From the NCBI GenBank assembly GCA_017625775.1, contig JAGAKE010000003.1:1-64000 (forward strand): a stretch of 64,000 nt of DNA, in the 5' to 3' direction. The DNA comes from Fibrobacteraceae bacterium (lineage in GTDB: Bacteria > Fibrobacterota > Fibrobacteria > Fibrobacterales > Fibrobacteraceae). The notes under the pieces were generated by a model. The model saw only the letters and a program-made list of their open reading frames with translations, was not told the DNA's origin and made no database searches. Of the stretch, positions 1 to 64,000 are shown one piece after another. The number at the start of each line of letters is the position of its first letter. Position 1 is the first letter of the stretch. The translations under genes and the position numbers were made by a program.

Positions 1-84
1 CGACAAATCGAAATATATCGAAAAAATCTCGGTGAGAGTTTTAACGATTTTTTGGCAAAAAGTATATATTTGGAAATAGAATGA
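1..84 (+). CDS. 3' end of an unidentified gene (partial)
   Basis: Frame 1 is open from the first base and ends at TGA 82-84, giving about 27 residues of charged, protein-like sequence (it ends LAKSIYLEIE). The gene starts outside the window. Because a small lipoprotein gene and hsdR follow on the same strand, an HsdS or other restriction-system subunit is possible, but 27 residues are too few to assign a family. Confidence 0.35.
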   Translation, partial: RQIEIYRKNLGESFNDFLAKSIYLEIE

Positions 85-119
85 ATTCATTTTTTTTTTG
101 AAAGATCAGGGACTTTTAT

Positions 120-434
120 ATGAATCTTTGTAAAAAAATATTATTAGGGGCTGTTATTCTTGTATTATGTGCTTGTGGAAATCCTATTTTAGGAAAATGG
201 AAAGCAACATCTGGTGGAGAATTGCTTGCTTCTGTTGGTTGTGGTGAAGTGGAGTTTACTTCTTCAAAAGAGTATTCTTGTGGTATGGCACAAGACGTAG
301 AATACGAAATAGATGGAGATAAAGTTCTTGTAAAAGGTGCTCTCGGGGTATCTGTGGTTTATTATATGCAAGGAAAGAATAAAATGTATATGGAACTTTT
401 AGGAGATAGAGTGTATTGGGAAAAAATTAAATAG
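120..434 (+). CDS. Small lipoprotein, unknown function
   Basis: This 104-residue protein starts with a lysine-containing N-terminus and a hydrophobic stretch that ends in a lipobox (LCAC, Cys at about residue 19), so it should be lipidated and exported. The rest is a small beta-rich domain with a Gly-Lys-Trp motif just after the Cys, a pattern often seen in small lipocalin-like lipoproteins. It lies only 11 bases before hsdR. No specific role can be assigned, and the link to restriction is positional only. Confidence 0.7.
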   Translation: MNLCKKILLGAVILVLCACGNPILGKWKATSGGELLASVGCGEVEFTSSKEYSCGMAQDVEYEIDGDKVLVKGALGVSVVYYMQGKNKMYMELLGDRVYWEKIK

Positions 435-445
435 AGATTTTTTTA

Positions 446-3400
446 ATGACAAATTTTGATTATTTAAAAGCGAATTCGAAATTTGACACGTTTGCAGACG
501 TGGCGATTTCGGCGGAGAAAATATTACATATCGACATAGATTCTTGCGTGCTGAATTGCCGCAGGGCGATGGAGTTCGCTATTAAATGGATGTATTCTGT
601 GGATTCTTCGTTAGAAAAACCATATCAGGATAATTTGCTTAGTTTGATGAGTACAGATGAGTTTCATAACCTTATTGAAATAAATTTATGGAAACGTCTG
701 GATTTAATACGAAAAATAGGTAATAGAGTAAATCATAATGTAAAAAAAGTCTCTCGAGATGAAGCTATACAGTGTTTAGAGAACCTTTTTATTTTTTTAG
801 ATTTTATTGCATATTGTTATGGCGATTCTTATCAAGAAGTGAAATTTGATGTTAGTCTTTTAGAAAAACAAGAATCGTTAGAAAATGTAAAACCGCCATC
901 AGAAAAAGAACTTGATTTAAATGATTTAATTGAAGAAAATAAAAACATAAAAGAAGAAATTACGGCAAGGCGTAAAGAGCAATATGAAACTTATGTTCCA
1001 AAGCCTATTAATTTGTCGGAATACAAAACCAGGAAAATTTACATTGATACGATGTTGATTGATGCTGGATGGAAAGAAGGTAAAAACTGGCTTAATGAAG
1101 TTGAAATTTTAGAAATGCCAAATAAATCAGGTATTGGCTATGCAGATTATGTTCTTTATGATGATTCTCACAAACCCTTGGCGGTGATAGAAGCTAAACG
1201 CACTTGTGTTGATGTGGCACAAGGGAGACAACAAGCAAAATTATATGCAGATTATTTAGAAAAGAAATACCATCGCCGACCAGTTGTATTTTTAACAAAT
1301 GGATTTGAAACCAGAATTATTGATGGCTGTTATCCAGAAAGAAATTGTGCAGCGATTTATTCAAAAAGTGATTTAGAAAAAATGTTTAATTTGCATGCTT
1401 TGCGACAAAATCTTTCGTATGTTTCGATTGATAAAAAAATTGCAGGGCGTTATTATCAAGAAGGCGCGATTAAAGCAGCATGCGATAGCTTTGACAAGAA
1501 AAATCGCAGGAAAGTTTTATTTGTTATGGCTACAGGTTCTGGAAAAACAAGAACCATAATAGCATTGTGTAAAGTTCTTTTAGATTATGGCTGGGTAAAA
1601 AATATTTTGTTCTTAGCTGATAGAAATTCTTTAGTAACTCAAGCAAAAAGGAATTTTGTAAATTTTTTACCTGATTTATCATGTTCAAATTTAGTTGAAG
1701 ATAAAGAAAATTATACAGCTCATTGTATTTTTTCAACATATAATACAATGATGAATTGTATTGATTCTGCAAAAAATGAGAATGACGAAAAGTTGTTTAC
1801 TTGTGGTCATTTTGATTTAGTAATTTGTGATGAAGCGCACCGTTCTATTTATAATAAATACAAGGATATTTTCAATTATTTTGATGCTCCTTTGGTTGGA
1901 TTGACTGCAACTCCTAAAGATGAAATAGATAAAAATACATATGAAATTTTTGAATTGGAAAATGGAGTGCCTACTTATGGTTATGAATTGGCTCAAGCAG
2001 TAAAAGATGGTTTCCTTGTTGATTTTGTATCTGTAGAAACAAAGCTTAAGTTTATTGAAGATGGCATTGTTTATGATGATTTGTCAGAAGAAGAAAAAGA
2101 AGAATATGAAAATAATTTTGCTCGTGATGGAGAATTACCTGAAAAAATAGAGTCGTCTGCTTTGAATGATTGGGTTTTTAATGAAAGTACAATAAAAGAA
2201 GTTTTGAATATTTTAATGACAAATGGAATAAAAATTGATTATGGGCAAAAAATAGGGAAGACAATTATTTTTGCAAAAAACCATCTTCATGCAGAAGCAA
2301 TTTTTAAAGTGTTTAATAAGAATTATCCGCATCTTGCCGATTATGCAAAAGTGATTGATAATAAAATAAAATATTCTCAAGACGCAATAGATGAATTTTC
2401 TGAAGCTGATAAATTACCGCAAATAGCTATTTCAGTCGATATGTTGGATACAGGGGTTGATGTACCTGAAGTTTTGAATCTTGTTTTCTTTAAAAAGGTG
2501 ATGAGCAAGGCAAAATTCTGGCAAATGATTGGGCGCGGAACGCGAACATGTGAAGGCTTGTTAGATGGGGAAGATAAGAATAAATTTTACATATTTGATT
2601 TTTGTGGAAATTTTGAATTTTTTAGAATGAGTAAGGGGAAAGCTTCGGCGACTACAATGTCGTTGTCTGAAGCTATTTTTAATTTGGAATTTCAAATGGC
2701 TTATAAGTTGCAAGATTTACAGTATCAAGAAGAGGAACTTATTGAATACAGAAAAAATCTTGTAAATGTAATGGTTGAAAAAGTCCAAGAATTGGATAGA
2801 AATAATTTTTCTATTCGACAGCATATCAAATATGTTGATACTTATTCTGTAAAAGAAAACTATCAAGCTTTAACTTATGAAAGCACATTAAATGTTAAAG
2901 AAGAGTTAGCTCCATATATATTACCAGATAATGATGATGTTAGTGCTTTGCGATTTGATGCTTTACTGTTTGGTTTAGAATTAGCTTGCCTTGTTCAGAA
3001 AAAATATGGAAAAGCGAAAAAGGATTTGTTGCGAATTGTTCGCAATATTAGCAGCACGGCTAATATTCCAGAAATACAGGTTCAATCAGAATTGATTAAT
3101 AAAATATTGCATACGGATTTTGTTGATAAAGCAGGAATTGCTGATTTTGAAACGATTCGGGAAAATTTGCGGAATTTGGTCAAATATATTGTTAATGAAA
3201 GAAAAATTTATGAGACAAATTTTGAAGAAGATATTTTATCAATGGAGTATCATGAAGCCGATCTTGAATCAGAAGAATTGAATAATTATAAAGCGAAAGC
3301 TGAATATTATGTGCGTAAAAATCAAGATCATCCTGTAATTGCAAAATTGAAAACCAATATTCCGTTAACGGCAAATGATGTTTTGAGTTTAGAGAATATT

Positions 3401-3742
3401 CTTTGGGGTGAACTAGGCTCAAAAAGAGAATACGAAGCAGAATATGGAACGAAGCCATTAGGAGAGTTTGTTAGAGAAATTGTTGGTTTAGATATGAATG
3501 CGGCAAAAACAGCTTTTTCAAAATTTTTAGATAATGCAAATTTAGATAGCCGACAAATTTATTTTATAAATCAGATTGTAGAATACATTGTGCAAAATGG
3601 GATGATGAAGGATTTTTCAGTTCTTCAAGATTCGCCTTTTACAGATAAAGGTAGTGTGGTTGATGTATTTAGTGATGATTTGAATTTATGGCTTGAAATA
3701 AAAAGCGTTATAGAAAAAATAAATGCCAATGCAGCGGCTTAA
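446..3742 (+). CDS. hsdR: Type I restriction enzyme R subunit (HsdR), with an N-terminal DUF4145-like domain
   Basis: This 1098-residue protein has the layout of an EcoEI/KpnAI-type HsdR: the ATP-driven translocase and nuclease of a type I restriction system. Residues 1-125 resemble DUF4145. A PD-(D/E)XK nuclease lies at about 232-252 (YADYVLYDD, then VIEAKRT). The SF2 helicase motor has Walker A ATGSGKT near 362, DEAH near 462, LTATP near 490 and the arginine-finger motif QMIGRGTRT near 693. The last 300 residues match the HsdR C-terminal region that binds the methylase. No HsdM or HsdS lies next to it. An HsdM begins at 62091, too far away to be the same operon; the partners may lie upstream of the window. 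Confidence 0.93.
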   Translation: MTNFDYLKANSKFDTFADVAISAEKILHIDIDSCVLNCRRAMEFAIKWMYSVDSSLEKPYQDNLLSLMSTDEFHNLIEINLWKRLDLIRKIGNRVNHNVKKVSRDEAIQCLENLFIFLDFIAYCYGDSYQEVKFDVSLLEKQESLENVKPPSEKELDLNDLIEENKNIKEEITARRKEQYETYVPKPINLSEYKTRKIYIDTMLIDAGWKEGKNWLNEVEILEMPNKSGIGYADYVLYDDSHKPLAVIEAKRTCVDVAQGRQQAKLYADYLEKKYHRRPVVFLTNGFETRIIDGCYPERNCAAIYSKSDLEKMFNLHALRQNLSYVSIDKKIAGRYYQEGAIKAACDSFDKKNRRKVLFVMATGSGKTRTIIALCKVLLDYGWVKNILFLADRNSLVTQAKRNFVNFLPDLSCSNLVEDKENYTAHCIFSTYNTMMNCIDSAKNENDEKLFTCGHFDLVICDEAHRSIYNKYKDIFNYFDAPLVGLTATPKDEIDKNTYEIFELENGVPTYGYELAQAVKDGFLVDFVSVETKLKFIEDGIVYDDLSEEEKEEYENNFARDGELPEKIESSALNDWVFNESTIKEVLNILMTNGIKIDYGQKIGKTIIFAKNHLHAEAIFKVFNKNYPHLADYAKVIDNKIKYSQDAIDEFSEADKLPQIAISVDMLDTGVDVPEVLNLVFFKKVMSKAKFWQMIGRGTRTCEGLLDGEDKNKFYIFDFCGNFEFFRMSKGKASATTMSLSEAIFNLEFQMAYKLQDLQYQEEELIEYRKNLVNVMVEKVQELDRNNFSIRQHIKYVDTYSVKENYQALTYESTLNVKEELAPYILPDNDDVSALRFDALLFGLELACLVQKKYGKAKKDLLRIVRNISSTANIPEIQVQSELINKILHTDFVDKAGIADFETIRENLRNLVKYIVNERKIYETNFEEDILSMEYHEADLESEELNNYKAKAEYYVRKNQDHPVIAKLKTNIPLTANDVLSLENILWGELGSKREYEAEYGTKPLGEFVREIVGLDMNAAKTAFSKFLDNANLDSRQIYFINQIVEYIVQNGMMKDFSVLQDSPFTDKGSVVDVFSDDLNLWLEIKSVIEKINANAAA

Positions 3743-3797
3743 AGCACTCTTTGTAATTATCATTACAGAAAGGGTAGTGAGCAACAACATGCGAACT

Positions 3798-3820
3798 AGG
3801 GAAAGGCTTTTCCCTTTTTT
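3798..3820 (+). terminator. Intrinsic terminator after hsdR
   Basis: AGGGAAA (3798-3804) pairs with TTTCCCT (3809-3815) around a GGCT loop, and the T-run continues to 3820. It lies 56 bases after the hsdR stop and also separates hsdR from the convergent rmlD gene. Confidence 0.8.
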
Positions 3821-3845
3821 GTAAACACTAAAAAGTTTAGTTTAT

Positions 3846-4769
3846 TTAAAATTCGATTTCCTTTAAGTAGCGGGAAAGAGCGTCTTGCCAAGTGGGGAGT
3901 CTTGAAAAGCCTGCTTCTGAGAGTTTGGATTTGTCTAGCCGGCTGTTGAATGGGCGAGCAGCTTTGCTTATGCCGTATTCTGCGGTGGTTACAGGTAGCA
4001 CTTTGGTGGAAAGATTTGCTTGTTTGTAGATTTCTTTTGTGAAATCAAACCAACTGATGTAACCGCCTTCGTTTGTGGCATGATAGTAACCATATTTTTC
4101 GCTATTTGCCATTTCGACAAGAAGCTTTGCTAAGTCGCTTGTGTAAGTTGGCGTTCCGATTTGATCGTTTACCACGCGAACGGTGTCGTGCTTTTGGGCA
4201 ACTTGAAGCATGGTTTTAATAAAGTTTTTGCCGTTTTTCCCGAATACCCAGGCGATGCGGACAATGAAGAATTTTTCAAGAAGAGAACTTACGGCGAGTT
4301 CTCCGTCGAGTTTGCTTTGCCCGTAAACGTTTAATGGTTGGTAGTCTTTGCAATCGGGTTCCCAAGGAGTTTCTCCTTGTCCATTGAAAACGTAATCAGT
4401 GCTGATATAAATCATTTTGCAGTTGAGTTTTTTGCAAGCTTCGGCTATGTTTCTTGTGCCTTCGGCATTGATTTTATGGACTTTTTCTTGGTGTTCTGGT
4501 TCTTCGGCTAAATCTACAGCGGTCCAGGCGGCGCAATGAATAACCACACTTGGCTGTTCTTCGAATAAGATTTTTTCTACCGCGGTTTTATCTGTAATAT
4601 CCATTGAACGATAATGCATAGATTGAATCGCTTCGTGATCGTTAATGCCTGAATATTCTGGGGAAATATCACTTCCGACTGAGGAGATTCCATGGCGAAA
4701 TAATTCAATAATTAAATCATGACCTAATTGGCCGGCAACGCCTGTAACAAAAACTTTTTCCATGCTCAT
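3846..4769 (-). CDS. rfbD: dTDP-4-dehydrorhamnose reductase (RmlD-like)
   Basis: The 307-residue protein is an extended short-chain dehydrogenase that makes dTDP-L-rhamnose for cell-surface polysaccharides. A Rossmann nucleotide-binding loop (GVAGQLG) is at 10-16, STDYVF at 123-128, and the catalytic Tyr149/Lys153 pair lies in YGQSK. The length is normal for the family. Two in-frame ATGs (4769 and 4763) are possible starts and neither has a clear ribosome-binding site. It is the last gene of a minus-strand run, 17 bases after the small membrane protein. The other rhamnose genes are not in the window. Confidence 0.9.
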   Translation of the reverse strand: MSMEKVFVTGVAGQLGHDLIIELFRHGISSVGSDISPEYSGINDHEAIQSMHYRSMDITDKTAVEKILFEEQPSVVIHCAAWTAVDLAEEPEHQEKVHKINAEGTRNIAEACKKLNCKMIYISTDYVFNGQGETPWEPDCKDYQPLNVYGQSKLDGELAVSSLLEKFFIVRIAWVFGKNGKNFIKTMLQVAQKHDTVRVVNDQIGTPTYTSDLAKLLVEMANSEKYGYYHATNEGGYISWFDFTKEIYKQANLSTKVLPVTTAEYGISKAARPFNSRLDKSKLSEAGFSRLPTWQDALSRYLKEIEF

Positions 4770-4786
4770 AAATTAGTTTAATTTGT

Positions 4787-5176
4787 TTAGGGTGAAACGG
4801 GAACACTTGCTATAGTGATAAAATAGGAAAGTGCGGAAGTGGCTGTAAGGGGAAATATGATTTTTCTTTCTAAACTTTCTCCGGCAGCGGCAATTTTTAT
4901 AGCATTGAATGTAAGGAAGAGCGCAAAAATAACAGCCAATATTCGAACAATAATTCCTGGGAAGGGAAGATTTATTACGGCGCCAGTTTGAAGTAATGTT
5001 AGAAGAATTAGAATTTGCGTGAAAACAGAAGCAAGAAACGCTCCGCGAAATTCTTTTGGCAACACCCTATATTTTCCATCAAGCGTAATGGCGGCAAAAG
5101 GAACTCCTAAAATTAGAAGCATGTAAAGAATAATCTGGATTCCTAAAGCAAAAGAACCAATTAATGCAAAAATCAT
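4787..5176 (-). CDS. Small integral membrane protein
   Basis: The protein has 129 residues from the ATG at 5176. That start is preferred because its ATG overlaps the queH stop as ATGA, which suggests translational coupling; the longer reading frame to 5239 would run 67 bases into queH. Four hydrophobic segments are visible at roughly 4-24, 40-62, 68-86 and 104-124, separated by short charged loops. No family is recognised. Its place after queH could hint at a precursor transporter, but it does not look like the QueT or YhhQ families, so this is only a guess. Confidence 0.75.
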   Translation of the reverse strand: MIFALIGSFALGIQIILYMLLILGVPFAAITLDGKYRVLPKEFRGAFLASVFTQILILLTLLQTGAVINLPFPGIIVRILAVIFALFLTFNAIKIAAAGESLERKIIFPLTATSALSYFITIASVPVSP

Positions 5177-5823
5177 AATAACTCCGATTCTTTCCGTTTT
5201 GCTTCTCTTGCCTTGGCTTCTTGCAAAGAATAAACGCAACCACAGAAATTTTGCCTATAAAGGTTGTATTCCTTTGAAAGTTCAATGGAGCGAGCATAGC
5301 CGCCCTTTTTCTTAAAATCTGATGGTAAATGAGTAACGCCAATGGCGTCCCCTTCTTCTTTGCCAATTTTGTTTAAAAGTTCTGCATTTTTTAGTGGGCT
5401 AATGGAAAGTGTGGTGGTGTAGTAGTCGGCGTTTAATTCTTTGGCTAATTTTGCTGCTTCTGAAAGACGAAGTTTAAAGCATTGCTCGCATCGTTTTCCG
5501 CCTTCAGGTTCTTGTTCTAATCCTTTTACAACTTGAAAGAAACGTTCCGGTTCGTATTTGCCTTCAATGAGAGTAATTTCATTTTCAGATTTGAATTCTT
5601 GAACAAAGCGCTTGATTTCTTCAATGCGAAGAGTGTATTCTTCTTTTGGAGAAATGTTTGGGTTGTAGTAAAATACGGTAATCCGAAAATATTTAGATAA
5701 GTATTCAAGGCAATGGCTGCTGCAAGGGGCGCAACAAGCATGCAACAAAAGATGAGGCGTGCGGCCTTCTTTTTGAAGTTTTTCAATTAGTTTTGATAGT
5801 TGTTGGGAATAATTTTCCCGCAT
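5173..5823 (-). CDS. queH: Epoxyqueuosine reductase QueH
   Basis: The 216-residue protein catalyses the last step of queuosine synthesis in tRNA, reducing epoxyqueuosine to queuosine. It is the non-cobalamin alternative to QueG. The family's cysteine pattern is intact: HACCAPC near 29-34 with Cys38, CEQC at 112-115 and the C-terminal CGC at 193-195. These cysteines bind an Fe-S cluster and a second metal in characterised QueH. The start codon directly abuts the tetR stop with no spacer, and the stop overlaps the next gene by ATGA. Confidence 0.92.
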   Translation of the reverse strand: MRENYSQQLSKLIEKLQKEGRTPHLLLHACCAPCSSHCLEYLSKYFRITVFYYNPNISPKEEYTLRIEEIKRFVQEFKSENEITLIEGKYEPERFFQVVKGLEQEPEGGKRCEQCFKLRLSEAAKLAKELNADYYTTTLSISPLKNAELLNKIGKEEGDAIGVTHLPSDFKKKGGYARSIELSKEYNLYRQNFCGCVYSLQEAKAREAKRKESELL

Positions 5824-6480
5824 TTAATTAGCTTCCGTTTTGAGAACTGAACGAATGATAAAATCTGCGGCAGCATTTAGCATTGCTTTTGTGCTGACTG
5901 GGTGAGGTTCGTGTTCTGCAAACGAGTGGGCATGAAGAAGAAGTTGGTGTAAAATTAAGAAAATAATTCTTGATGCCATTTCCATGTTCAAAAGTCGAAT
6001 TTCATTTTTATTCAAGGCGTATTCTAAAATTCTATAAATCATATTCCGAGCAGGATCAATACATTCCCTTGTGTAGAATGCGGTAAGCTCTGGGAAATTT
6101 TGAGATTCTGAAGTTAAAAGTTTTGGAATGCCTCGGCAAGTATCGCTTTCAAGCAAATCCCACCAGCGTTGAACTAGAGTACGAATAAGTTCTTGCGGTG
6201 AATCGGTGAAATTATCAATAATATTGTCGGCATAATGAAGAAGTGGCTTAATGGATTCTTCAATAACTGCTTTGAAAAGAGATTCTTTATTTTCAAAATA
6301 AACATAGAGTGTGCCTGGTTGAATTCCTGCAAGTTTTGCAATGTCTGCAACTTTTGTGGCAGCAAAACCTTGGGAAACAAATAAAACTCTTGCTGCTTGA
6401 ATAATTTCAGAGGGGCGTTGTTCTTTTCGGCGTTGCCAGCGGTTTCCTTCCGAATTAAGATTTACTTGTTTTTCTTCCAT
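5824..6480 (-). CDS. TetR-family transcriptional regulator
   Basis: This 218-residue protein has a classical TetR N-terminal helix-turn-helix (about 22-65; the core AKLAGIQPGTLYVYFENKE carries the family's TLYxYFxNKE signature) and a helical ligand-binding domain. It is encoded just downstream of a MATE exporter and just upstream of queH, so it may control that run, especially the exporter. The effector is unknown. Confidence 0.9.
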   Translation of the reverse strand: MEEKQVNLNSEGNRWQRRKEQRPSEIIQAARVLFVSQGFAATKVADIAKLAGIQPGTLYVYFENKESLFKAVIEESIKPLLHYADNIIDNFTDSPQELIRTLVQRWWDLLESDTCRGIPKLLTSESQNFPELTAFYTRECIDPARNMIYRILEYALNKNEIRLLNMEMASRIIFLILHQLLLHAHSFAEHEPHPVSTKAMLNAAADFIIRSVLKTEAN

Positions 6481-6516
6481 AGTAGCTCTAGATTGATAAA
6501 AAGACCTAAATTAAAA

Positions 6517-7920
6517 TTAACTTTTTTTGTTTAAAGCAGTATGCGTTTCAAAGTCATTGTGGGGCATTTTCTTTAGTTCTTTGTAAAGTAAAACTATTCC
6601 AAGGATAGCGGCTCCGGTATCGGCAATAGGAGCAGCTAAAAATACACCTTTTAGCCCAAAAATATAGGCCATTAGTAAAATCATTGGAATAAGTAAAAAA
6701 ACTTGACGCATTAGATTTTGAATAATAGCTCGTCCGGGTTTTCCGGTTCCTTGGAAAAAATTAGCAGAAAGTGCACCAACAGCAATCATTGGGATTCCGA
6801 AAAGCCATAGTCGCATACCAGAAGATGCTAAGTTTGTTAAATCTTGATTGCCTCCAGAAAAAGGAGCGACTAAATGCTCGGCAAAAGTTTGAACGAATAA
6901 CCAAATAAGCAGCATTATAGAGGTGCCATAAACAAGAGGAAGTTTTAGAAGTTTTCGAACACGAGCAAATTTTTTGGCACCAAAATTATACCCAATTAAA
7001 GGTTGAATTCCCTGAATGAAACCAAGAAGAGGCATTACAAGAAGCATTGCAACACTATTGATGATTCCAAAAGCAGAAATTGCTAGGTCACCGCTTTGGT
7101 AGGTACTTTTCATGCCGTAATAAGCAAGGCTATTGTTGAGAACTACATTCATTAAACTATTGCAAATTTGCATAAGACTAGGAGGAAGCCCGAGTAAAAA
7201 TATTTTGCGAACAAAAGGAAGCTTTAGGCGCATGTACCTAAATCCAAGTTTGATAGGCGTATTTTTCTTAAAGAAGAAACTGATTACAAAAATGCTTGCG
7301 ATGAATTGGGAAAGAATGGTGGCATAAGCAGCTCCTTCAATTCCCCAATGAAATTTCATAATAAAGAGCCAATCAAAAAATACATTACAGCCTGCGCCAA
7401 TGATGTTTCGAATCATAGCTGTTTTTGGATGCCCCATGGAACGAATAAAATGGTTCATGCCAGGCGTTATTGTCTGAAAAATAGCTCCACATAAAATGAT
7501 TCTCATGTAAGAAGTGGCGTAAGGTAATGTTTCTTCGCTTGCCCCAAAAGAACGAAGTAAAGGCTCCATAAATATTTGACCAAAGACGAAAGAAAAGAGC
7601 GCCATTAAGATAAGTAGTAACAGAGCGTTATTCAAGATAATTTTTGCTTGTTCGTATTTTTGTTCTCCAAGGCGAATGGAAAATAAGGTATTTGCGCCCA
7701 CTCCAATAATCATTGAAAGCGCCATAATGAATAGAGAAATTGGAAAACAAAGCGTGATGCCTGCAATTCCGAGATAACCAACGCCTTGACCGACAAAGTA
7801 ACGATCCACTATGTTGTACAAAGATTCAATAACCATGCTTACAATAGCGGGAACGGAAAAAGTCAAAATAAGCCTTGGGATACTTGCTGTACCTAGGCTA
7901 TTCAATTTATGATTAAGCAC
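6517..7920 (-). CDS. MATE-family multidrug/toxin exporter
   Basis: This 467-residue protein has about twelve hydrophobic segments in two homologous halves. N-terminal motifs typical of MATE Na+/H+-driven exporters include TFSVPAIVSMVIESLYNIVD, with GQG shortly after. It uses a GTG start at 7920 that overlaps the TAG stop of the FHA gene by one base, so the two genes are probably co-translated. A TetR gene follows 36 bases downstream, a common arrangement for drug exporters and their repressors. Confidence 0.92.
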   Translation of the reverse strand: MLNHKLNSLGTASIPRLILTFSVPAIVSMVIESLYNIVDRYFVGQGVGYLGIAGITLCFPISLFIMALSMIIGVGANTLFSIRLGEQKYEQAKIILNNALLLLILMALFSFVFGQIFMEPLLRSFGASEETLPYATSYMRIILCGAIFQTITPGMNHFIRSMGHPKTAMIRNIIGAGCNVFFDWLFIMKFHWGIEGAAYATILSQFIASIFVISFFFKKNTPIKLGFRYMRLKLPFVRKIFLLGLPPSLMQICNSLMNVVLNNSLAYYGMKSTYQSGDLAISAFGIINSVAMLLVMPLLGFIQGIQPLIGYNFGAKKFARVRKLLKLPLVYGTSIMLLIWLFVQTFAEHLVAPFSGGNQDLTNLASSGMRLWLFGIPMIAVGALSANFFQGTGKPGRAIIQNLMRQVFLLIPMILLMAYIFGLKGVFLAAPIADTGAAILGIVLLYKELKKMPHNDFETHTALNKKS

Positions 7921-8663
7921 TATGCTTCCTTTAGAGAATTTAAAATGCGTTGTTGTTGCAAAATGTCTTTTGGGAATTCAAGAAAGTCTATATGCGAAAT
8001 GACTTCTAGTTTTAAAGGAGAATCGTTCCAAAAGAGTTTGTGGTTTTGTAATGCATTCGTGAAATTATTTGCTTCTTTCTTAATATCTTCTGTAGAAATT
8101 CCTGAGTAAAGAATTTTGAAATGTAATGGTTCTGGAGAATGTAATAGGTGAAGGAAATTCTTTTCGCTGTTGATGATAGAAGCGAATTTTAATGTGAATG
8201 ATTTTGGTAAGGCAACGTCTAAATTGGTTTTGATTTTTAAATCAATGATAGATATAGATGTGTTATTTCGTGATGCGAAAGATAGAAACCCCTTGACGCA
8301 TGAAATGAAGTATTCTTTTGAAAAAATATCTTGCTTGGTAAAATTTTCGGTAAGATCTGATGGAGCTTGGAAAATTACCTTGAGCATGGTGGCGCCAATT
8401 TGAATGTGATCGCCATGGTTTAAATCAACCTCTTGTTGATCGTTGTAATTTACAAGTGTGCCATTAGTGCTGTGCAAATCACGGAGTTTGAGTTTCCCTT
8501 CTGAATAGGTGATTTCGCAATGCTCTCTAGAAACTAAGTCGTCGTTTAGACGAATGTCGGCAGAAAGTCCGCGGCCAATAATTGACTTACCTTCTGGAAT
8601 TTCAAGAAGTCTTTGTTGTTCAATCGGGAAAAGGATTTTGAAAAAGGGTTTTGTCTGAATCAC
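7920..8663 (-). CDS. FHA-domain protein with a degenerate GGDEF-like C-terminal domain
   Basis: The 247-residue protein starts at GTG 8663. Residues 1-100 form a forkhead-associated, phosphothreonine-binding domain with all core residues: Gly30-Arg31, SREHC at 45-49 and STNGT at 65-69. The C-terminal 135 residues have the strand/helix rhythm of a diguanylate cyclase (SISIIDLKI where active enzymes have their first metal-binding Asp; HFKILYSG in place of GGDEF plus the next strand), but the GG(D/E)EF signature is absent, so it should be catalytically dead. It is the first gene of the minus-strand run and is divergent from the S41 protease gene. Confidence 0.82.
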   Translation of the reverse strand: MIQTKPFFKILFPIEQQRLLEIPEGKSIIGRGLSADIRLNDDLVSREHCEITYSEGKLKLRDLHSTNGTLVNYNDQQEVDLNHGDHIQIGATMLKVIFQAPSDLTENFTKQDIFSKEYFISCVKGFLSFASRNNTSISIIDLKIKTNLDVALPKSFTLKFASIINSEKNFLHLLHSPEPLHFKILYSGISTEDIKKEANNFTNALQNHKLFWNDSPLKLEVISHIDFLEFPKDILQQQRILNSLKEA

Positions 8664-8785
8664 GCGCTAAAAATAGTCATTTTTTATTGAGTATTAAAGG
8701 GCCGAAAATCATATTTGAATTAAATTGCTTGATTGGTTGTAGAACGCCTTGTTTAAATAATTATATTATAAAAAGAGGATTTGTT

Positions 8786-10087
8786 ATGCGTTATTTTCTT
8801 TTTCTTGGCATAGTTGTGTCTTTGTTCTTTGGCTGTTCTTCTGAAACGGTTAGTAATGCTTCCATTGAAAACGATTCAGCACAAACTGATTCGCTTACGC
8901 TTGCAGATGTTGAGTTTTTGTTTAATTATCAGCTGTTACAAGAAAATTATTATTGGGCTACAGAGGAATTAGAAGACCCTTCTGTTTATTATGGAGCATA
9001 TATTGAAGATCATGAATACGGAAATGTGAGTTACATGTATTCCATGCTTTCTGATGATTACACTTATTATATAGAGCCGGATTTATTAGAACTTTTCTTG
9101 GATTTAATGTTTTCATTGCCATCTGAAATTGGAACAGGAATTGAAGTTGATGATTCTTTGAAAATTATTCAGGTTTATACCAAAAGCCCAGCGGATTTAA
9201 GCGGAATAAAAACAGGAGATGTTGTTCTTGCGGTAGATGGTATTGAAATTAAACAGAAGGCGACTTTTGAACGACTAACGACAGGCGAAGAAGGTGATGA
9301 ACTTTCTCTAACATTACTTCGAGAAGAAGATATTTTAGAAGTCTCTGTGGAGTTGTTTGAATTTTCACTTCCTACGGTGATGTTAGATTCTGTGGGCGGC
9401 GTGCCTCGAATTCGTGTTACGGAATTTTCTTCAGAATCGGTAGATGGAGGATCTTATAAAGAATGGATTGCTGCTTTAGAGAAAACTCATGGAGCAACTG
9501 CAACAATTATAGACCTTCGTGGAAATCCTGGCGGGGAAGTTGAAACCTGTTTGGATATGGCTTCTGAAATGTTGCATAAAAACGATACACTTGTCCTTTT
9601 ACGTTCAAGCGTTTGGGATGAAGAAATTGAAGAACAATGGAAAAAAACAGAAGCGATTCTTGCTTCTACAGAAGGTATTGCTTCTGAGCGTTATTATGTT
9701 TTGCTTGCCGATTCAAATAGTGCGAGTTGTTCAGAAACAATGATGGCTGCCTTAACTCAAAATAAGAAAACACCAGTGATTGGAATGCGTTCTTATGGCA
9801 AAGGAATTATGCAGAATTTGGGCTTAACTCCTGCAGAAGGTTTGTATTCAGTAACAACCGCTGAAATTTTAGACAAAGATGGTAACTCTATTCACCAAAG
9901 AGGATTTGAACCTGATTTTTATAGTGAAGACGAAGAAGAAATTTTTGCAAAAGCCTTAGAGTTTATTGAACTAGAGCAAGAACGCGAAGCTGGTTATGGC
10001 TCTAAGACTCTTGTAAAGAAAACAAAATCAGAAAAAAGTACTCGCTGGGAAAAACCAGGTGCTTACCGTTTTACATTTAAACGTTAG
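8786..10087 (+). CDS. S41 C-terminal processing peptidase, lipoprotein
   Basis: The ATG at 8786 is chosen because an AAGAGGA Shine-Dalgarno lies at 8771-8777 and the protein then opens with a lipoprotein signal (FFGC, Cys17). An upstream TTG at 8651 would add 45 non-signal residues. The 433-residue protein has a PDZ domain (about 113-185) and an S41 catalytic domain. The Ser/Lys dyad is visible as Ser314 in SASCSE and Lys339 in RSYGKG, plus the DLRGNPGG loop at 243-250. It probably trims or degrades envelope proteins. The 3' end overlaps the convergent epimerase gene by 11 bases. Confidence 0.9.
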   Translation: MRYFLFLGIVVSLFFGCSSETVSNASIENDSAQTDSLTLADVEFLFNYQLLQENYYWATEELEDPSVYYGAYIEDHEYGNVSYMYSMLSDDYTYYIEPDLLELFLDLMFSLPSEIGTGIEVDDSLKIIQVYTKSPADLSGIKTGDVVLAVDGIEIKQKATFERLTTGEEGDELSLTLLREEDILEVSVELFEFSLPTVMLDSVGGVPRIRVTEFSSESVDGGSYKEWIAALEKTHGATATIIDLRGNPGGEVETCLDMASEMLHKNDTLVLLRSSVWDEEIEEQWKKTEAILASTEGIASERYYVLLADSNSASCSETMMAALTQNKKTPVIGMRSYGKGIMQNLGLTPAEGLYSVTTAEILDKDGNSIHQRGFEPDFYSEDEEEIFAKALEFIELEQEREAGYGSKTLVKKTKSEKSTRWEKPGAYRFTFKR

Positions 10088-11030
10088 AAATTTTAGCGCC
10101 CCATTCTAATTCAAGACTTTGTCCTGGTTTTAAAACAATTAATTCTCTATGATGATTTAAAACATCTGGTTCGTTAGTCATCGGCTCTATGGCAATGCTG
10201 TTTCTGTCTGGAGCCGTATAAATTTGAACGAAGCGATACTTACCTTTTTGAGAATCTTGCCAAATAGAAAGTGTGTGTTTGCTATTAGAAAGTTTGATTT
10301 CTGAACTTTTTGATTCTTGAGTTATCGCAAAACAATCGTTGATAAATGTTTCGCCGATTAAGTTGTTCTCAAAACGAGTTTCTAAAATTTTTTCGCCAGT
10401 AGGAATGTCTGTTTCGTCAACAAGAATTTTTTCGGCATTGGGAATACACAACATTAAATTGTCGATTTTTTCGCCAAGAGAAAAATAAGGATGAAATCCT
10501 TCAGCATAAGGCATTTCTTCGGAACCTACATTTTGCGTTTTAGTTTTTACGGTAAAAGATTCTCCGGTAAATGTAAAACTCGTTTCAGCCGCAAATGGAA
10601 ATGGAAAGCCTGGGTGATTGCCTGTCCAATCGTAAGCAACCGTAAGCACTGCTTCTTTTTCATTAGATTCAAAAGATTTAAATTCCCATTTCTTTTGATG
10701 CAAAAGTCCATGCAAGGCGTGTTTTGCCCAAGAAACATTATTGTCTAATTTATATGTAGCGCCTTTCCAATTCCATAGAGCATTATTCGTTCTTCCTGGC
10801 CATGGAGCAAGCCTTACACCGGCGCTCGTATCATTTTGGATTTTCTGAAAGGTTTCTTCATCGCGGTAACCGTAAAGAAGTTCCAAGAGAGCGTTATTTT
10901 CTTTTGTAGGGATTTTCCAAGCGTTTAGGCCCGCACCCCATCCAATTAAAATTTCTAGCTCAGCGCCATCATGTTTACGAATGGTGAATCTTTGAACAGA
11001 ACCAAGAGGAGTTGAATGTAAAGAGAACAT
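10077..11030 (-). CDS. Aldose 1-epimerase family protein (GalM-like)
   Basis: This 317-residue protein belongs to the galactose mutarotase superfamily, which interconverts sugar anomers. Visible motifs are the Arg/Pro-containing RLAPWPGRT, a conserved His in HALHGLLH, the catalytic-type GFHPYF, and the C-terminal IEPMTN with the expected Glu. It is a single gene between the S41 protease and an EamA transporter. The substrate cannot be read from the sequence; glucose-6-phosphate epimerases (YeaD-like) are an alternative in the same superfamily. Confidence 0.85.
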   Translation of the reverse strand: MFSLHSTPLGSVQRFTIRKHDGAELEILIGWGAGLNAWKIPTKENNALLELLYGYRDEETFQKIQNDTSAGVRLAPWPGRTNNALWNWKGATYKLDNNVSWAKHALHGLLHQKKWEFKSFESNEKEAVLTVAYDWTGNHPGFPFPFAAETSFTFTGESFTVKTKTQNVGSEEMPYAEGFHPYFSLGEKIDNLMLCIPNAEKILVDETDIPTGEKILETRFENNLIGETFINDCFAITQESKSSEIKLSNSKHTLSIWQDSQKGKYRFVQIYTAPDRNSIAIEPMTNEPDVLNHHRELIVLKPGQSLELEWGAKISNV

Positions 11031-11133
11031 AAATTACCCAATAAAAAATTTTAGATAAATATAAAAACTAGAATGAGTAAAATTTTCAAAATCATTTTAT
11101 GATTTTTATATTTCGTTTTCAAGGATGAATTTT

Positions 11134-12048
11134 ATGCAAGAAAAACATTCGAGATTAAATCTAAAAGGTGTGTTGTATGGAATTTTGGCTGCCATTTGTT
11201 ATGGAACAAATCCTTTAGGAGCCTTGCATTTATATGCGGAAGGCTTCTCTCCAGATTCCGTTCTGTTTTATCGTTTTGTTTTTGGTTGCCTGTTTTTAGG
11301 CTTGACAATTCTTTTTACAGGAAAAAAGTTTAGAGTGAGTTTCAAAGAATTGAAAGTCTTATTTTGCCTTGGCGTACTTTTTGCTTTAACTGCTTTAACC
11401 AATTACGGTTCTTTTTGTTTTATGGACGCCGGGCTTGCTTCTACGCTATTATTTTTATACCCGCTAGAAGTGGCGCTAATTATGGGAATTTTCTTTAAAG
11501 AAAAATTGAATAAAGTGACGGCTTTTTCAATAGGTTTGTCTCTTGTGGGAATTGCTTGTTTATATCGCGGTGGAAATGACGGAATGCCTTTGAATTCAAC
11601 AGGATTGTTGCTCGTTTTAATATCATCGCTTTCTTATGCCGTTTATATTGTAGTTGTTAGTAAGGCTAAACTTTTGATGGGCTCTGTAAAACTTTCTTTT
11701 TGGGCTATGTTCTTCTGTTTATGGATGGTGCTTTTTTATGGAATATGTTTCGGGTCAGGCGTTCCTAAAATTCCAAGCACTTTCAGTTCCCTCGGATGGT
11801 GCGTAATGCTTGGATTGGTGCCGACATTTCTTTCATTAGTTTTTATGGCAAAAGCAGTTAAATTAATTGGTTCTACGCCAACAGCAGTGATGGGAGCATT
11901 GGAAGCTTTAACGGCTGTATTTATTGGAACCGTTGTTTTTCATGAAGTTTTAACGCCAAGGCTTATTTTAGGAATAGGTTTAATTTTATTTGCGGTTACT
12001 TTTATGGCTGCTAAAAAAGTTTCAACAAATGAAAAAGGTGTGAAGTAG
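11134..12048 (+). CDS. EamA/DMT-family transporter
   Basis: The 304-residue protein has ten hydrophobic helices in two EamA repeats and should export or import a small metabolite across the inner membrane. The ATG at 11134 is preferred over the one at 11125: the AAGGA at 11121-11125 sits 8 bases before 11134 but touches 11125. A GALEALTAVFIG segment in the second repeat is typical of the family. The substrate is unknown. It lies 13 bases before mnmE. Confidence 0.88.
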   Translation: MQEKHSRLNLKGVLYGILAAICYGTNPLGALHLYAEGFSPDSVLFYRFVFGCLFLGLTILFTGKKFRVSFKELKVLFCLGVLFALTALTNYGSFCFMDAGLASTLLFLYPLEVALIMGIFFKEKLNKVTAFSIGLSLVGIACLYRGGNDGMPLNSTGLLLVLISSLSYAVYIVVVSKAKLLMGSVKLSFWAMFFCLWMVLFYGICFGSGVPKIPSTFSSLGWCVMLGLVPTFLSLVFMAKAVKLIGSTPTAVMGALEALTAVFIGTVVFHEVLTPRLILGIGLILFAVTFMAAKKVSTNEKGVK

Positions 12049-12061
12049 GTATATTTGAAAA

Positions 12062-13381
12062 ATGATTTTTGAACAAGAAAAAAATATGACGATTGTAGCG
12101 CCGATGACTCCGGCGGGAGTTTCTGCTATAGCTGCTTTGCGAGTAAGTGGCTCTTTTGCGAAAAGAATTGCGGAAACTTTATTTGAACAAAAAAATATAA
12201 CGCCAAGAAAAGCTTGTTATGGAATTTTAAAACATCCAAATACAAGAAAAAATATTGACTCTTTACTCTATATCTTTTTTAACGGTCCTTCTTCATTTAC
12301 TGGAGAAGATACACTAGAATTGTTTCCGCATGGAAACCCTTTGATTGTTCGTGAAATATTGCAAGCGATTTTGCAATTTCCGGAAGTGCGCTTAGCAGAA
12401 CCTGGAGAATTTACCAAGCGTGCGTTTTTAAATGGGAAGTTAGATTTAGTGCAAGCGGCTTCTGTTGGTGATGTGATTCATAGTACTTCTATGGCTGCTT
12501 TAGAAAATGCAAAGAGACTTCTTTCTGGTCAATTTTCCAAGCACGTTCAAGAACTAGCGAAATCAGTTTTATCCTTTTCTGCATTGTTAGAACTAGATGT
12601 TGATTTTGCCGAAGAAGAAGCTGACCCGGATTTTGCTGGCTGGGAAAATCGCTTGATTGAAATAAAAGAAAAAATTTCAGTTTTTCATTCTCGTTTTAAA
12701 AATGCGGCTGCTGTGAATCGTTTGCCTTTAGCTGTTGTTTATGGCGCTCCAAATGCAGGGAAATCAAGTTTAATCAATGCACTTTTAGAAGAAGAACGTT
12801 TGCTTGTTAGTAATGTAGCTGGAACTACTCGAGATTTTGTAGAAGTTCGTTTAGTTCTTCCTGGCGGAGAAATTCGTTTGGTTGATACGGCAGGAATTGG
12901 AAACACTCCAGTTTCGGAATTAGATGCTCTTTCAATGGAAAAAAGTAAAGCGATTCTTGCTGAAGCGGATTTAAAAATTCATCTGGTGGATCCTGCAGAA
13001 GGGAAAGTAAACGCTAGCGAAAACGAACTTTTAGTTTATTCAAAATCTGATGTTTTGAAAATTGAAAATGAATTGTGTGTTTCTTCAAAAACTAGAGAAG
13101 GCTTAGATGAATTAAGAAATCTTTTGAATGAAAAATTATATGCTGAAAAAGAATTGCCCGCAGAAGATTTTTGGATTACAAGCGAAAGAGAACGCCTTTG
13201 TTTAGAAGAGGCTTTAGGTGGTGTAGAACGTGCTTTAGAATTATTGCAAACGAATCCTGCGGTAGAATTACTTGCTTTTGAAATTCAGATTGTTCGCCGA
13301 GCATTGCTTTCTATTACAGGTGAAATTTCATCAGAAGATGTTTTGCAATCTATATTCTCAGATTTTTGTATTGGAAAGTAA
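12062..13381 (+). CDS. mnmE: tRNA uridine-5-carboxymethylaminomethyl modification GTPase MnmE
   Basis: The 439-residue protein works with MnmG to modify U34 in the wobble position of several tRNAs. The N-terminal folate-binding domain starts TIVAPMTPAG. The GTPase domain has P-loop GAPNAGKSS near 228, GTTRD (G2) and DTAG (G3). G4 reads SKSD rather than NKxD, a mild departure. The invariant C-terminal CIGK is the protein's end. Met9 is an alternative start. The length is normal. Confidence 0.95.
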   Translation: MIFEQEKNMTIVAPMTPAGVSAIAALRVSGSFAKRIAETLFEQKNITPRKACYGILKHPNTRKNIDSLLYIFFNGPSSFTGEDTLELFPHGNPLIVREILQAILQFPEVRLAEPGEFTKRAFLNGKLDLVQAASVGDVIHSTSMAALENAKRLLSGQFSKHVQELAKSVLSFSALLELDVDFAEEEADPDFAGWENRLIEIKEKISVFHSRFKNAAAVNRLPLAVVYGAPNAGKSSLINALLEEERLLVSNVAGTTRDFVEVRLVLPGGEIRLVDTAGIGNTPVSELDALSMEKSKAILAEADLKIHLVDPAEGKVNASENELLVYSKSDVLKIENELCVSSKTREGLDELRNLLNEKLYAEKELPAEDFWITSERERLCLEEALGGVERALELLQTNPAVELLAFEIQIVRRALLSITGEISSEDVLQSIFSDFCIGK

Positions 13382-13423
13382 AAATTGTATCGGAATATAA
13401 TCTAGGCGATAATCTAAAAAGGA

Positions 13424-14335
13424 TTATTCAGCCAAGGCGTTTAATTCTTTGACAATTTCAGGAACTTTTCTAAAGTTTTCGTGATAGATGGCACTGATTT
13501 TATTGCAGAGTAATTCAAGCCGTTTGCGTTCTTTTGTGTTTGAAGAATCTTCACGGAGCAAGCGAAGTATAGAACAAACTTGTTGTAAATCTTCTTTGTT
13601 AGAATAAGGAAGCATGAATTGGTTAAATTGTTCAACGGCTTTTTCAAAATCAGATTCTGATTTTTGTAAGAGCATAAAGGGAATGACTCTTGTGTCAAAA
13701 AGTTCTTGTAAGTTTCCAATAAAAGAACTTAAGGAAGCGCCTTGTGGGAACAATTCCGTATTTTCTTGAAGGGACCCAGTGTCAATAGTTTTTTGAGAAT
13801 CTATTTGGGTGAGGATTTCTTCAAGGTAACGCTGCTCTATAGCTTTGACTTGTTCTTTGTATTTGGCTTGGTAGTAAATTGGCAAACTCGTTAAACAAAA
13901 ATGAGCTTGACCAACACCTTGGAATTCTCCGATATAGAAAATATCACCATCGTCTTTTAAAATTTCTTCTTCAGTTTCTCGATGAGTGATTTTTGCTGGA
14001 ATTGGAATTACTTCCATATTCGAAAGTTCTTCAATGCGATCGCGAATAACTTCAGGGTCTAAACCTTCTGGGAGTTCGCCACCTTCTTCTTGAATTCTTT
14101 CTAAAAGGCCGGCGATGTTTTCATCAAAATTAGCTCCGATTTCTTTTTGAATAAATTGGCGCAATGTATTGTTTTGGCGAAAATCGCCTTCAATCACTAA
14201 CAAGCCATTTTTAACCATATTTTGAAATGGCGCTGGAGCATTGTCGTTTTCTGTTGAAGGTAAAATGCGAGCATAGGCAATGAGTTTGCCGCTTAGAATA
14301 TCAGAATGACCTTTTTTTTGTTCTATACCTAACAT
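13424..14335 (-). CDS. Unknown protein, 303 residues
   Basis: The protein is acidic and mostly helical, without a signal peptide or membrane segment. An N-terminal part opens LSGKLIAYARILP. A middle part is rich in Glu with repeated short helices (about 75-125). The C-terminal 150 residues contain a Lys/Glu-rich helix (QAKYKEQVKAIEQRYLEE). I do not recognise a family. It is convergent with mnmE and divergent from the NAT-like gene. A cytoplasmic scaffold or regulatory role would fit the composition, but nothing in the sequence proves it. Confidence 0.75.
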   Translation of the reverse strand: MLGIEQKKGHSDILSGKLIAYARILPSTENDNAPAPFQNMVKNGLLVIEGDFRQNNTLRQFIQKEIGANFDENIAGLLERIQEEGGELPEGLDPEVIRDRIEELSNMEVIPIPAKITHRETEEEILKDDGDIFYIGEFQGVGQAHFCLTSLPIYYQAKYKEQVKAIEQRYLEEILTQIDSQKTIDTGSLQENTELFPQGASLSSFIGNLQELFDTRVIPFMLLQKSESDFEKAVEQFNQFMLPYSNKEDLQQVCSILRLLREDSSNTKERKRLELLCNKISAIYHENFRKVPEIVKELNALAE

Positions 14336-14357
14336 TGCCCTTGAAGATAGAAAAAGT

Positions 14358-15164
14358 TTGCTAGAAAAAAAAGATAGACTCTTTTGGAAATGTTATTTTT
14401 TCGGTATGGATACAACATGGCCTAAAATTCTTGAAATGTGCAATCGATTTTCAACAGTAACGTATGAAAATCTGACAAAAATTATTCGGTATGCAGAAAC
14501 CGGTTCGGCTTCTTCGGCTCTTTCTTTGGACGACAGTTTTCAAAATGATGTGGATTCGTGGATGGGTGGTGGAACATGTTTCAGCATGACTTGGTTTGTG
14601 TATCAAGAGCTTTTAGAATTGGGACTTTCTCCAAAACTTTGGATGGGACACAAAAGAAAAGAACGTAATATTCACTGTGCTCTTTGCTTGCCCTACGAAG
14701 GAAAAGAATATTTGTTTGACCCGGGATATTTGATTTTTGATCCTTTGCTTTTACCTTCTTTTTTTGTTGAAGGCGCAAACGAGGCGTTCTTTCCATTAGA
14801 GCCAAATGCAGTGCGTCTTGTTCGAAAAAATGGAATTGTTGAACTTTGGACGGGTTCCTTGCAGGGCGCTATGAAACTACGGTTTGAATTTGAAACGGCC
14901 GGTGTTTCTGAAACAGAGTTTCGCCATTTTTGGCGAGAAAGTTTTAGTCGGGAAATGATGACTTATCCAGTGTTGAATCGCTTAGATAAGGAACAAGGTA
15001 TTCAATATTATTTTCAAAAAGGAAATTTAATGATTCGAGATAAAAATGGTTCTCGGATGGAAAAAATTGAACGCGAAAAACAAACAAGCGTTTTAAGCAA
15101 AATATTCAATTTATCGCCAGAAGTTATTGAAAAAGCTCTTATGACCTTAGATAAAATAAAGTAA
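14358..15164 (+). CDS. Arylamine N-acetyltransferase-like protein
   Basis: The 268-residue protein resembles the NAT superfamily, which transfers acetyl or similar acyl groups through a cysteine. The putative triad is Cys74 in GGGTCFSM, His106 in NIHCAL and Asp121 in LFDPGY, in the right order and spacing. YENLT at 36-40 corresponds to the family's PFENL. The start is TTG 14358; an ATG at 14406 would remove 16 residues that align acceptably with the family's N-terminus, so the longer form is kept. Substrate unknown; the family also includes biosynthetic acyltransferases. Confidence 0.75.
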   Translation: MLEKKDRLFWKCYFFGMDTTWPKILEMCNRFSTVTYENLTKIIRYAETGSASSALSLDDSFQNDVDSWMGGGTCFSMTWFVYQELLELGLSPKLWMGHKRKERNIHCALCLPYEGKEYLFDPGYLIFDPLLLPSFFVEGANEAFFPLEPNAVRLVRKNGIVELWTGSLQGAMKLRFEFETAGVSETEFRHFWRESFSREMMTYPVLNRLDKEQGIQYYFQKGNLMIRDKNGSRMEKIEREKQTSVLSKIFNLSPEVIEKALMTLDKIK

Positions 15165-15197
15165 ATTTAAAGCAATCAAATTTCTGAAGGAGTTGGT

Positions 15198-15710
15198 ATG
15201 AAAAATTCATTTTCTAAATCGGTAGTCCGCGCTTTTAGTTTGTTTGTATTGCTGCTGGGCGTTCTTTCTTTTTTCGGTTGCTCATCTTCTCCAAAATTAA
15301 ATGCAGAAGAAATTTCAGACCAATGCGATGTGATTATCGAAGTGCGTCACATGGGAGAAACTTTGAGCATGATGGTTGGAAAAACATTCTATTTGAATTC
15401 TGCTCAAGCCGCTTCGTCCAGATTATTTCCAATGCAAGTAACGGTTCGCGATCCAGAAAATGTAGAGCATGTAACTCCAACACGTACAATTGTCTCAGAA
15501 GAAAATTTTATTGAGTTCTTGCGATTGTGCGTACCGACTCCTGTAATCTTTGGAATAGTTTTTGATAGTTCTGTGAAAAATGAAATGGGTTTTGATGAGG
15601 CAGAAGTGCTTGAAAAAATCAAAGCCGTTACTTCCAAAATCGATGGCGGCTCCGCTTACTTATTCCACGGAGAATCCGGCGTTTGGAAAGACGTTCAAAA
15701 ATTGTACTAG
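15198..15710 (+). CDS. Lipoprotein, unknown function
   Basis: The 170-residue protein has a positively charged start, a hydrophobic core and a lipobox FFGC (Cys at about 28) followed by serines, so it should be a lipoprotein. GAAGGAG at 15186-15192 is an excellent ribosome-binding site 5 bases before the ATG. The mature part is a compact alpha/beta domain with no recognised family; a single Cys remains near residue 112. It follows the NAT-like gene by 33 bases and may be co-transcribed. Confidence 0.78.
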   Translation: MKNSFSKSVVRAFSLFVLLLGVLSFFGCSSSPKLNAEEISDQCDVIIEVRHMGETLSMMVGKTFYLNSAQAASSRLFPMQVTVRDPENVEHVTPTRTIVSEENFIEFLRLCVPTPVIFGIVFDSSVKNEMGFDEAEVLEKIKAVTSKIDGGSAYLFHGESGVWKDVQKLY

Positions 15711-15718
15711 TAGTTTAG

Positions 15719-15952
15719 TTAAATAGAATTCCATAAGGCGTCAAGTTCCTTGGCGTCTTTTGCTTTTTTCCACTGAGAATAACCCGGACGGTAAACAAAT
15801 GATTCTTGAGAAAGAGTTCCTTGTTTTATTTGTTCTTGTAATGCAGCGGGCAAAAATGGTCCTGAAATAGTGGAGTTGTTACAAAGCCACCAAAAGCCTT
15901 TTTCTGATTTTGGAATTGGAGGAAGATTTTCATTTGGGTTCATACAAGACAA
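15719..15952 (-). CDS. GYF_2 (DUF4339) domain protein
   Basis: The 77-residue protein is a single GYF_2 domain. It shows the family's aromatic start GFWWLCNN, the GPF turn, a short helix, and the C-terminal WKKAKDAKEL that follows a PGYSQW motif. These domains usually mediate protein contacts and are often fused to membrane domains; here it stands alone. It is convergent with the upstream lipoprotein gene, 8 bases away. Confidence 0.8.
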   Translation of the reverse strand: MSCMNPNENLPPIPKSEKGFWWLCNNSTISGPFLPAALQEQIKQGTLSQESFVYRPGYSQWKKAKDAKELDALWNSI

Positions 15953-16059
15953 TTTATTAATCTTTTTAGAATTAAATTTAAAAATAGCGAGAAACTTTAG
16001 AAGTTTTAGTTTTTTATTTTCAAAATAACTAATTTCTCAGTAATAAAAATGGAGCTTTT

Positions 16060-16893
16060 ATGTTGAATATCGGTTGTCATTTATCTTCTGCGCGTGGTTA
16101 TGCGGCTATGGGAAAAGAAGCTTTGTCTATAGATGCCAATATTTTTCAATTTTTTACTCGAAATCCTCGTGGTGGTGAAGCAAAACCATTAGATCTTTCA
16201 GATGTAGAAGCTCTTTGTAGAATTCTAAACGAAAATAACTTCGCAAGTGTTTTAGCGCACGCACCTTACACATTAAATCTCTGCTCAGCTGATTCTGGAA
16301 TACGTGAGTTTGCTCAGAGAATCTTAGCAGACGATATTTCAAGAATGGAACATATTCCGCAGGGAATGTTGAATTTTCACCCAGGTAGTCATGTAAAGCA
16401 AGGTGTTGAAATTGGAATTTCTTTAATTGCAGAGGCTTTGAATAAAGTATTATTTTCTGAACAAAAGACTTTGGTTCTTTTAGAAACTATGGCCGGGAAA
16501 GGTTCAGAGGTCGGGCGGAATTTTGAAGAACTTGCTGAAATTATAAAACGTGTGGAACTAAACGAAAAATTAGGTGTTTGCTTGGATACTTGCCATGTGC
16601 ATGATGCGGGTTATGACATTGTATCCTCTTTAGATTCTGTTCTTGAAGAATTTGATAAAGTGATAGGGCTTTCTCGCTTAAAAGCAATACACCTAAATGA
16701 TTCTAAAAATCCATTAGGTAGCCATAAAGATAGACATGAAGTAATTGGTAAGGGCTATATTGGGCTTTCTGCGTTGGTGAATGTTATTAACCACCCAAAA
16801 CTTTCACATTTACCTTTTTATTTAGAAACGCCGAATGAGCTTCCTGGTTACGCAGAAGAAATTCGCTTGTTGCGAAAAAATTATCGGTGCTAA
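16060..16893 (+). CDS. nfo: Endonuclease IV (AP endonuclease)
   Basis: The 277-residue TIM-barrel enzyme cuts DNA at abasic sites in base excision repair. The family's zinc-binding residues appear in order: HLSSARG near the start, AHAPY near 67, NFHPGSH near 106, [22 protein letters not shown] near 181, HLNDSK and HKDRHE. The length is normal. It is a single gene preceded by an AT-rich promoter region and followed by cstA. Confidence 0.95.
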
Positions 16894-16995
16894 CTTAGAA
16901 ACAAAAAAACAATTATAAACGCCTAGGATTTTTCTAAATCGTTCCTTTTATTCTTATATTTTCCTGAAATTTTTCTCTAATAAAAAGAGGTGCTT

Positions 16996-18489
16996 ATGAT
17001 AACCTTTTTTCTAGGCGTTCTAATTTTAGTTTTGGGTTATTTTATTTATGGGCGTTTTGTTGAACGTGTTTTTGGTCCAGACGATAGAAAAACTCCGGCA
17101 GTAAAAAATCCAGATGGAGTTGATAGATTAGTGCTTCCTCATTGGAAAAATATGCTAGTTCAACTTTTGAATATTGCAGGAATTGGTCCAGTGATTGGTG
17201 TGATTCTGGGAATCAAATTTGGCCCGATAGTTTTTTTGGCTTTACCAATAGGAAATGTTTTTGGCGGAGCGTTACACGATTATTTTTCAGGAATGATTAG
17301 TATGCGAAATAACGGAAAAAACGTTCCTGCTTTGGCTGAAAAATATCTAGGAAATATTCCTTCTAAAATGGTAATGCTTTTTATTGCCGTGGCTTTGCTT
17401 TTTGTCGGCGCTGTTTTTACCAATACGCCAGCAAGTCTTTTGAATATGCCGTTAGTCGCTGGAGAATTATCTTCAAAAACATTTTTTTGGGTGATGGTGG
17501 GTATAGTTTTCCTTTATTATTTTGTGAGTACATTTTTCCCGGTTGATAAGGTGATTGGTCGAATTTATCCCATTTTTGGTGGCTTATTACTTCTTGCATC
17601 TATTGCAATTTTTATTGGAATTTTTCCGCATCTTTCTGTTTTACAAAATGTGAATTTGTCGGATATCGCCTCTAATTTTACAGCGCATCCGGATAAACAA
17701 CCCGTAATTCCAATGCTTTTTGTAACGATTGCTTGCGGAATTATCAGCGGCTTTCATAGTACTCAAAGCCCAATTGTGGCGCGAACAGAACGTTCTGAAC
17801 GCTATGGCCGACAAACTTTTTATGGCATGATGATTCTTGAAGGTTTGATTGGTATGGTATGGGCTGCTGGTGGCATGTTTATTTACCATCATTTTCCGGA
17901 GTTGTTATCAGGAGTTTCTGGTGTGGGAGTTTTAAATGCCTTGGTAACAACAGTGCTTCCTTTTAAAGCGATTTCTTTACTTGTGATTATTGGAGTTGTG
18001 ATTCTTGCTATTACAAGTGGCGATACCTCTTTGCGCAGTTTGCGCTTAACAATTTCTGAATTATTTCATTTAGATCAATCAAAAATAAGCAATCGTTTGT
18101 GCCTAACGGTTCCTATTTTTGCATTGTGCTTAGGTTTGATTTTTTGGAGTAATTTAAATCCAGACGGCTTTAACATCTTATGGAATTATTTTAGTTGGTC
18201 AAATCAAGTAATGGCAGTTTGTAGTTTATGTGTGACAACTGTTTATTTAGCTTGCAAAAAGAAAAATTTTTGGATTGCTGTTGTGCCAACTTTTTTTATG
18301 GCGTTCATTGTTTTCGCCTACATTCTATGGGTTAGTCCAGAAAATTTAAAAGGCGCTCCTGTTGGGTTTGGTTTGCCGTATTCAATCGCTTTGATTGTTG
18401 CCTTGTTGTTGTCAGCAGCTTTATCTATATGGCTTGTAAGACGAGGAAAGAAGTTAGCAAGAGATGAAAAATTTATAGCCGATGAATAG
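16996..18489 (+). CDS. cstA: Carbon starvation protein CstA family peptide/pyruvate transporter
   Basis: The 497-residue protein has many transmembrane helices. The family signature NIAGIGPVIGVILGIKFGP lies near 62-80 and GGALHDYFSGM near 92-102. ATG 16996 is chosen because AAGAGG ends 5 bases before it; a GTG at 16990 overlaps that ribosome-binding site. CstA proteins import peptides or pyruvate. This form is short compared with the 700-residue enterobacterial protein, as is usual for the compact CstA-like group. Confidence 0.9.
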   Translation: MITFFLGVLILVLGYFIYGRFVERVFGPDDRKTPAVKNPDGVDRLVLPHWKNMLVQLLNIAGIGPVIGVILGIKFGPIVFLALPIGNVFGGALHDYFSGMISMRNNGKNVPALAEKYLGNIPSKMVMLFIAVALLFVGAVFTNTPASLLNMPLVAGELSSKTFFWVMVGIVFLYYFVSTFFPVDKVIGRIYPIFGGLLLLASIAIFIGIFPHLSVLQNVNLSDIASNFTAHPDKQPVIPMLFVTIACGIISGFHSTQSPIVARTERSERYGRQTFYGMMILEGLIGMVWAAGGMFIYHHFPELLSGVSGVGVLNALVTTVLPFKAISLLVIIGVVILAITSGDTSLRSLRLTISELFHLDQSKISNRLCLTVPIFALCLGLIFWSNLNPDGFNILWNYFSWSNQVMAVCSLCVTTVYLACKKKNFWIAVVPTFFMAFIVFAYILWVSPENLKGAPVGFGLPYSIALIVALLLSAALSIWLVRRGKKLARDEKFIADE

Positions 18490-18507
18490 CGAGCATTTTT
18501 CATTTGC

Positions 18508-18544
18508 AAAAAACTGCCTATTTTCATAGGCAGTTTTTTTTTTG
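18508..18544. terminator. Bidirectional intrinsic terminator
   Basis: A perfect 8-bp stem, ACTGCCTA (18513-18520) with TAGGCAGT (18527-18534), has A-runs on the left and T-runs on the right. It can stop transcription from cstA (+) and from the deacetylase gene (-), which meet here. Confidence 0.92.
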
Positions 18545-18547
18545 CGT

Positions 18548-19897
18548 TTAAAGGCTGATGTTGTATGTCTTGTTTCCGACTTTTACGATGTAAACGCCTT
18601 TTGTGCCAGTATATACTTTTTGCTCAAAGCCAAGCCCTTGTGTAGAACGGACGATTTGACCTAGGTTGTTAAATACAGTAATTGCTTTACCTTGAGCGCC
18701 AGAAACGACAATGTAATTGTCAGAAGATTTATAAACGGCTAAAGGAGCATTGTTTGGAATCTGAGCAATTGGGTTTGAACAATGTTCTGCAATGCCCATA
18801 GAGCAAAGTTCTTCAGCACTATAACAATCTAATGTAAGGGCGTTACAAGTAGGTGGTGTATCTATAGGAGGTTCAGTAGTGGCGTCTGCGTTTTTTACAA
18901 TGATCGGACCTGCGTTTGGAACGGCGTCAAAATAAACATAGCCATTTTCTAGTTTGGATTCAATATCGGCGTTGTTTTGAGAAACTTTGACATTTGTCCA
19001 ATCGGTTTGGACGCGGATAGAAAGAGGGTAATCGTATTTTGAAATATTGTCTGCTATGTTATGAGAAAGTTTAAATGACATTGTGCCGGCCTCTCCGCCA
19101 TCTTGAGGTTCAATTTTAGAAGCATTACGTTCCTTTATATACATGGCTACGCTGCGGAAAGGAGCAACCCAGATGTCTTTATCATTTTGTTTTGCCCATT
19201 GGAGTGCGCCATCTATAGCGTTAAGATCTGTTGGAGAATAAGTAGCAGAGCCATTGTTTTTGCCGGAGAATCCGTGTGTTAAAAACATCACCCAGCCGCC
19301 ACTCTGGATGACTTTTTGCATTTCATCGGTAAAGGAGTTTTTAGAATTAATACTCCCTTGGTCACCAGTCATGATAGCCGGAACTTTAGCCCAGTTGCTA
19401 GGACCATTTTTTCCCATGTTGTCGGAAATGCCTTGCCAGGAACCATTACAAATACGGCCAGCAATGTAATTTTGTAAAACACTGCTTTCGTTAGGGACAT
19501 TACAGTTTGGGTAAGCAACTGTAAGGCAACCATAATTTTGTGTGATTTGTTTTTCAATAGCTTGTTTTGAAGAAGCTTCTTCTCCGGACATATTTGTTGG
19601 GTGAGAGTCGCTGTGGCTAGCGATTTCGTGGCCATTACTAGCTAGTGTTTGAAATCCACTCCAGTTCGGGTTCCAATTTGTCACAAGATTAAAAGTGGCT
19701 TTATAACCATATTTATCAAAAACGGGCGCTCCATCACTTATGTGGCTTGGCGCTCCATCGTCAAATGTAAAAGAAACGGCTGCTTTACGGAAACCGGCCC
19801 AATCAGCAATTTCAGCGATTTGAGCAAAACTCATATTAGAAGCAATAGCAACAATTGCTGAAGAAATAACAGCAGAGTGAAAGAAATTTTTTCCCAT
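18548..19897 (-). CDS. Secreted polysaccharide deacetylase (CE4/NodB) with a C-terminal sorting-type tail
   Basis: The 449-residue protein has a signal peptide (cleavage after SFA near 25). The NodB domain has motif 1 SFTFDDG (Asp46, Asp47) and the metal-binding His95/His99 in SHSDSHP. It should remove acetyl or N-acetyl groups from xylan or another glycan. After a linker (about 260-365) the last 80 residues resemble a type IX secretion sorting domain: VFNNLGQIV, then the GVYIVKVGN motif and a short final strand. That tail and its CE4 activity fit a Fibrobacter-like plant-fibre degrader. Confidence 0.9.
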   Translation of the reverse strand: MGKNFFHSAVISSAIVAIASNMSFAQIAEIADWAGFRKAAVSFTFDDGAPSHISDGAPVFDKYGYKATFNLVTNWNPNWSGFQTLASNGHEIASHSDSHPTNMSGEEASSKQAIEKQITQNYGCLTVAYPNCNVPNESSVLQNYIAGRICNGSWQGISDNMGKNGPSNWAKVPAIMTGDQGSINSKNSFTDEMQKVIQSGGWVMFLTHGFSGKNNGSATYSPTDLNAIDGALQWAKQNDKDIWVAPFRSVAMYIKERNASKIEPQDGGEAGTMSFKLSHNIADNISKYDYPLSIRVQTDWTNVKVSQNNADIESKLENGYVYFDAVPNAGPIIVKNADATTEPPIDTPPTCNALTLDCYSAEELCSMGIAEHCSNPIAQIPNNAPLAVYKSSDNYIVVSGAQGKAITVFNNLGQIVRSTQGLGFEQKVYTGTKGVYIVKVGNKTYNISL

Positions 19898-20026
19898 ACG
19901 AAAACTCCCGAGAGTTAATTTATAAAGAATCTATATTTTTATGGTGATTTGTGTTCGATATTTTTAATTTTGTTGTAATATTTTTATAAATTTTGAATCC
20001 GTAATGAATAAAGTAGGAAAGTATAA

Positions 20027-20644
20027 ATGAAAAAAATAATTCTTGTTTTGTTGGTAATGGTTGCAACAGTTTTTTCTGCTCCGCATACACATGATGGTTT
20101 TTTCTTAAACATGAGTTTAGGATATGGTTATCAAGATTTTGCGTATAGCGCTTCTGAGATTAGCGAAAGTGGAAATCCATTTATTTTTTCTATAGATTCT
20201 AAAGGAGTTTCTACTGAATTTGACATAAAAATAGGAGGAACGATTCTTCCATCTTTTGCTTTGCATGCAACTATTTCTGGTATTGGAAACCTCTCTTCTG
20301 AGATAGAATCGGTTATAGAGTATTCTGGTGAAAGGGAATCTTTTAACCAAGAAGTAGATTTGTTTATGTTTCTTATGGGAATCGGAGTGACTTATTACAT
20401 AAATCCTATTAATATTTTCTTTAGCGGAAGTGTTGGAATTACTGAATTTGATATAAATGATAGTCAAATGTCTGATACTGGTTTTGGCTTTCAAATTGCT
20501 TTAGGTAAGGAATGGTGGGTTAGTCCAGAATGGGGATTAGGAGTTTCCGCGGCATTTACTTATGGTAAAGCAGATGAAGTTAATGGATTCGGAGATATGT
20601 CTGAATACGCCATAAATATAATGTTCTCTTCAACATTCCATTAA
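20027..20644 (+). CDS. Outer-membrane beta-barrel protein
   Basis: The 205-residue protein has a signal peptide cut after VFSA near 18 and an alternating hydrophobic/polar strand pattern throughout (FFLNMSLGYGYQDF; ALHATISGIGNLS; GLGVSAAFTYGKA). It ends STFH*, close to the terminal aromatic expected of barrel proteins. It resembles small porin-like or OmpA/OprW-type barrels. Function unknown. It is divergent from the deacetylase gene across a 129-base AT-rich gap. Confidence 0.78.
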   Translation: MKKIILVLLVMVATVFSAPHTHDGFFLNMSLGYGYQDFAYSASEISESGNPFIFSIDSKGVSTEFDIKIGGTILPSFALHATISGIGNLSSEIESVIEYSGERESFNQEVDLFMFLMGIGVTYYINPINIFFSGSVGITEFDINDSQMSDTGFGFQIALGKEWWVSPEWGLGVSAAFTYGKADEVNGFGDMSEYAINIMFSSTFH

Positions 20645-20665
20645 TTTTTTTTAAACAAAAAAATC

Positions 20666-20692
20666 AGCATTCTATAAAACGGAATGCTTTTA
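20666..20692 (+). terminator. Probable terminator after the beta-barrel gene
   Basis: AGCATTC (20666-20672) pairs with GAATGCT (20682-20688), followed by TTTAT. It lies 22 bases after the stop and inside the start of the truncated gene that follows. Confidence 0.6.
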
Positions 20693-20892
20693 TCACAAGT
20701 TCTACTCAAGACGAATCTAGCCAAGGAATCGGCCTTTCTGTAGGCGCTACGTTGAATTTTACTTCTTTAGGTTATTTAGATAATTTGCTCCTTAAACCAT
20801 TTGGTGATTACCACGATGATTTTGGTAACGCAAAACATAAAGCAAGGTGGTGGCCTGGTTTTTATGCAGGCTTTAGCCTTGGAAAATTCTAG
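20689..20892 (+). pseudogene. 5'-truncated remnant of a beta-barrel-like gene
   Basis: The frame is open and protein-like to the TAG at 20890-20892, with no start codon or signal sequence. The readable part includes SSQGIGLSVGATLNFTSLGY, then a Trp-Trp pair, and ends AGFSLGKF*, a C-terminal Phe as in outer-membrane proteins. The terminator of the previous gene sits where the missing 5' part should be, so this looks like the leftover 3' end of a deleted gene. Confidence 0.6.
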
Positions 20893-20898
20893 TAAAAG

Positions 20899-21278
20899 TT
20901 AATGTGCTTTTAAAATTTCAATCACTTCAATATCGGCAGGTAACCATTTAACAGAATCTAATTCGTTTACTTTTAACCATTTAGCTGATTGGTGTTCTAA
21001 TAAAGTTAATTCGCCTTTAACGATAGAGCAATAAAAGCAATGCATTGTTAAATGAAAAGTGGGGTAATCGTAGTTTATGGTGCAGAGAAAATTTTCAACT
21101 TTTATTTCAACAGCCAGTTCTTCTTTTAATTCACGGACAAGTGCTTGTTCGCGAGTTTCGTTAGCTTCTATTTTACCGCCAGGAAATTCCCAGAAGCCTT
21201 TGAATTCGCCATAACCGCGCTCTGTCGCAAAAATCTTTTCGCCACTTTAATGCCTGCAACTACTTCAATCCTTTTCAT
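20899..21278 (-). pseudogene. Frameshifted Nudix hydrolase (MutT-like)
   Basis: The start MKRIEVVAGIKV is in one frame and the rest (KIFATERGYGEFKGFWEFPG and onward to the TAA at 20901) in another. The region is 380 bases, one short of a 127-codon gene, so a single base was probably lost near 21247. The Nudix box is complete apart from Gly to Ala (GGKIEANETREQALVRELKE, then EL), placing it with 8-oxo-dGTP-cleaning MutT enzymes. It is either a recent pseudogene or a sequencing error. Confidence 0.8.
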
Positions 21279-21491
21279 AATCAAACAGAAAATAGTAAAA
21301 TCTAAATAGGGAAATTCTCTAGGTTGTTTTTGTGAAAAACAAATTTATATTGGTTGTGCGTTTGATAAGCAGCTATGCTTGCTGACATTTGTGAAACTCA
21401 CAAAAAAGGTGGAGATACCTCGGCTTGTATTGCTAAATACAAAGCTCGTTATAAATACATTTATGTGTATAACGATATTATTTTCAAAATT

Positions 21492-21675
21492 CTTCGGAGA
21501 CCTTATGGGAAAAGACGCGTTCAGCGGTGCGATACTCGCGTGGATCAAGAGCAAAAACGTCTTCCTGAAAATTCAGGCCGGCACAGGTGACAACCTGCTC
21601 GAAGAAGACATCCGGGAAGGATACGTTGATTATTGTCTCTGGTCCACGTTTCGGCCAGAATGCATTGATATTGAC
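21492..21675 (+). repeat. 184-bp direct repeat, copy A
   Basis: This segment matches 22907-23090 without gaps at a constant offset of 1415 bases. I count about 13 mismatches by hand, roughly 93% identity. It covers the start and first 57 codons of the short gene at 21505. The two copies flank the minus-strand rhuM gene. Confidence 0.9.
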
Positions 21676-21708
21676 AGGAATGATGTCATTATCCTGATGC
21701 AGGAATGA
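21505..21708 (+). CDS. Truncated copy of an unknown protein family (copy A)
   Basis: This 67-residue reading frame starts MGKDAFSGAILAWIKSK and contains GDNLLEEDIREGYVDYCLWS. Its first 57 residues match the protein at 22920 with about 7 changes; it then ends abruptly (NDVIILMQE*). No known family is recognised. The abrupt end after the shared part suggests a truncated paralogue, possibly not functional. The base composition is more GC-rich than the chromosome around it, which fits horizontal transfer. Confidence 0.55.
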   Translation: MGKDAFSGAILAWIKSKNVFLKIQAGTGDNLLEEDIREGYVDYCLWSTFRPECIDIDRNDVIILMQE

Positions 21709-21719
21709 GGAGCACCAAT

Positions 21720-22718
21720 TCACCTCCCTTCCATGCTTTCCTGGATTTTCTCAATGACTTCTGCGGGAGTCACGAAGTCCAGGATGCTGAAAGCTGTCAT
21801 CTCATTGCCCATATCTTTAAATGATGCCCCGAAGTGATACACCTTGTCGTCGACGAGCAAGAAGCGGTCGTGAATTGTGCGCATCGTTTTCGGCTCTAGC
21901 CCCGGATATTGCTTGTTGTGTAATGCGACCGCAGCTTTGAATTCTGGCGTAATATGTGCAGAATAAACAACCGCCTGCACGCCCTTCGCACGCATCGCCG
22001 CAAACTTCAGCACCTCAATTGTAGCGAATGGGTCAATGAACACCACGGAGAGCTTGGCCGACTTCACGAGATCTGCAATCAACACGAACCCATCGAAACG
22101 AGTTCCCGTCGCAAGAATGCCGCCAGTCGGCGCCTGCGCCGCATTCACGAAGAAATCTATTCGCTGTTCAACGGCGGAAAGGCGAGAATCCTGTTCGGTG
22201 ACAGACTTTCGGACATCCGCGATTTCTACACCCTGACTTTCGATGAGCTGCCGCTGCTCATGCAGACTGTCCGCAATCTCTAAATCAGTTGAAATTTTGT
22301 GCTGGTGGATAGCATACCCCTTGAGCATGTAGTTTTTAAGGATCGAAAGCGCCCACTGGCGAAAATGTGTACCAGCAATAGATTTAACGCGATAGCCGAC
22401 AGAGATGATTACGTCAAGGTTGTAGAATTTTAGTGACCTTGTTACCTCTCTGCCACCTTCATGGGCAACTTGTAAATATTCCTTACAAGTTGAGTTCTTG
22501 TCTAATTCGCCCTCTTTATATATGTTTCTGATGTGAATTGTGATGTTTTGGGGGACTTTGTCAAACAGCATGCCCATTTGCGCCTGCGTAAGCCACACAG
22601 TCTCGTTCTCGACGCGCACCTCCAGCTGCACCTCTCCCTCCGGCTGATAGAGCACAATTTCGCCTTTGTTGTCACCCCCGACTAGTTCGGGGGTTGCTGT
22701 TTCAGTCTTTTTCGCCAT
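21720..22718 (-). CDS. rhuM: RhuM-family protein with a C-terminal PLD-like domain
   Basis: The 332-residue protein has the N-terminal RhuM region (VWLTQAQMGMLFD, then VPQNITIHIRNIY and SVGYRVKS), as in Salmonella RhuM and phage-island homologues. A coiled-coil-like linker (about 150-190) leads to a C-terminal domain with IHDRFLLVDDKVYHFGAS, a single HxxxxxxD phospholipase-D-type motif. The PLD half could be a nuclease or a nucleic-acid binding module. The gene lies between two 184-bp direct repeats, which marks the unit as inserted or rearranged. A GGAG lies about 12 bases upstream of the ATG. Confidence 0.85.
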   Translation of the reverse strand: MAKKTETATPELVGGDNKGEIVLYQPEGEVQLEVRVENETVWLTQAQMGMLFDKVPQNITIHIRNIYKEGELDKNSTCKEYLQVAHEGGREVTRSLKFYNLDVIISVGYRVKSIAGTHFRQWALSILKNYMLKGYAIHQHKISTDLEIADSLHEQRQLIESQGVEIADVRKSVTEQDSRLSAVEQRIDFFVNAAQAPTGGILATGTRFDGFVLIADLVKSAKLSVVFIDPFATIEVLKFAAMRAKGVQAVVYSAHITPEFKAAVALHNKQYPGLEPKTMRTIHDRFLLVDDKVYHFGASFKDMGNEMTAFSILDFVTPAEVIEKIQESMEGR

Positions 22719-22906
22719 ATTTTTTCACTCCTTCACTGCGAACAAGCGTAAAATTGCAGTTTTTGAAATTTTGAGCACTAGAACATTTGTTCACTACAAT
22801 ATATGTCCTCGCACGGTCACTGTCAAGAGATTTCTCGAAAATAATTGAGGCGAATTCACTATAATTACCATGTCATTTTCTGTCATGTGCATTATCTATC
22901 TTTCGG

Positions 22907-23090
22907 CTTCGGAGACCTTATGGGAAAAGACACGTTCAGCGGCGCGATACTCGTGTGGATCAAGAGCAAAAAGGCCTTCCTGAAAATCCAGGCCAGCACA
23001 GGTGACAACCTTCTTAAAGAAGACATTCGGGAAGGATACGTTGATTATTGTCTCTGGTCCACGTTTCGGCTGGAATGCATTGATATTGAC
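22907..23090 (+). repeat. 184-bp direct repeat, copy B
   Basis: Partner of 21492-21675. It covers the 5' end of the gene at 22920. The identity includes the bases before the ATG (GGAGACCTT), so the ribosome-binding region was duplicated as well. Confidence 0.9.
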
Positions 23091-23291
23091 GGCGAGCTGG
23101 ACATGGAATGCTTGGACAGCGGCATGGTCCTGTTCAGGGAAAACTGCACCCCCGGAGAGGCGCTGGAATCGAGCTACCGGCAAGGACTTCGACAAGGACA
23201 ATTGCTTCGTCATCCTGAGCGAAAGCGCGAAGCGCTGAAGTCGATATACGAAACTTGGCTACTTGTAGCCTTAGTTGAGTTAGGTTCGTAG
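22920..23291 (+). CDS. Unknown protein, longer paralogue (copy B)
   Basis: The 123-residue protein starts MGKDTFSGAILVWIKSK; GGAG lies 6 bases before the ATG. The first 75 residues look like a compact domain (DNLLKEDIREGYVDYCLWST, then LDSGMVLF). The last 40 (RQGLRQGQLLRHPERKREAL and onward) are translated from the dispersed repeat GTCATCCTGAGCG, and another frame across the same bases reads FVILSESAKR*. The true C-terminus may therefore have been replaced by repeat insertion or a frameshift. Family unknown. Confidence 0.55.
   Translation: MGKDTFSGAILVWIKSKKAFLKIQASTGDNLLKEDIREGYVDYCLWSTFRLECIDIDGELDMECLDSGMVLFRENCTPGEALESSYRQGLRQGQLLRHPERKREALKSIYETWLLVALVELGS
23209..23244. repeat. Dispersed GTCATCCTGAGCG element
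   Basis: GTCATCCTGAGCGAAAGCGC and following bases to GAAGTCGA closely match 49569-49605, which starts GTCATCCTGAGCGGAG and includes GGAGTCGAAGGATCT. The motif is widespread between genes in several bacterial phyla (established observation). Here it overlaps the end of the copy B reading frame. Confidence 0.6.
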
Positions 23292-23517
23292 GAGCAGGAT
23301 CCAGTTGGGGGAAGAATCCCCCTGCCTGCAGCCCCGGCTTCGCCGGGTCTTCCGGACACCCCCTCTCCTAGGAGCTCCGCCCCTAAAACCCTGGAAAAGC
23401 AAAAGAAAATTGAGTGTTGATAACGAACTTAATGAAACGACAAATAATGTTTTTTCAAAAAATGAGCATAATTTTAACGCAGGATTTTTTTTAAATTACA
23501 ACAAAAGGACAAATAAC
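23292..23517. other. GC-rich structured intergenic region
   Basis: No gene is supported here. The first half is GC-rich against an AT-rich background and holds three inverted repeats: GGGGGAAGAATCCCCC, CCCGGCTTCGCCGGG and the palindrome CTCCTAGGAG. This is typical of dispersed intergenic repeats. The second half is AT-rich and carries the leader of the HNH gene. Confidence 0.5.
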
Positions 23518-23952
23518 ATGGCATATTTTGAAGGCTCATTAAAAGAATTCAACTACTTTTTAGGCCCGATTGCTCGTAATGTAATTCAGCAAATAACAAA
23601 AGGCGCAAAAAAGGGTAAGTGTTGTGAAAAATGCCATAGAAGTGATGTTGAATTGCAGGCGGCACATGTTCATGGAGAGGAAAGGGTTCAAATAATTGAA
23701 AGCCTGTTAAATCAGTATTATAAAACATCAGATGATTCATATAGAGTTGATTTAAAAGAATTTGTTGATAAATTCAAACAATATCACCTGCCAATAGAGA
23801 ATCACTTCTTGTTTCTTTGTGAACCGTGCCATAAAAAATATGATTGTGAAGAAACGGATGTGAGTTTACTTAAAGTGCAGAATTACATTTCAAAGTTGTC
23901 TCCCATAGAAAAAGAAAAATTACTGAAAGAATTGAATTTAAAAGAAATCTAG
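23518..23952 (+). CDS. HNH-like zinc-binding nuclease
   Basis: The 144-residue protein starts at ATG 23518, with AAAAGGA 8 bases upstream. The longer frame from 23305 would read through the GC-rich repeat and is rejected. Two zinc-binding knuckles are visible, CCEKC near 34-38 and CEPCH near 101-105, with a central AAHVHGEE that supplies the likely catalytic His. This is an HNH/McrA-like arrangement. It sits 25 bases before a C5-cytosine methyltransferase, so it is probably a nuclease or nicking partner of that restriction system; the role is inferred from position. Confidence 0.72.
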   Translation: MAYFEGSLKEFNYFLGPIARNVIQQITKGAKKGKCCEKCHRSDVELQAAHVHGEERVQIIESLLNQYYKTSDDSYRVDLKEFVDKFKQYHLPIENHFLFLCEPCHKKYDCEETDVSLLKVQNYISKLSPIEKEKLLKELNLKEI

Positions 23953-23977
23953 TATTAAGCATAATTGGAGTTTTCCC

Positions 23978-25324
23978 TTGTCTTTCAAATACCCGAAACC
24001 CGCAAAAATTGTTGACCAGAACCTTTGTGAACCTATTGCCAAGTATTGTGCCAGTGCCGCCCAATACAATCTTTTCAATAATGCTGTTCAGACGAAATCA
24101 ACCGATATTCGCGTCATTGAGCTGTTTGCTGGGGTTGGCGGTTTCCGCATAGGGCTTGAACACGCCTCGCAAAGGTACAAGACGGTCTGGAATAGCCAGT
24201 GGGAGCCTTCGACCAAAACGCAGGATGCTTCTGCAATTTATCAGAAACGTTTCGGGGTTGAAGGACATTCCAATGTTGACATTGCGACTGTTCCAGTTGA
24301 AGATATTAGGCCGGGCAACTTGCTTGTCGGTGGTTTCCCCTGTCAAGATTATTCCGTTGCATCGACTTTGAAACGCTCGGGCGGTATCGAAGGTAAAAAG
24401 GGTGTTCTCTGGTGGCAGATTCATCGCATTCTTCGCGATAGCAAGAACCCGCCGAAATATTTGTTCCTTGAAAATGTCGATCGGCTTTTGAAATCGCCTG
24501 TCAAACAACGCGGTCGCGATTTTGCAATCATTTTGGCTTCACTTTCAGATCTTGGGTATTCTGTGGAATGGCGTGTTGTCAACGCTGCCGATTACGGTAT
24601 GCCGCAGCGCCGTCGCAGAACATACATTGTCGCCTATAAGGAAGGTACGAAACTCGCAAAAGTAAGTTCAAAAACCGCTGCCGAAGACTGGATTCTGAAT
24701 GACGGAATCCTTGCTCAAGCGCTAAAGTGCAAGCTCTCCGAAAAAACGAAGAAAAATGAATTTGAAATTGAAGGCGACTTGGTCAAAGTCACCGAAGAGT
24801 TCAATAAAGGACAGAAAAACTCTCCGTTCTTCACCGCAGGCTTCATGAGCAATCGCAAGGTCTACACTTTTGATGTTGTCGCAGACTATTCCGGAAAGAA
24901 ACTGACTCTTGGCGAATTACTTGTTGACGAAAAAGATGTTCCCGAGGAATTCTTTATTGACGAGAAAGAATTGCCCAAATGGGAATACCTGAAGGGCGGC
25001 AAATCCGAAAAGAGAAAGACCGCTGAAGGCTTCGAATACAATTATAGCGAAGGCCCGATGGCGTTCCCAGATTTCTTGGATAAGCCTTCACGCACAATTA
25101 TCACTGGCGAAGGCGGTAAGGGCCCGTCTCGCTTCAAACATGTTATCAAGACAAAATCTGGTCGTTATCGCAGACTTGTTCCGATTGAATTGGAACGCTT
25201 GAACATGTTCCCTGACAATCATACAGAAGGCGCTAGCAATTTGCGCCGCGCCTTCTTGATGGGTAATGCTCTTGTGACCGGTATTGTTGAAGATGTCGGT
25301 CGAGTTCTAGAAAAGTGGATTTAG
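23978..25324 (+). CDS. C5-cytosine DNA methyltransferase, M.Sau3AI-like
   Basis: The 448-residue enzyme starts at TTG 23978 with TTGGAG 7 bases upstream. Motifs: IELFAGVGGF (I, SAM binding, about 47-56), GGFPCQDYSV with catalytic Cys122 (IV), ENV at 165-167 (VI), QRRRR near 210 (VIII) and MGNALVTG (X). The GGFPCQDYSVA form, the NQWEPS-like WNSQWEPS and the FPDFLDKPSRTIITGEGG block are, as I recall them, typical of GATC-specific enzymes such as M.Sau3AI. A Sau3AI-like nuclease lies at 27060. Codons are more GC-rich than in the neighbouring 25321-26892 genes. Confidence 0.92.
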   Translation: MSFKYPKPAKIVDQNLCEPIAKYCASAAQYNLFNNAVQTKSTDIRVIELFAGVGGFRIGLEHASQRYKTVWNSQWEPSTKTQDASAIYQKRFGVEGHSNVDIATVPVEDIRPGNLLVGGFPCQDYSVASTLKRSGGIEGKKGVLWWQIHRILRDSKNPPKYLFLENVDRLLKSPVKQRGRDFAIILASLSDLGYSVEWRVVNAADYGMPQRRRRTYIVAYKEGTKLAKVSSKTAAEDWILNDGILAQALKCKLSEKTKKNEFEIEGDLVKVTEEFNKGQKNSPFFTAGFMSNRKVYTFDVVADYSGKKLTLGELLVDEKDVPEEFFIDEKELPKWEYLKGGKSEKRKTAEGFEYNYSEGPMAFPDFLDKPSRTIITGEGGKGPSRFKHVIKTKSGRYRRLVPIELERLNMFPDNHTEGASNLRRAFLMGNALVTGIVEDVGRVLEKWI

Positions 25325-26631
25325 TCGTTTGGAATATTTACTGGGCTAAAAGAAATATCATTCCCGTCAAAGGAATATTTAATTAATTTTATTTTGTCCC
25401 ATGTGGCGGGAGCTGAATTTCTATATCCGCTATTATAGTTTCGAACGCATTTTTCTTTACAGTATTTTATGAATGACTCATCAAAATCTCTTGCAACAAT
25501 AATTCCATTAACCATAGGGTATTTGCCGTTTGCATAATTATTTGCAATCCAATCTACATATTTCATTAGTTGGTTTGCTGCAGCTTTACTTTCTTTTGTT
25601 AATTTAGTATCTCTCGTGCCTCGATGTCCTAATTTGAGGCAGCCCCTCTTGATTTCGAACACGTAATATTGGTCTATAGCGAACAGTATGGGAATAGAAC
25701 GGTTTAAAAGAGGTTGAGACGCTTTGTAACCGAAAACGTCCATCCATTCCATATATTCCACAGGTTTTGCAGGAGAAGCGGAAACCTGATGAGATACATA
25801 ATCTAATTTGCCAAATTCTTCAGTCCGTCCTTGATTCAAATAATCAACAAGAGTCGCTTCTATTGCCATTTCTTCTTGTATAGCGTTGTTGGCGTCGTCA
25901 ATGTTGTAAAGCGAGAAATTGGTTAAAAGGGATTGAACTGAAAAATTGTAATAATTAGGATGGGATGAAATTTTTTCAGCAGCTTGTATTTGTTTTGAAC
26001 TATTGAATTCAGGAGGCGTCCAATCGACGGAATCTTCAGGGGGAAATACATTGTTTTTTTCTAAAACAGCATATAATGCTTGAGCCTCTTCGTCGTCCAT
26101 TTTGATAAAAGAACGTCCCTGAATGACACGAAGTGACTTAAAAGAATTTGGATATGTTGTCAATGCTTCATCCATGTCTATTGCATGTGTGAAATACTTA
26201 ACTTTTTTAAAAAAACAAATACATCTGTTTTCTAGTTTGATTTCGTTAAATAATGGTTCAGAGACAGTTCTTGTCGTTGGTTTGTTTGCGTCTTTGTAGG
26301 CCCAAAATTTACAATCTTCAATTGGGCTTAAATTTATCAATTCCCCCACACCATAAATTTTTCTATCAAAAAAGAAGAAAATATAATCCCCTTTACGCAT
26401 ACTGAAGTAGTCTGCAAAGGTTGCGATTTTTTGCTTGGACCATTTTTGAACCCCATCATTTGATGGCAAAATAGTGCTATAATATCCATATTCGCAAAGT
26501 TCTTCTAATATTTTTTTAGCAGTCTTTGTTACTTTCTTTTTTTCTCGACCATTATTATCTAATACCGCGTGGCCATTTTCGTCTAATACAGTCTCTTTTT
26601 CGTCTCCAAGTACTATAAAAAAACCTGCCAT
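25321..26631 (-). CDS. Putative restriction nuclease: EVE/PUA-like N-terminus plus NucS-like PD-(D/E)XK domain
   Basis: The 436-residue protein has two parts. Residues 1-185 include FADYFSMRKGDYIFFFFDRK, then IYGVGELI, a pattern like EVE/YTH modified-base readers. Residues 235-430 resemble the NucS/DUF91 nuclease fold, with a core that reads MDVFGY, then YVFEIKRG (the E-x-K pair) and QLMKYVDWI. A reader plus nuclease suggests modification-dependent or type II cleavage. It follows the controller gene by 12 bases (one operon) and overlaps the MTase gene tail-to-tail by 4 bases. Its AT-rich codon use differs from the flanking Sau3AI-type genes. Confidence 0.68.
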   Translation of the reverse strand: MAGFFIVLGDEKETVLDENGHAVLDNNGREKKKVTKTAKKILEELCEYGYYSTILPSNDGVQKWSKQKIATFADYFSMRKGDYIFFFFDRKIYGVGELINLSPIEDCKFWAYKDANKPTTRTVSEPLFNEIKLENRCICFFKKVKYFTHAIDMDEALTTYPNSFKSLRVIQGRSFIKMDDEEAQALYAVLEKNNVFPPEDSVDWTPPEFNSSKQIQAAEKISSHPNYYNFSVQSLLTNFSLYNIDDANNAIQEEMAIEATLVDYLNQGRTEEFGKLDYVSHQVSASPAKPVEYMEWMDVFGYKASQPLLNRSIPILFAIDQYYVFEIKRGCLKLGHRGTRDTKLTKESKAAANQLMKYVDWIANNYANGKYPMVNGIIVARDFDESFIKYCKEKCVRNYNSGYRNSAPATWDKIKLIKYSFDGNDISFSPVNIPND

Positions 26632-26643
26632 AATTTAGGTTCC

Positions 26644-26892
26644 TTACTTTTTGTGTTTATTCTTATCGAATGAGTCGATTTGCTCAATTCTTTGAAAGAG
26701 TTTACTGATGTTTATTTCAAAAAATGCAGCCAATTTCTCGATAATCTCTAAAGAGATGTTTCTTCGGCCATTTTCGATGTCGCTCATATAGCGACGGTCT
26801 ATACCTGTGCTGAGAGCCAGTTTCTCTTGCGAAATGCCTTTTTCAGCGCGTAAAGCTTTTATCGTTATTCCTAAATTTTCTTGTAGTGACAT
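26644..26892 (-). CDS. XRE-family controller (C-protein-like) regulator
   Basis: The 82-residue protein is almost entirely one helix-turn-helix: EKGISQEKLALSTGIDRRYM, then SDIENGRRNISLEIIEKLA. Length and layout match controller proteins of type II restriction systems, which delay nuclease expression. ATG 26892 is chosen because the longer frame to 26958 would start inside the promoter. It is the first gene of a two-gene operon with the PD-(D/E)XK nuclease. A strong promoter bracketed by an inverted repeat lies just upstream. Confidence 0.85.
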   Translation of the reverse strand: MSLQENLGITIKALRAEKGISQEKLALSTGIDRRYMSDIENGRRNISLEIIEKLAAFFEINISKLFQRIEQIDSFDKNKHKK

Positions 26893-26925
26893 ATACGAAA
26901 CTATTTTAGAGTGTAATCTTATATA

Positions 26926-26960
26926 TTGTGCATTATAAAACCACGGGAAATAGTGCACAA
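26926..26960 (-). promoter_or_regulatory. Promoter and operator of the controller/nuclease operon
   Basis: On the minus strand TTGTGC (26960-26955), a 17-base spacer and a perfect TATAAT (26937-26932) form a sigma70-type promoter. The inverted repeat TTGTGCA (26926-26932) / TGCACAA (26954-26960) covers the -35 box and the edge of the -10 box. A controller dimer bound to each half would block or switch the promoter, so autoregulation is likely. This is inference from layout. Confidence 0.7.
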
Positions 26961-27059
26961 AGTGAATGCTGAGACGCGCAAATTAACGAAAAAAACGAAA
27001 TTTGGCAAAAAATGTCACCAAAATTGATTTAAATTTATTATCGTAATCAGATTTTTATT

Positions 27060-28463
27060 ATGAACGAAGCCATCTTACCGTACGACAAAAATTCCAAGGA
27101 GTCCATTCTTGAGCATGCTAGGGAAATGCTCGGAAAGACCTTGTGGGAAGTGTATGGTGAAGCAAAATTAGTTCAGTCAGGTAAAGGCGGCTTGGGAAAT
27201 GCCGTCGAAAAATATCATTTCCAATATGAGCCGAATTCTAAATCGGAGCCGGACTTTAAGGAAGCGGGCGTTGAGCTAAAATGCACACCATTGAAAACGG
27301 CGTCTGACGGGAGTATGCTTTCAAAGGAACGTCTCGTTCTCAACATGATTGATTATGTTGAAGAAGCGGCCAAGACTTTCTACACAAGCAGTTTCTGGAA
27401 AAAGAATGAATTGCTGTTGCTGATGTTCTATCTGCACGAAGAGGGCAAACTTCCGTTTGATGTCATTTTCAAGATTGTCCGCTATTGGAAATTTCCTGAA
27501 ACAGACTTGAAAATTATCAAGGATGACTGGGCTATAATCCACAATAAAATTCTTGCTGGGAAGGCCCACGAAATCTCGGAAGGCGATACGCTTTACCTTG
27601 CCGCTTGCACAAAGGGATCAAGGGCCGGTGCCGAAATGCGTCAGCAGCCAAAATCTAAAGAATTGGCTCCCCAACGTGCGTATTCAATCAAGTCAAGGTA
27701 TGTCAATACGATTATCCTAGATTCTCTGAAGCATCCAGAGATGTATCACGACCTTTTTGTAAGCGAACAGCAGAAACAGAAAATCCTGAAGGCGCAAGAA
27801 ACCGCCGAAAGCGTAGTTCGCAACATTTCTGATTACCGCGAATCGGAAACCTTTGAGCAACTGATTGAAAGGAAATTCTCTCCGTATTACGGCAAGACGA
27901 TTGCGGAGATAGAAAAAATCTTGGGCGCAGAATTCGGCCAAAGTAAATCCATGGCTTACAATGTATGCCGTGCCATTCTCGGCATCAAGTCGAAGAAGAT
28001 TGCTGAATTTGAAAAGGCTGAAATCGCCATCAAGACAATCCGGATCGAAGCCAACGGCAACCTGAAAGAGGCGATGTCGTTCCCGAACGTGAATTACAAA
28101 GAAATCGTCCATGAACATTTCTGGGAAGATTCGGCACTTTATGAAATGTTCACGCAGCGTTTCTTGTTTATCATTTTCAGGAAACCCACCGTGAAAAACG
28201 ATAAGCAGGTTCGCTTAGAGAAAGTGATGTTCTGGACAATGCCCTTTAAGGATTTGGAACAGGGAAAAATCCTTTGGGAAGACACTCGCGCAAAAGTTGC
28301 TGGCGGAAATTACGAGCATTTTATAAAAGCTTCGGAAAACCCCATTTGCCATATTCGCCCCAAAGCACAGAACGCCGCCGACACAACCGAAGGTGCGCAG
28401 GGCTTTCAAGTGAAAAAGATGTGCTACTGGCTGAATCGGGAATATATTTTAAAAATCTTATAG
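27060..28463 (+). CDS. Sau3AI/MutH-family type II restriction endonuclease
   Basis: The 467-residue protein has the MutH-type N-terminal catalytic core. GKGGLGNAVE precedes PDFKEAGVELKCTP, giving the D-(E-x-K) triad Asp65, Glu72, Lys74. The C-terminal half repeats the fold (GKTIAEIEKILGAEFG, then EIVHEHFWEDSALYEMF), as in Sau3AI, where it is an inactive DNA-binding copy. Length is close to Sau3AI (489). Recognition of GATC is expected from the family. The matching methylase is most likely the M.Sau3AI-like gene at 23978. No clear ribosome-binding site is seen. Confidence 0.88.
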   Translation: MNEAILPYDKNSKESILEHAREMLGKTLWEVYGEAKLVQSGKGGLGNAVEKYHFQYEPNSKSEPDFKEAGVELKCTPLKTASDGSMLSKERLVLNMIDYVEEAAKTFYTSSFWKKNELLLLMFYLHEEGKLPFDVIFKIVRYWKFPETDLKIIKDDWAIIHNKILAGKAHEISEGDTLYLAACTKGSRAGAEMRQQPKSKELAPQRAYSIKSRYVNTIILDSLKHPEMYHDLFVSEQQKQKILKAQETAESVVRNISDYRESETFEQLIERKFSPYYGKTIAEIEKILGAEFGQSKSMAYNVCRAILGIKSKKIAEFEKAEIAIKTIRIEANGNLKEAMSFPNVNYKEIVHEHFWEDSALYEMFTQRFLFIIFRKPTVKNDKQVRLEKVMFWTMPFKDLEQGKILWEDTRAKVAGGNYEHFIKASENPICHIRPKAQNAADTTEGAQGFQVKKMCYWLNREYILKIL

Positions 28464-28527
28464 AGAAAAATAAGGAAACCAATAATCCTGGATGATAAAA
28501 AATTATATTGCTTATTAGTAGGATTAT

Positions 28528-29781
28528 ATGCGTTATTTGGATCTTTTTGCGGGTGCCGGTGGGCTTTCTGAAGGTTTTATTCGGGAAGGCTTTGAACCTG
28601 TTGCTCATGTTGAATTATGGGAAGCTGCTTGTTATACACTTAAAACCCGAGCGGCATTTCACTATTTAAAGAAAAATCATTCGATAAATATTTACAAAAG
28701 ATATCTAAAAGGTGAAATAAGTAGAGAAGATTTATATTCCTCTATTCCCAAAGAAATATTGGAATCGGTTATATGCAGAGAAATATCAGATGATTCGATT
28801 CAAGAAATTTTTGGTAAAATAGATAAATTGACAAATCAACAAACAATAGACCTAATTTTAGGCGGACCGCCATGCCAGGCCTACTCTCTTGTTGGTAGAG
28901 CTCGAGATCCTAATGGGATGAAAGGCGACAAAAGAAATTATCTGTTTCATTACTACGTTCGCTTTTTAGAAAAATACCGCCCAAAATATTTTGTTTTTGA
29001 AAATGTTTTAGGTTTACTTAGTGCAAAAGATAAAAGCGGCATAAGATATTTCGATGTAATGCAAGCTGAATTTGAAAAATGCGGATATAAGGTAAAACAT
29101 GACGTTCTTTCCGCTAGTGATTTTGGAGTGCTGCAAAATAGAAATCGAGTTATTTTAGTTGGAAAACGAACAGCGGAAGATTTTGAATACCCACGTCCAA
29201 ACGAATATCACCCTAGAGCGAATGTGGGCGCAGTTTTTTCAGATTTACCAGTAATTCATGCTGGTGGAGGTGATGTTCATCATTGTAATTTATCAGAGCA
29301 TTATGATTCATGGTTGGATACAGCTGGTATTCGGTCAAAATCATATCCTGTAACATTTCATTGTGCTCGGTCAAATACGCAGCAGGATTTGGAAATATAT
29401 AGGAGAGTTGTTCAAACTTGGAACGAAGAGAAAAGACGTTTGGGCTATAATGAGCTGCCTGATAATTTAAAAACTCATGCAAATCAAACTTCATTCCTAG
29501 ATCGTTTTAAAGTTGTTGCTGCTGATGAACACGCTTCGCAAACTGTGGTGGCGCACATATGTAAAGATGGACATTATTACATCCATCCCGATATAAATCA
29601 AAACAGATCAATTACGCCGCGTGAGGCCGCACGATTGCAAACGTTTCCAGATAACTATTACTTTGAAAGTGAATCTAGTAAGCCCAGTTGTACTGATGCT
29701 TACAAACAGATAGGAAATGCTGTTCCTGTTCTTTTGGCTCAGAAAATAGCCGCAAAACTAAAGGAGGTCTGGGATGAGTGA
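28528..29781 (+). CDS. C5-cytosine DNA methyltransferase (second)
   Basis: The 417-residue enzyme has motif I LDLFAGAGGLSEGF at 4-17, motif IV GGPPCQAYS with catalytic Cys116, motif VI FENV at 157-160, motif VIII QNRNRVILVG and motif X QIGNAVPVLLAQ. An insert of about 70 residues between motifs I and IV (40-105) is unusual. TAGGAT precedes the ATG. The gene overlaps the next by 8 bases and is AT-rich, unlike the Sau3AI-type genes upstream, so it belongs to a separate operon with the kinase and receiver genes. Confidence 0.92.
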   Translation: MRYLDLFAGAGGLSEGFIREGFEPVAHVELWEAACYTLKTRAAFHYLKKNHSINIYKRYLKGEISREDLYSSIPKEILESVICREISDDSIQEIFGKIDKLTNQQTIDLILGGPPCQAYSLVGRARDPNGMKGDKRNYLFHYYVRFLEKYRPKYFVFENVLGLLSAKDKSGIRYFDVMQAEFEKCGYKVKHDVLSASDFGVLQNRNRVILVGKRTAEDFEYPRPNEYHPRANVGAVFSDLPVIHAGGGDVHHCNLSEHYDSWLDTAGIRSKSYPVTFHCARSNTQQDLEIYRRVVQTWNEEKRRLGYNELPDNLKTHANQTSFLDRFKVVAADEHASQTVVAHICKDGHYYIHPDINQNRSITPREAARLQTFPDNYYFESESSKPSCTDAYKQIGNAVPVLLAQKIAAKLKEVWDE

Positions 29782-31933
29782 TGAAAATGAAAACATTTTT
29801 AATATACGTCCAGCAGGTCGTCACATCCTTACAATAGGACGAGATTTGATTCAAGACCCTTATGCAGCTGTTGTCGAACTGGTAAAGAATTCTTACGATG
29901 CTGATGCAAGTAAAGTTGAACTTTTTTTCAAAAAAATAAACAACATTTTAGAAATTATTGTTTGTGATAATGGACACGGCATGACGAGAGATGTTGTTAC
30001 TGGGAAATGGATGGTTCCATCAACCAATGATAAACAAATCAGGAAACAGAGCCCTCAAGGGCGAATTATGCAGGGGCGAAAAGGAATTGGACGATATGCT
30101 TCTGCAATATTGGGGGAAGACCTGTTACTAGAGTCTGTGTCAAAGGAAACTGCAGAGAAAACAACGTTGGTTGTTCAATGGAAGGATTTTGAACTAGCCG
30201 AATATTTGTCGGATGTTGATGTATTAATAGAAACAAAAGCTACACGCGAAAGCTGCGGAACAAAACTCACAATGAAGGGTGGTTTTTCTTTCTTGCAGGA
30301 ATGGAATGAAAAACAATTTAAGAATCTAAAAAAAGAACTTAAAAAATTAATGACTCCTATAAGGGGAACTAAGTTTTCAAGAGATGATGAATTTGATATT
30401 TATCTTTCTATTAGTGGTTTTGGGGATAATGATGTAGAAAATGAAAAAATGGAGCCATTCCCGTTATTTGATTTATACGACTATAAAATATCAGGACAGA
30501 TTAACAAAGATGGAAATGGAACACTGGTATATGAAATACAAAAAAACAGAAGTTCCAAACCTGAAAATATTTCATTTTCTTTTCTAAGGCCAACAAATTG
30601 TGGTGCAATTTATTTTGATATACGAGTATTTGATAGAGAAAAAGAGTCGATAGAATCATTGATAAATAGAGGTTTGAAGGACGATTCGGGGAATTTCGTC
30701 GGCAAATTAGAAGCTCGTCGGCTCTTGAATGAAAATAACGGAATTGGTGTGTATAGAAATGGATTTAGAATACGTCCGTTAGGTGACCCTGATTTTGATT
30801 GGTTAGAATTGAATAAAGCTAGGGTTCAAAACCCATCAAAAAAAATAGGATCTGACCAAGTAATTGGAATTGTATGTATAGACAGCGAAGAAAAATCTAA
30901 TTTAATTGAAAAAAGTGCGCGAGATGGATTGAAAGAAAATGCGTCTTATGAAGCTCTTCGTGATTTGACAAAAGAAGTTATTTCACAGCTTGAAAACCGC
31001 AGATTTATTTATCGAGAAAAAGTGGGGATAAGTAGGAAAACCTTGAAGATAGAGCGTGATTTTGAACGTTTGTTTTCATTTGACAAGTTAAAAAAAGTTG
31101 TTAACGAATCTTTAGATAAAAAGAAAGTTGATAATACTTTGAGAAATCAAATTATAGATGCTATTAATGAGCAAGAACGAGAACAAAATGAAATTGCGCA
31201 ATCATTGAAAGAGACCGTTGCTATTTACCAAGGTCAGGCGACGATGGGCAAAATCGTTAACGTTGTGATTCATGAAGGACGGAAACCGGTTAGTTTTTTC
31301 AATAATCAAATACCTCTTTTTTCTAAAGGATATGAAGAATATAAGAACGGCAATGTGTCAAAACTTCCCATAATTTATGATAAAATTTTGAAATTCAGTG
31401 ATAATACGGTTATTTTGTCAGGTTTGTTTAAAAAAATCGACCCTCTTGCCGCAGGAAAACGGGGACTAAAGAAAAAAGAGTTTATAAAGAAAAATATAGA
31501 GGGTGCTTTTGCTGTATTTGAATCAGAATTGAGTGCAATTTCATGGTCTGTCAATATATCAAATAATACTGACTTGGAAATTGATTGTTGGAAACAAGAC
31601 ATTTATTCAGTTTTTGTAAATCTGATAGAAAACAGCATTTATTGGATGAAGGAAAAACAATCTGCCGATAAAAAGATAGCTGTAGATATAACTGTAGAAA
31701 ATGGCCATATAGAATTTATCGACTATAGGGATTCCGGTCCAGGTATAGAATGTAATTTAATAGAAAGTGGCGTTATTTTTGAACCAGAATTTTCTACTAA
31801 AACTGAAAATGGTACTGGATTAGGTTTGAGTGTAGCTGGAGAATCGGCTCGACGATTTGGTTTCGAATTAAAGGCCCTTTATTCAGAAACTGGTGCATAT
31901 TTTAGACTACAAAAGATAGAGGCGCATGAATGA
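29774..31933 (+). CDS. Double-GHKL protein: MutL/Hsp90-type ATPase fused to a histidine kinase
   Basis: The 719-residue protein has two ATP-binding GHKL modules. The N-terminal one has ELVKNSYDADA (Asn39), DNGHGM (65-70) and GRKGIGR (101-107), followed by an S5-like region, as in MutL/MORC/Hsp90 ATPases. The C-terminal one is a histidine kinase: a dimerisation helix with HEGRKP (His near 500), ENS near 619, DSGPGI and GTGLGL near 680. It has no membrane segment, so it is cytosolic. It overlaps the MTase gene by 8 bases and the receiver gene by 4 (ATGA). Known relatives of the N-terminal half occur in restriction systems (bacterial MORC-type ATPases). Confidence 0.85.
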   Translation: MSDENENIFNIRPAGRHILTIGRDLIQDPYAAVVELVKNSYDADASKVELFFKKINNILEIIVCDNGHGMTRDVVTGKWMVPSTNDKQIRKQSPQGRIMQGRKGIGRYASAILGEDLLLESVSKETAEKTTLVVQWKDFELAEYLSDVDVLIETKATRESCGTKLTMKGGFSFLQEWNEKQFKNLKKELKKLMTPIRGTKFSRDDEFDIYLSISGFGDNDVENEKMEPFPLFDLYDYKISGQINKDGNGTLVYEIQKNRSSKPENISFSFLRPTNCGAIYFDIRVFDREKESIESLINRGLKDDSGNFVGKLEARRLLNENNGIGVYRNGFRIRPLGDPDFDWLELNKARVQNPSKKIGSDQVIGIVCIDSEEKSNLIEKSARDGLKENASYEALRDLTKEVISQLENRRFIYREKVGISRKTLKIERDFERLFSFDKLKKVVNESLDKKKVDNTLRNQIIDAINEQEREQNEIAQSLKETVAIYQGQATMGKIVNVVIHEGRKPVSFFNNQIPLFSKGYEEYKNGNVSKLPIIYDKILKFSDNTVILSGLFKKIDPLAAGKRGLKKKEFIKKNIEGAFAVFESELSAISWSVNISNNTDLEIDCWKQDIYSVFVNLIENSIYWMKEKQSADKKIAVDITVENGHIEFIDYRDSGPGIECNLIESGVIFEPEFSTKTENGTGLGLSVAGESARRFGFELKALYSETGAYFRLQKIEAHE

Positions 31934-33024
31934 AAATTTTGCTAGTAGAAGATGATAATACAGCTATTGATACTTGTAAAGAGTATGCCGTTGACTATAA
32001 TAAAACAGAAATTGAATTAGAAATCGCTAAAAATGTTTCTGAAGCATTACATATTTTAAATTTAAAAGATATAGATTGTGCAATTATTGATTTGCGATTG
32101 GGAAACACCCCCGATGCAGGAAACGAAATCGCAAACAAAATAAAAGAAATTTGTCTTCGTATACCGGCAGTAGCCTACACTGGAACCCCTGGTAATGTTC
32201 ATGCTCCATTTGTAAAAGTATTTTATCGGGATCAGTATAATTATGATCAAGTTTTTGACTATTTGCATAATCTTAACAAAACTGGTATCAAGGATGTTTT
32301 AGGTAAAACCGGTTGGATAGAATCGGAGTTAAACAATTTCTTTAATAAGATATTTCCAATGCAAGCCGATGATTGGGCGAATTGCGCTAATGAAGTAGAG
32401 GAACAAAATTCTTTACAATTAAAGCTTTCTTTGCTAAAAACACTTATACTCCATTTTGAAAATTATTTACAAAACAGAGGCAGAGGTATCAACGAATGTA
32501 GGTCTTTCTTTGCAGAGTGTTATGTATTTAACCAAAGTCCGATACTAACTACGGGAGCAATTTTCAAGCGATTATCTGACCGCAAATATTTTATTGTAAT
32601 GTCTCCTGCTTGTGATTTAGTTGTAAGACCCGGAGGAAATAGAAATGTTGATATGCTGACCCTTTGCGAACTAAAGACCATCGAGGATTTTGGATTGAAA
32701 AAGAGATTCGCGGATGAGCCCGAAATATCTAATAATTTAAAAGATAAATTAAATCAATTATTGGCAAACAAAAAAAATCAATATCATTGGCTGCCTCCCA
32801 TTGCAGATTTCTCGGGCGGTTTTGTTGATTTTACAAAAGTATGTTGCGAAAAAATAGATGGCTATGATAGTACTTATAGCATGCTGCAATATAAAGTGTC
32901 TCCACCATTTGTGAAAAACATTCTTGCAAGGTTTTCCTCTTATTATGCACGTCAAGGGCAGCCTGATTTGCAAACAAAATCATTTATAAAACAACTGACC
33001 CCAAACAATGTCCCGAATAACTAG
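31930..33024 (+). CDS. Response-regulator receiver protein with an unknown C-terminal domain
   Basis: The 364-residue protein starts with a receiver domain: ILLVEDD near 3-9, phospho-acceptor Asp54 in AIIDLRLG, and Thr84 in AYTGTP. The conserved Lys appears replaced (VFYRDQ near 97-102). Residues 145-364 form a domain I do not recognise, with SPACDLV near 232 and FSSYYARQGQPD near 338. It shows no DNA-binding helix-turn-helix. Coupled to the kinase gene by ATGA, it is the likely phosphorelay partner and effector of the operon. Confidence 0.8.
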   Translation: MKILLVEDDNTAIDTCKEYAVDYNKTEIELEIAKNVSEALHILNLKDIDCAIIDLRLGNTPDAGNEIANKIKEICLRIPAVAYTGTPGNVHAPFVKVFYRDQYNYDQVFDYLHNLNKTGIKDVLGKTGWIESELNNFFNKIFPMQADDWANCANEVEEQNSLQLKLSLLKTLILHFENYLQNRGRGINECRSFFAECYVFNQSPILTTGAIFKRLSDRKYFIVMSPACDLVVRPGGNRNVDMLTLCELKTIEDFGLKKRFADEPEISNNLKDKLNQLLANKKNQYHWLPPIADFSGGFVDFTKVCCEKIDGYDSTYSMLQYKVSPPFVKNILARFSSYYARQGQPDLQTKSFIKQLTPNNVPNN

Positions 33025-33080
33025 ACAAATAATTAGTGACGCAATTGCATCTCGCTCTTATAAGCAACCAGTAGCTTCTC

Positions 33081-33350
33081 ATGATGCAGGAGTACAAGCA
33101 AAAGATTCGGTCGGCTTTTGGAGCAAAATACAACCATGAATTGCTGAACAACCTGTTCAAGCACCCTTATACGAAGATTGAGTATATTGTCCGTGATCTC
33201 GAGGTCTATCGCCTTACTGCGGCAAAATACCTTGATGAGTTGGTAAAAATGGGGTTGTTGAATAAAGAAAAAGTTGGAAATAGCAATTATTATATCAATC
33301 AACGTTTAATAGACTTGTTTATAAATCAGCCAAATGTAGAGGATAAATAA
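33081..33350 (+). pseudogene. Remnant of a Fic-family protein (C-terminal winged helix only)
   Basis: The 89 residues match the C-terminal winged helix of Fic-family proteins: NNLFKHPYTKIEYIV, then TAAKYLDELVKMGLL and NYYIN. No Fic core (HPFxxGNGR) is present upstream; an in-frame stop lies 9 bases before the first ATG. It is probably the tail of a deleted fic gene, although a free-standing small regulator cannot be excluded. Confidence 0.7.
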
Positions 33351-33380
33351 CCCGAAAAGGAAAAAGTATGCTAGATAGTC

Positions 33381-33475
33381 TATGTCTAAAAAATCACAAA
33401 AATTAGACACGTTAGGCAATCTATGTCTAAAAAATCACAAAAATTAGACACGTTAGGCAATCTATGTCTAAAAAA
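33381..33475 (+). repeat. 41-bp tandem repeats containing start codons
   Basis: The unit TATGTCTAAAAAATCACAAA and 21 further bases occurs exactly twice (33381-33421, 33422-33462), followed by a third partial copy from 33463. Each unit carries ATGTCTAAAAAA preceded by TTAGG-type sequence. Because 41 is not a multiple of three, the ATGs at 33382, 33423 and 33464 lie in three different frames and only 33423 opens into the long gene. Confidence 0.92.
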
Positions 33476-35423
33476 CCGCAAAAAACAGCCATTTCTACTA
33501 AAAACGATGATTTTCCTTTTTGAACAGTTCGCCTATAGCGAAAAATTTTTGCAAGATATCCTTCCGCTAGAAAAGAAGGGTGGCAATTGGGATTTGCCGA
33601 AGGGTTTTGTTGTAAAAAGCAAGTCCGGCGGATATACACTTGATGGCGTTGGGTATTTTTATAACAAGTCCGCAAAGGACTCGAAGAATAAAATTATTTT
33701 CGTGTTGCCCAAGGTGTTTTTGGAAGAGGGTGGCAAGGCTTTTGGCAAGGATGTAAAAGATTGCGAGAATTTCACTCTTGAAAACGCGCCCAAGGACTTC
33801 CTTGCGAATCTTTCGATGTGGGTTTGCTCCTCGATTGCGCAATATCAAAAATTGCATCCGAGTGACAGGGAGATAGATTCTCCGAATGCCCGCCGTTTTG
33901 ATAGCGATGCGTCTGCCCCAACTCTTATAGACGTAATGAATACGATGAAACTGTTCTATGCCGAAAACAAGAATCTGTTTGTGTTTACGGCAAAGAATAA
34001 GCACAGCGGCAATAACCGTATTGATTGGCGTCGCATGGTTACGCATACGCAACCATTTATGCAAGGTAATGAGCTAATTTATATGGAGTTGGAAAATAAG
34101 AAGAAGGTTTTCGATCTGGATGATCGCCTGCTGGTGCTTTATTTTTCGGCGATGCACTATATTGAGGAAACTTTTGGTTTCAAGATGCCACATTCGGAAT
34201 TCTATCTTCCAATGCGCGTGAACGAATTTCGCCGCCTGCTGGGGCACCGCGGTCTCGTGGAATTGCGCCGCATAAAGCACAAGTATTTCGCTGACAAGTT
34301 ACTGAAGCTCTACAATATCGTGAAGGTGTTCTTTGAGTGGGGCGGAACATTCAGCGCAAACGATTACAGTAGTGAATACTTGCTCACAAGCAAGTACAAC
34401 AACGTATTTGAAGCAATGATTGATCGTCTAATTGGGGATAATTTGCCTAATAGCATGAAATATTTGAAAGAGCAGAAAGACGGTAAGATTATTGACCATT
34501 TATACAAAGATCGTCAACTCATTTTTGCTGATGAAAATCAGAAAATTTGGTTTATTGGCGACAGTAAATATTATAGTGAGGGTCAAAAGATTGAGGGATC
34601 TTCCATATATAAACAGTTTACCTATGCGAAAAACATCATTCAGTATAACATTGGCGAGCTATTGGACAATGGGAACCCCTTCGAAGGCTTGCGTTATCGC
34701 GACGAGCTAACCGAAGGTTACTCCGTAACGCCAAACTTTTTTATTCGCGGATATCTACCGGAAGCTAAAAATGGTATCGATAAAGATTCGTTGCAGTTCC
34801 GCGAACCCTATTTCAGAAGTGACCCGACAGAAGAGTTGATAAAGAATGAGGAAGATTCGAGGAACTATCAACTCATAGATGACGCCGGCAATCCAATCGG
34901 TTCTAACGATAGACAATCTCTTTGGAACCTGCGCAACCGTCACTTTGAAAACCGCCTCTTTGACCGCGACACGCTTTTATTGCAAGTGTACAATGTGAAC
35001 TTCTTGTATGTGTTAAAGGCTTATACATCAAAGCGTTCTTCTTTGCGCGAAGAGTTCAAACGCGATGCCCGAGAGAAGTTCCGCAGGAATTTTTTGAGTT
35101 TGTTAAGAGAGAAGTATTATTTTGGGGCAATCTACTTGCCTAATCATAAATCACCTGATTACGAAGAAAAACTTCGAGAATTTGTTGATAATAATTTTCG
35201 AAAATTGACTGGCAGAATCTACAGGCCATTTGACATCAAGAAATGCATTATCCTTGCTTTGGAAAAAGAATCGGTTGAAAAAAACAAAGAAGATTATTTG
35301 ATTATTCGAGAAACTGTAAAAAAGGCCAACTGTGAGGTATTCTCCTTGGAACCACAGGATCTTTTCGGATGGGATGAAGCTACGTTACGTAAGACACGTG
35401 TTTGGGAAGATTCTTTAGAATAA
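33423..35423 (+). CDS. McrC/LlaJI-like PD-(D/E)XK restriction nuclease
   Basis: The 666-residue protein has a candidate nuclease core at about 357-384: IDHLYKDRQLIFADENQ, then WFIGDSKYY (D, D-x-K). The region FVLPKVFLEEGG resembles the N-terminal part of McrC/LlaJI-type enzymes. No McrB GTPase partner is nearby. The first residues (SKKSQKLDTLG) are translated from a tandem repeat. The third ATG in another frame reads SKKPQKTAISTKNDDFPF before a stop, and would join EQFAYS if one T were lost, so the natural N-terminus may differ. Function is an inference; confidence in the family is moderate. Confidence 0.6.
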   Translation: MSKKSQKLDTLGNLCLKNRKKQPFLLKTMIFLFEQFAYSEKFLQDILPLEKKGGNWDLPKGFVVKSKSGGYTLDGVGYFYNKSAKDSKNKIIFVLPKVFLEEGGKAFGKDVKDCENFTLENAPKDFLANLSMWVCSSIAQYQKLHPSDREIDSPNARRFDSDASAPTLIDVMNTMKLFYAENKNLFVFTAKNKHSGNNRIDWRRMVTHTQPFMQGNELIYMELENKKKVFDLDDRLLVLYFSAMHYIEETFGFKMPHSEFYLPMRVNEFRRLLGHRGLVELRRIKHKYFADKLLKLYNIVKVFFEWGGTFSANDYSSEYLLTSKYNNVFEAMIDRLIGDNLPNSMKYLKEQKDGKIIDHLYKDRQLIFADENQKIWFIGDSKYYSEGQKIEGSSIYKQFTYAKNIIQYNIGELLDNGNPFEGLRYRDELTEGYSVTPNFFIRGYLPEAKNGIDKDSLQFREPYFRSDPTEELIKNEEDSRNYQLIDDAGNPIGSNDRQSLWNLRNRHFENRLFDRDTLLLQVYNVNFLYVLKAYTSKRSSLREEFKRDAREKFRRNFLSLLREKYYFGAIYLPNHKSPDYEEKLREFVDNNFRKLTGRIYRPFDIKKCIILALEKESVEKNKEDYLIIRETVKKANCEVFSLEPQDLFGWDEATLRKTRVWEDSLE

Positions 35424-35438
35424 TTTTTTGTTCCTTTT

Positions 35439-35542
35439 GCGTTAGGGATAGTGACCCGAATGGGCCGAGACTACAGGCTCGGTGAGCGTAGCGAGTATAG
35501 CCCGACCTTGGCGTAGTGCGCAACGAAGCCGAGGGAACGCCC
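35439..35542 (+). repeat. Dispersed intergenic repeat, copy R1
   Basis: This segment begins GCGTTAGGGAT, contains GCGAGTATAGCCCGACC (35491-35507) and ends GGGAACGCCC (35533-35542). The same three blocks occur in the same order on the opposite strand at 49544-49691. It is GC-rich and lies between the nuclease gene and an EamA gene, at the edge of the island. Confidence 0.8.
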
Positions 35543-35563
35543 GAATTACTATCTTTTTCTTTA

Positions 35564-36463
35564 ATGAAAATAGCTGTAAAAAATTTGCGTGGAACATTTG
35601 TCTTTCATTTTTTGGCTTTTGTAACGGTTCTTTTTTGGGGAACTAGTTTTGTAAGTACTAAAGTGTTGTTGGAATACGAATTTTCAGCGGTACAAATTTT
35701 TACGATTCGATTTGTTGTTACTTATTTGATTTTGCTTCTAGCTAGTCATCGCAAATTTCGGTGTGAAAATTTAAAACATGAACTGATTTTGTTTATTTGT
35801 GGGATTACAGGTTGCACACTTTATTTCTGGACAGAAAATACGGCGCTTACGCTTTCTTCTTCGAGTAATGTTTCCTTGATTGTTTGTACGAATCCGCTTT
35901 TGATTATGATTTTTGGCGGGATTATTTATAAAACGGAACGCCTTTGTAAACGGCAGGTTTTGGGCTGTCTTGTGACGTTTGTGGGCATGGTGCTTGTGGT
36001 TTTGAATGGTAAGTTTGTTTTGAAGGTTTCTCCTTTGGGCGATTTTCTGGCTTTTGGTTCGGCGTTAGTTTGGACTATTTATTCGCTTGTGATTAAAAAG
36101 TTGAATGGCATTTATTCGACACTTTTTATTACGCGGAAAGTTTTCTTTTATGGTATGCTGACTTCTGTTCCTATAATGTTAGTTGAAAATTCTCAAGTTC
36201 CTTGGAGTAATTTTGCTTTGCCCGTTGTGAGTTTTAATTTCTTATGTCTTACGGTTTTTTCTTCTTTGTTTGGCTATTTGATTTGGAACAAAGTATTGAA
36301 ACAACTTGGAACGGTTTTGGCAAGTAATTACATTTATGCAATTCCTTTGGTGACTATTGTAACGGCGATTCTTGCGCTAGGCGAGCGAATCACTTCTGTA
36401 GCTATATTGGGAGCTTTCGCTATTGTTGCTGGAATGGTTCTTGCTGAAATGAAAAAGAAATGA
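35564..36463 (+). CDS. EamA/DMT-family transporter
   Basis: The 299-residue protein has ten hydrophobic helices in two repeats (TVLFWGTSFVSTKVLL in the first; NYIYAIPLVTIVTAILALGE in the second). The start is set at ATG 35564; a longer frame from 35516 reads through the dispersed repeat and is unlikely. It is not the same as the EamA gene at 11134. Substrate unknown. Confidence 0.88.
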   Translation: MKIAVKNLRGTFVFHFLAFVTVLFWGTSFVSTKVLLEYEFSAVQIFTIRFVVTYLILLLASHRKFRCENLKHELILFICGITGCTLYFWTENTALTLSSSSNVSLIVCTNPLLIMIFGGIIYKTERLCKRQVLGCLVTFVGMVLVVLNGKFVLKVSPLGDFLAFGSALVWTIYSLVIKKLNGIYSTLFITRKVFFYGMLTSVPIMLVENSQVPWSNFALPVVSFNFLCLTVFSSLFGYLIWNKVLKQLGTVLASNYIYAIPLVTIVTAILALGERITSVAILGAFAIVAGMVLAEMKKK

Positions 36464-36590
36464 AAGGGAGGTGCTTTTTTGAGCAAATGTTTTGAGCTAT
36501 GGAAGCAAACAAAGTGCTATCATAAAAAAACAATTTCGTTTTCTGTTTTAATTTCTAGGAAGTTCTTTTAAAATTTTTAACTTTGCTCTT

Positions 36591-37025
36591 ATGAAAAATA
36601 TTTTGGTAATGTGTACTGGAAATATTTGCCGGAGTCCAACGGCTGAATATTTACTTCGCAAAGAATTAGGCCCTGATTACAATGTTCAAAGTGCTGGTTT
36701 GGGTGCTTTAGTAGAACATCCGGCAGAAGAAACGGCTATGAAAGTCGCGGCTAAAAATGGCATTGATATGTCAGCACATAAAGCAAAGCAAGTAACAATG
36801 GATATGTTGAAATGGGCTGATTTAGTTCTTGTAATGGAAGCTGGTCAGCGAGATTCGCTTTTGCAAAAATATCCTTGGCTTGAAGGAAAAGTTTTTAGGT
36901 ATGGTGAATCTGCAAAGGTAGATGTTCCTGACCCTTATCGTAGGCCAGAAAGCGCATTTGTGCTAGCATGGAATTTTATCAAAAAATTTACCCCAGATTG
37001 GGTTGCAAAGATTAAGAACTCATAA
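36591..37025 (+). CDS. wzb: Low-molecular-weight protein tyrosine phosphatase (Wzb-like)
   Basis: The 144-residue enzyme has the P-loop CTGNICRSP near residues 8-16 and the general-acid loop VPDPYR near 115. It dephosphorylates tyrosine residues. It lies 9 bases before the wzc-type kinase gene, so it should be its cognate phosphatase and control exopolysaccharide export. Confidence 0.92.
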   Translation: MKNILVMCTGNICRSPTAEYLLRKELGPDYNVQSAGLGALVEHPAEETAMKVAAKNGIDMSAHKAKQVTMDMLKWADLVLVMEAGQRDSLLQKYPWLEGKVFRYGESAKVDVPDPYRRPESAFVLAWNFIKKFTPDWVAKIKNS

Positions 37026-37034
37026 AGGATTTTT

Positions 37035-39158
37035 ATGGCAGTTGCAAAAAGCAATAAAGACGAAAAGAATGAATTTGTTGAATTAGGTATATCACTTTGG
37101 CAAAATTGGCCAATTGTTTTATTGTGTTGTTTGTTTTCAACTTTGATTGGTCTCTTTGTTGCAGAATGGATTCGTCCGGTTTACGAAGTAAATGCTTTGC
37201 TGCAAATTGAATCAAAGTCAAAGGGTGGAAGTTTGACAGGCGATTTGGGTTCCTTATTTTCTACAGGAACGCCTACGCAAACTGAAATCGAATTGGTTAA
37301 AAGTCGTCGCGTAACTGGCACGGTAGTTGAAGCTCTCGGACTTCGAAATTATGTAGAGCCTATCGGTTTTTTAGATAGAATTTTACATAAGCAAGGGCGC
37401 CTTGAATTAAGCAGTCTTGAAATTCCAAGAGCGATTATCGAGGATCCCGATGATAGGAAAGAACCATGGCTTGTTGTAGCCACCGATAGTCTTCACTTTT
37501 CTTTATTTGATTTTAATGGCAAAGAAATTTTATCCAATTGTGAAGTGGGTAAAGATTACGAAGCTAGTTATACCACATCTCTAGGAACGGCTCCTGTAAA
37601 AATTGCAGCCAGTCGTATGAATGCTGTCGCTGGTCAAAAGTTCGAAATTCAAAAGTTATTCCGTCTAGTTGGTATTGGAAAATTTGAATCGGCTTTTGAT
37701 GTTTCTGAAAAAGGAAAACGCACCGGTATTCTTGAATTTTCATACCAAGATTATTACCCAGATAGAGCTGCTTATGTATTAAATGAAGTCGCTAGGGCTT
37801 ATCAACGTCAGAATGTAGAACAGAGAAGTTTAGAGGCAAAAAGCACTATTGAATTTTTAGAAAATCAGTTGCCTATTGTTCGTGGTAAGTTGGATTCAGC
37901 TGAACAAATTTTAAACCAATATCGTTCTCAAGTGGGTTCTGCTGATATTGCAGCAGAAACGAAAATAGTTCTTGAACGCCAAATGAAACTTCAACAACAA
38001 ATTCTTGAAAATGAACAAAGACGTCAAGCAACGGTTAGACTTTTCCACGAGGAACATCCGACGGTAAAAACTTTAGATGATCAAACGGCAAAGCTCCGTC
38101 AAGAACTTTCTAGGGCTACAGGTCAAGTGAAAAAAATGCCAGAAAAGCAACAGGAAGTTTTACGCTTAACAAGTGATGTAGAATTAAACAAATTGCTTTA
38201 CACCAACATGCTAAATAATATTCAACAATTGCGTTTGGTGGCTGCTGGTGAGGTAGGTTCTGTTCGTATTATTGATGAAGCAGAACCGACTCTTGGTCCA
38301 ATTAAGCCGAAAAAGAATTTAATTCGTATGGCGGCGTTGTTCCTTGGGTTCTGCTTGGCGATAGGAATTATTTCCATTAAGAAACGCTTGCATAGTGGTA
38401 TTAAAGATTCTAAAACGATTGAACGTGAACTTGGTGTTAGTGTTTACGCAAAAGTTCCAAAAGGCGTTCCACATGGAACTCGTGGCACATTGCCTCTTGC
38501 TTTGGCGGCTCCAGATGATGTAGCGGTTGAAGCGCTTCGTACTTTGCGAACCTCTCTTGAGTTTATGATGCTCGATTCTGAAAAAGCAAATGTTATCGCC
38601 TTGTCTGGACTGATTCCTGGGGTTGGAAAGAGTTTCATTTCTGTGAATTTGGCTGTATTGTTTGCGGGAATGGGAAAGAAAGTTGTCTTGATTGATGCTG
38701 ATTTACGTAAAGGTCGCTTGCATAAAGAATTTGGTATGAAACGAGAAAATGGTCTTACCGAGGTTCTTTTAGGTTCAACTTCTCTTGAAGATGCGTTAAA
38801 ACCGACTTCCGTAGAAAATATGGATTTGATCGTTTGCGGTAAAGTTCCGGCAAGCCCTGCTGAATTGCTTGGCTCTTCTCGCTATGCAAAACTCTTGGAA
38901 TCTTTACGTTCTAAATACGATGTAATTATCGTGGATACGCCACCTGTTATGCTTGTAACAGATGCAATGCTTGTTTGTCGTCATGCAGATCAAGCGGTGA
39001 TGGTTGTGGAATACGACAAGCATTCAATTGATGCCATTCGTGAAGGCTTAGAACTCTTTACGAAGGGCGCTCCAGAATCCTTGAATCCTTCTATTGTGAT
39101 TAACAAATATGTTCATAGCAAAAATGATGGCTATGGTTACAAGTACGGAAAATATTGA
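37035..39158 (+). CDS. wzc: Polysaccharide co-polymerase/tyrosine autokinase (Wzc-like)
   Basis: The 707-residue protein has a Wzz domain with two transmembrane segments (about 19-38 and 430-448) around a periplasmic coiled coil (about 265-390). A cytosolic BY-kinase follows: Walker A SGLIPGVGKS near 527-536, Walker A' VVLIDADLRKGR and Walker B VIIVDTPP. The C-terminal tail is a tyrosine cluster (YGYKYGKY) used for autophosphorylation in this family. It regulates chain length and export of an exopolysaccharide. Confidence 0.93.
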   Translation: MAVAKSNKDEKNEFVELGISLWQNWPIVLLCCLFSTLIGLFVAEWIRPVYEVNALLQIESKSKGGSLTGDLGSLFSTGTPTQTEIELVKSRRVTGTVVEALGLRNYVEPIGFLDRILHKQGRLELSSLEIPRAIIEDPDDRKEPWLVVATDSLHFSLFDFNGKEILSNCEVGKDYEASYTTSLGTAPVKIAASRMNAVAGQKFEIQKLFRLVGIGKFESAFDVSEKGKRTGILEFSYQDYYPDRAAYVLNEVARAYQRQNVEQRSLEAKSTIEFLENQLPIVRGKLDSAEQILNQYRSQVGSADIAAETKIVLERQMKLQQQILENEQRRQATVRLFHEEHPTVKTLDDQTAKLRQELSRATGQVKKMPEKQQEVLRLTSDVELNKLLYTNMLNNIQQLRLVAAGEVGSVRIIDEAEPTLGPIKPKKNLIRMAALFLGFCLAIGIISIKKRLHSGIKDSKTIERELGVSVYAKVPKGVPHGTRGTLPLALAAPDDVAVEALRTLRTSLEFMMLDSEKANVIALSGLIPGVGKSFISVNLAVLFAGMGKKVVLIDADLRKGRLHKEFGMKRENGLTEVLLGSTSLEDALKPTSVENMDLIVCGKVPASPAELLGSSRYAKLLESLRSKYDVIIVDTPPVMLVTDAMLVCRHADQAVMVVEYDKHSIDAIREGLELFTKGAPESLNPSIVINKYVHSKNDGYGYKYGKY

Positions 39159-39168
39159 GGTTTTTAAA

Positions 39169-40290
39169 ATGCGTCATTTATCTACAATTGCAATTCTATT
39201 TTTCGCTTTATTATGTTCTGGGTGTTTTCTTTCGCCACAAATGCGAATGTCAGAACCAGCAGATTCTGCTGAATTTGCCGGAGTAAAAGTCTTCTTGCAT
39301 CCGTTCGAAGAATCTTTAAATATGGCAACGACGTCAAACGATTCTGCACAACCATCTAATGCAGATGTTTCAGAATTACTTGTGGATTCAGTGCCTGCTT
39401 TAGATTATAGAATAGGTCCTTTAGATATGGTTCAAGTGGTCGTTTGGGAACACCCTGAATTAACTTCTCCAATGGGTGAATACCAGCCAGCCGGTCAAAA
39501 AGTAACGACTGACGGCAAACTCTTTTACCCATACGCTGGCGAAATTTCTGTGGTTGGAATGACGGCTCAAGAACTTCGCGAAGAATTAACAAAGCGCCTG
39601 TCTGATAAAATTTTGACAAACCCTCAAGTTGATGTGCGAGTTACTGGCTACAATAGTTTAAAAGCTTTTGTTTCTGGTGAAGTGAAAAAACCAGGGTATG
39701 TTTTCTTAAAAGAAGAACCGCTAACTCTTCCTTCAGCTTTAGCTGAAGTGGGTGGCTTAAACCCAACAGCAGATGCGTCACACATTCAACTTCGTCGTGG
39801 CGATAAAACTTATACGATTGATTACTATGGAGCATTCCGTTCAAAACTTCCGTTAGATAGGTTGTTGTTGCAGCCAGGCGATCAACTTTGGGTTCCTTCT
39901 TTAGATATGCAAAAAGTTTATGTAATGGGCGAAGTAGCTAAAACTTCTGCCATTAGTTTGCGAGCTGGGCAATTAAGCTTGGTAGATGCTCTTGCAACTG
40001 CGGGAGGTTTACAAGTAACTACTGCTTCAGCTTCTTCTATTTATGTGATTCGCAATACAAATGAATCTCAAATTGATGTGTTCCACTTAAATGGAAAGAA
40101 TGCTCTTGCTTTAGCGTTAGCCGATAGGTTTGCTTTGCAGCCAAGAGATATTGTTTATGTGGATGCTTCTGGACTTGCAACATGGAATCGCCTAATCACA
40201 CAGATTCTTCCTACCGTACAGACCATTTACTATGGAGTCTTAACGGGTAAGAATTTTGATTCATGGCAACAAACATGGGGAGATAGATAA
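39169..40290 (+). CDS. wza: Polysaccharide export outer-membrane lipoprotein (Wza-like)
   Basis: The 373-residue protein starts at ATG 39169 with TGAGG 8 bases upstream; the longer frame from 39109 would run into wzc. A lipobox CSGC is visible near 15-18. The Poly_export domain (DYRIGPLDMVQVVVWEHPE) is followed by SLBB repeats (AFVSGEVKKPGYVFL; VYVMGEVAKTSAISLRAG). It forms the outer-membrane export pore. It is co-transcribed with wzc and overlaps manC by 1 base. Confidence 0.92.
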   Translation: MRHLSTIAILFFALLCSGCFLSPQMRMSEPADSAEFAGVKVFLHPFEESLNMATTSNDSAQPSNADVSELLVDSVPALDYRIGPLDMVQVVVWEHPELTSPMGEYQPAGQKVTTDGKLFYPYAGEISVVGMTAQELREELTKRLSDKILTNPQVDVRVTGYNSLKAFVSGEVKKPGYVFLKEEPLTLPSALAEVGGLNPTADASHIQLRRGDKTYTIDYYGAFRSKLPLDRLLLQPGDQLWVPSLDMQKVYVMGEVAKTSAISLRAGQLSLVDALATAGGLQVTTASASSIYVIRNTNESQIDVFHLNGKNALALALADRFALQPRDIVYVDASGLATWNRLITQILPTVQTIYYGVLTGKNFDSWQQTWGDR

Positions 40291-41660
40291 TGATTAACTT
40301 GATTCTTTGCGGTGGCTCAGGAACGCGCCTTTGGCCGGTTAGTCGCACTTTAATGCCGAAACAATTTGCTCCATTGTTTGACGGATCCTCTTTGTTCCGT
40401 CGCACTGTGAAAATGAATTCTTCGGTTTGTAAGCAACAATATATTGTAAGTAATGCAGACCAATATTTTCTAGCAAAAGATCAGTTAGAAACAGAAAAAA
40501 TTTTTAATGCAAAGTTTTTGCTTGAACCTGTTGGGCGTAACACAGCACCGGCAATTGCTCTTGCTTGTCTTTCTTTAGATAAAGATGACATTGTGCTTGT
40601 TTCTCCTTCAGACCATGTGATTCGAAAGCAAGATGCATACAGAAAAGTTCTTGCTCGCGCCGAAGAATTAGCTTCTTCTGGTTATCTTGTTACCTTTGGT
40701 ATTACGCCAACAACTCCTGAAACTGGTTATGGTTACATTGAAGCCGAAGGCGAAAAAGTTTTGCGCTTTGTAGAAAAACCAGATCGTGCTACGGCGGAAA
40801 AATATCTTTTGGCGGGCAACTTCTATTGGAATAGTGGAATTTTCTGCTTTAAAGTTTCAACTTTTTTGAGCGAGTTAGAAAAACATTCTCCTGAAATTTT
40901 AAAAGCATCTCGTGAAGCTTTTGCAAAAGCAGAAACAGAATGTCCTGTGAGAATTCCTCTTGAAGCGATGTCTGCAATTCCTGCTGATTCCATTGATTAT
41001 GCGGTAATGGAAAAGTCAGACAAGGTGATGGTTGTTCCAAGCGATATTGGTTGGTCTGATTTAGGTTCGTTTGACGCCCTTCATAGTGAATACCCATTAG
41101 ATGAAAACGGCAATAATATTAATTCAAAACATATTGCTGTAAATACCAAGAATTCTTTGGTGATGGGATCTCAACGAGCTATTGCGACAATTGATCTTGA
41201 ACAAATGTTGATAGTAGATACTCCGGACGCTCTTCTTGTAGCTCCACTATCTAGTAGTCAAAAAGTAAAAGCTGTTGTTGAATCTTTAAATGCTTCCGGT
41301 TCAGATTTGACAAAGGTTCCGCAAACAGTAAATCGCCCATGGGGAACTTATTCTGTCTTAGAATCAAGCGACCGCTATAAAATGAAACGCATTGTAGTAA
41401 AACCGGGCAAGCGCTTGAGTTTGCAAAAACATTTGCATCGTTCAGAACATTGGGTGGTTATAAGCGGAACGGCAACGGTTACTGTTGGCGATAAAGTTTT
41501 TCTTGTTCGACCTAATGAATCCACCTACATTCCTGCAGGTGAAGTTCACCGCTTGCAGAACGAAGGTAAATTGCCGCTTGTGATTGTTGAAATTCAGGTG
41601 GGAGAATATACTGGAGAAGACGATATTATTCGTGTTGAAGACGATTTTAATCGTTCCTAA
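40290..41660 (+). CDS. manC: Mannose-1-phosphate guanylyltransferase / mannose-6-phosphate isomerase
   Basis: The 456-residue protein makes GDP-mannose. The nucleotidyltransferase domain has GGSGTRLWPVSR near 8-19, EPVGRNTAPA near 78-87 and FVEKPD near 159. The C-terminal cupin (KRLSLQKHLHRSEHWVV, then IPAGEVHRL) matches the isomerase half of bifunctional ManC/AlgA. The start overlaps the wza stop as TAATG. The substrate supply fits the export genes upstream. Confidence 0.94.
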   Translation: MINLILCGGSGTRLWPVSRTLMPKQFAPLFDGSSLFRRTVKMNSSVCKQQYIVSNADQYFLAKDQLETEKIFNAKFLLEPVGRNTAPAIALACLSLDKDDIVLVSPSDHVIRKQDAYRKVLARAEELASSGYLVTFGITPTTPETGYGYIEAEGEKVLRFVEKPDRATAEKYLLAGNFYWNSGIFCFKVSTFLSELEKHSPEILKASREAFAKAETECPVRIPLEAMSAIPADSIDYAVMEKSDKVMVVPSDIGWSDLGSFDALHSEYPLDENGNNINSKHIAVNTKNSLVMGSQRAIATIDLEQMLIVDTPDALLVAPLSSSQKVKAVVESLNASGSDLTKVPQTVNRPWGTYSVLESSDRYKMKRIVVKPGKRLSLQKHLHRSEHWVVISGTATVTVGDKVFLVRPNESTYIPAGEVHRLQNEGKLPLVIVEIQVGEYTGEDDIIRVEDDFNRS

Positions 41661-41671
41661 TTTATCTGAGC

Positions 41672-41708
41672 AAAAAAAATCCAGTTCGTAAGAACTGGAT
41701 TTTTTTTA
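41672..41708. terminator. Bidirectional terminator between manC and pheS
   Basis: A perfect 9-bp stem, ATCCAGTTC (41679-41687) and GAACTGGAT (41692-41700), closes on a GTAA tetraloop. It has an A8 run on the left and a T8 run on the right. It serves the convergent manC and pheS genes. Confidence 0.93.
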
Positions 41709-41718
41709 TAAAGAAATT

Positions 41719-42741
41719 TTAGAATTGTTCCAAGAAACGCTGATCGTTAGATGTCAGTAAGGAAATTTCAGGAATAGAATGGCGCAACATAGCGATTCGG
41801 TCTAGACCAAAGCCAAAAGCGAATCCTGTGTATTTTTCCGGATCAATGCCACAATTTTTAAATACGTTTGGATCTACAGAACCACAACCACCGATTTCCA
41901 TCCAGCCGGTTCCTTTGCAACGACGACAACCTTTTCCGCCGCAGAAAACGCAAGATACGTCCATTTCTGCTGATGGTTCCGTGAATGGGAAAAAACTCGG
42001 ACGGAAACGAGTCTTAACGCCTTCGCCAAAAAGTTTGTTCATGAATAATTGTAAAACGCCTTTTAAATGCGCAAAAGAAATATTTTCATCAACAACCAAA
42101 CCTTCACATTGCTGGAACATTGGAGCGTGTGTTGCATCATTATCAACGCGGAAAACATGCCCTGGTGCAATCATGCGGAATGGTGGCTTATGAGTTTCCA
42201 TGTAATGAATTTGCGTGCCGGAAGTGTGAGAACGCAATACAACACCTTCGTCCATATAGAATGTGTCTTGCATATCACGGCTTGGGTGATCTGGAGGAGT
42301 ATTCAAAGCTTCGAAATTGTACCAATCGGTTTCAATGTCGCGGCCAAAGTCCACTTCAAATCCCATCTGAGCAAAAAAGTCAATGATTTCTTCACGGATA
42401 TCGTAAAGTGGGTGAGTGCTACCAACAGGAATTCCGTTGCCTGGTAGTGAAATATCTACGTAGCCTTCTGAAAGTTTTTTGTTCAGTTCTGCTTCTTTTG
42501 CAGTAGCAATTGCAGATTCAATTTTTTCAGCAACAAAAGCTTTGAGTTCATTCACCAATTTTCCATAGGCAGGGCGTTCTTCTGCAGGAAGCGATCCCAT
42601 TTGTTTTAACAAATCGGTTACTAAACCTTTTTTGCCTAAGTACTTTACGCGCAAGGAATCAACAGCCTCTTTTTGAGTTAGGTCTGTTGCAGAAAGTTCA
42701 TTTTCAAAAGCAGCTTTCAAGCTATTCATATTTTCATTCAT
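41719..42741 (-). CDS. pheS: Phenylalanyl-tRNA synthetase alpha subunit
   Basis: The 340-residue class II synthetase has an N-terminal coiled coil (1-80) and the catalytic core with GIPVGSTHPL, DYxxF-type motifs and the motif 3 stretch FGFGLDRIAML. The Cys-rich loop CVFCGGKGCRRCKGTGW near 264-280 occurs in homologues from several phyla. pheT is not in the window. Met1 and Met5 are both possible starts. Confidence 0.95.
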   Translation of the reverse strand: MNENMNSLKAAFENELSATDLTQKEAVDSLRVKYLGKKGLVTDLLKQMGSLPAEERPAYGKLVNELKAFVAEKIESAIATAKEAELNKKLSEGYVDISLPGNGIPVGSTHPLYDIREEIIDFFAQMGFEVDFGRDIETDWYNFEALNTPPDHPSRDMQDTFYMDEGVVLRSHTSGTQIHYMETHKPPFRMIAPGHVFRVDNDATHAPMFQQCEGLVVDENISFAHLKGVLQLFMNKLFGEGVKTRFRPSFFPFTEPSAEMDVSCVFCGGKGCRRCKGTGWMEIGGCGSVDPNVFKNCGIDPEKYTGFAFGFGLDRIAMLRHSIPEISLLTSNDQRFLEQF

Positions 42742-42761
42742 AGAAACAATTTTAGAAAATT

Positions 42762-43943
42762 TTAACGCTCTTGACTTGTGTGAAATAAAACAGGGCCGAA
42801 TTTCCCCGATTCCTCTGTATGTAAAATTAAATCGCCTTCTTCACTAAATTTCTTTTGATGGCCAAATCGTTCTCCATCTTTATAATTCAGACTATCCTTT
42901 AGTTGCCCATTTGGGTGGTAATTTAACCAAACACCATGAGGTTTCCCATTTTTGAATGTTCCTTCAGAAGCAAGTTTTTCTGAAGGTTGTAAGTAATAGA
43001 TTTTTTGAGAAGTTAATGTATCTAAATGCCAATTTTCTTCATAGCGAAGATTCTTTTCAAAATCAAAACGAGTTAATGTGCTATCCAGTTTATTTTCTTT
43101 GAATAATGAGTCTGAGCAATGAACCCATTTCTGATTTAAAAAGCAAAAACCAGAGATTTTTCCAGAGCCATTTTCAAATCTTGTGGAAGTAAGCGTGTCT
43201 CCAAAAGAAGATAGTGTTATCCATTCCAAATGTCGCTTACCATTTTTCCAATGTTCTTTTCGTTGCAATTTTCCATTTGCAAAATAAATAAGTCGAACTC
43301 CGTCTAGTATTCCTTGTTTATAGAATTCTTCTGCTTTTAAATTCCCGCCAGGATAATACCGCCTAGATTTTCCATTTTTTATTCCCCAAGCACAATCATA
43401 TTCTTCTGATAATTTTCCATTTTCTGAATAAAATTTTCGAAATCCGTTTTGGCTAGAAACAAAACAAGAATTTTCTTCTTGAAGATTTCCGTTTTTATGC
43501 CAGGTTTTCCAAACCCCAACAGAAGAATCATTTTTAAAATGTTTTTCAAAATGCAAACCTCCAGAAAAGTGAAACTCTTGCCAAGTTCCTACTTTATTTC
43601 CCATGTCATAAAAAGATTTTGAATGTTTTCTTTTATCGACAAAAAAAGTTGTTACTTCTCCATCTAATACGCCGTTTTTATAGGTTCCTTTGGCGATTAC
43701 ATTGCCATGCACATCCCATCGAATAAATTCTCCATGAGGTTCATTTTTCCGATATGGAATTTCGTATTCTTGGATTCCATTATTGTACCAAGTGGCCTCT
43801 TTTCGAATCGTTCCATCGGATAAAGTCCAAAAAGACACTTTTTTTTGCCCATTTGTATGGTATTCAGTAATCTTTTCAACAGGCTTTTCAAAGCAACCAA
43901 CTAAAAAGACAAAAGAAAAGAATAAAAAAAGAATTCTAGGCAT
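42762..43943 (-). CDS. YwqK/MORN-like repeat lipoprotein
   Basis: The 393-residue protein starts at ATG 43943, which gives a clean lipoprotein signal (FLVGC, Cys17); the longer frame to 43997 overlaps the divergent gene. Most of it consists of degenerate 22-25 residue repeats of the type W-x-N-G-x(4)-Y-x-N-G-x-(L/V)-x-G (for example YHTNGQKK, YKNGVLDGE, YHPNGQLKDSLNYKDGERFG). Such repeats form beta-solenoids on the cell surface. Role unknown. A second, shorter relative is encoded at 59517. Confidence 0.8.
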   Translation of the reverse strand: MPRILFLFFSFVFLVGCFEKPVEKITEYHTNGQKKVSFWTLSDGTIRKEATWYNNGIQEYEIPYRKNEPHGEFIRWDVHGNVIAKGTYKNGVLDGEVTTFFVDKRKHSKSFYDMGNKVGTWQEFHFSGGLHFEKHFKNDSSVGVWKTWHKNGNLQEENSCFVSSQNGFRKFYSENGKLSEEYDCAWGIKNGKSRRYYPGGNLKAEEFYKQGILDGVRLIYFANGKLQRKEHWKNGKRHLEWITLSSFGDTLTSTRFENGSGKISGFCFLNQKWVHCSDSLFKENKLDSTLTRFDFEKNLRYEENWHLDTLTSQKIYYLQPSEKLASEGTFKNGKPHGVWLNYHPNGQLKDSLNYKDGERFGHQKKFSEEGDLILHTEESGKFGPVLFHTSQER

Positions 43944-43976
43944 ACGGGATAAGGTAGAAAAAAGTATTTTCTCTAT

Positions 43977-44765
43977 GTGAACGAAAATAAAAAACAAGAA
44001 TCCTCCTCGCTTTGGCGGCAGTCTATTCGGGCTCCGTTAATTCTTATTGTTTTGTTGACGACTTTTGCGTTGACCATTTTGTTTTATTTTTCCCAAGACA
44101 GAAATGGGGAAGTTTATGCTCGTTACATAGAAACTCTTTCGGAGTATAAATTTTTAGACGCTCGTTTGCAATTAGAAATGGATAGAGTTCGCTATAACGA
44201 TAAAGGGGACTCTTCTGCTATAGAATCAGGAATCATGAGCCTTCGAGAAATTGTGGTTTCTGTTTCAACTTCAATAGAAACTTTCCGAAGTGCTGGTGAT
44301 TGGATGCCGCCTTATTCTCAGGTAGATGCTTTTGAAAGAGAAGTTTTAAATAAAATTTCATTAATGCGGCGCTACTTAAAGGAACGTAGAATTTGGATTC
44401 AAGAATGGAATGCTCTATCTTCTGAAATTTGGCAATCGCCATCTTCAAGGACAGAAGAAATTTTTGAAATATTAGAAGCGGCTCGTTTTGAATCAATCGC
44501 CTTAGATTCTATGCCTAAAGGCTTGTCAAAAGAATTGTCTTTACGCCTTCAAGAACTCTTGCAAAAAAATAGAGAACACTCTCGAATTTGGAATCGTCTT
44601 GAATATAGTCGGGCTTCGTTATTTGCAGAAGATTTAATCTTGTCTTTTAAAGCAAGAGAACTAGTTATGCAGGAACGCAGAGCAATGCTTTCTTTAATAT
44701 TCTATCTTTGTTCTCTAGCCATGCTGTTAATGGCGTTATTGCTTTATGTTCGGGTGAAACGATGA
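43977..44765 (+). CDS. Membrane protein with a periplasmic helical domain
   Basis: The 262-residue protein starts at GTG 43977. It has a transmembrane helix near 17-40, about 190 residues of amphipathic helix with heptad-like spacing, and a second transmembrane helix near 236-257. The layout resembles a four-helix-bundle sensor, as in chemoreceptors, but no cytoplasmic signalling domain follows. It is first of three overlapping genes (next starts ATGA). Function unknown. Confidence 0.7.
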   Translation: MNENKKQESSSLWRQSIRAPLILIVLLTTFALTILFYFSQDRNGEVYARYIETLSEYKFLDARLQLEMDRVRYNDKGDSSAIESGIMSLREIVVSVSTSIETFRSAGDWMPPYSQVDAFEREVLNKISLMRRYLKERRIWIQEWNALSSEIWQSPSSRTEEIFEILEAARFESIALDSMPKGLSKELSLRLQELLQKNREHSRIWNRLEYSRASLFAEDLILSFKARELVMQERRAMLSLIFYLCSLAMLLMALLLYVRVKR

Positions 44766-45313
44766 TTTTTAATAAACCGCGGCGAATGCCTTATGCTTTA
44801 CAGTTATTGTTTTTAGGAATTGGAATTTTTATTTCCATTACATTATTTGCACAAGTTCGTCCATTATTTTACTCGGTTCTAAATTCTTCAGATGAATTTG
44901 TTTTTTATGGAGCGCCAAGCTATATTGCAGAAAAAGAATGGACTGTAGGGCGATTACTTCCATGGGTAGATTCCAGAGCGAGATTACGATTCAATTTACA
45001 TGGTGATGATTCAGCCTATTTTTATCTCTACCTTCCGCAAGAAGAACTTGTGAACCTTTCTTATTGGTTTCCAATGAATATGCAAAGTGATGGTTCTGTT
45101 TCTGTCACTCATTCAGAAATTCATTGCGTTCGTATTTCTAAAAGTGAATGGGTCATTTCAGAAATAGTGTCTTCACATGGAAAAATTTCAGCTGATACTT
45201 TATATGCTTATCACTTGCGAACTTTGATTATGTCTTTGTTTTGGGGCCTAGGATTTTTAGGGCTTTCTGTGTTTTTCCTGTGTTCTCTTTTGCGATCCAT
45301 TCGATGGCGTTAA
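44762..45313 (+). CDS. Membrane protein, unknown function
   Basis: The 183-residue protein starts at ATG 44762, which overlaps the previous stop as ATGA. Two hydrophobic helices (about 9-30 and 155-178) flank a periplasmic beta-rich domain (residues 40-150, including DEFVFYGAPSY and DSAYFYLYLP). The family is not recognised. Coupled translation suggests it works in a complex with the protein encoded before it. Confidence 0.7.
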   Translation: MIFNKPRRMPYALQLLFLGIGIFISITLFAQVRPLFYSVLNSSDEFVFYGAPSYIAEKEWTVGRLLPWVDSRARLRFNLHGDDSAYFYLYLPQEELVNLSYWFPMNMQSDGSVSVTHSEIHCVRISKSEWVISEIVSSHGKISADTLYAYHLRTLIMSLFWGLGFLGLSVFFLCSLLRSIRWR

Positions 45314-46014
45314 TTGCAAGAGTTATTTTAGTTTTAGCATTTCTTGTTTGCTCTTTGCAGGCAAAGAATGTAGAAGAATTTAAATTCATTTCTAATGAAG
45401 ATACGCTTGTAACAGGCGTTTTTTCAAATGATTCAAAAGCAAAATCTCAAGTAGTTATTTGGTTTCATGGAGCAATGTCGAGCGCTCGCTGTAATAAAGG
45501 ATTAGAGGCCGGGCGCGGTTTTTTAGAATTTGTTCCTCAGGCAATCGTGATAAGTCCGTCGGCTTGTAAAAATGAAAATTGGCTGCGAGAAAAATCAATA
45601 CAACGAATAGATAGTGTTTTAAATTCGTTAGAAAAAGTGAGAAGCCGGCAGATAGATAGCGTTTATTTGGTGGGCGTTTCCGACGGAGCTTTAGGCGTTT
45701 TTGCATATTCTGTTTTTGGAAAAAGAAATATTAAAAGTCGTCTTTTAGTGAGTGGATTTTTAAAAGCACTAGGAGAACCTTTTGAATTTCAGAACATTGA
45801 ACGCTTGAAAAAAGGTGGTTGGTGGCTCTTGCAAGGCGCTCAAGATAGGCTTTATCCAGCAGACCTTACTTTTCCGTGGAATCGGGAATTTTGTAAAATT
45901 TCTGGAATGAAATGTGTTCTTCATGAAGATATTCACGGAGAACATGATTGGTCTTATTGGGTAAAAAATCGTCGTAATTGGATTTTAGAATTTGCAAGGC
46001 AAATCAATCAATAA
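45304..46014 (+). CDS. Exported alpha/beta-hydrolase
   Basis: The 236-residue protein starts at ATG 45304, overlapping the previous stop by 10 bases. It has a signal peptide (to about residue 20) and an alpha/beta-hydrolase core: oxyanion region WFHGAMSS, nucleophile elbow GVSDG (Ser in G-x-S-x-G), an Asp in GAQDRLYP and the C-terminal His in GEHDW. It is probably a periplasmic or surface esterase; substrate unknown. Confidence 0.78.
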   Translation: MALIARVILVLAFLVCSLQAKNVEEFKFISNEDTLVTGVFSNDSKAKSQVVIWFHGAMSSARCNKGLEAGRGFLEFVPQAIVISPSACKNENWLREKSIQRIDSVLNSLEKVRSRQIDSVYLVGVSDGALGVFAYSVFGKRNIKSRLLVSGFLKALGEPFEFQNIERLKKGGWWLLQGAQDRLYPADLTFPWNREFCKISGMKCVLHEDIHGEHDWSYWVKNRRNWILEFARQINQ

Positions 46015-46107
46015 TTTTTTTTAGCATTTTCATTTCACCTACCAAGTTTCTTAATTCCCCTTGACAAAGGAGCGTTTTTTTTAGAAATTTGTTTTCAAAT
46101 TCTATTC

Positions 46108-46191
46108 GCGGATGTGGTGGAATTGGTAGACACGCTAGATTCAGATTCTAGTGCTCGCAAGGGCGTGGAGGTTCAAGTCCTCTCATCCGCA
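46108..46191 (+). tRNA. tRNA-Leu (anticodon CAG)
   Basis: The 84-nt class II tRNA has acceptor GCGGATG (46108-46114) pairing with CATCCGC (46184-46190), a discriminator A, D-loop sequence AATTGGTAGAC, anticodon stem CTAGA/TCTAG with loop TTCAGAT, a long variable arm and the T-loop GTTCAAGTC. It decodes CUG. CCA is not encoded. Confidence 0.95.
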
Positions 46192-46192
46192 T

Positions 46193-46227
46193 AAACTCCT
46201 TAGGTTTTCTAGGGAGTTTTTTTTGTT
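46193..46227 (+). terminator. Terminator after tRNA-Leu
   Basis: AAACTCCTTAG (46193-46203) pairs with CTAGGGAGTTT (46209-46219), 11 bp with one G-U pair, followed by a T-run. It starts 2 bases after the tRNA. Confidence 0.9.
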
Positions 46228-46340
46228 AATTCAATTCACTAGATTTGAACGTACGTTCTGAGAGAATTATTTTCGTCATTTTTCTTTGCCGAATGTCGCT
46301 TGTGTTTTAAGGCTTCGCCTTATTTTAGGGCTTCGCCATA

Positions 46341-46368
46341 TAAAAAAATCGCCGGCTACGCCGGCGAT
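46341..46368 (-). terminator. Terminator of rarA
   Basis: ATCGCCGGC (46348-46356) and GCCGGCGAT (46360-46368) form a perfect 9-bp stem with a 3-base loop. On the minus strand it is followed by a T7 run, downstream of rarA. Confidence 0.88.
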
Positions 46369-46401
46369 AAATTCCTTAAAGAATTACTCTGTTGCTAAAG
46401 T

Positions 46402-47700
46402 TTAAGATTTATTGATTTCTGCTTTTCTTTTTTTTAATTCCAAAAGCCTTTCGCCAAGAGCTTTTTCTTTTCCATAAGAAGTAGGTCTGTAAAGTTCAGT
46501 TCCTTGTAATTGAATTGGGAAATGATCTTGCCCCGAATATGCTCCGGGACTATTATGATCGTATTTGTAATTTTCTCCATAGCGAAGAGCCTTTCCAACT
46601 TTAGTCACTGAATTTCTAAATGCTCTAGGTACAGGCAATGTTCCTGTTTGTTCAATAAGCGAATCAGCTTCCATTCCTGCGATTTCAAGACTGTTACTTT
46701 TAGGCGCTAAAGAAAGATAAACAGCTATTTCGTCAAGAGCAATTAACCCTTCTGGCACTCCGAGAAAATCAAAAGCTTCCCGTGCTGAAGTGGCAAGCAA
46801 TAGAGCGTTTGGGTCTGCGAGCCCAATATCTTCCATGGCCATACGAATTAACCGGCGTAAAATAAAACGAGGGTCTTCGCCGGCTTTCAACATTCGATGA
46901 AGCCAATAAAGTGCGGCGTCAGGGTCGCTTCCACGCACCGATTTATGAAGTGCAGAAATTAAGTTGTAGTGTTCTTCACCCGATTTATCATAGCGAAGAG
47001 GTTTTTTGTACTGAGCTTCTTCTAAAAAAGCTTCATCAATAACGGTTCTTTCGCCAAGGCTTCCTACAATCCATTCTAGTTGGTTCAGTAAAAATCTAGC
47101 ATCGCCATCAGCCAAGGCGATTAGTTTTTTTGCAACTTCTGAAGTTAATTCAATATCTTTTCTGCAAAGTCCGCGCGGGTCGTTTTGAAGAGCATTGTAA
47201 AGCAGTTGTTCTAAATCATTTTCAGAAAGAGGAGCGAAAAGAACTAACTGGCAACGAGAAAGCAAGGCACTGTTTACTTCAAATCCAGGATTTTCTGTCG
47301 TGGCACCAATCAATGTTACGGTTCCATCTTCAACAGCACCGAGCAACGCGTCTTGTTGGCTTTTATTAAAGCGGTGAATTTCATCAATGAAAAGAATGGT
47401 TCCGCGAGGGTTCAATAAATCTGGTTCTCTTGCTTGAGAAAGTACAGCTTTAACTTCTTTTACTCCGCTAGAAACAGCAGAAAGTGAAACAAATTTTTTT
47501 GAACTTTGGTTTTTAATCACATTCGCTAAACTTGTTTTTCCGCAACCTGGAGGCCCCCAAAAAATCATACTCGGAATTGAATCTGATTCAAGACTTTTTC
47601 GCAAAAGGCTTCCTGCCCCCAAAATTTTATTTTGCCCCATAAACTCATCAAGAGTTGTTGGGCGTAAACGTTCAGCAAGTGGAATTTCATTTAACGACAT
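46402..47700 (-). CDS. rarA: Replication-associated recombination protein RarA
   Basis: The 432-residue AAA+ ATPase (MgsA/WRNIP1 family) acts at stalled replication forks. RLRPTTLDEFMGQ is close to the start, Walker A GPPGCGKTS near 50-58, Walker B FIDEIHRFNKSQQDALL, sensor GATTENP and arginine finger region SRCQ. The C-terminal clamp-loader-like and MgsA-C domain (LAPKSNSLEIAG) is complete. ATG 47700 is chosen over 47730, since homologues begin near the ERLRP block. Confidence 0.95.
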   Translation of the reverse strand: MSLNEIPLAERLRPTTLDEFMGQNKILGAGSLLRKSLESDSIPSMIFWGPPGCGKTSLANVIKNQSSKKFVSLSAVSSGVKEVKAVLSQAREPDLLNPRGTILFIDEIHRFNKSQQDALLGAVEDGTVTLIGATTENPGFEVNSALLSRCQLVLFAPLSENDLEQLLYNALQNDPRGLCRKDIELTSEVAKKLIALADGDARFLLNQLEWIVGSLGERTVIDEAFLEEAQYKKPLRYDKSGEEHYNLISALHKSVRGSDPDAALYWLHRMLKAGEDPRFILRRLIRMAMEDIGLADPNALLLATSAREAFDFLGVPEGLIALDEIAVYLSLAPKSNSLEIAGMEADSLIEQTGTLPVPRAFRNSVTKVGKALRYGENYKYDHNSPGAYSGQDHFPIQLQGTELYRPTSYGKEKALGERLLELKKRKAEINKS

Positions 47701-48176
47701 GACAGTCCAAAAGATAAAAAACTTGTTCAAAAGTTATAGTCAACATCAGCTAATTCTCCTTTCTCCGCAGACAAGCGCAAACAGCGGGGCTTAAAAATGC
47801 GGCTCTGTCGGGCCAGGCCGTATAGCTGCGAACATGCTGCGGATCGCCGAACGGTCATTTCAGCGTAAAAACATCAATCATGCAGCCGAAAAACAGTTTT
47901 GGAAGGGCTTACGGATTGAGGATTTTTTGCCAGCCGGGCACAAGTGTACAGTTTGACCCGACAGAGACAAAAATGCAAATGCACACATGAGCAACGAAAA
48001 TGTAAATCAGTAAATAGCGAATGTCAAGAGCTAGGAAAAAATTTTTCTCCACTCTTAAAATACGACATTATTTGTCGCAGTCATTATGTATTTTTAGTGA
48101 ATAACAATTTTTCGTGAAAACATCGTCATGGCGGATCAAATCCGCCATCTAGAATAAAGTTTGCAAAAATGGAGCC
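47701..48176. other. 476-base region without a confident gene
   Basis: The region is locally GC-rich in its first half. CTCTGTCGGG (47803-47812) and CCCGACAGAG (47957-47966) form a long-range inverted repeat about 145 bases apart. A 40-residue reading frame (47834-47956, containing FWKGLRIEDFLPAGHKC) lies between them and could be a gene fragment. The second half is AT-rich, with the palindrome described at 48128. No other gene is seen. Confidence 0.5.
48128..48148. repeat. Palindrome ATGGCGGAT-CAA-ATCCGCCAT
   Basis: A perfect 9-bp inverted repeat with a 3-base loop, about 30 bases upstream of the gene at 48177. It has no T-run on either strand, so it is an operator-like or REP-like element rather than a terminator. 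Confidence 0.65.
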
Positions 48177-48851
48177 ATGATGACTAAAATTTTATCTTGC
48201 GCACCGCAGTGGGATATTCTTGAAAAATTCTATACCGTTTTCGATAAAGGTCGCAAATGCGACTGCGTTGAACAATGGCACAAAGAAATGCCAAAGAGCA
48301 GGCTCGAACAGGAATTGTTCGAAACAAAAATCCACATCGAATTCTTGAATGACCGCCGTGAAAAAATGAATAAGGAATTCCGCTGGACATTCACGAATAT
48401 GAAAAAGCTCATCACGATTGATCAACGAATCCGCGAGCTCAACAACGAAATCAGCCACACCTTCAACAACATAAAAAAAGATATCGCCGGACTTGTCGCG
48501 CAAAATCATAAGTGGTATAAAAAATACGAACTCGAAGCTGAAATTTGTCCCGCAAACAATTGGAGCATCGCTGGCGAACATGAATACATCAGCGATTTAC
48601 TTTTCTGGTATGCCAATTGGGATTCAATCAACATCTTGGCAAATACAAACGAAGACAATCACAAAAACCACAAAGCATATAACATTCCGGCTTGTAAACA
48701 AATGATGCTTATAGACAAGTTTGTCGAAGATGGTGTTACTTGGGAACTCGATACATTGCTCTACGATACCGATGCAAGCCTATACAGTTTCTGGGATATT
48801 GTGCGGTTTCGACCGAAGCAATTTGAAGTGAGGTATAGGTTGAATTTTTAG
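48177..48851 (+). CDS. Unknown protein, 224 residues
   Basis: The protein is soluble, with a central coiled-coil segment (residues 45-110, RREKMNKEFRWTFTNMKKL and IRELNNEISHTFNNIKKD) and a C-terminal aromatic part (LLFWYANWDS, FWDIVRFRP). GGAG lies 2 bases before ATG 48177 and 5 before ATG 48180, so the second ATG may be used. It is followed after 16 bases by another unknown gene; the pair looks like an operon of accessory origin. No family recognised. Confidence 0.68.
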   Translation: MMTKILSCAPQWDILEKFYTVFDKGRKCDCVEQWHKEMPKSRLEQELFETKIHIEFLNDRREKMNKEFRWTFTNMKKLITIDQRIRELNNEISHTFNNIKKDIAGLVAQNHKWYKKYELEAEICPANNWSIAGEHEYISDLLFWYANWDSINILANTNEDNHKNHKAYNIPACKQMMLIDKFVEDGVTWELDTLLYDTDASLYSFWDIVRFRPKQFEVRYRLNF

Positions 48852-48867
48852 AAAAAAGCGAGGTCTT

Positions 48868-49527
48868 ATGAGAGGACGATATATTTATCAGTTGGCAGCA
48901 ACGATACTGCCGAATGGGCTGGGCAATGACACCGTTGACCATGATCTGGGGATTTTCACGTCGCTACGCACTGCCGAAAAAATCTTGGGAGATTATGTCG
49001 AGAGTGGAAATTTCTATTGCCCGGTCTATAGTTTTTCCATCATGTTCCTGCCAGTCAATGACGATCTGGAATATGAATCCGAGCGGCAAATCAACGTCTA
49101 TTCGCCCGACGGTAAATTGCAACTTTCGGAATTCAATATGATGTCCTGTAACGGAGCGTGGAGCAAAAATCTGAATATAGACCTTCGCGCCGTCATCGAC
49201 ATCGGACCTGACAAAAAGCCTTATTTCACGCTGTACAACCATTGGCGCCGAGGACTTGCGACCAAGTGCGCGCGCATCTCCTTTCTGGAACCCAAATACG
49301 AACTGGGCACCTCGTATAACAAATCCGTCTGGTTCCTGGACGACAACGAGAAAAAGATGCTTATGAAGTTCTTGAAAACAAAAAACAAGAGCATTTTTAG
49401 CGGCAACTGCATAAACAACTGGATGAAAGTCATCGGCGCTTTCAACAACGAAATTGAAGGCGACGATGATAGTCGCATTCTGCCCTACGATTTACCCATT
49501 CCGAATTACAATAAACTAGAACCTTAG
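48868..49527 (+). CDS. Unknown protein, 219 residues
   Basis: The soluble protein has no signal peptide or membrane segment. Residues 1-75 (GRYIYQLAATILPNG; EKILGDYVESGNFYCPVYSF) resemble small domains with a strand-helix-strand start; the rest is rich in Trp, Lys and Asp (NHWRRGLATKCAR). It uses more GC-rich codons than the surrounding genes. It forms a pair with the gene at 48177. No family recognised. Confidence 0.65.
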   Translation: MRGRYIYQLAATILPNGLGNDTVDHDLGIFTSLRTAEKILGDYVESGNFYCPVYSFSIMFLPVNDDLEYESERQINVYSPDGKLQLSEFNMMSCNGAWSKNLNIDLRAVIDIGPDKKPYFTLYNHWRRGLATKCARISFLEPKYELGTSYNKSVWFLDDNEKKMLMKFLKTKNKSIFSGNCINNWMKVIGAFNNEIEGDDDSRILPYDLPIPNYNKLEP

Positions 49528-49543
49528 TGAAAACATTCCTTAT

Positions 49544-49691
49544 GGGCGTTCCCCGGCCAAACCGATGTGTCATCCTGAGCGGAGTGTAACGGAGTCGAAG
49601 GATCTAGCCGGGTCGGGCCATACTCGCCTCGCACACTCGGCTCATCAAGCCACTGCGTGTCTCGCCACATCCGTGCAACGATCCCTAACGC
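49544..49691 (-). repeat. Dispersed intergenic repeat, copy R2 (inverted relative to R1)
   Basis: Read on the minus strand, it begins GCGTTAGGGAT (49691-49681), contains GCGAGTATGGCCCGACC (49627-49611) and ends GGGAACGCCC (49553-49544), the same blocks as 35439-35542. It is about 44 bases longer because it contains the GTCATCCTGAGCG element at 49569-49605. Confidence 0.8.
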
Positions 49692-49782
49692 GATTCCGCT
49701 AAGGCGACAAGTTTTTGTGAAATTGGAAACCTAATGTTTAACGCAAAAGACGGCTTTCATCGGCACATCCATTAAGGGTTTA

Positions 49783-51069
49783 TTAAAAAAACAGCAAGTT
49801 CTTTTCTACTTCTTGAATCAAGTTTTTTGGAACGTCATTTGCCTTGGCGCGTTTCTTGAACGTAGCGAGAGAATCTTGCACTTGCTCTAAGATACGTTTG
49901 TAGCGCCCTTGCACAAGCCCAGCGTTTTTGGCGACGGTTTTGAAATCTTCAAGGGTAAAATTTTCGCGCTTGCCGTTGAAGGTCATTTGGTGTGTCCCGG
50001 TCCAGCGTCCATTGGGATTGTAGGCGTAGGTTACATCAAAAGCTGGGGCGAGTTTCCAATGCCCGCGTTTATCCATAAGAAAGCCGATATTTTTTGTGTG
50101 GTCGTCTTGGTTTCGAGCACAAATATTGAATACCGCTCTGCGATACATCTGCTCAATATCTGTCATAGTAAGCCCAATACGCTTTGCAACGATAAAAGCT
50201 TGTTCGTAGCTGTAAGCGCCTGCAATATTAAAGTCGTAATGTGCTATTGCTGTGAGTGATTGATAGTGAAGTTTATTCCCGTTTTCGGTGCGGTCAAAAC
50301 GACGAGTCATGAAATGCCTGTGATCGCCGTCTTCCAATAGGCGGCATTCCGTCATCTGGATTCCTGCTTCTTTTGCTATTTCACTGTAAGTGTATTCTAG
50401 TGCACCAAATCCGGCTGGGTCCGCGTTTTCTTTATCTCGATTGTTTTCAATGTCGTCGAACTTCAGTAGCCAATAACCAAAGCCTTCTGGAGCACGGACT
50501 TGCCCGGAAATTACTGTGTTTGTAGCTTCGTTATAGGCGATTAGAACTTTGGCTCGGGCGCCGCCGGCAGATGTTCCTACTTTGATAATTTGTTCGAAAA
50601 TTTCTTTTTCTCGAAGTTTTACTTTTATTTTTTTTCGTTGGTCCAAAATGTTTGCAGCAAGTGCGCGGAGTCTTTCGATTTCTAGAGGCTCGCTTTCAAT
50701 AAAGTTTGGATGAATAGCTGGGTAGAATTCAAGAGCGCCCATTCCGCGCGAGCCTGTATAGCAAAGTCGTTCAAGTGCAGAAAAACTCCCAGGCTCTCTA
50801 CCATTTTGAGTGAGCCACTGGTCTATGATTTTGTTGCCGAATTTATCTGGAATAGAATCGACAAAAAGCCCTGGCAAGTTATGAAATGTAGCAGGAGATA
50901 AATTGGGGAATCTGTAAATAACTCCAGCACGCACGGGCATTGTTATAGGAGCAGGTTCGATACCGCTACGCACGAAATCTGGGTTGTACTCAAACGAGGC
51001 AAAATTATCGTTTTCCTGCGAGAGGGCTCCAATGGTTGTACCCCAAAGTTTTACTTCAACAGGAATCAT
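49783..51069 (-). CDS. hipA: HipA-like serine/threonine kinase toxin
   Basis: The 428-residue protein starts at ATG 51069, overlapping the hipB stop as ATGA. It has the HipA N-terminal couple-domain (VEVKLWGTTIGAL; FHNLPGLFVDSIPDKFG) and kinase core: GTSAGGARAKVLI (nucleotide loop), the Lys-bearing YWLLKFDD, ARNQDDHTKNIGF (catalytic Asp/Asn) and LAPAFDVTYAY (DFD-type metal motif, here AFDVT). HipA kinases phosphorylate tRNA synthetases and trigger dormancy. It is paired with a HipB antitoxin. Confidence 0.92.
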   Translation of the reverse strand: MIPVEVKLWGTTIGALSQENDNFASFEYNPDFVRSGIEPAPITMPVRAGVIYRFPNLSPATFHNLPGLFVDSIPDKFGNKIIDQWLTQNGREPGSFSALERLCYTGSRGMGALEFYPAIHPNFIESEPLEIERLRALAANILDQRKKIKVKLREKEIFEQIIKVGTSAGGARAKVLIAYNEATNTVISGQVRAPEGFGYWLLKFDDIENNRDKENADPAGFGALEYTYSEIAKEAGIQMTECRLLEDGDHRHFMTRRFDRTENGNKLHYQSLTAIAHYDFNIAGAYSYEQAFIVAKRIGLTMTDIEQMYRRAVFNICARNQDDHTKNIGFLMDKRGHWKLAPAFDVTYAYNPNGRWTGTHQMTFNGKRENFTLEDFKTVAKNAGLVQGRYKRILEQVQDSLATFKKRAKANDVPKNLIQEVEKNLLFF

Positions 51070-51419
51070 TCGTCTTCCTTCCACACCCATGGTGTGTTAG
51101 CTGAAGATTTTTTTTGGCGAGACGCGCGCTTGCGTTTTGGAAATTCCTGAGACTCGCGAAGAAGCATCATTGGGCTTTGATTGTAATCTGGAAAAATGTT
51201 GATAAGGGATTCTGCAAGGTCAAACTGGAGCAGTACTTTAATTAAGTGAGAAAGATTCACACTAAGCCCTGTTTCAAGCCGAACAAGAGTGTTTTTACTT
51301 ACTCCTGCCTGTGCAGCAAAAACATCTCGAGAAAGATTCAAAGCAATGCGGTGAGCCCGAACACGATTCCCGATTTCTTCAAGTACAGATTTTTCTGTAA
51401 GTGGCGATGTCTTGTACAT
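51066..51419 (-). CDS. hipB: HipB-like helix-turn-helix antitoxin
   Basis: The 117-residue protein has an XRE-type helix-turn-helix (about 20-75; RDVFAAQAGVSKNTLVRLET). ATG 51419 is chosen because GGAGG ends 5 bases upstream; the ATG at 51440 has no such site. The Lys/Arg-rich tail ends PWVWKEDE and may neutralise HipA. The HTH binds its own promoter in known systems. Confidence 0.88.
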   Translation of the reverse strand: MYKTSPLTEKSVLEEIGNRVRAHRIALNLSRDVFAAQAGVSKNTLVRLETGLSVNLSHLIKVLLQFDLAESLINIFPDYNQSPMMLLRESQEFPKRKRASRQKKSSANTPWVWKEDE

Positions 51420-51572
51420 ACCAACCTCCGAATTATTCATCTTAATATAGATAACTTTAATAAATAAAACAACCTAAAAATGAGATTTTAAGCAGTAAAA
51501 ATGCTTTTAAAATCCTAAATATAGGTTTATTTGTTGTTCTAAATTCTAATTTAAGAATCGCTAAAACCACAA

Positions 51573-51623
51573 AGTATTTTTACGGAGATATGAAGTACCA
51601 CTCCACATCTCCGTAAAAATACT
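51573..51623. repeat. 17-bp perfect inverted repeat before the DUF4143 ATPase
   Basis: AGTATTTTTACGGAGAT (51573-51589) and its exact complement (51607-51623) flank a 17-base spacer. The right arm ends 12 bases before the ATG at 51635. The palindrome could be an operator or form a strong hairpin that hides the ribosome-binding region. Confidence 0.85.
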
Positions 51624-51634
51624 ATATTTATGAT

Positions 51635-52834
51635 ATGATTGAGCGTAAAATAGCCTCTTATATTTTAGCACAGATGGCGGAGTACCCATCAGTAACGCTT
51701 TTTGGCCCACGCCAATGTGGAAAGACCACTCTTGTGCAAGCATTGTTTCCTAATTATGCGTATGCAAATTTAGAGGATTTTACGACTCGTGAATTAGCCT
51801 CTAAGGACCCCGATGAATTTTTTACGCGGTTTCCGCCTCCAGTTATTATTGATGAGATTCATCGAGTTCCTTCGTTGCTAGGACAAGTTCAAGTGCGAAT
51901 TGATCGCAATCATACAAAAGGACATTTTTTGCTTACGGGGAGTAATCAAATTTCCGTAAAAGCATCAGTATCGCAATCCTTGGCCGGGCGTACAGCCATT
52001 ATCAATATGTTACCGCTTTCTATTTTTGAAATAGAAAATGCTGGTATTTCTTTGGAACGAGATGAACAAATCCTTGCTGGCGGAATGCCGTTTTTATTTG
52101 GTGAAAGTGGTCATTCGCCTTTTGATTATTATCGAAACTATGTGAATACATATGTAGAGCGAGATATCGCTCAGCAAGATTCTGTTCGTGATTTATCAAA
52201 GTTTTTTTCTTTTTTGAAATTACTGGCGGGTCGGACTGGTCAATTAATGAATAGTGCTGCAGTTGGGGCTGAGGTTGGGGTTTCAGGGAAAACGATTTCA
52301 GCTTGGCTTTCGTTGTTAGAAACGTCACATATTGTTTATACTTTGAAGCCTTGGTTTTCTTCAAGAACGAGTCAAGAGGTTAAAAGTCCAAAAGTTTATT
52401 TCTGTGATACAGGTCTTGCTTGTTATTTATTAGGAATAGAAACAATAAATCAATTGCAACGAGATCCAATGCTAGGTAAGTTGTTTGAAAATTTAGTTGT
52501 ATTAGAGGCTTTGAAATGTCAGTTGAATGAAGGACGAGAACCGAACTTATTCTTTTTTAGAAATAGCAATGGGGTCGAAGTAGATTTACTTCATTTACGA
52601 AAAAAAGGATTAGATCTTTTTGAAATAAAAAGTGGAAAATCGTTCAATGCTGATTTCGGAAAACCAATGAAAAGTTTTGCTCAAAAATATGCTATGCATA
52701 TTTCAAATAATCCACCTACTGTTATTTATAGCGGTCAAAGTACAGAATCGTTTATGAATGTGCGTTATGCTAATTTTAAGGACATCAACAAATTTTTTGA
52801 TGAAAAAGAAGAACGTTTTAGACTTCGTTTTTAA
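51635..52834 (+). CDS. AAA ATPase with DUF4143 C-terminal domain
   Basis: The 399-residue protein has Walker A GPRQCGKTT near 24-32, Walker B PVIIDEIHRVP near 68-78 and the DUF4143 nuclease-like fold at the C-terminus (NLFFFRNSNGVEVDLLH, then FEIKSGK, a D..E-x-K arrangement). The family is common in gut bacteria and poorly understood. It stands alone after a 17-bp palindrome. It shares little sequence with the related gene at 58049. Confidence 0.9.
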   Translation: MIERKIASYILAQMAEYPSVTLFGPRQCGKTTLVQALFPNYAYANLEDFTTRELASKDPDEFFTRFPPPVIIDEIHRVPSLLGQVQVRIDRNHTKGHFLLTGSNQISVKASVSQSLAGRTAIINMLPLSIFEIENAGISLERDEQILAGGMPFLFGESGHSPFDYYRNYVNTYVERDIAQQDSVRDLSKFFSFLKLLAGRTGQLMNSAAVGAEVGVSGKTISAWLSLLETSHIVYTLKPWFSSRTSQEVKSPKVYFCDTGLACYLLGIETINQLQRDPMLGKLFENLVVLEALKCQLNEGREPNLFFFRNSNGVEVDLLHLRKKGLDLFEIKSGKSFNADFGKPMKSFAQKYAMHISNNPPTVIYSGQSTESFMNVRYANFKDINKFFDEKEERFRLRF

Positions 52835-52839
52835 TAGAA

Positions 52840-53030
52840 TTATTTCTTTTTGATACGAAATACTAGCTGGCCTTTGGAATTCTTATTTTCATCAAAATAT
52901 TCTGTAGCACGAATTAGAATAGGCCATGTTTTATAGCCAAAATTTTTTGGACTTAGGGAAATTACGCACGTAAAATTAAATTTACGACCGGGGGGAAATG
53001 ATTTATTTTCCGTAAAAAGTTTATTTGTAG
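52840..53030 (-). pseudogene. 3' remnant of an unknown gene (copy 1)
   Basis: The minus strand is open from about 53030 to TAA 52842-52840 and reads NKLFTENKSFPPGRKFNFT, then SLSPKNFGYKTWPILIRA and ends VFRIKKK*. It has no start. The first part (52970-53026) recurs at 59441-59500. It looks like the tail of a deleted gene that now forms the upstream region of the gene at 53043. Family unknown. Confidence 0.65.
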
Positions 53031-53042
53031 GAAAGAGTTTTT

Positions 53043-53357
53043 ATGAAAAAAATTATGTATGCAGGTTTGTTTGTTACTTGCGCAACGACAACATCATTTT
53101 CGTTTTTTGATGGTTGTCTAGATAAACGTTTGCCAAGGAAATTAGAGTTTAAATTGATGTATGAATGTGTTCGAACAGATTATGTTTTGACAAGATCGCA
53201 AATGGATGAAAAAATAAAAGCTTGTTCTTGTTTTATTGGAAGCGTGATTTGTGAAGAAGGTAAAGATGCTTTAATGAAATGTGAAAATTGGGAAAGATGT
53301 AACGTTAAGTATGATCGCAAAAAAATGGAAAAGTGTCTTGAAGAAGAAAAAGAATGA
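53043..53357 (+). CDS. Small secreted Cys-rich protein
   Basis: The 104-residue protein has a signal peptide (cleaved near SFS, residue 20) and eight cysteines after it (including KACSCFIGSVICEEG and KCENWERCN), suggesting disulfide bonds in the periplasm or outside the cell. AGGAA precedes the ATG by about 8 bases. It is the first of four overlapping genes. Family unknown. Confidence 0.7.
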   Translation: MKKIMYAGLFVTCATTTSFSFFDGCLDKRLPRKLEFKLMYECVRTDYVLTRSQMDEKIKACSCFIGSVICEEGKDALMKCENWERCNVKYDRKKMEKCLEEEKE

Positions 53358-53719
53358 TAATGAAAAATATTGTAGAAGAAATAGATCTTTTGATAACGAA
53401 AATAAAGCTAGAAGAAGGTAAGCATACTCCTTCAGGACGATTTGGTTTTAATACTCTAGTTGAAGAATTACGTGGTGAAAAAGAGGTTGAATTACATAAA
53501 AAAGCTAGACAACGTTATTTAAAAATTAAAAATGAAAACTCAATTGATTATTTGAGATTAAAAGGACTTTATGAAGACGCTCAGAAACGTTATTTTGGTG
53601 GTGTAAAATTACAAAAATTGCCTCCAGACTATTTGGCTAATGTAGATTCTGTATCTTTAGATGCTGTTAGAGAATTTTCAAAACAATGGGATGAAAGAAA
53701 TTTAAAAGGGAGAAAATAA
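53354..53719 (+). CDS. Unknown protein, 121 residues
   Basis: The soluble, charged helical protein starts at ATG 53354, which overlaps the previous stop (ATGA); ATG 53360 is an alternative start. A central part reads RYLKIKNENSIDYLRLKGLY. It ends in TAATG shared with the next gene. No family recognised. Confidence 0.65.
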   Translation: MIMKNIVEEIDLLITKIKLEEGKHTPSGRFGFNTLVEELRGEKEVELHKKARQRYLKIKNENSIDYLRLKGLYEDAQKRYFGGVKLQKLPPDYLANVDSVSLDAVREFSKQWDERNLKGRK

Positions 53720-54198
53720 TGAAAAATTTAGATTTCAAAAAATTAGAAAATCTTGGAAAGAAATATTTGAAATATTCTTTGGTTGGTTTTATCTGTGCTG
53801 TGTTGGCCGATCAGTTAGACATTATTGATTTCATTTCTTCAGGTTTTATTGATTTGTTTATTTTTTTGTTTTTAGGAATAATTGTTTATCGAGTTGGGAA
53901 AATAATATGCAGTTTATTTTCTCTCTCCACTGCTGAAAAATACAGTCAAGTGCCTTTTTTGGGAATGTTTGGTGTACTTTTATTTTGTTGGGTGTTTTTT
54001 GTTTTACCATGGGAAATAGAAAATATTAGTGAATTTATTAAGGTATCTGATTTTAAAGTATCTGATTTTTTGAAAATATTTTATGCACCAATTTTTATTA
54101 TCATATTGCCGTTTGTTTATTTAGTTCTTGTTACTTTTATTGTCAGAATAGACGATTTTTTCGATAAAATAGACGATTTTTTCAATAAGAAGGAATGA
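53719..54198 (+). CDS. Integral membrane protein, 159 residues
   Basis: Four hydrophobic stretches (about 20-38, 45-65, 78-96 and 117-140) are followed by a short charged tail with the doublet IDDFFDKIDDFFNK. It starts on the A of the previous stop (TAATG) and overlaps the next gene by 4 bases. No family recognised; it may anchor the proteins of this operon in the membrane. Confidence 0.68.
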   Translation: MKNLDFKKLENLGKKYLKYSLVGFICAVLADQLDIIDFISSGFIDLFIFLFLGIIVYRVGKIICSLFSLSTAEKYSQVPFLGMFGVLLFCWVFFVLPWEIENISEFIKVSDFKVSDFLKIFYAPIFIIILPFVYLVLVTFIVRIDDFFDKIDDFFNKKE

Positions 54199-55538
54199 AT
54201 ATGAGAAAAGAAGAAAATCTAGAAAAGAAGAAGATCGATTTTTTTAAGGCTTACGATGAAATTGCAAAAGAGCCTTTTTCGCATGAAGATTTTTTACAGT
54301 ATTTGAAAGAAAAAATAGTTTCAGCAAAAGTCCTAGAAAATGTACCTAGAGAACTTTGCCTTGGGTTGTATGATTTTTATAGTGAGCAACAGAAAAATGT
54401 ATTTGAATTTTGTGATTTTAAAGCTCATTTTAAAAATAAGAGAATTGAAAAGGTTTGGTTGAAATTATCGGCTATAAAAGAAAAAATAGAAGATGATGTT
54501 GGTAAGAAAAATATTGAATTTGTACAAAAATTAGCAGATTTTATTTTTGCTTTTAAAGAAAAATATTCATTAGATTTTTTTAAGAGATTTTTCTTCGTTT
54601 ATGATTATGAAAAGTCATCGACGAAATGTGAGGAGAATAAAGAATGGTTAGAGAATCATGAAAATTATTTGAAAAAAATAAAACGCGATGAAGAACTGGA
54701 TGAGGTAAGAGAATGGTATAAGGAACAATTAGAAAAAATTACTTTTGATAAATTAAGTGAAAAAGATAAAAGTGAATTTTTTAGAGAATGTTTTGTTGCA
54801 TTTGCTTGTGTTTCTGATGGTAAGAAAGGGCATAATGGAACATGGAATAAAGAGCGAAAAAAGATTTTTCTTTTAGGTCGTTTGTTTAATATTCATTTAT
54901 TACCATTAGAGTTAATTGAAAATAATGAAAAAGAATCGTTGTGGAATATCGCGGTTACAATAAAAAGAAATTTAGATGGAAAAGCCTGCGCTACAGAAGA
55001 GGATATAGAAAAATCAAAAGGTATTCCAAAAGAAAGTAAAATGCGGCTAAGTGATGAGATTGCTCAAGGAAGGGCAGGTTCTAGAGTAAGTACAGAATGG
55101 ATTAGGGAACAAGGAACTCCCTGGGACTTATCAAAAAATTTTGGACTTAAAGTGAATAATCTGCCTTTAGAGTTGAAGAAGAATATTGAGAAGCTTTCAG
55201 AAAGATCGTTTCAGAATCGTGCTGATAAATTTTTAGGAGAAAGAGGAATACTCACAAAGAATGAAATGGCGGAGAAGCTTCCCCAATTTTTAGAAAATAT
55301 GAAAAACGAAATTTCAGAAAATGTTAAAAGAGATGTACCTCTAGAAAATATGAAAAAACCAGAAATCTCGCTTAAAATTTTGTGTTTGAGTGGGAAAATT
55401 GAACTTATGAAAATTTTTATAGATAATTATTTGTTGTTCAAAGGTTTTGAAGATGCAGGGATTAACGAAAAAAATATTTCGTCTTCCCCCAAATTTTTGT
55501 CTATTTTTCAATCTTGCCAAAAAAAAGGTAAGAGGTAA
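54195..55538 (+). CDS. Unknown cytoplasmic protein, 447 residues
   Basis: The protein is highly charged and helical throughout, without signal peptide or membrane segments. The block SDGKKGHNGTWNKERKKIFLL near 218 and the short motif GRAGSRVS near 290 are its only Gly-rich parts. It starts by overlapping the membrane gene (ATGA) and is the last and largest gene of the four. No family recognised. A toxin, effector or scaffold role are all possible. Confidence 0.62.
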   Translation: MNMRKEENLEKKKIDFFKAYDEIAKEPFSHEDFLQYLKEKIVSAKVLENVPRELCLGLYDFYSEQQKNVFEFCDFKAHFKNKRIEKVWLKLSAIKEKIEDDVGKKNIEFVQKLADFIFAFKEKYSLDFFKRFFFVYDYEKSSTKCEENKEWLENHENYLKKIKRDEELDEVREWYKEQLEKITFDKLSEKDKSEFFRECFVAFACVSDGKKGHNGTWNKERKKIFLLGRLFNIHLLPLELIENNEKESLWNIAVTIKRNLDGKACATEEDIEKSKGIPKESKMRLSDEIAQGRAGSRVSTEWIREQGTPWDLSKNFGLKVNNLPLELKKNIEKLSERSFQNRADKFLGERGILTKNEMAEKLPQFLENMKNEISENVKRDVPLENMKKPEISLKILCLSGKIELMKIFIDNYLLFKGFEDAGINEKNISSSPKFLSIFQSCQKKGKR

Positions 55539-55577
55539 ATTTATTTGACATAAACAACCCTTAAATAGGAGACTTTT

Positions 55578-55724
55578 ATGTCAAACAAAAAAATGTCCCA
55601 GGCTGATTTGAATCATCATGCAGATCAGATGAACCCTAATAACTATCAATACAAAGCACGCATGGATAATAGGTCTAATCAGCTAAATCCGAATAATCCT
55701 CTTTATCAGGGTGAAAAGAAATAA
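55578..55724 (+). CDS. NPNN-repeat small protein (48 residues)
   Basis: ATG 55578 has AGGAG 6 bases upstream. The 48 residues contain a repeated motif, ADQMNPNNYQY and SNQLNPNNPLY, in a Lys/Asn-rich chain without signal peptide. Tiny proteins with (N/D)Q-x-NPNN-x-x-Y repeats are found in many mobile islands, function unknown. It opens the viperin neighbourhood and is followed by its own terminator. Confidence 0.75.
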   Translation: MSNKKMSQADLNHHADQMNPNNYQYKARMDNRSNQLNPNNPLYQGEKK

Positions 55725-55756
55725 TTGTCACTTTAGTTAGAGGAAAAACTTACATC

Positions 55757-55797
55757 AAAAGAATAAATCAAATTTCATTCTTTTGATTTATTCTTTT
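55757..55797 (+). terminator. Terminator after the small NPNN gene
   Basis: AAAAGAATAAATCAAA (55757-55772) pairs perfectly over 16 bp with TTTGATTTATTCTTTT (55782-55797) around a 9-base loop. The right arm ends in T residues. Confidence 0.75.
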
Positions 55798-55840
55798 TAA
55801 GAAAATTATCACTCATTGTGTTTATGCGGAGTGGGGCAAA

Positions 55841-55877
55841 AACTCATTTGATTTAAATGAGTTAGGTGTTTTTTTTG
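55841..55877 (+). terminator. Second hairpin with T-run
   Basis: AACTCATTT (55841-55849) pairs with AAATGAGTT (55855-55863), followed by AGGTG and eight Ts. It probably backs up the preceding terminator or insulates the viperin genes. Confidence 0.55.
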
Positions 55878-55895
55878 TTTTAAAAGGTTAACGAA

Positions 55896-55911
55896 TGTCC
55901 CTTTTTGTCCC
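55896..55911 (+). promoter_or_regulatory. TGTCCC direct repeat upstream of the zinc-ribbon gene
   Basis: TGTCCCTTTTTGTCCC is a pair of TGTCCC hexamers 10 bases apart. The same 16-mer recurs at 56348 before the viperin gene. It lies about 75 bases before the gene at 55986 and may be a regulator site. Confidence 0.55.
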
Positions 55912-55985
55912 ATTTCGATTGCTTATTCTTGTATTAACAAAGACTATGGATTCTTTGTAATAAATAACAAAAAGGAAAAAACTTT

Positions 55986-56343
55986 ATGAAATCAACAACT
56001 TGTTTTTCAAAAAAAAACTAATGAAGCGCTTTCTGTATATGAAACAGAAGCAGAGGCTCAACAATCAGCCAATTATCAACGCTATGAAAATGGGCGTTCA
56101 CTTTATCCTTACCATTGTGAGCGTTGTGGCTTATGGCACCTAGCCCCAACAGAAACGCGAATCAACGTTTTACATAATGCTTGCAGTTGCCTAGATAGTA
56201 GTGGAAAGCATAAAGACCTTTATCTTTTTCGTGAAGATGCCGAAAAAGCAAAATCTAAGTGTGAAAGAGAAAGAGGGTATAGACTTTATATCTACGAATG
56301 CCCAAGAAAAAACGGTTTTCACCTAACAAAAAGTCAATGCTAA
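55986..56343 (+). pseudogene. Frameshifted zinc-ribbon protein in the viperin locus
   Basis: ATG 55986 reads MKSTTCFSKKN* and stops at 56021. Skipping one A of the nine-A run (56009-56017) joins it to a long open frame: TNEALSVYETEAEAQQSANY, then YPYHCERCGLWHLAPTE, and later LYIYECPRKNGFHLTK before TAA 56341. The two C-x-x-C/H-type ribbons suggest zinc or nucleic-acid binding. It may be a decayed gene or a homopolymer switch. Confidence 0.72.
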
Positions 56344-56347
56344 ATAT

Positions 56348-56363
56348 TGTCCCTTTTTGTCCC
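56348..56363 (+). promoter_or_regulatory. TGTCCC direct repeat upstream of the viperin gene
   Basis: Exact copy of the 16-mer at 55896-55911, ending 50 bases before the viperin ATG. Two identical sites before two genes of one locus suggest a shared regulator; none is identified in the window. Confidence 0.55.
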
Positions 56364-56413
56364 TATTGAGAGTTTTAATTTATATAAAACACCATTTTCC
56401 AAAGGAGAAAAAT

Positions 56414-57445
56414 ATGATACCTTATTTGAGTCCAGCTAAAACAAAAGCAAAATCAGAAATTTGCATTAATTGGCATGTTACAGAATCTTGTAATTATCAT
56501 TGCAAATTCTGCTTTTCAAAATGGAATAAACGAAAAGAAGTTTGGACTGATTTGCTAGAAATAAAAAAAGTTCTGTCCAATATTTCAGAACACTTTAAAA
56601 CTGTACATTCTATTCGATTAAATATTGTTGGTGGCGAGCCTTGTATGTATCCAGATCGATTGTGGAATATAATACAAGAAGCAACATGGCGCGGAATGAA
56701 AAGTTCCATTATTACTAATGGGTATTACTTAGAAAATATTCGTCCTTTTGCTCATTCGGTTTCACAAGTAGGAATTTCAATTGATTCCTTTGAACATGAA
56801 ACCAATATAAAAGAAGGTCGAGAATGTAATGGAAAAACAATTTCTTTTGAAAATCTTCGTCAAAAAATTGCAGAGCTTCGTCAAATAAATCCAAATATCA
56901 AAATTAAAATAAACTCAGTTGTGAATGAATGGAATTATAATGAGGTCCTTGCAGATAAATTAGCGGAATTAAATATTGATAAATGGAAAATATTGTGTCA
57001 AAAACCATTTGGTGAAAACAAGGGAATAGCTCCATATCAATTCTATACTTTTTTGAAAAATAATTGGTATGCTTCAAAGAAACCAAAATCCATTTTTATT
57101 GAAAATAAAGAAGCAATGTTTGATAGTTATTTAATGATTTCTCCAGACGGTTGTTTTTTTCAAACAGATAATTCTGGATATAAATATAGTCGCCCTTTAA
57201 CAGAGGTAATGGTTGAAGATGCTTTAAAAGAAATTGAATTTGATTATAGTAAATATTTAGATCGTTATCGTTTAGTTAAAAAATATGAAGAGTGGCAAAT
57301 TCTTGAATTTGGAGATTTTACACACGACGATTCAAACAAAATTCCTGTTTTAACAAAACGAGCAATATGTGAAATGGAAAATTTTTTCAAATTACCATCT
57401 TCATTTTCTGATGAAATGGAATTTTTAGAAAAAGAATCGCTATAA
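56414..57445 (+). CDS. Prokaryotic viperin (radical-SAM antiviral nucleotide dehydratase)
   Basis: The 343-residue enzyme starts at ATG 56414 with AAAGGAG 6 bases upstream; the longer frame from 56357 is rejected. The radical-SAM cluster is Cys26, Cys30 and Cys33 in CNYHCKFC. GGEP follows at 73-76. Features shared with human viperin include NWHVTESCNY, SIDSFEHETN near 122, KIKINSVVNEWN near 163-174, KWKILCQ and DSYLMI. Viperins convert a ribonucleoside triphosphate to a 3'-deoxy-3',4'-didehydro form that terminates viral RNA synthesis. The nucleotide used here cannot be told from sequence. Confidence 0.92.
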   Translation: MIPYLSPAKTKAKSEICINWHVTESCNYHCKFCFSKWNKRKEVWTDLLEIKKVLSNISEHFKTVHSIRLNIVGGEPCMYPDRLWNIIQEATWRGMKSSIITNGYYLENIRPFAHSVSQVGISIDSFEHETNIKEGRECNGKTISFENLRQKIAELRQINPNIKIKINSVVNEWNYNEVLADKLAELNIDKWKILCQKPFGENKGIAPYQFYTFLKNNWYASKKPKSIFIENKEAMFDSYLMISPDGCFFQTDNSGYKYSRPLTEVMVEDALKEIEFDYSKYLDRYRLVKKYEEWQILEFGDFTHDDSNKIPVLTKRAICEMENFFKLPSSFSDEMEFLEKESL

Positions 57446-57463
57446 AAATGGTAGAGGTTACTT

Positions 57464-57721
57464 ATGTATCATATATCTAACGACAAAAACATTCGCGAAT
57501 TTGTTCGAAATATTTTGCGAACAAAAAAATGGGAACCGGTTCGTCAAGGAAAGCATCTAATCATTCGCCACCTTGAGAATAATGGCATAGGAAACATCAC
57601 TGTTCCTAGCACGCCAAGTTGTCCTCATACCTTTGAGAATTTTAAGAGAGATTACTATCGAAGATTGAGAGAATATTTTATTCGTGTAGGTTTAATACTC
57701 CCGTCAGAACAAACAAATTAA
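57464..57721 (+). CDS. HicA-like small protein next to viperin
   Basis: The 85-residue protein has the HicA/dsRBD-like pattern: basic N-terminal helix, KHLIIRH, then ITVPSTPSC and a C-terminal basic helix (FKRDYYRRLRE). The catalytic-type His of HicA would be in GKHLI. PSTPS is characteristic of a subgroup. It starts 18 bases after the viperin stop. It may be a toxin or an RNA-binding partner; a HicB antitoxin is not seen. Confidence 0.68.
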   Translation: MYHISNDKNIREFVRNILRTKKWEPVRQGKHLIIRHLENNGIGNITVPSTPSCPHTFENFKRDYYRRLREYFIRVGLILPSEQTN

Positions 57722-57748
57722 CCCCTAACCTTCAAGGAGGTAACACCT

Positions 57749-57859
57749 ATGTCAAAGCACAACGGACAACCGCCAATCAATCCACGTGGAGCAGGTTGGT
57801 CGTCACCTACTGGAAATCCATCTGGTGGTGGGCGTGGCGGCAATCCGCCAAGAAAGTAA
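57749..57859 (+). CDS. Gly/Pro-rich small protein (36 residues)
   Basis: ATG 57749 follows a near-perfect AAGGAGG (57734-57740) at 8 bases, so translation is very likely. The 36 residues (SKHNGQPPINPRGAGWSSP then a Gly-rich NPPRK end) are disordered and basic. It is the last gene of the viperin locus, followed by a strong terminator. Unknown function; its short length and strong ribosome-binding site suggest a peptide made in large amounts. Confidence 0.72.
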   Translation: MSKHNGQPPINPRGAGWSSPTGNPSGGGRGGNPPRK

Positions 57860-57895
57860 GTTTTCGTTGTTTTCAGGGAGAAGTAATGAAAAGTG

Positions 57896-57930
57896 CTATC
57901 GGGAGAGTAATTCTCCCGATAGTGTCTTTT
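57896..57930 (+). terminator. Terminator of the viperin locus
   Basis: CTATCGGGAGA (57896-57906) pairs perfectly with TCTCCCGATAG (57912-57922), followed by TGTCTTTTT. It closes the locus. Confidence 0.88.
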
Positions 57931-57953
57931 TGAAGGTGATGGATATAAAAAAA

Positions 57954-58025
57954 CTAAAAATCACACTTTTTTAAATGTTTTTGTGTCAAAAATCACATTT
58001 TTTGAAGTTTTTGTGTGATTTTAGG
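57954..58025. repeat. Repeat/palindrome array before the second DUF4143 ATPase
   Basis: Two near-identical direct repeats of 30-32 bases (57956-57987 and 57988-58017) each start AAAAATCACA and end in GTGT. The ends also form a large inverted repeat, CTAAAAATCACAC against GTGTGATTTTAGG. It ends 23 bases before the GTG start at 58049. Confidence 0.75.
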
Positions 58026-58048
58026 GTGAAATAGTCTACATTTAAAGT

Positions 58049-59356
58049 GTGAAACGACTGATTCTTGAAAAATTAGAAAAGTGGAAACAATCTAAACGTC
58101 GCAAACCATTGCTTTTGCGAGGTGCTAGGCAAGTTGGAAAAACCTGGGTGTTAAAAGAATTTGGTAACACTTTTGCTGACGGATTTGTTCACATTGATTT
58201 TGATAAGCAAGTTGAATATCGCCAATTTTTTGAACAAACGAAGGATGTAAAACGAATTCTTGATAATCTTGCGTTGGCAACCGGGAAAAAAATAACGCCA
58301 AAAACTTTGATAATTTTTGATGAAATTCAAGCTTGCGAAAGTGCCTTGAATTCATTGAAATATTTTTACGAAGATGCACCGCAATATAGTGTGGTCGGTG
58401 CTGGTTCTTTACTTGGATTAAAACTTGCATCGGGCTTTCCTGTGGGTAAAGTGGAATTTCTAGATATGTATCCCATGACGTTTACTGAATTTCTATTTGC
58501 TAATGGAGATGCAAATCTTGTGGAATATTTGGATTCAATTGAAAAAGTTGAAAATATTCCAATAGCATTTTTCAATCCGCTTGAAGAAAAATTGAAAACT
58601 TACTTTGTAACTGGAGGTATGCCAGAAGCCGTATTGAATTGGGCTGAAGATCGCGATATTGTTTCCGCAGATAAGGTTCTTTTGGATATTTTAACTGCTT
58701 ATGAAGCTGATTTTGCAAAGCATGCAAATAAAAACGATGTGCCAAAAATTCAGTACATTTGGGATTCATTACCTTCACAACTTTCTAGAGAAAATAAGAA
58801 GTTTCTTTATTCGGCGGTAAAGCCTGGAGCTCGTGCTAGAGAATATGAAAATGCTTTGAATTGGCTTTACAACGCAAACCTTGTAAAAAAAGTTTTCCGC
58901 ATAACGAAACCGGGACTTCCTATTTCGGCATACGACGATTTGACTTCTTTCAAAATATACATGGGAGATGTTGGGCTTTTACGAAAAAAATCAGGGCTTT
59001 CAACATCGGCATTTGCAGAACAGAATCGCTTATTTACAGAATTTAAAGGGGCTCTTTGCGAGAATTTTGTGTTGCAGAATTTATCTAGATTATTTGACGT
59101 TTCTCCTCGATATTGGAACGATAACTTTCACGAAGTTGATTTTATTGTTCAGCATGAAAATTCAATTATCCCTGTGGAAACCAAAGCGGGCGTGAATGTC
59201 AAGGCTACAAGCATCAAATATTACGATAAACAATATAACGCTCCGCTAATGATTCGCTTTTCAATGCGGAATTTATCCTGCGATGGTAAAATTTTAAATA
59301 TTCCGCTATTTATGGCAGATAGAATAAAACAAGTGCTAGAAATGTATAAAGGCTGA
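58049..59356 (+). CDS. AAA ATPase with DUF4143 C-terminal domain
   Basis: The 435-residue protein has Walker A GARQVGKTW near 25-33, Walker B TLIIFDEIQAC near 86-96 and the DUF4143 signature near the C-terminus (YWNDNFHEVDFIVQ, then IPVETKAG). It starts with GTG 58049. Like the gene at 51635 it stands alone behind a repeated, palindromic upstream region. It is not a duplicate of that gene. Confidence 0.9.
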   Translation: MKRLILEKLEKWKQSKRRKPLLLRGARQVGKTWVLKEFGNTFADGFVHIDFDKQVEYRQFFEQTKDVKRILDNLALATGKKITPKTLIIFDEIQACESALNSLKYFYEDAPQYSVVGAGSLLGLKLASGFPVGKVEFLDMYPMTFTEFLFANGDANLVEYLDSIEKVENIPIAFFNPLEEKLKTYFVTGGMPEAVLNWAEDRDIVSADKVLLDILTAYEADFAKHANKNDVPKIQYIWDSLPSQLSRENKKFLYSAVKPGARAREYENALNWLYNANLVKKVFRITKPGLPISAYDDLTSFKIYMGDVGLLRKKSGLSTSAFAEQNRLFTEFKGALCENFVLQNLSRLFDVSPRYWNDNFHEVDFIVQHENSIIPVETKAGVNVKATSIKYYDKQYNAPLMIRFSMRNLSCDGKILNIPLFMADRIKQVLEMYKG

Positions 59357-59428
59357 AAAATAGATTAATCAGAACTAATCCATATCTTCTATTTTGTCAT
59401 AAATTTTCTTTGAGCATTTTTTCATTAC

Positions 59429-59500
59429 ACGCAAAACGATGTAAAATTAAATTTACAACTGGGGGGGGGAAATGATTTATTTTCTGTAAAAAGTTTATTT
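59429..59500 (-). pseudogene. Remnant of the same unknown gene (copy 2)
   Basis: 59441-59500 matches 52970-53026 apart from a few changes and a longer G-run (nine Gs here, six there, a whole-codon difference). On the minus strand it reads NKLFTENKSFPP and then, after a frame break, KFNFT. It lies directly before the ribosome-binding site of the gene at 59517. Confidence 0.6.
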
Positions 59501-59516
59501 ATGAAAAGGATTTAAT

Positions 59517-60149
59517 ATGAAAACGGTAAGTCTTATTGCGACTATTGTACTTTCACTTGCTATTCATTCTTTTGCTATTCCCTTGATTTCGGATAGCTCG
59601 CATTATGCCGCATCGGGCACTAAAGATGGTGCTTGGGAATCCTATTATGAAAATGGTAAGGTTCAAACAAAAGGAGCTTATCGTAAAGGAAAACTTGAAG
59701 GTGTTTATGAGACATATCATGAAAACGGAAAGATTAAGTGTAAAGGTGCTTACAACAATGGGAAAAAACAGGGTCTCTTTGAATATTATTACGATAATGA
59801 TAAAGTTAGGGCAAAAGTTACATATAGTAATGATGATGAGGAAGGGTTGTATGAGGAATATTATAAAAATGGTAAGTTAAAAAGGAAGGGGTCATACAAA
59901 AATGGCTATAAGGAAGGTGGTTGGGAAACCTTCTTTGAAAATGGTAAAACAGAAAGTAAAGGAACTTTCTCTAAAGATAAGCCTGAGGGGGTCTATGAAG
60001 AATATTATGATAATGGACAATTAAAATTAAAGGGGTCTTATCAACGCGGTGTAAAACAAGGTGTTTGGGAGTCTTATTATAGCAATGGTAAGACGGAATC
60101 CAAAGGAGCTTATACTACAGAATACTATAATGATAGCTTTTATTATTAA
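59517..60149 (+). CDS. Secreted YwqK/MORN-repeat protein
   Basis: The 210-residue protein has a signal peptide (to about SFA, residue 20) and roughly seven 23-residue repeats of the form G-x-W-E-x-Y-Y-E-N-G-K-x(2)-x-K-G-x-Y (DGAWESYYENGKVQTKGAY and relatives). Such repeats form a flat beta-solenoid and occur on exported proteins. AAAAGGA lies 6 bases before the ATG. It is the first gene of a three-gene operon. Function unknown. Confidence 0.85.
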   Translation: MKTVSLIATIVLSLAIHSFAIPLISDSSHYAASGTKDGAWESYYENGKVQTKGAYRKGKLEGVYETYHENGKIKCKGAYNNGKKQGLFEYYYDNDKVRAKVTYSNDDEEGLYEEYYKNGKLKRKGSYKNGYKEGGWETFFENGKTESKGTFSKDKPEGVYEEYYDNGQLKLKGSYQRGVKQGVWESYYSNGKTESKGAYTTEYYNDSFYY

Positions 60150-60160
60150 GGTTTTTAAAT

Positions 60161-61153
60161 ATGCTAGAGAATTCTAAAGAAAACTGCAAAGAAGATATTA
60201 ATGAAAATGAAAAATTAGATGGATGTCTAACTATTGGTATTGTTGGTATCTTTTTAGTACTGATTATTTACATTTTAATAGGAATGTTTAAATATCCCGC
60301 TGTTTTTGGAAAAACGGTTTTGTCCTTCAATAATCAAGAACAATTTGATGTTAGCTATTTAGAGTTATTCATCAATAGTATGCCCATATTGACGTGGCCT
60401 TTTGATGATATTGATACGGCGGATGTAAAAAGGAATGTGGAAGATGTGTTTAGCCGTGCGTCTTTTATTGAAAAAACTTTAATAAATGATGGATTAGACA
60501 CTGCTAGTGTATATTCTTTGTATCTTAAAATGATAAATGACGAAAGTAAAAATCGTCCACTGACTTTCCCAATTGTAAGTAGAATATTGTTTAACAATAC
60601 TTTAAATTTTTCAAATGATAGTTTGTTTTTAAGAGAGATAGTCAATCGCTGTAAAGATGATGCAAAAGTGCAATTTTTCTGTGATAATGTGATTGGTTCT
60701 ATTCAATATTTGATTGTTGCATATAATTCAAATGAAAAGGATAGAAAGTGGTATGAAGAAATTCTTGATTATTTTTCCAATAAGTACGTTGATTTTCTTT
60801 CCTCAATCTTTATGGATTATACGGGCTCTGAGACAGAAAGGAATGATAATGATAAAACAGTTGTAAAATCTAAAAAGGTAGATGTAAAAAGTATGACTAT
60901 AAAGGACGTTGTTGATGATATGATTGAGGTTGTTGATAGTGTTGCATCACTAAAAAATACGGCAACGGCAATTGTTGAAAACTCTATACAGGTTTATCAA
61001 AAAGTTTCCAGTCAGATAAAGGAAAAGGGGGAAGATAAATCTGATTCTTCTGATTTTGATTCATCTTCTGCCACAAGAGAAGTATTTGGTAGTGAGAATG
61101 ATAATCTTTCTGAAATTCAAGATGTGCGAAGTTTAGATCTACCAAAGCCATAA
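60161..61153 (+). CDS. Membrane-anchored protein, unknown function
   Basis: The 330-residue protein has one transmembrane helix (about 22-44, GIVGIFLVLIIYILIGMF) after a short acidic N-terminus, and a large hydrophilic domain outside. The last 90 residues are Ser/Asp-rich and probably disordered. It lies 11 bases after the repeat protein and 15 before a DUF975-type gene. Family not recognised. Confidence 0.65.
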   Translation: MLENSKENCKEDINENEKLDGCLTIGIVGIFLVLIIYILIGMFKYPAVFGKTVLSFNNQEQFDVSYLELFINSMPILTWPFDDIDTADVKRNVEDVFSRASFIEKTLINDGLDTASVYSLYLKMINDESKNRPLTFPIVSRILFNNTLNFSNDSLFLREIVNRCKDDAKVQFFCDNVIGSIQYLIVAYNSNEKDRKWYEEILDYFSNKYVDFLSSIFMDYTGSETERNDNDKTVVKSKKVDVKSMTIKDVVDDMIEVVDSVASLKNTATAIVENSIQVYQKVSSQIKEKGEDKSDSSDFDSSSATREVFGSENDNLSEIQDVRSLDLPKP

Positions 61154-61168
61154 AACGAGGAGGAAAAA

Positions 61169-61903
61169 ATGACAAATTCTGAAATAATGAACGCTGCAAG
61201 AAATACTCTTAATGCAATATGGATGAGAGAGGCTGGTCGTCTTTTCTTGTTTTGGTTTTTAGTCTGTTTATTGTATATTCCTGAATTGATAATTGAAGAG
61301 TTTTTGAATGAGGAATCATTTGCTGTTGATATTGTTTCTTTTATATGGGAATTAGCGCTTCTTCCTTTATCGATCGGAATAGCTTTTTACTATAATAATT
61401 TGAGTCAAAATAAAGTGCGGTCAATAAGAAATTTTTTTCATGGTTATTCCTCATTCCTTAGAAATTTACGAGCTTGTCTTCTTAAATATGGTGTTATCAT
61501 AGTTTTGATTATTGTGTCTTGTATTCCTTTGGTGTTGTGTTTGTTTGATAATATTGCAGTTATAGTTGTAAGTATTATTACCACACTTCTTTTAGGATTT
61601 TTCCTCTTCTACAAGTTTTTTGGTACTATAGTATTTTATGATTGGCGAATAGGCGAGGATACTAAAACAGGAGTTATTACAATTTTGCGTGACTGCTACA
61701 GACGTATGCAATTGCATAATGATCAGTTTTTCACATTGAATGTCCGTTTTATCGGATGGCATATTCTCTGCGTATGTACTTTAGGAATAGCGATCTTTTG
61801 GATTATGCCATATCTTTATTCTAGTTATGGGATTTTCTACCATAAGTATGTTTATCCAGTTGAAGAATCTACAGTTATTGATAATATAGAAGAGACTGTT
61901 TGA
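61169..61903 (+). CDS. DUF975-like integral membrane protein
   Basis: The 244-residue protein has five or six hydrophobic helices (about 23-42, 55-75, 113-132, 136-158 and 196-220) and the closing block GWHILCVCTLGIAIFWIMPY, which resembles the DUF975 family signature. GAGGAGG precedes the ATG. It is the third gene of the operon with the secreted repeat protein; a membrane transport or assembly role is possible. Family assignment is tentative. Confidence 0.65.
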   Translation: MTNSEIMNAARNTLNAIWMREAGRLFLFWFLVCLLYIPELIIEEFLNEESFAVDIVSFIWELALLPLSIGIAFYYNNLSQNKVRSIRNFFHGYSSFLRNLRACLLKYGVIIVLIIVSCIPLVLCLFDNIAVIVVSIITTLLLGFFLFYKFFGTIVFYDWRIGEDTKTGVITILRDCYRRMQLHNDQFFTLNVRFIGWHILCVCTLGIAIFWIMPYLYSSYGIFYHKYVYPVEESTVIDNIEETV

Positions 61904-62090
61904 AATGCAGGCTTTAAATGAAGCTTGTTCAACAAAAATTATTGCATGTCTGTTGTGTGAATTGCTTTGTATATATTTGAACGAGAGACGACTAGGAGTA
62001 AATCGATATAGCAAGTATTTTTCTATAAAATAAAAGATAAAAAAATGGCCATTTAATTATATTTCAATTCGTTATATAAGGATTTTTTAT
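61904..62090. other. Intergenic region before hsdM
   Basis: AT-rich, with no gene supported. The 187 bases probably hold the hsdM promoter (AT-rich stretch near 62000-62060). ATAAGGAT lies about 10 bases before the hsdM ATG and serves as a weak ribosome-binding site. Confidence 0.45.
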
Positions 62091-64000
62091 ATGGCCAAGA
62101 ATAAGGTTATTGACGCCGCTTATGACGATTCCCCTGTAGATGTTTCCACCGAGGTAAACTTCATCTGGAGTATCGCAAATACCCTCCGTGGGCCGTATCA
62201 GAGCGATAAGTACAAAGACGTGATTATCCCGATGGTGATTATTCGTAGATTCGAATGCGCTTTGGCAGCAACCAAGGAAAAGGTTGTCAAGCAGTTCAAG
62301 CAGAACAAGAACTACCCCTACAAGGCGATGTGCAAGATTTCTGGTTTCCAGTTCTACAACACGAGCGAATTTGACCTGGCAGAGCTGTTGAATGATTCCG
62401 AGAACATTGCCTCCAACTTCAAGAGTTATCTGAACGCATTCTCCCCGAATGTGCAAGAAATCATCATGAGTAATTCTGCTGGTCTTGACTTCGAGAAGCA
62501 GATAGACAAGATGGACAAGCACAACCGTCTATTTGGAATCGTCAAGAAATTCTCCGAGCTGGATTTGAACCCCAAGACAATCGACAATATCAAGATGGGA
62601 TATATTTTTGAAGACCTGATTCGTAGATTCTCGGAAAATGCTGAAGCTGGCGACCACTACACGGGTCGTGATATCATCAAGACCATGGTGAATATCCTTT
62701 TGGCAGAAGGTTGTGACGATATTTTCGAGGAAGGCAAGGTCATTACCGCCTGTGACCAGGCCTGCGGTACGGGCGGTATGATGTCCACCACAGAGAATTT
62801 TATCAAGCGTTTCAACCCGTCTGCAAACATTCGTCTCTTTGGCCAGGAAGTAAACCCTGAATCTTACGCAATTTGTCTTGCAGAAATGCTCATCAAGGGG
62901 CAGAATGCGGAGAACATTCGTTTGCAGGACACCATGAAGGCAGATTGCTTTCCTGATACCAAGATGCGTTTTATGGTCGAGAATCCTCCCTTTGGTCAGC
63001 CATGGGGCGGTAAGGATGCCGCTGAAGGTGTGGAAGAGGCTGTAAACATAGAAAAGAATAGGACCAACAGCCGTTGGGGTTCTGGCTATTTGCCTGGTAC
63101 AGGAGATATGCAGTTATTGTTTATCCAGTCGGCGGTTGACAAGATGGACGACCTTTGTGGGCGCGCGGCCATTATCGAGAACGGTTCCCCGTTGTTTACG
63201 GGAGGAACATCCAGTGGTGAATCCCAGATTAGGCGTTGGTTGCTTGAAAAGGACTTGATTGAGGCCATCATCGCATTGCCAACAGACCTCTTCTATAACA
63301 CGGGCATTGCCACTTACATTTGGGTCCTTTCCAAAAACAAGAGCAAGAAGCGTATTGGTAAAGTCCAACTGATTGATGCCAGTGGAATTTGTCATCCTTT
63401 GCGTAAGAGCCTTGGCAAGAAGCGAAATGAGATTACCCCCGAAGACCGCAAGAAGATTACAGAACTTTACGCAAACTTCGAGGAAAATGAACTTTGCCAG
63501 ATTTATGACAACGAAGAGTTCATGTATAGGGAATATACTGTAAAACAACCATTGCAGCGTAGCTACGCCATCAATGATGAACGCATCGAGAACCTTGTTG
63601 TATCTGGCGCCTTGAGTTCCGTTTATGACGAAGCGAAGGTCAATGAACTGGAAAATGCCGAAGAGGAACTGTCTGCAAAGGACGAGAAGACCCTTGAAAA
63701 ACTGAAAGCTGGCAAACCTATTTATGACTCCATTTTCGAAACTCTGAAAGCAAACAAGAGCAAGAAAAAGTACATGGAACCAAAGTCCTTTACTGCCGTG
63801 ATTGAAGAATTGTTCCCGAATTTGGATAAGAAACTACAGGGTAAGATTGTGGATGGGCTTTCCATGATGGATAAGGATGCCGAAATCCAGAAGGACAAGA
63901 AGGGCAACGTCCTGTGGGATAATGATACCAAGGACACGGAAATAGTCAAGTATTCCGAGAAAATTGAAGACTACATGGCAAGGGAAGTCTTGCCCCATAT
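62091..64000 (+). CDS. hsdM: Type I DNA methyltransferase HsdM (3' end outside the window)
   Basis: ATG 62091 opens a frame that stays open to the edge (636 codons). The N-terminal helical domain (FIWSIANTLRGPY) is followed by the N6-adenine methylase core: motif I CDQACGTGGM (Asp222; a Gln replaces the usual Pro) and motif IV NPPFG at 298-302. Codon use is more GC-rich than in the preceding operon. An hsdR gene lies 58 kb to the left, so this HsdM probably belongs to a separate type I system whose HsdS and HsdR lie beyond 64000. Confidence 0.93.
   Translation, partial: MAKNKVIDAAYDDSPVDVSTEVNFIWSIANTLRGPYQSDKYKDVIIPMVIIRRFECALAATKEKVVKQFKQNKNYPYKAMCKISGFQFYNTSEFDLAELLNDSENIASNFKSYLNAFSPNVQEIIMSNSAGLDFEKQIDKMDKHNRLFGIVKKFSELDLNPKTIDNIKMGYIFEDLIRRFSENAEAGDHYTGRDIIKTMVNILLAEGCDDIFEEGKVITACDQACGTGGMMSTTENFIKRFNPSANIRLFGQEVNPESYAICLAEMLIKGQNAENIRLQDTMKADCFPDTKMRFMVENPPFGQPWGGKDAAEGVEEAVNIEKNRTNSRWGSGYLPGTGDMQLLFIQSAVDKMDDLCGRAAIIENGSPLFTGGTSSGESQIRRWLLEKDLIEAIIALPTDLFYNTGIATYIWVLSKNKSKKRIGKVQLIDASGICHPLRKSLGKKRNEITPEDRKKITELYANFEENELCQIYDNEEFMYREYTVKQPLQRSYAINDERIENLVVSGALSSVYDEAKVNELENAEEELSAKDEKTLEKLKAGKPIYDSIFETLKANKSKKKYMEPKSFTAVIEELFPNLDKKLQGKIVDGLSMMDKDAEIQKDKKGNVLWDNDTKDTEIVKYSEKIEDYMAREVLPH

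Follow-up and report, generated by a model that had tools for sequence, protein, structure and literature searches.

A prokaryotic viperin heads a compact operon that includes a HicA-like gene in a Fibrobacteraceae bacterium

Prokaryotic viperins (pVips) were reportedly described by Bernheim et al. in 2021. The enzymes of the viperin family cleave S-adenosylmethionine (SAM) and abstract the 4' hydrogen of a nucleotide, which leads to ddhNTPs that terminate phage RNA synthesis (PMC10732462). Loci in which a hicA gene lies upstream or downstream of pVip were grouped as classes 9 and 10 by Gerdes 2024 (PMC10865869), where a cooperation of HicA and viperin was also suggested. Further, Fibrobacter sp. 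UWT3 has a viperin which, when tried in plants, interfered with tobacco mosaic virus (PMC11185175). Here, we describe a viperin locus on a stretch of 64,000 nucleotides (the window; contig JAGAKE010000003.1) from a Fibrobacteraceae bacterium whose genome is available as an incomplete assembly (71%).

The gene at 56414..57445 (+) encodes a protein of 343 amino acids which is assigned to the prokaryotic viperins (pVip/SAND), radical-SAM nucleotide dehydratases, by family models, structure matches, phylogeny and conserved residues. The reading frame is unbroken from an ATG at 56414, which is preceded by an AAGGAG ribosome site at a distance of ~10 nt; an alternative TTG start, giving a protein of 362 amino acids, is less likely. 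The GC content of the gene is 0.29 and that of the whole window 0.372. The NCBIfam equivalog model for prokaryotic viperins, NF038283, matched with 276.3 bits (cut-off 180; E 2.3e-82), and the best PADLOC model was pVip ("viperins not associated with kinases") with 274 bits (E 3.1e-82). Mouse viperin matched by sequence alone with an E-value of ~4e-18. The features named in the original prediction of a prokaryotic viperin are indeed present, i.e. the CxxxCxxC cluster motif (C26-x3-C30-x2-C33) and the blocks SIDSFEHETN (residues 122-131) and KIKINSVVNEW (163-173), and the family match lies far beyond chance.

Several other defence-type genes are encoded in the window. HsdR, a type I restriction subunit that has DUF4145 as its N-terminal domain, is encoded near the left end (446-3739), type II restriction-modification genes at about 24-35 kb and HipBA at 49.8-51.4 kb; two PDC-S01 ATPases flank the pVip locus and HsdM (62091-63998) runs off the right end. 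The natural reading is a defence island with acquired genes. In a comparison with G001, a genome of the same genus, synteny holds to ~47.7 kb, but the G001 contig then ends within a HipA-like match and, therefore, the borders of the island are not fixed by this comparison. Upstream of pVip, a small zinc-ribbon-like gene with a C..CG.WHL motif (55987..56343, +) has a frame that is interrupted close to its beginning, in a run of A at about 56010, by decay to a pseudogene, a programmed shift or an assembly error; intact relatives of ~119 amino acids (L059 2883-3242, L048 13143-13502) are found near HicA-like or pVip genes. A 48-residue ORF at 55578-55724 (MSNKKMSQADLNHHADQMNPNNYQYKARMDNRSNQLNPNNPLYQGEKK) resembles at its end a 23-residue ORF upstream of the hicA-pVip pair in L054.

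The operon itself is compact: pVip is followed by a HicA-like gene, a gene for a protein of 36 residues and a strong terminator. The HicA-like gene (57464..57721, +; 85 amino acids) begins 18 nt behind pVip on the same strand, and the intrinsic terminator (57893..57931, +) has a stem of 15 pairs and a T-rich tail (region fold -30.5 kcal/mol, z -6.9). The assignment as HicA-like is based on the PADLOC HicA-like model (E 4.7e-10), aligned relatives and the predicted fold; no match was found in Pfam or NCBIfam. Like canonical HicA toxins (HicAB, PDB 6g26), the protein is predicted to have the element order helix-three strands-helix, and it has a conserved histidine, His31 in a KH pair, which is invariant (13 of 13 aligned relatives). 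Its two best PDB fold matches were the HicA chains of 6g26, albeit weak (E 0.2-0.3; target TM 0.58). Unlike canonical HicA, it carries a C-terminal TPSDxRxxxNFxRDY motif and gives no match with the Pfam HicA model, which reached 15.7 bits (PF07927, cut-off 27) with a relative from L117. Also unlike canonical HicAB, there is no HicB antitoxin gene beside it. A nucleotide kinase adjoining or fused to the window pVip was not found with Pfam and PADLOC.

The third gene (57749..57859, +) begins 27 nt past hicA behind a AAGGAGGT ribosome site and encodes a Gly/Pro-rich protein of 36 amino acids (MSKHNGQPPINPRGAGWSSPTGNPSGGGRGGNPPRK), which belongs to no family in Pfam or PHROGs. Relatives were found at 20 places in 17 of 168 genomes of the phylum, including a second copy on the same contig, 21 kb away, and nine of these 20 places adjoin a HicA-like gene. 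Synonymous change (pS 0.25-0.81) by far exceeded non-synonymous change (pN 0.01-0.15), as expected under strong purifying selection; in one example, the values were 8.0 per 28 and 2.0 per 80 sites, respectively. This pattern and the AAGGAGGT ribosome site ahead of nearly all copies show that the 36-residue gene encodes a real protein. Members of the family (36-40 amino acids; window 57749-57859, L211, L213-L230) end several different operons; about half stand beside HicA-like genes and the others follow a winged-helix protein or a protein of 430 amino acids.

Viperins are patchy in the phylum: a viperin over the cut-off was found in 13 of 168 genomes, whereas both other genomes of the window genus lack one. 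The partner genes vary. A HicA-like gene lies upstream of the viperin in the relatives L046, L051, L052 and L054, a kinase is the partner in L047, L048 and L049 and a RelE/ParE-like gene in L055 and L057; no partner gene was recognised for the remaining relatives. Two viral contigs, of which one has adjacent integrase genes, and a conjugative Sulfitobacter plasmid also show the order pVip-then-hicA seen in the window. On the plasmid (L198, NZ_CP025811.1), an unannotated HicA-like gene (4373-4594) stands straight after the viperin. On the three viral contigs L115, L116 and L117, the viperin is surrounded by phage structural genes or adjoins integrases, and in two of the three cases it is followed by a HicA-like gene; these viperins are phage- or prophage-borne. 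A search of phage records gave no match.

The HicA-like family was present at 35 places in 31 of the 168 genomes, beside many different genes. We rejected a role of the family as a partner dedicated to viperin, since most of these places have other neighbours. Further, its members lie just upstream of a B12-type radical-SAM gene of ~420 codons at nine loci (L058, L059, L062, L095, L096, L097, L099, L101, L105); two of these genes were tested and matched the PADLOC candidate defence model PDC-M51A with 226-230 bits. No relevant literature was found under the PADLOC names VakA and PDC-M51. In L060 (4277-8693) and L063, a HicA-like gene is found in a cluster with a PapB-like radical-SAM gene, an AAA_17 kinase-HAD fusion, a phosphoribosyltransferase and the small gene, which is a candidate nucleotide-based defence system. 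Three genomes encode intact viperin-like proteins of 299 amino acids that lack both CxxxCxxC and GGEP (L095 6296-7195, L097 5075-5974, L101 5090-5989). They are 86-100% identical to each other, their sole NCBIfam match is NF038283 with 47-54 bits, under the cut-off, and their nearest relatives are HicA-linked pVips. Their gene always sits between a HicA-like gene and the B12-type radical-SAM gene, and one of the three genomes, G099, has a normal viperin elsewhere; the protein without cluster motif is possibly a pseudo-enzyme.

Since the HicA-like family stands beside so many unrelated genes, its link to viperin could reflect general island traffic, with both genes adjacent simply because the same variable islands often carry them, and without joint action. 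HicA-free viperins, which have a kinase or RelE/ParE-like gene in place of hicA, are common, and this fits the explanation as well. However, in five loci of the family, and in three that are carried by mobile elements of other bacteria, HicA-like genes directly adjoin viperins on the same strand and are separated from them by tens of bases. At 14 of the 35 places, a viperin or a B12-type radical-SAM gene was close by on the same strand, whereas a radical-SAM neighbour would be expected at roughly 5% of them, as estimated from 14-38 radical-SAM matches per genome concerned; the resulting P of ~5e-10 presupposes independent places, which these are not. Besides, the phylogenies conflict. In the tree of 37 HicA-like proteins, the window copy falls into a starred clade of nine rows. 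None of the other members of this clade adjoins pVip, and several of them are followed by the 36-residue gene, whereas the window pVip groups with pVips that carry other HicA-like lineages. The HicA-like tree needs five changes of the pVip label, although some rows are long-branched. The disagreement of the two trees indicates that the viperin-HicA pairing arose several times. We therefore regard mere co-transport as unlikely, while giving it more weight than any other alternative considered here.

A second alternative is that the window pVip has lost or altered its activity, as a decaying copy or by a changed nucleotide preference. We compared the protein with 27 other viperins, a column being taken as strongly conserved if kept in >=85% of them. 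The window pVip keeps 41 of 42 such columns, including every fully invariant one; besides the cluster cysteines and GGEP (residues 73-76), the viperin-specific residues N19, H21, S122, R136, K165, N167, K192, E230, Y239 and R284 are all retained. The lone miss is R247C, at a position that is Arg in 24 of the 27 other viperins, mouse included, and a second arginine is replaced in R195C, where close relatives have ILRQ and the window protein ILCQ. Judged from the alignment, either exchange could change the activity. The fairly long end branch of the window pVip, the broken frame of the neighbouring gene and the existence of intact viperin-like proteins without cluster cysteines in relatives point in the same direction. 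Against this stand the full-length frame, the complete set of invariant columns, with the cluster cysteines, K165, N167 and K192 among them, and an intact operon that has its ribosome sites and its terminator, so that a lost or altered activity appears improbable.

Phylogeny and fold agree with the family models. The tree, with the radical-SAM domains of ten non-viperin proteins as outgroup, separated these from 25 viperins (window and 24 others) on a branch of 91/96 that was not starred; the original prediction had named a placement among non-viperin radical-SAM families as evidence against it, but the protein grouped with viperins, within a starred clade of seven rows made up of viperins of its own bacterial family. 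A profile of the pVip family searched against PDB sequences had viperins as its top nine matches (E 1e-53 to 1e-56), and all solved structures below E 1e-20 were viperin or viperin-like enzymes. The AlphaFold model (pLDDT 74, pTM 0.74; seven sequences) matched viperin chains only among its 30 best PDB fold matches (target TM 0.74-0.81), the first being mouse viperin with CTP and SAH, and MoaA and other radical-SAM folds came far below, with E-values worse by eight orders of magnitude. That 56414-57445 encodes a non-viperin radical-SAM enzyme, MoaA-like or a peptide maturase, which has the core motif alone in common with viperins, is hardly credible and was rejected: Pfam gave only the generic Radical_SAM domain and the MoaA and maturase models matched weakly (50-62 bits, cut-offs 284-400), while NF038283 exceeded its cut-off by far and the viperin-specific residues, the tree and the fold side with the viperins.

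In sum, we read the locus as a horizontally shuffled operon with a prokaryotic viperin as first gene and a presumed anti-phage effect, with a probability of about 0.85. By analogy to the family, a [4Fe-4S] cluster bound to C26, C30 and C33 would cleave SAM, and the 5'-deoxyadenosyl radical would abstract hydrogen from the 4' position of a ribonucleoside triphosphate. Loss of the 3'-OH would then give a 3'-deoxy-3',4'-didehydro nucleotide that halts phage RNA synthesis. The HicA-like protein, which would be made from the same transcript, is probably an RNA-targeting arm that cleaves or binds RNA, and the 36-residue protein is most likely a regulator or neutraliser of the HicA-like protein. A more far-reaching proposal, a three-gene viperin module with the HicA-like RNase as conditional second effector and the 36-residue protein as a new type of tiny antitoxin, in which a HicA-small protein cassette was repeatedly plugged into radical-SAM defence operons (viperin, the B12-type PDC-M51A and the cluster-less viperin-like protein), is speculative and probably does not hold in full.

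Compared with known systems, the window pVip has the family score, the cluster motif, the conserved residues, the fold and the defence context in common with other prokaryotic viperins (NF038283), from which it differs by R247C and a C-terminal extension of ~55 amino acids past the family model. With mouse viperin RSAD2 (PDB 5vsl, 6q2p) it shares the fold over ~289 columns (target TM 0.77) and all catalytic motifs, at 26% identity; it lacks the ER helix and has no equivalent of the C-terminal end of the mouse enzyme. The Fibrobacter sp. UWT3 viperin (PMC11185175) probably comes from the same bacterial family. As in class 10 loci (PMC10865869), hicA lies directly downstream of pVip, but unlike these, the window has the conserved 36-residue gene after hicA, and its HicA-like lineage differs from those adjoining sister pVips. 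Since a Fibrobacter viperin (PMC11185175) and both hicA-pVip arrangements (PMC10865869) have been published, the locus is an example of already known kinds, and the claim that it is worth describing for its lineage and neighbourhood is weaker than originally put, while its identity as a viperin stands. For a phylum in which viperins are patchy, it provides a clear case in an intact operon, and it is a clean three-gene unit for asking whether HicA-like genes aid viperin; because the pairing arose several times, the cooperation suggested by Gerdes (2024) becomes more testable. The locus is thus a good, mostly ordinary new example in which neither the enzyme nor its pairing with HicA is of a new kind; less expected are the repeated pairing, the HicA-like family beside a B12-type radical-SAM candidate defence gene, the viperin-like protein without cluster cysteines in three relatives and the strong purifying selection on the 36-residue gene.
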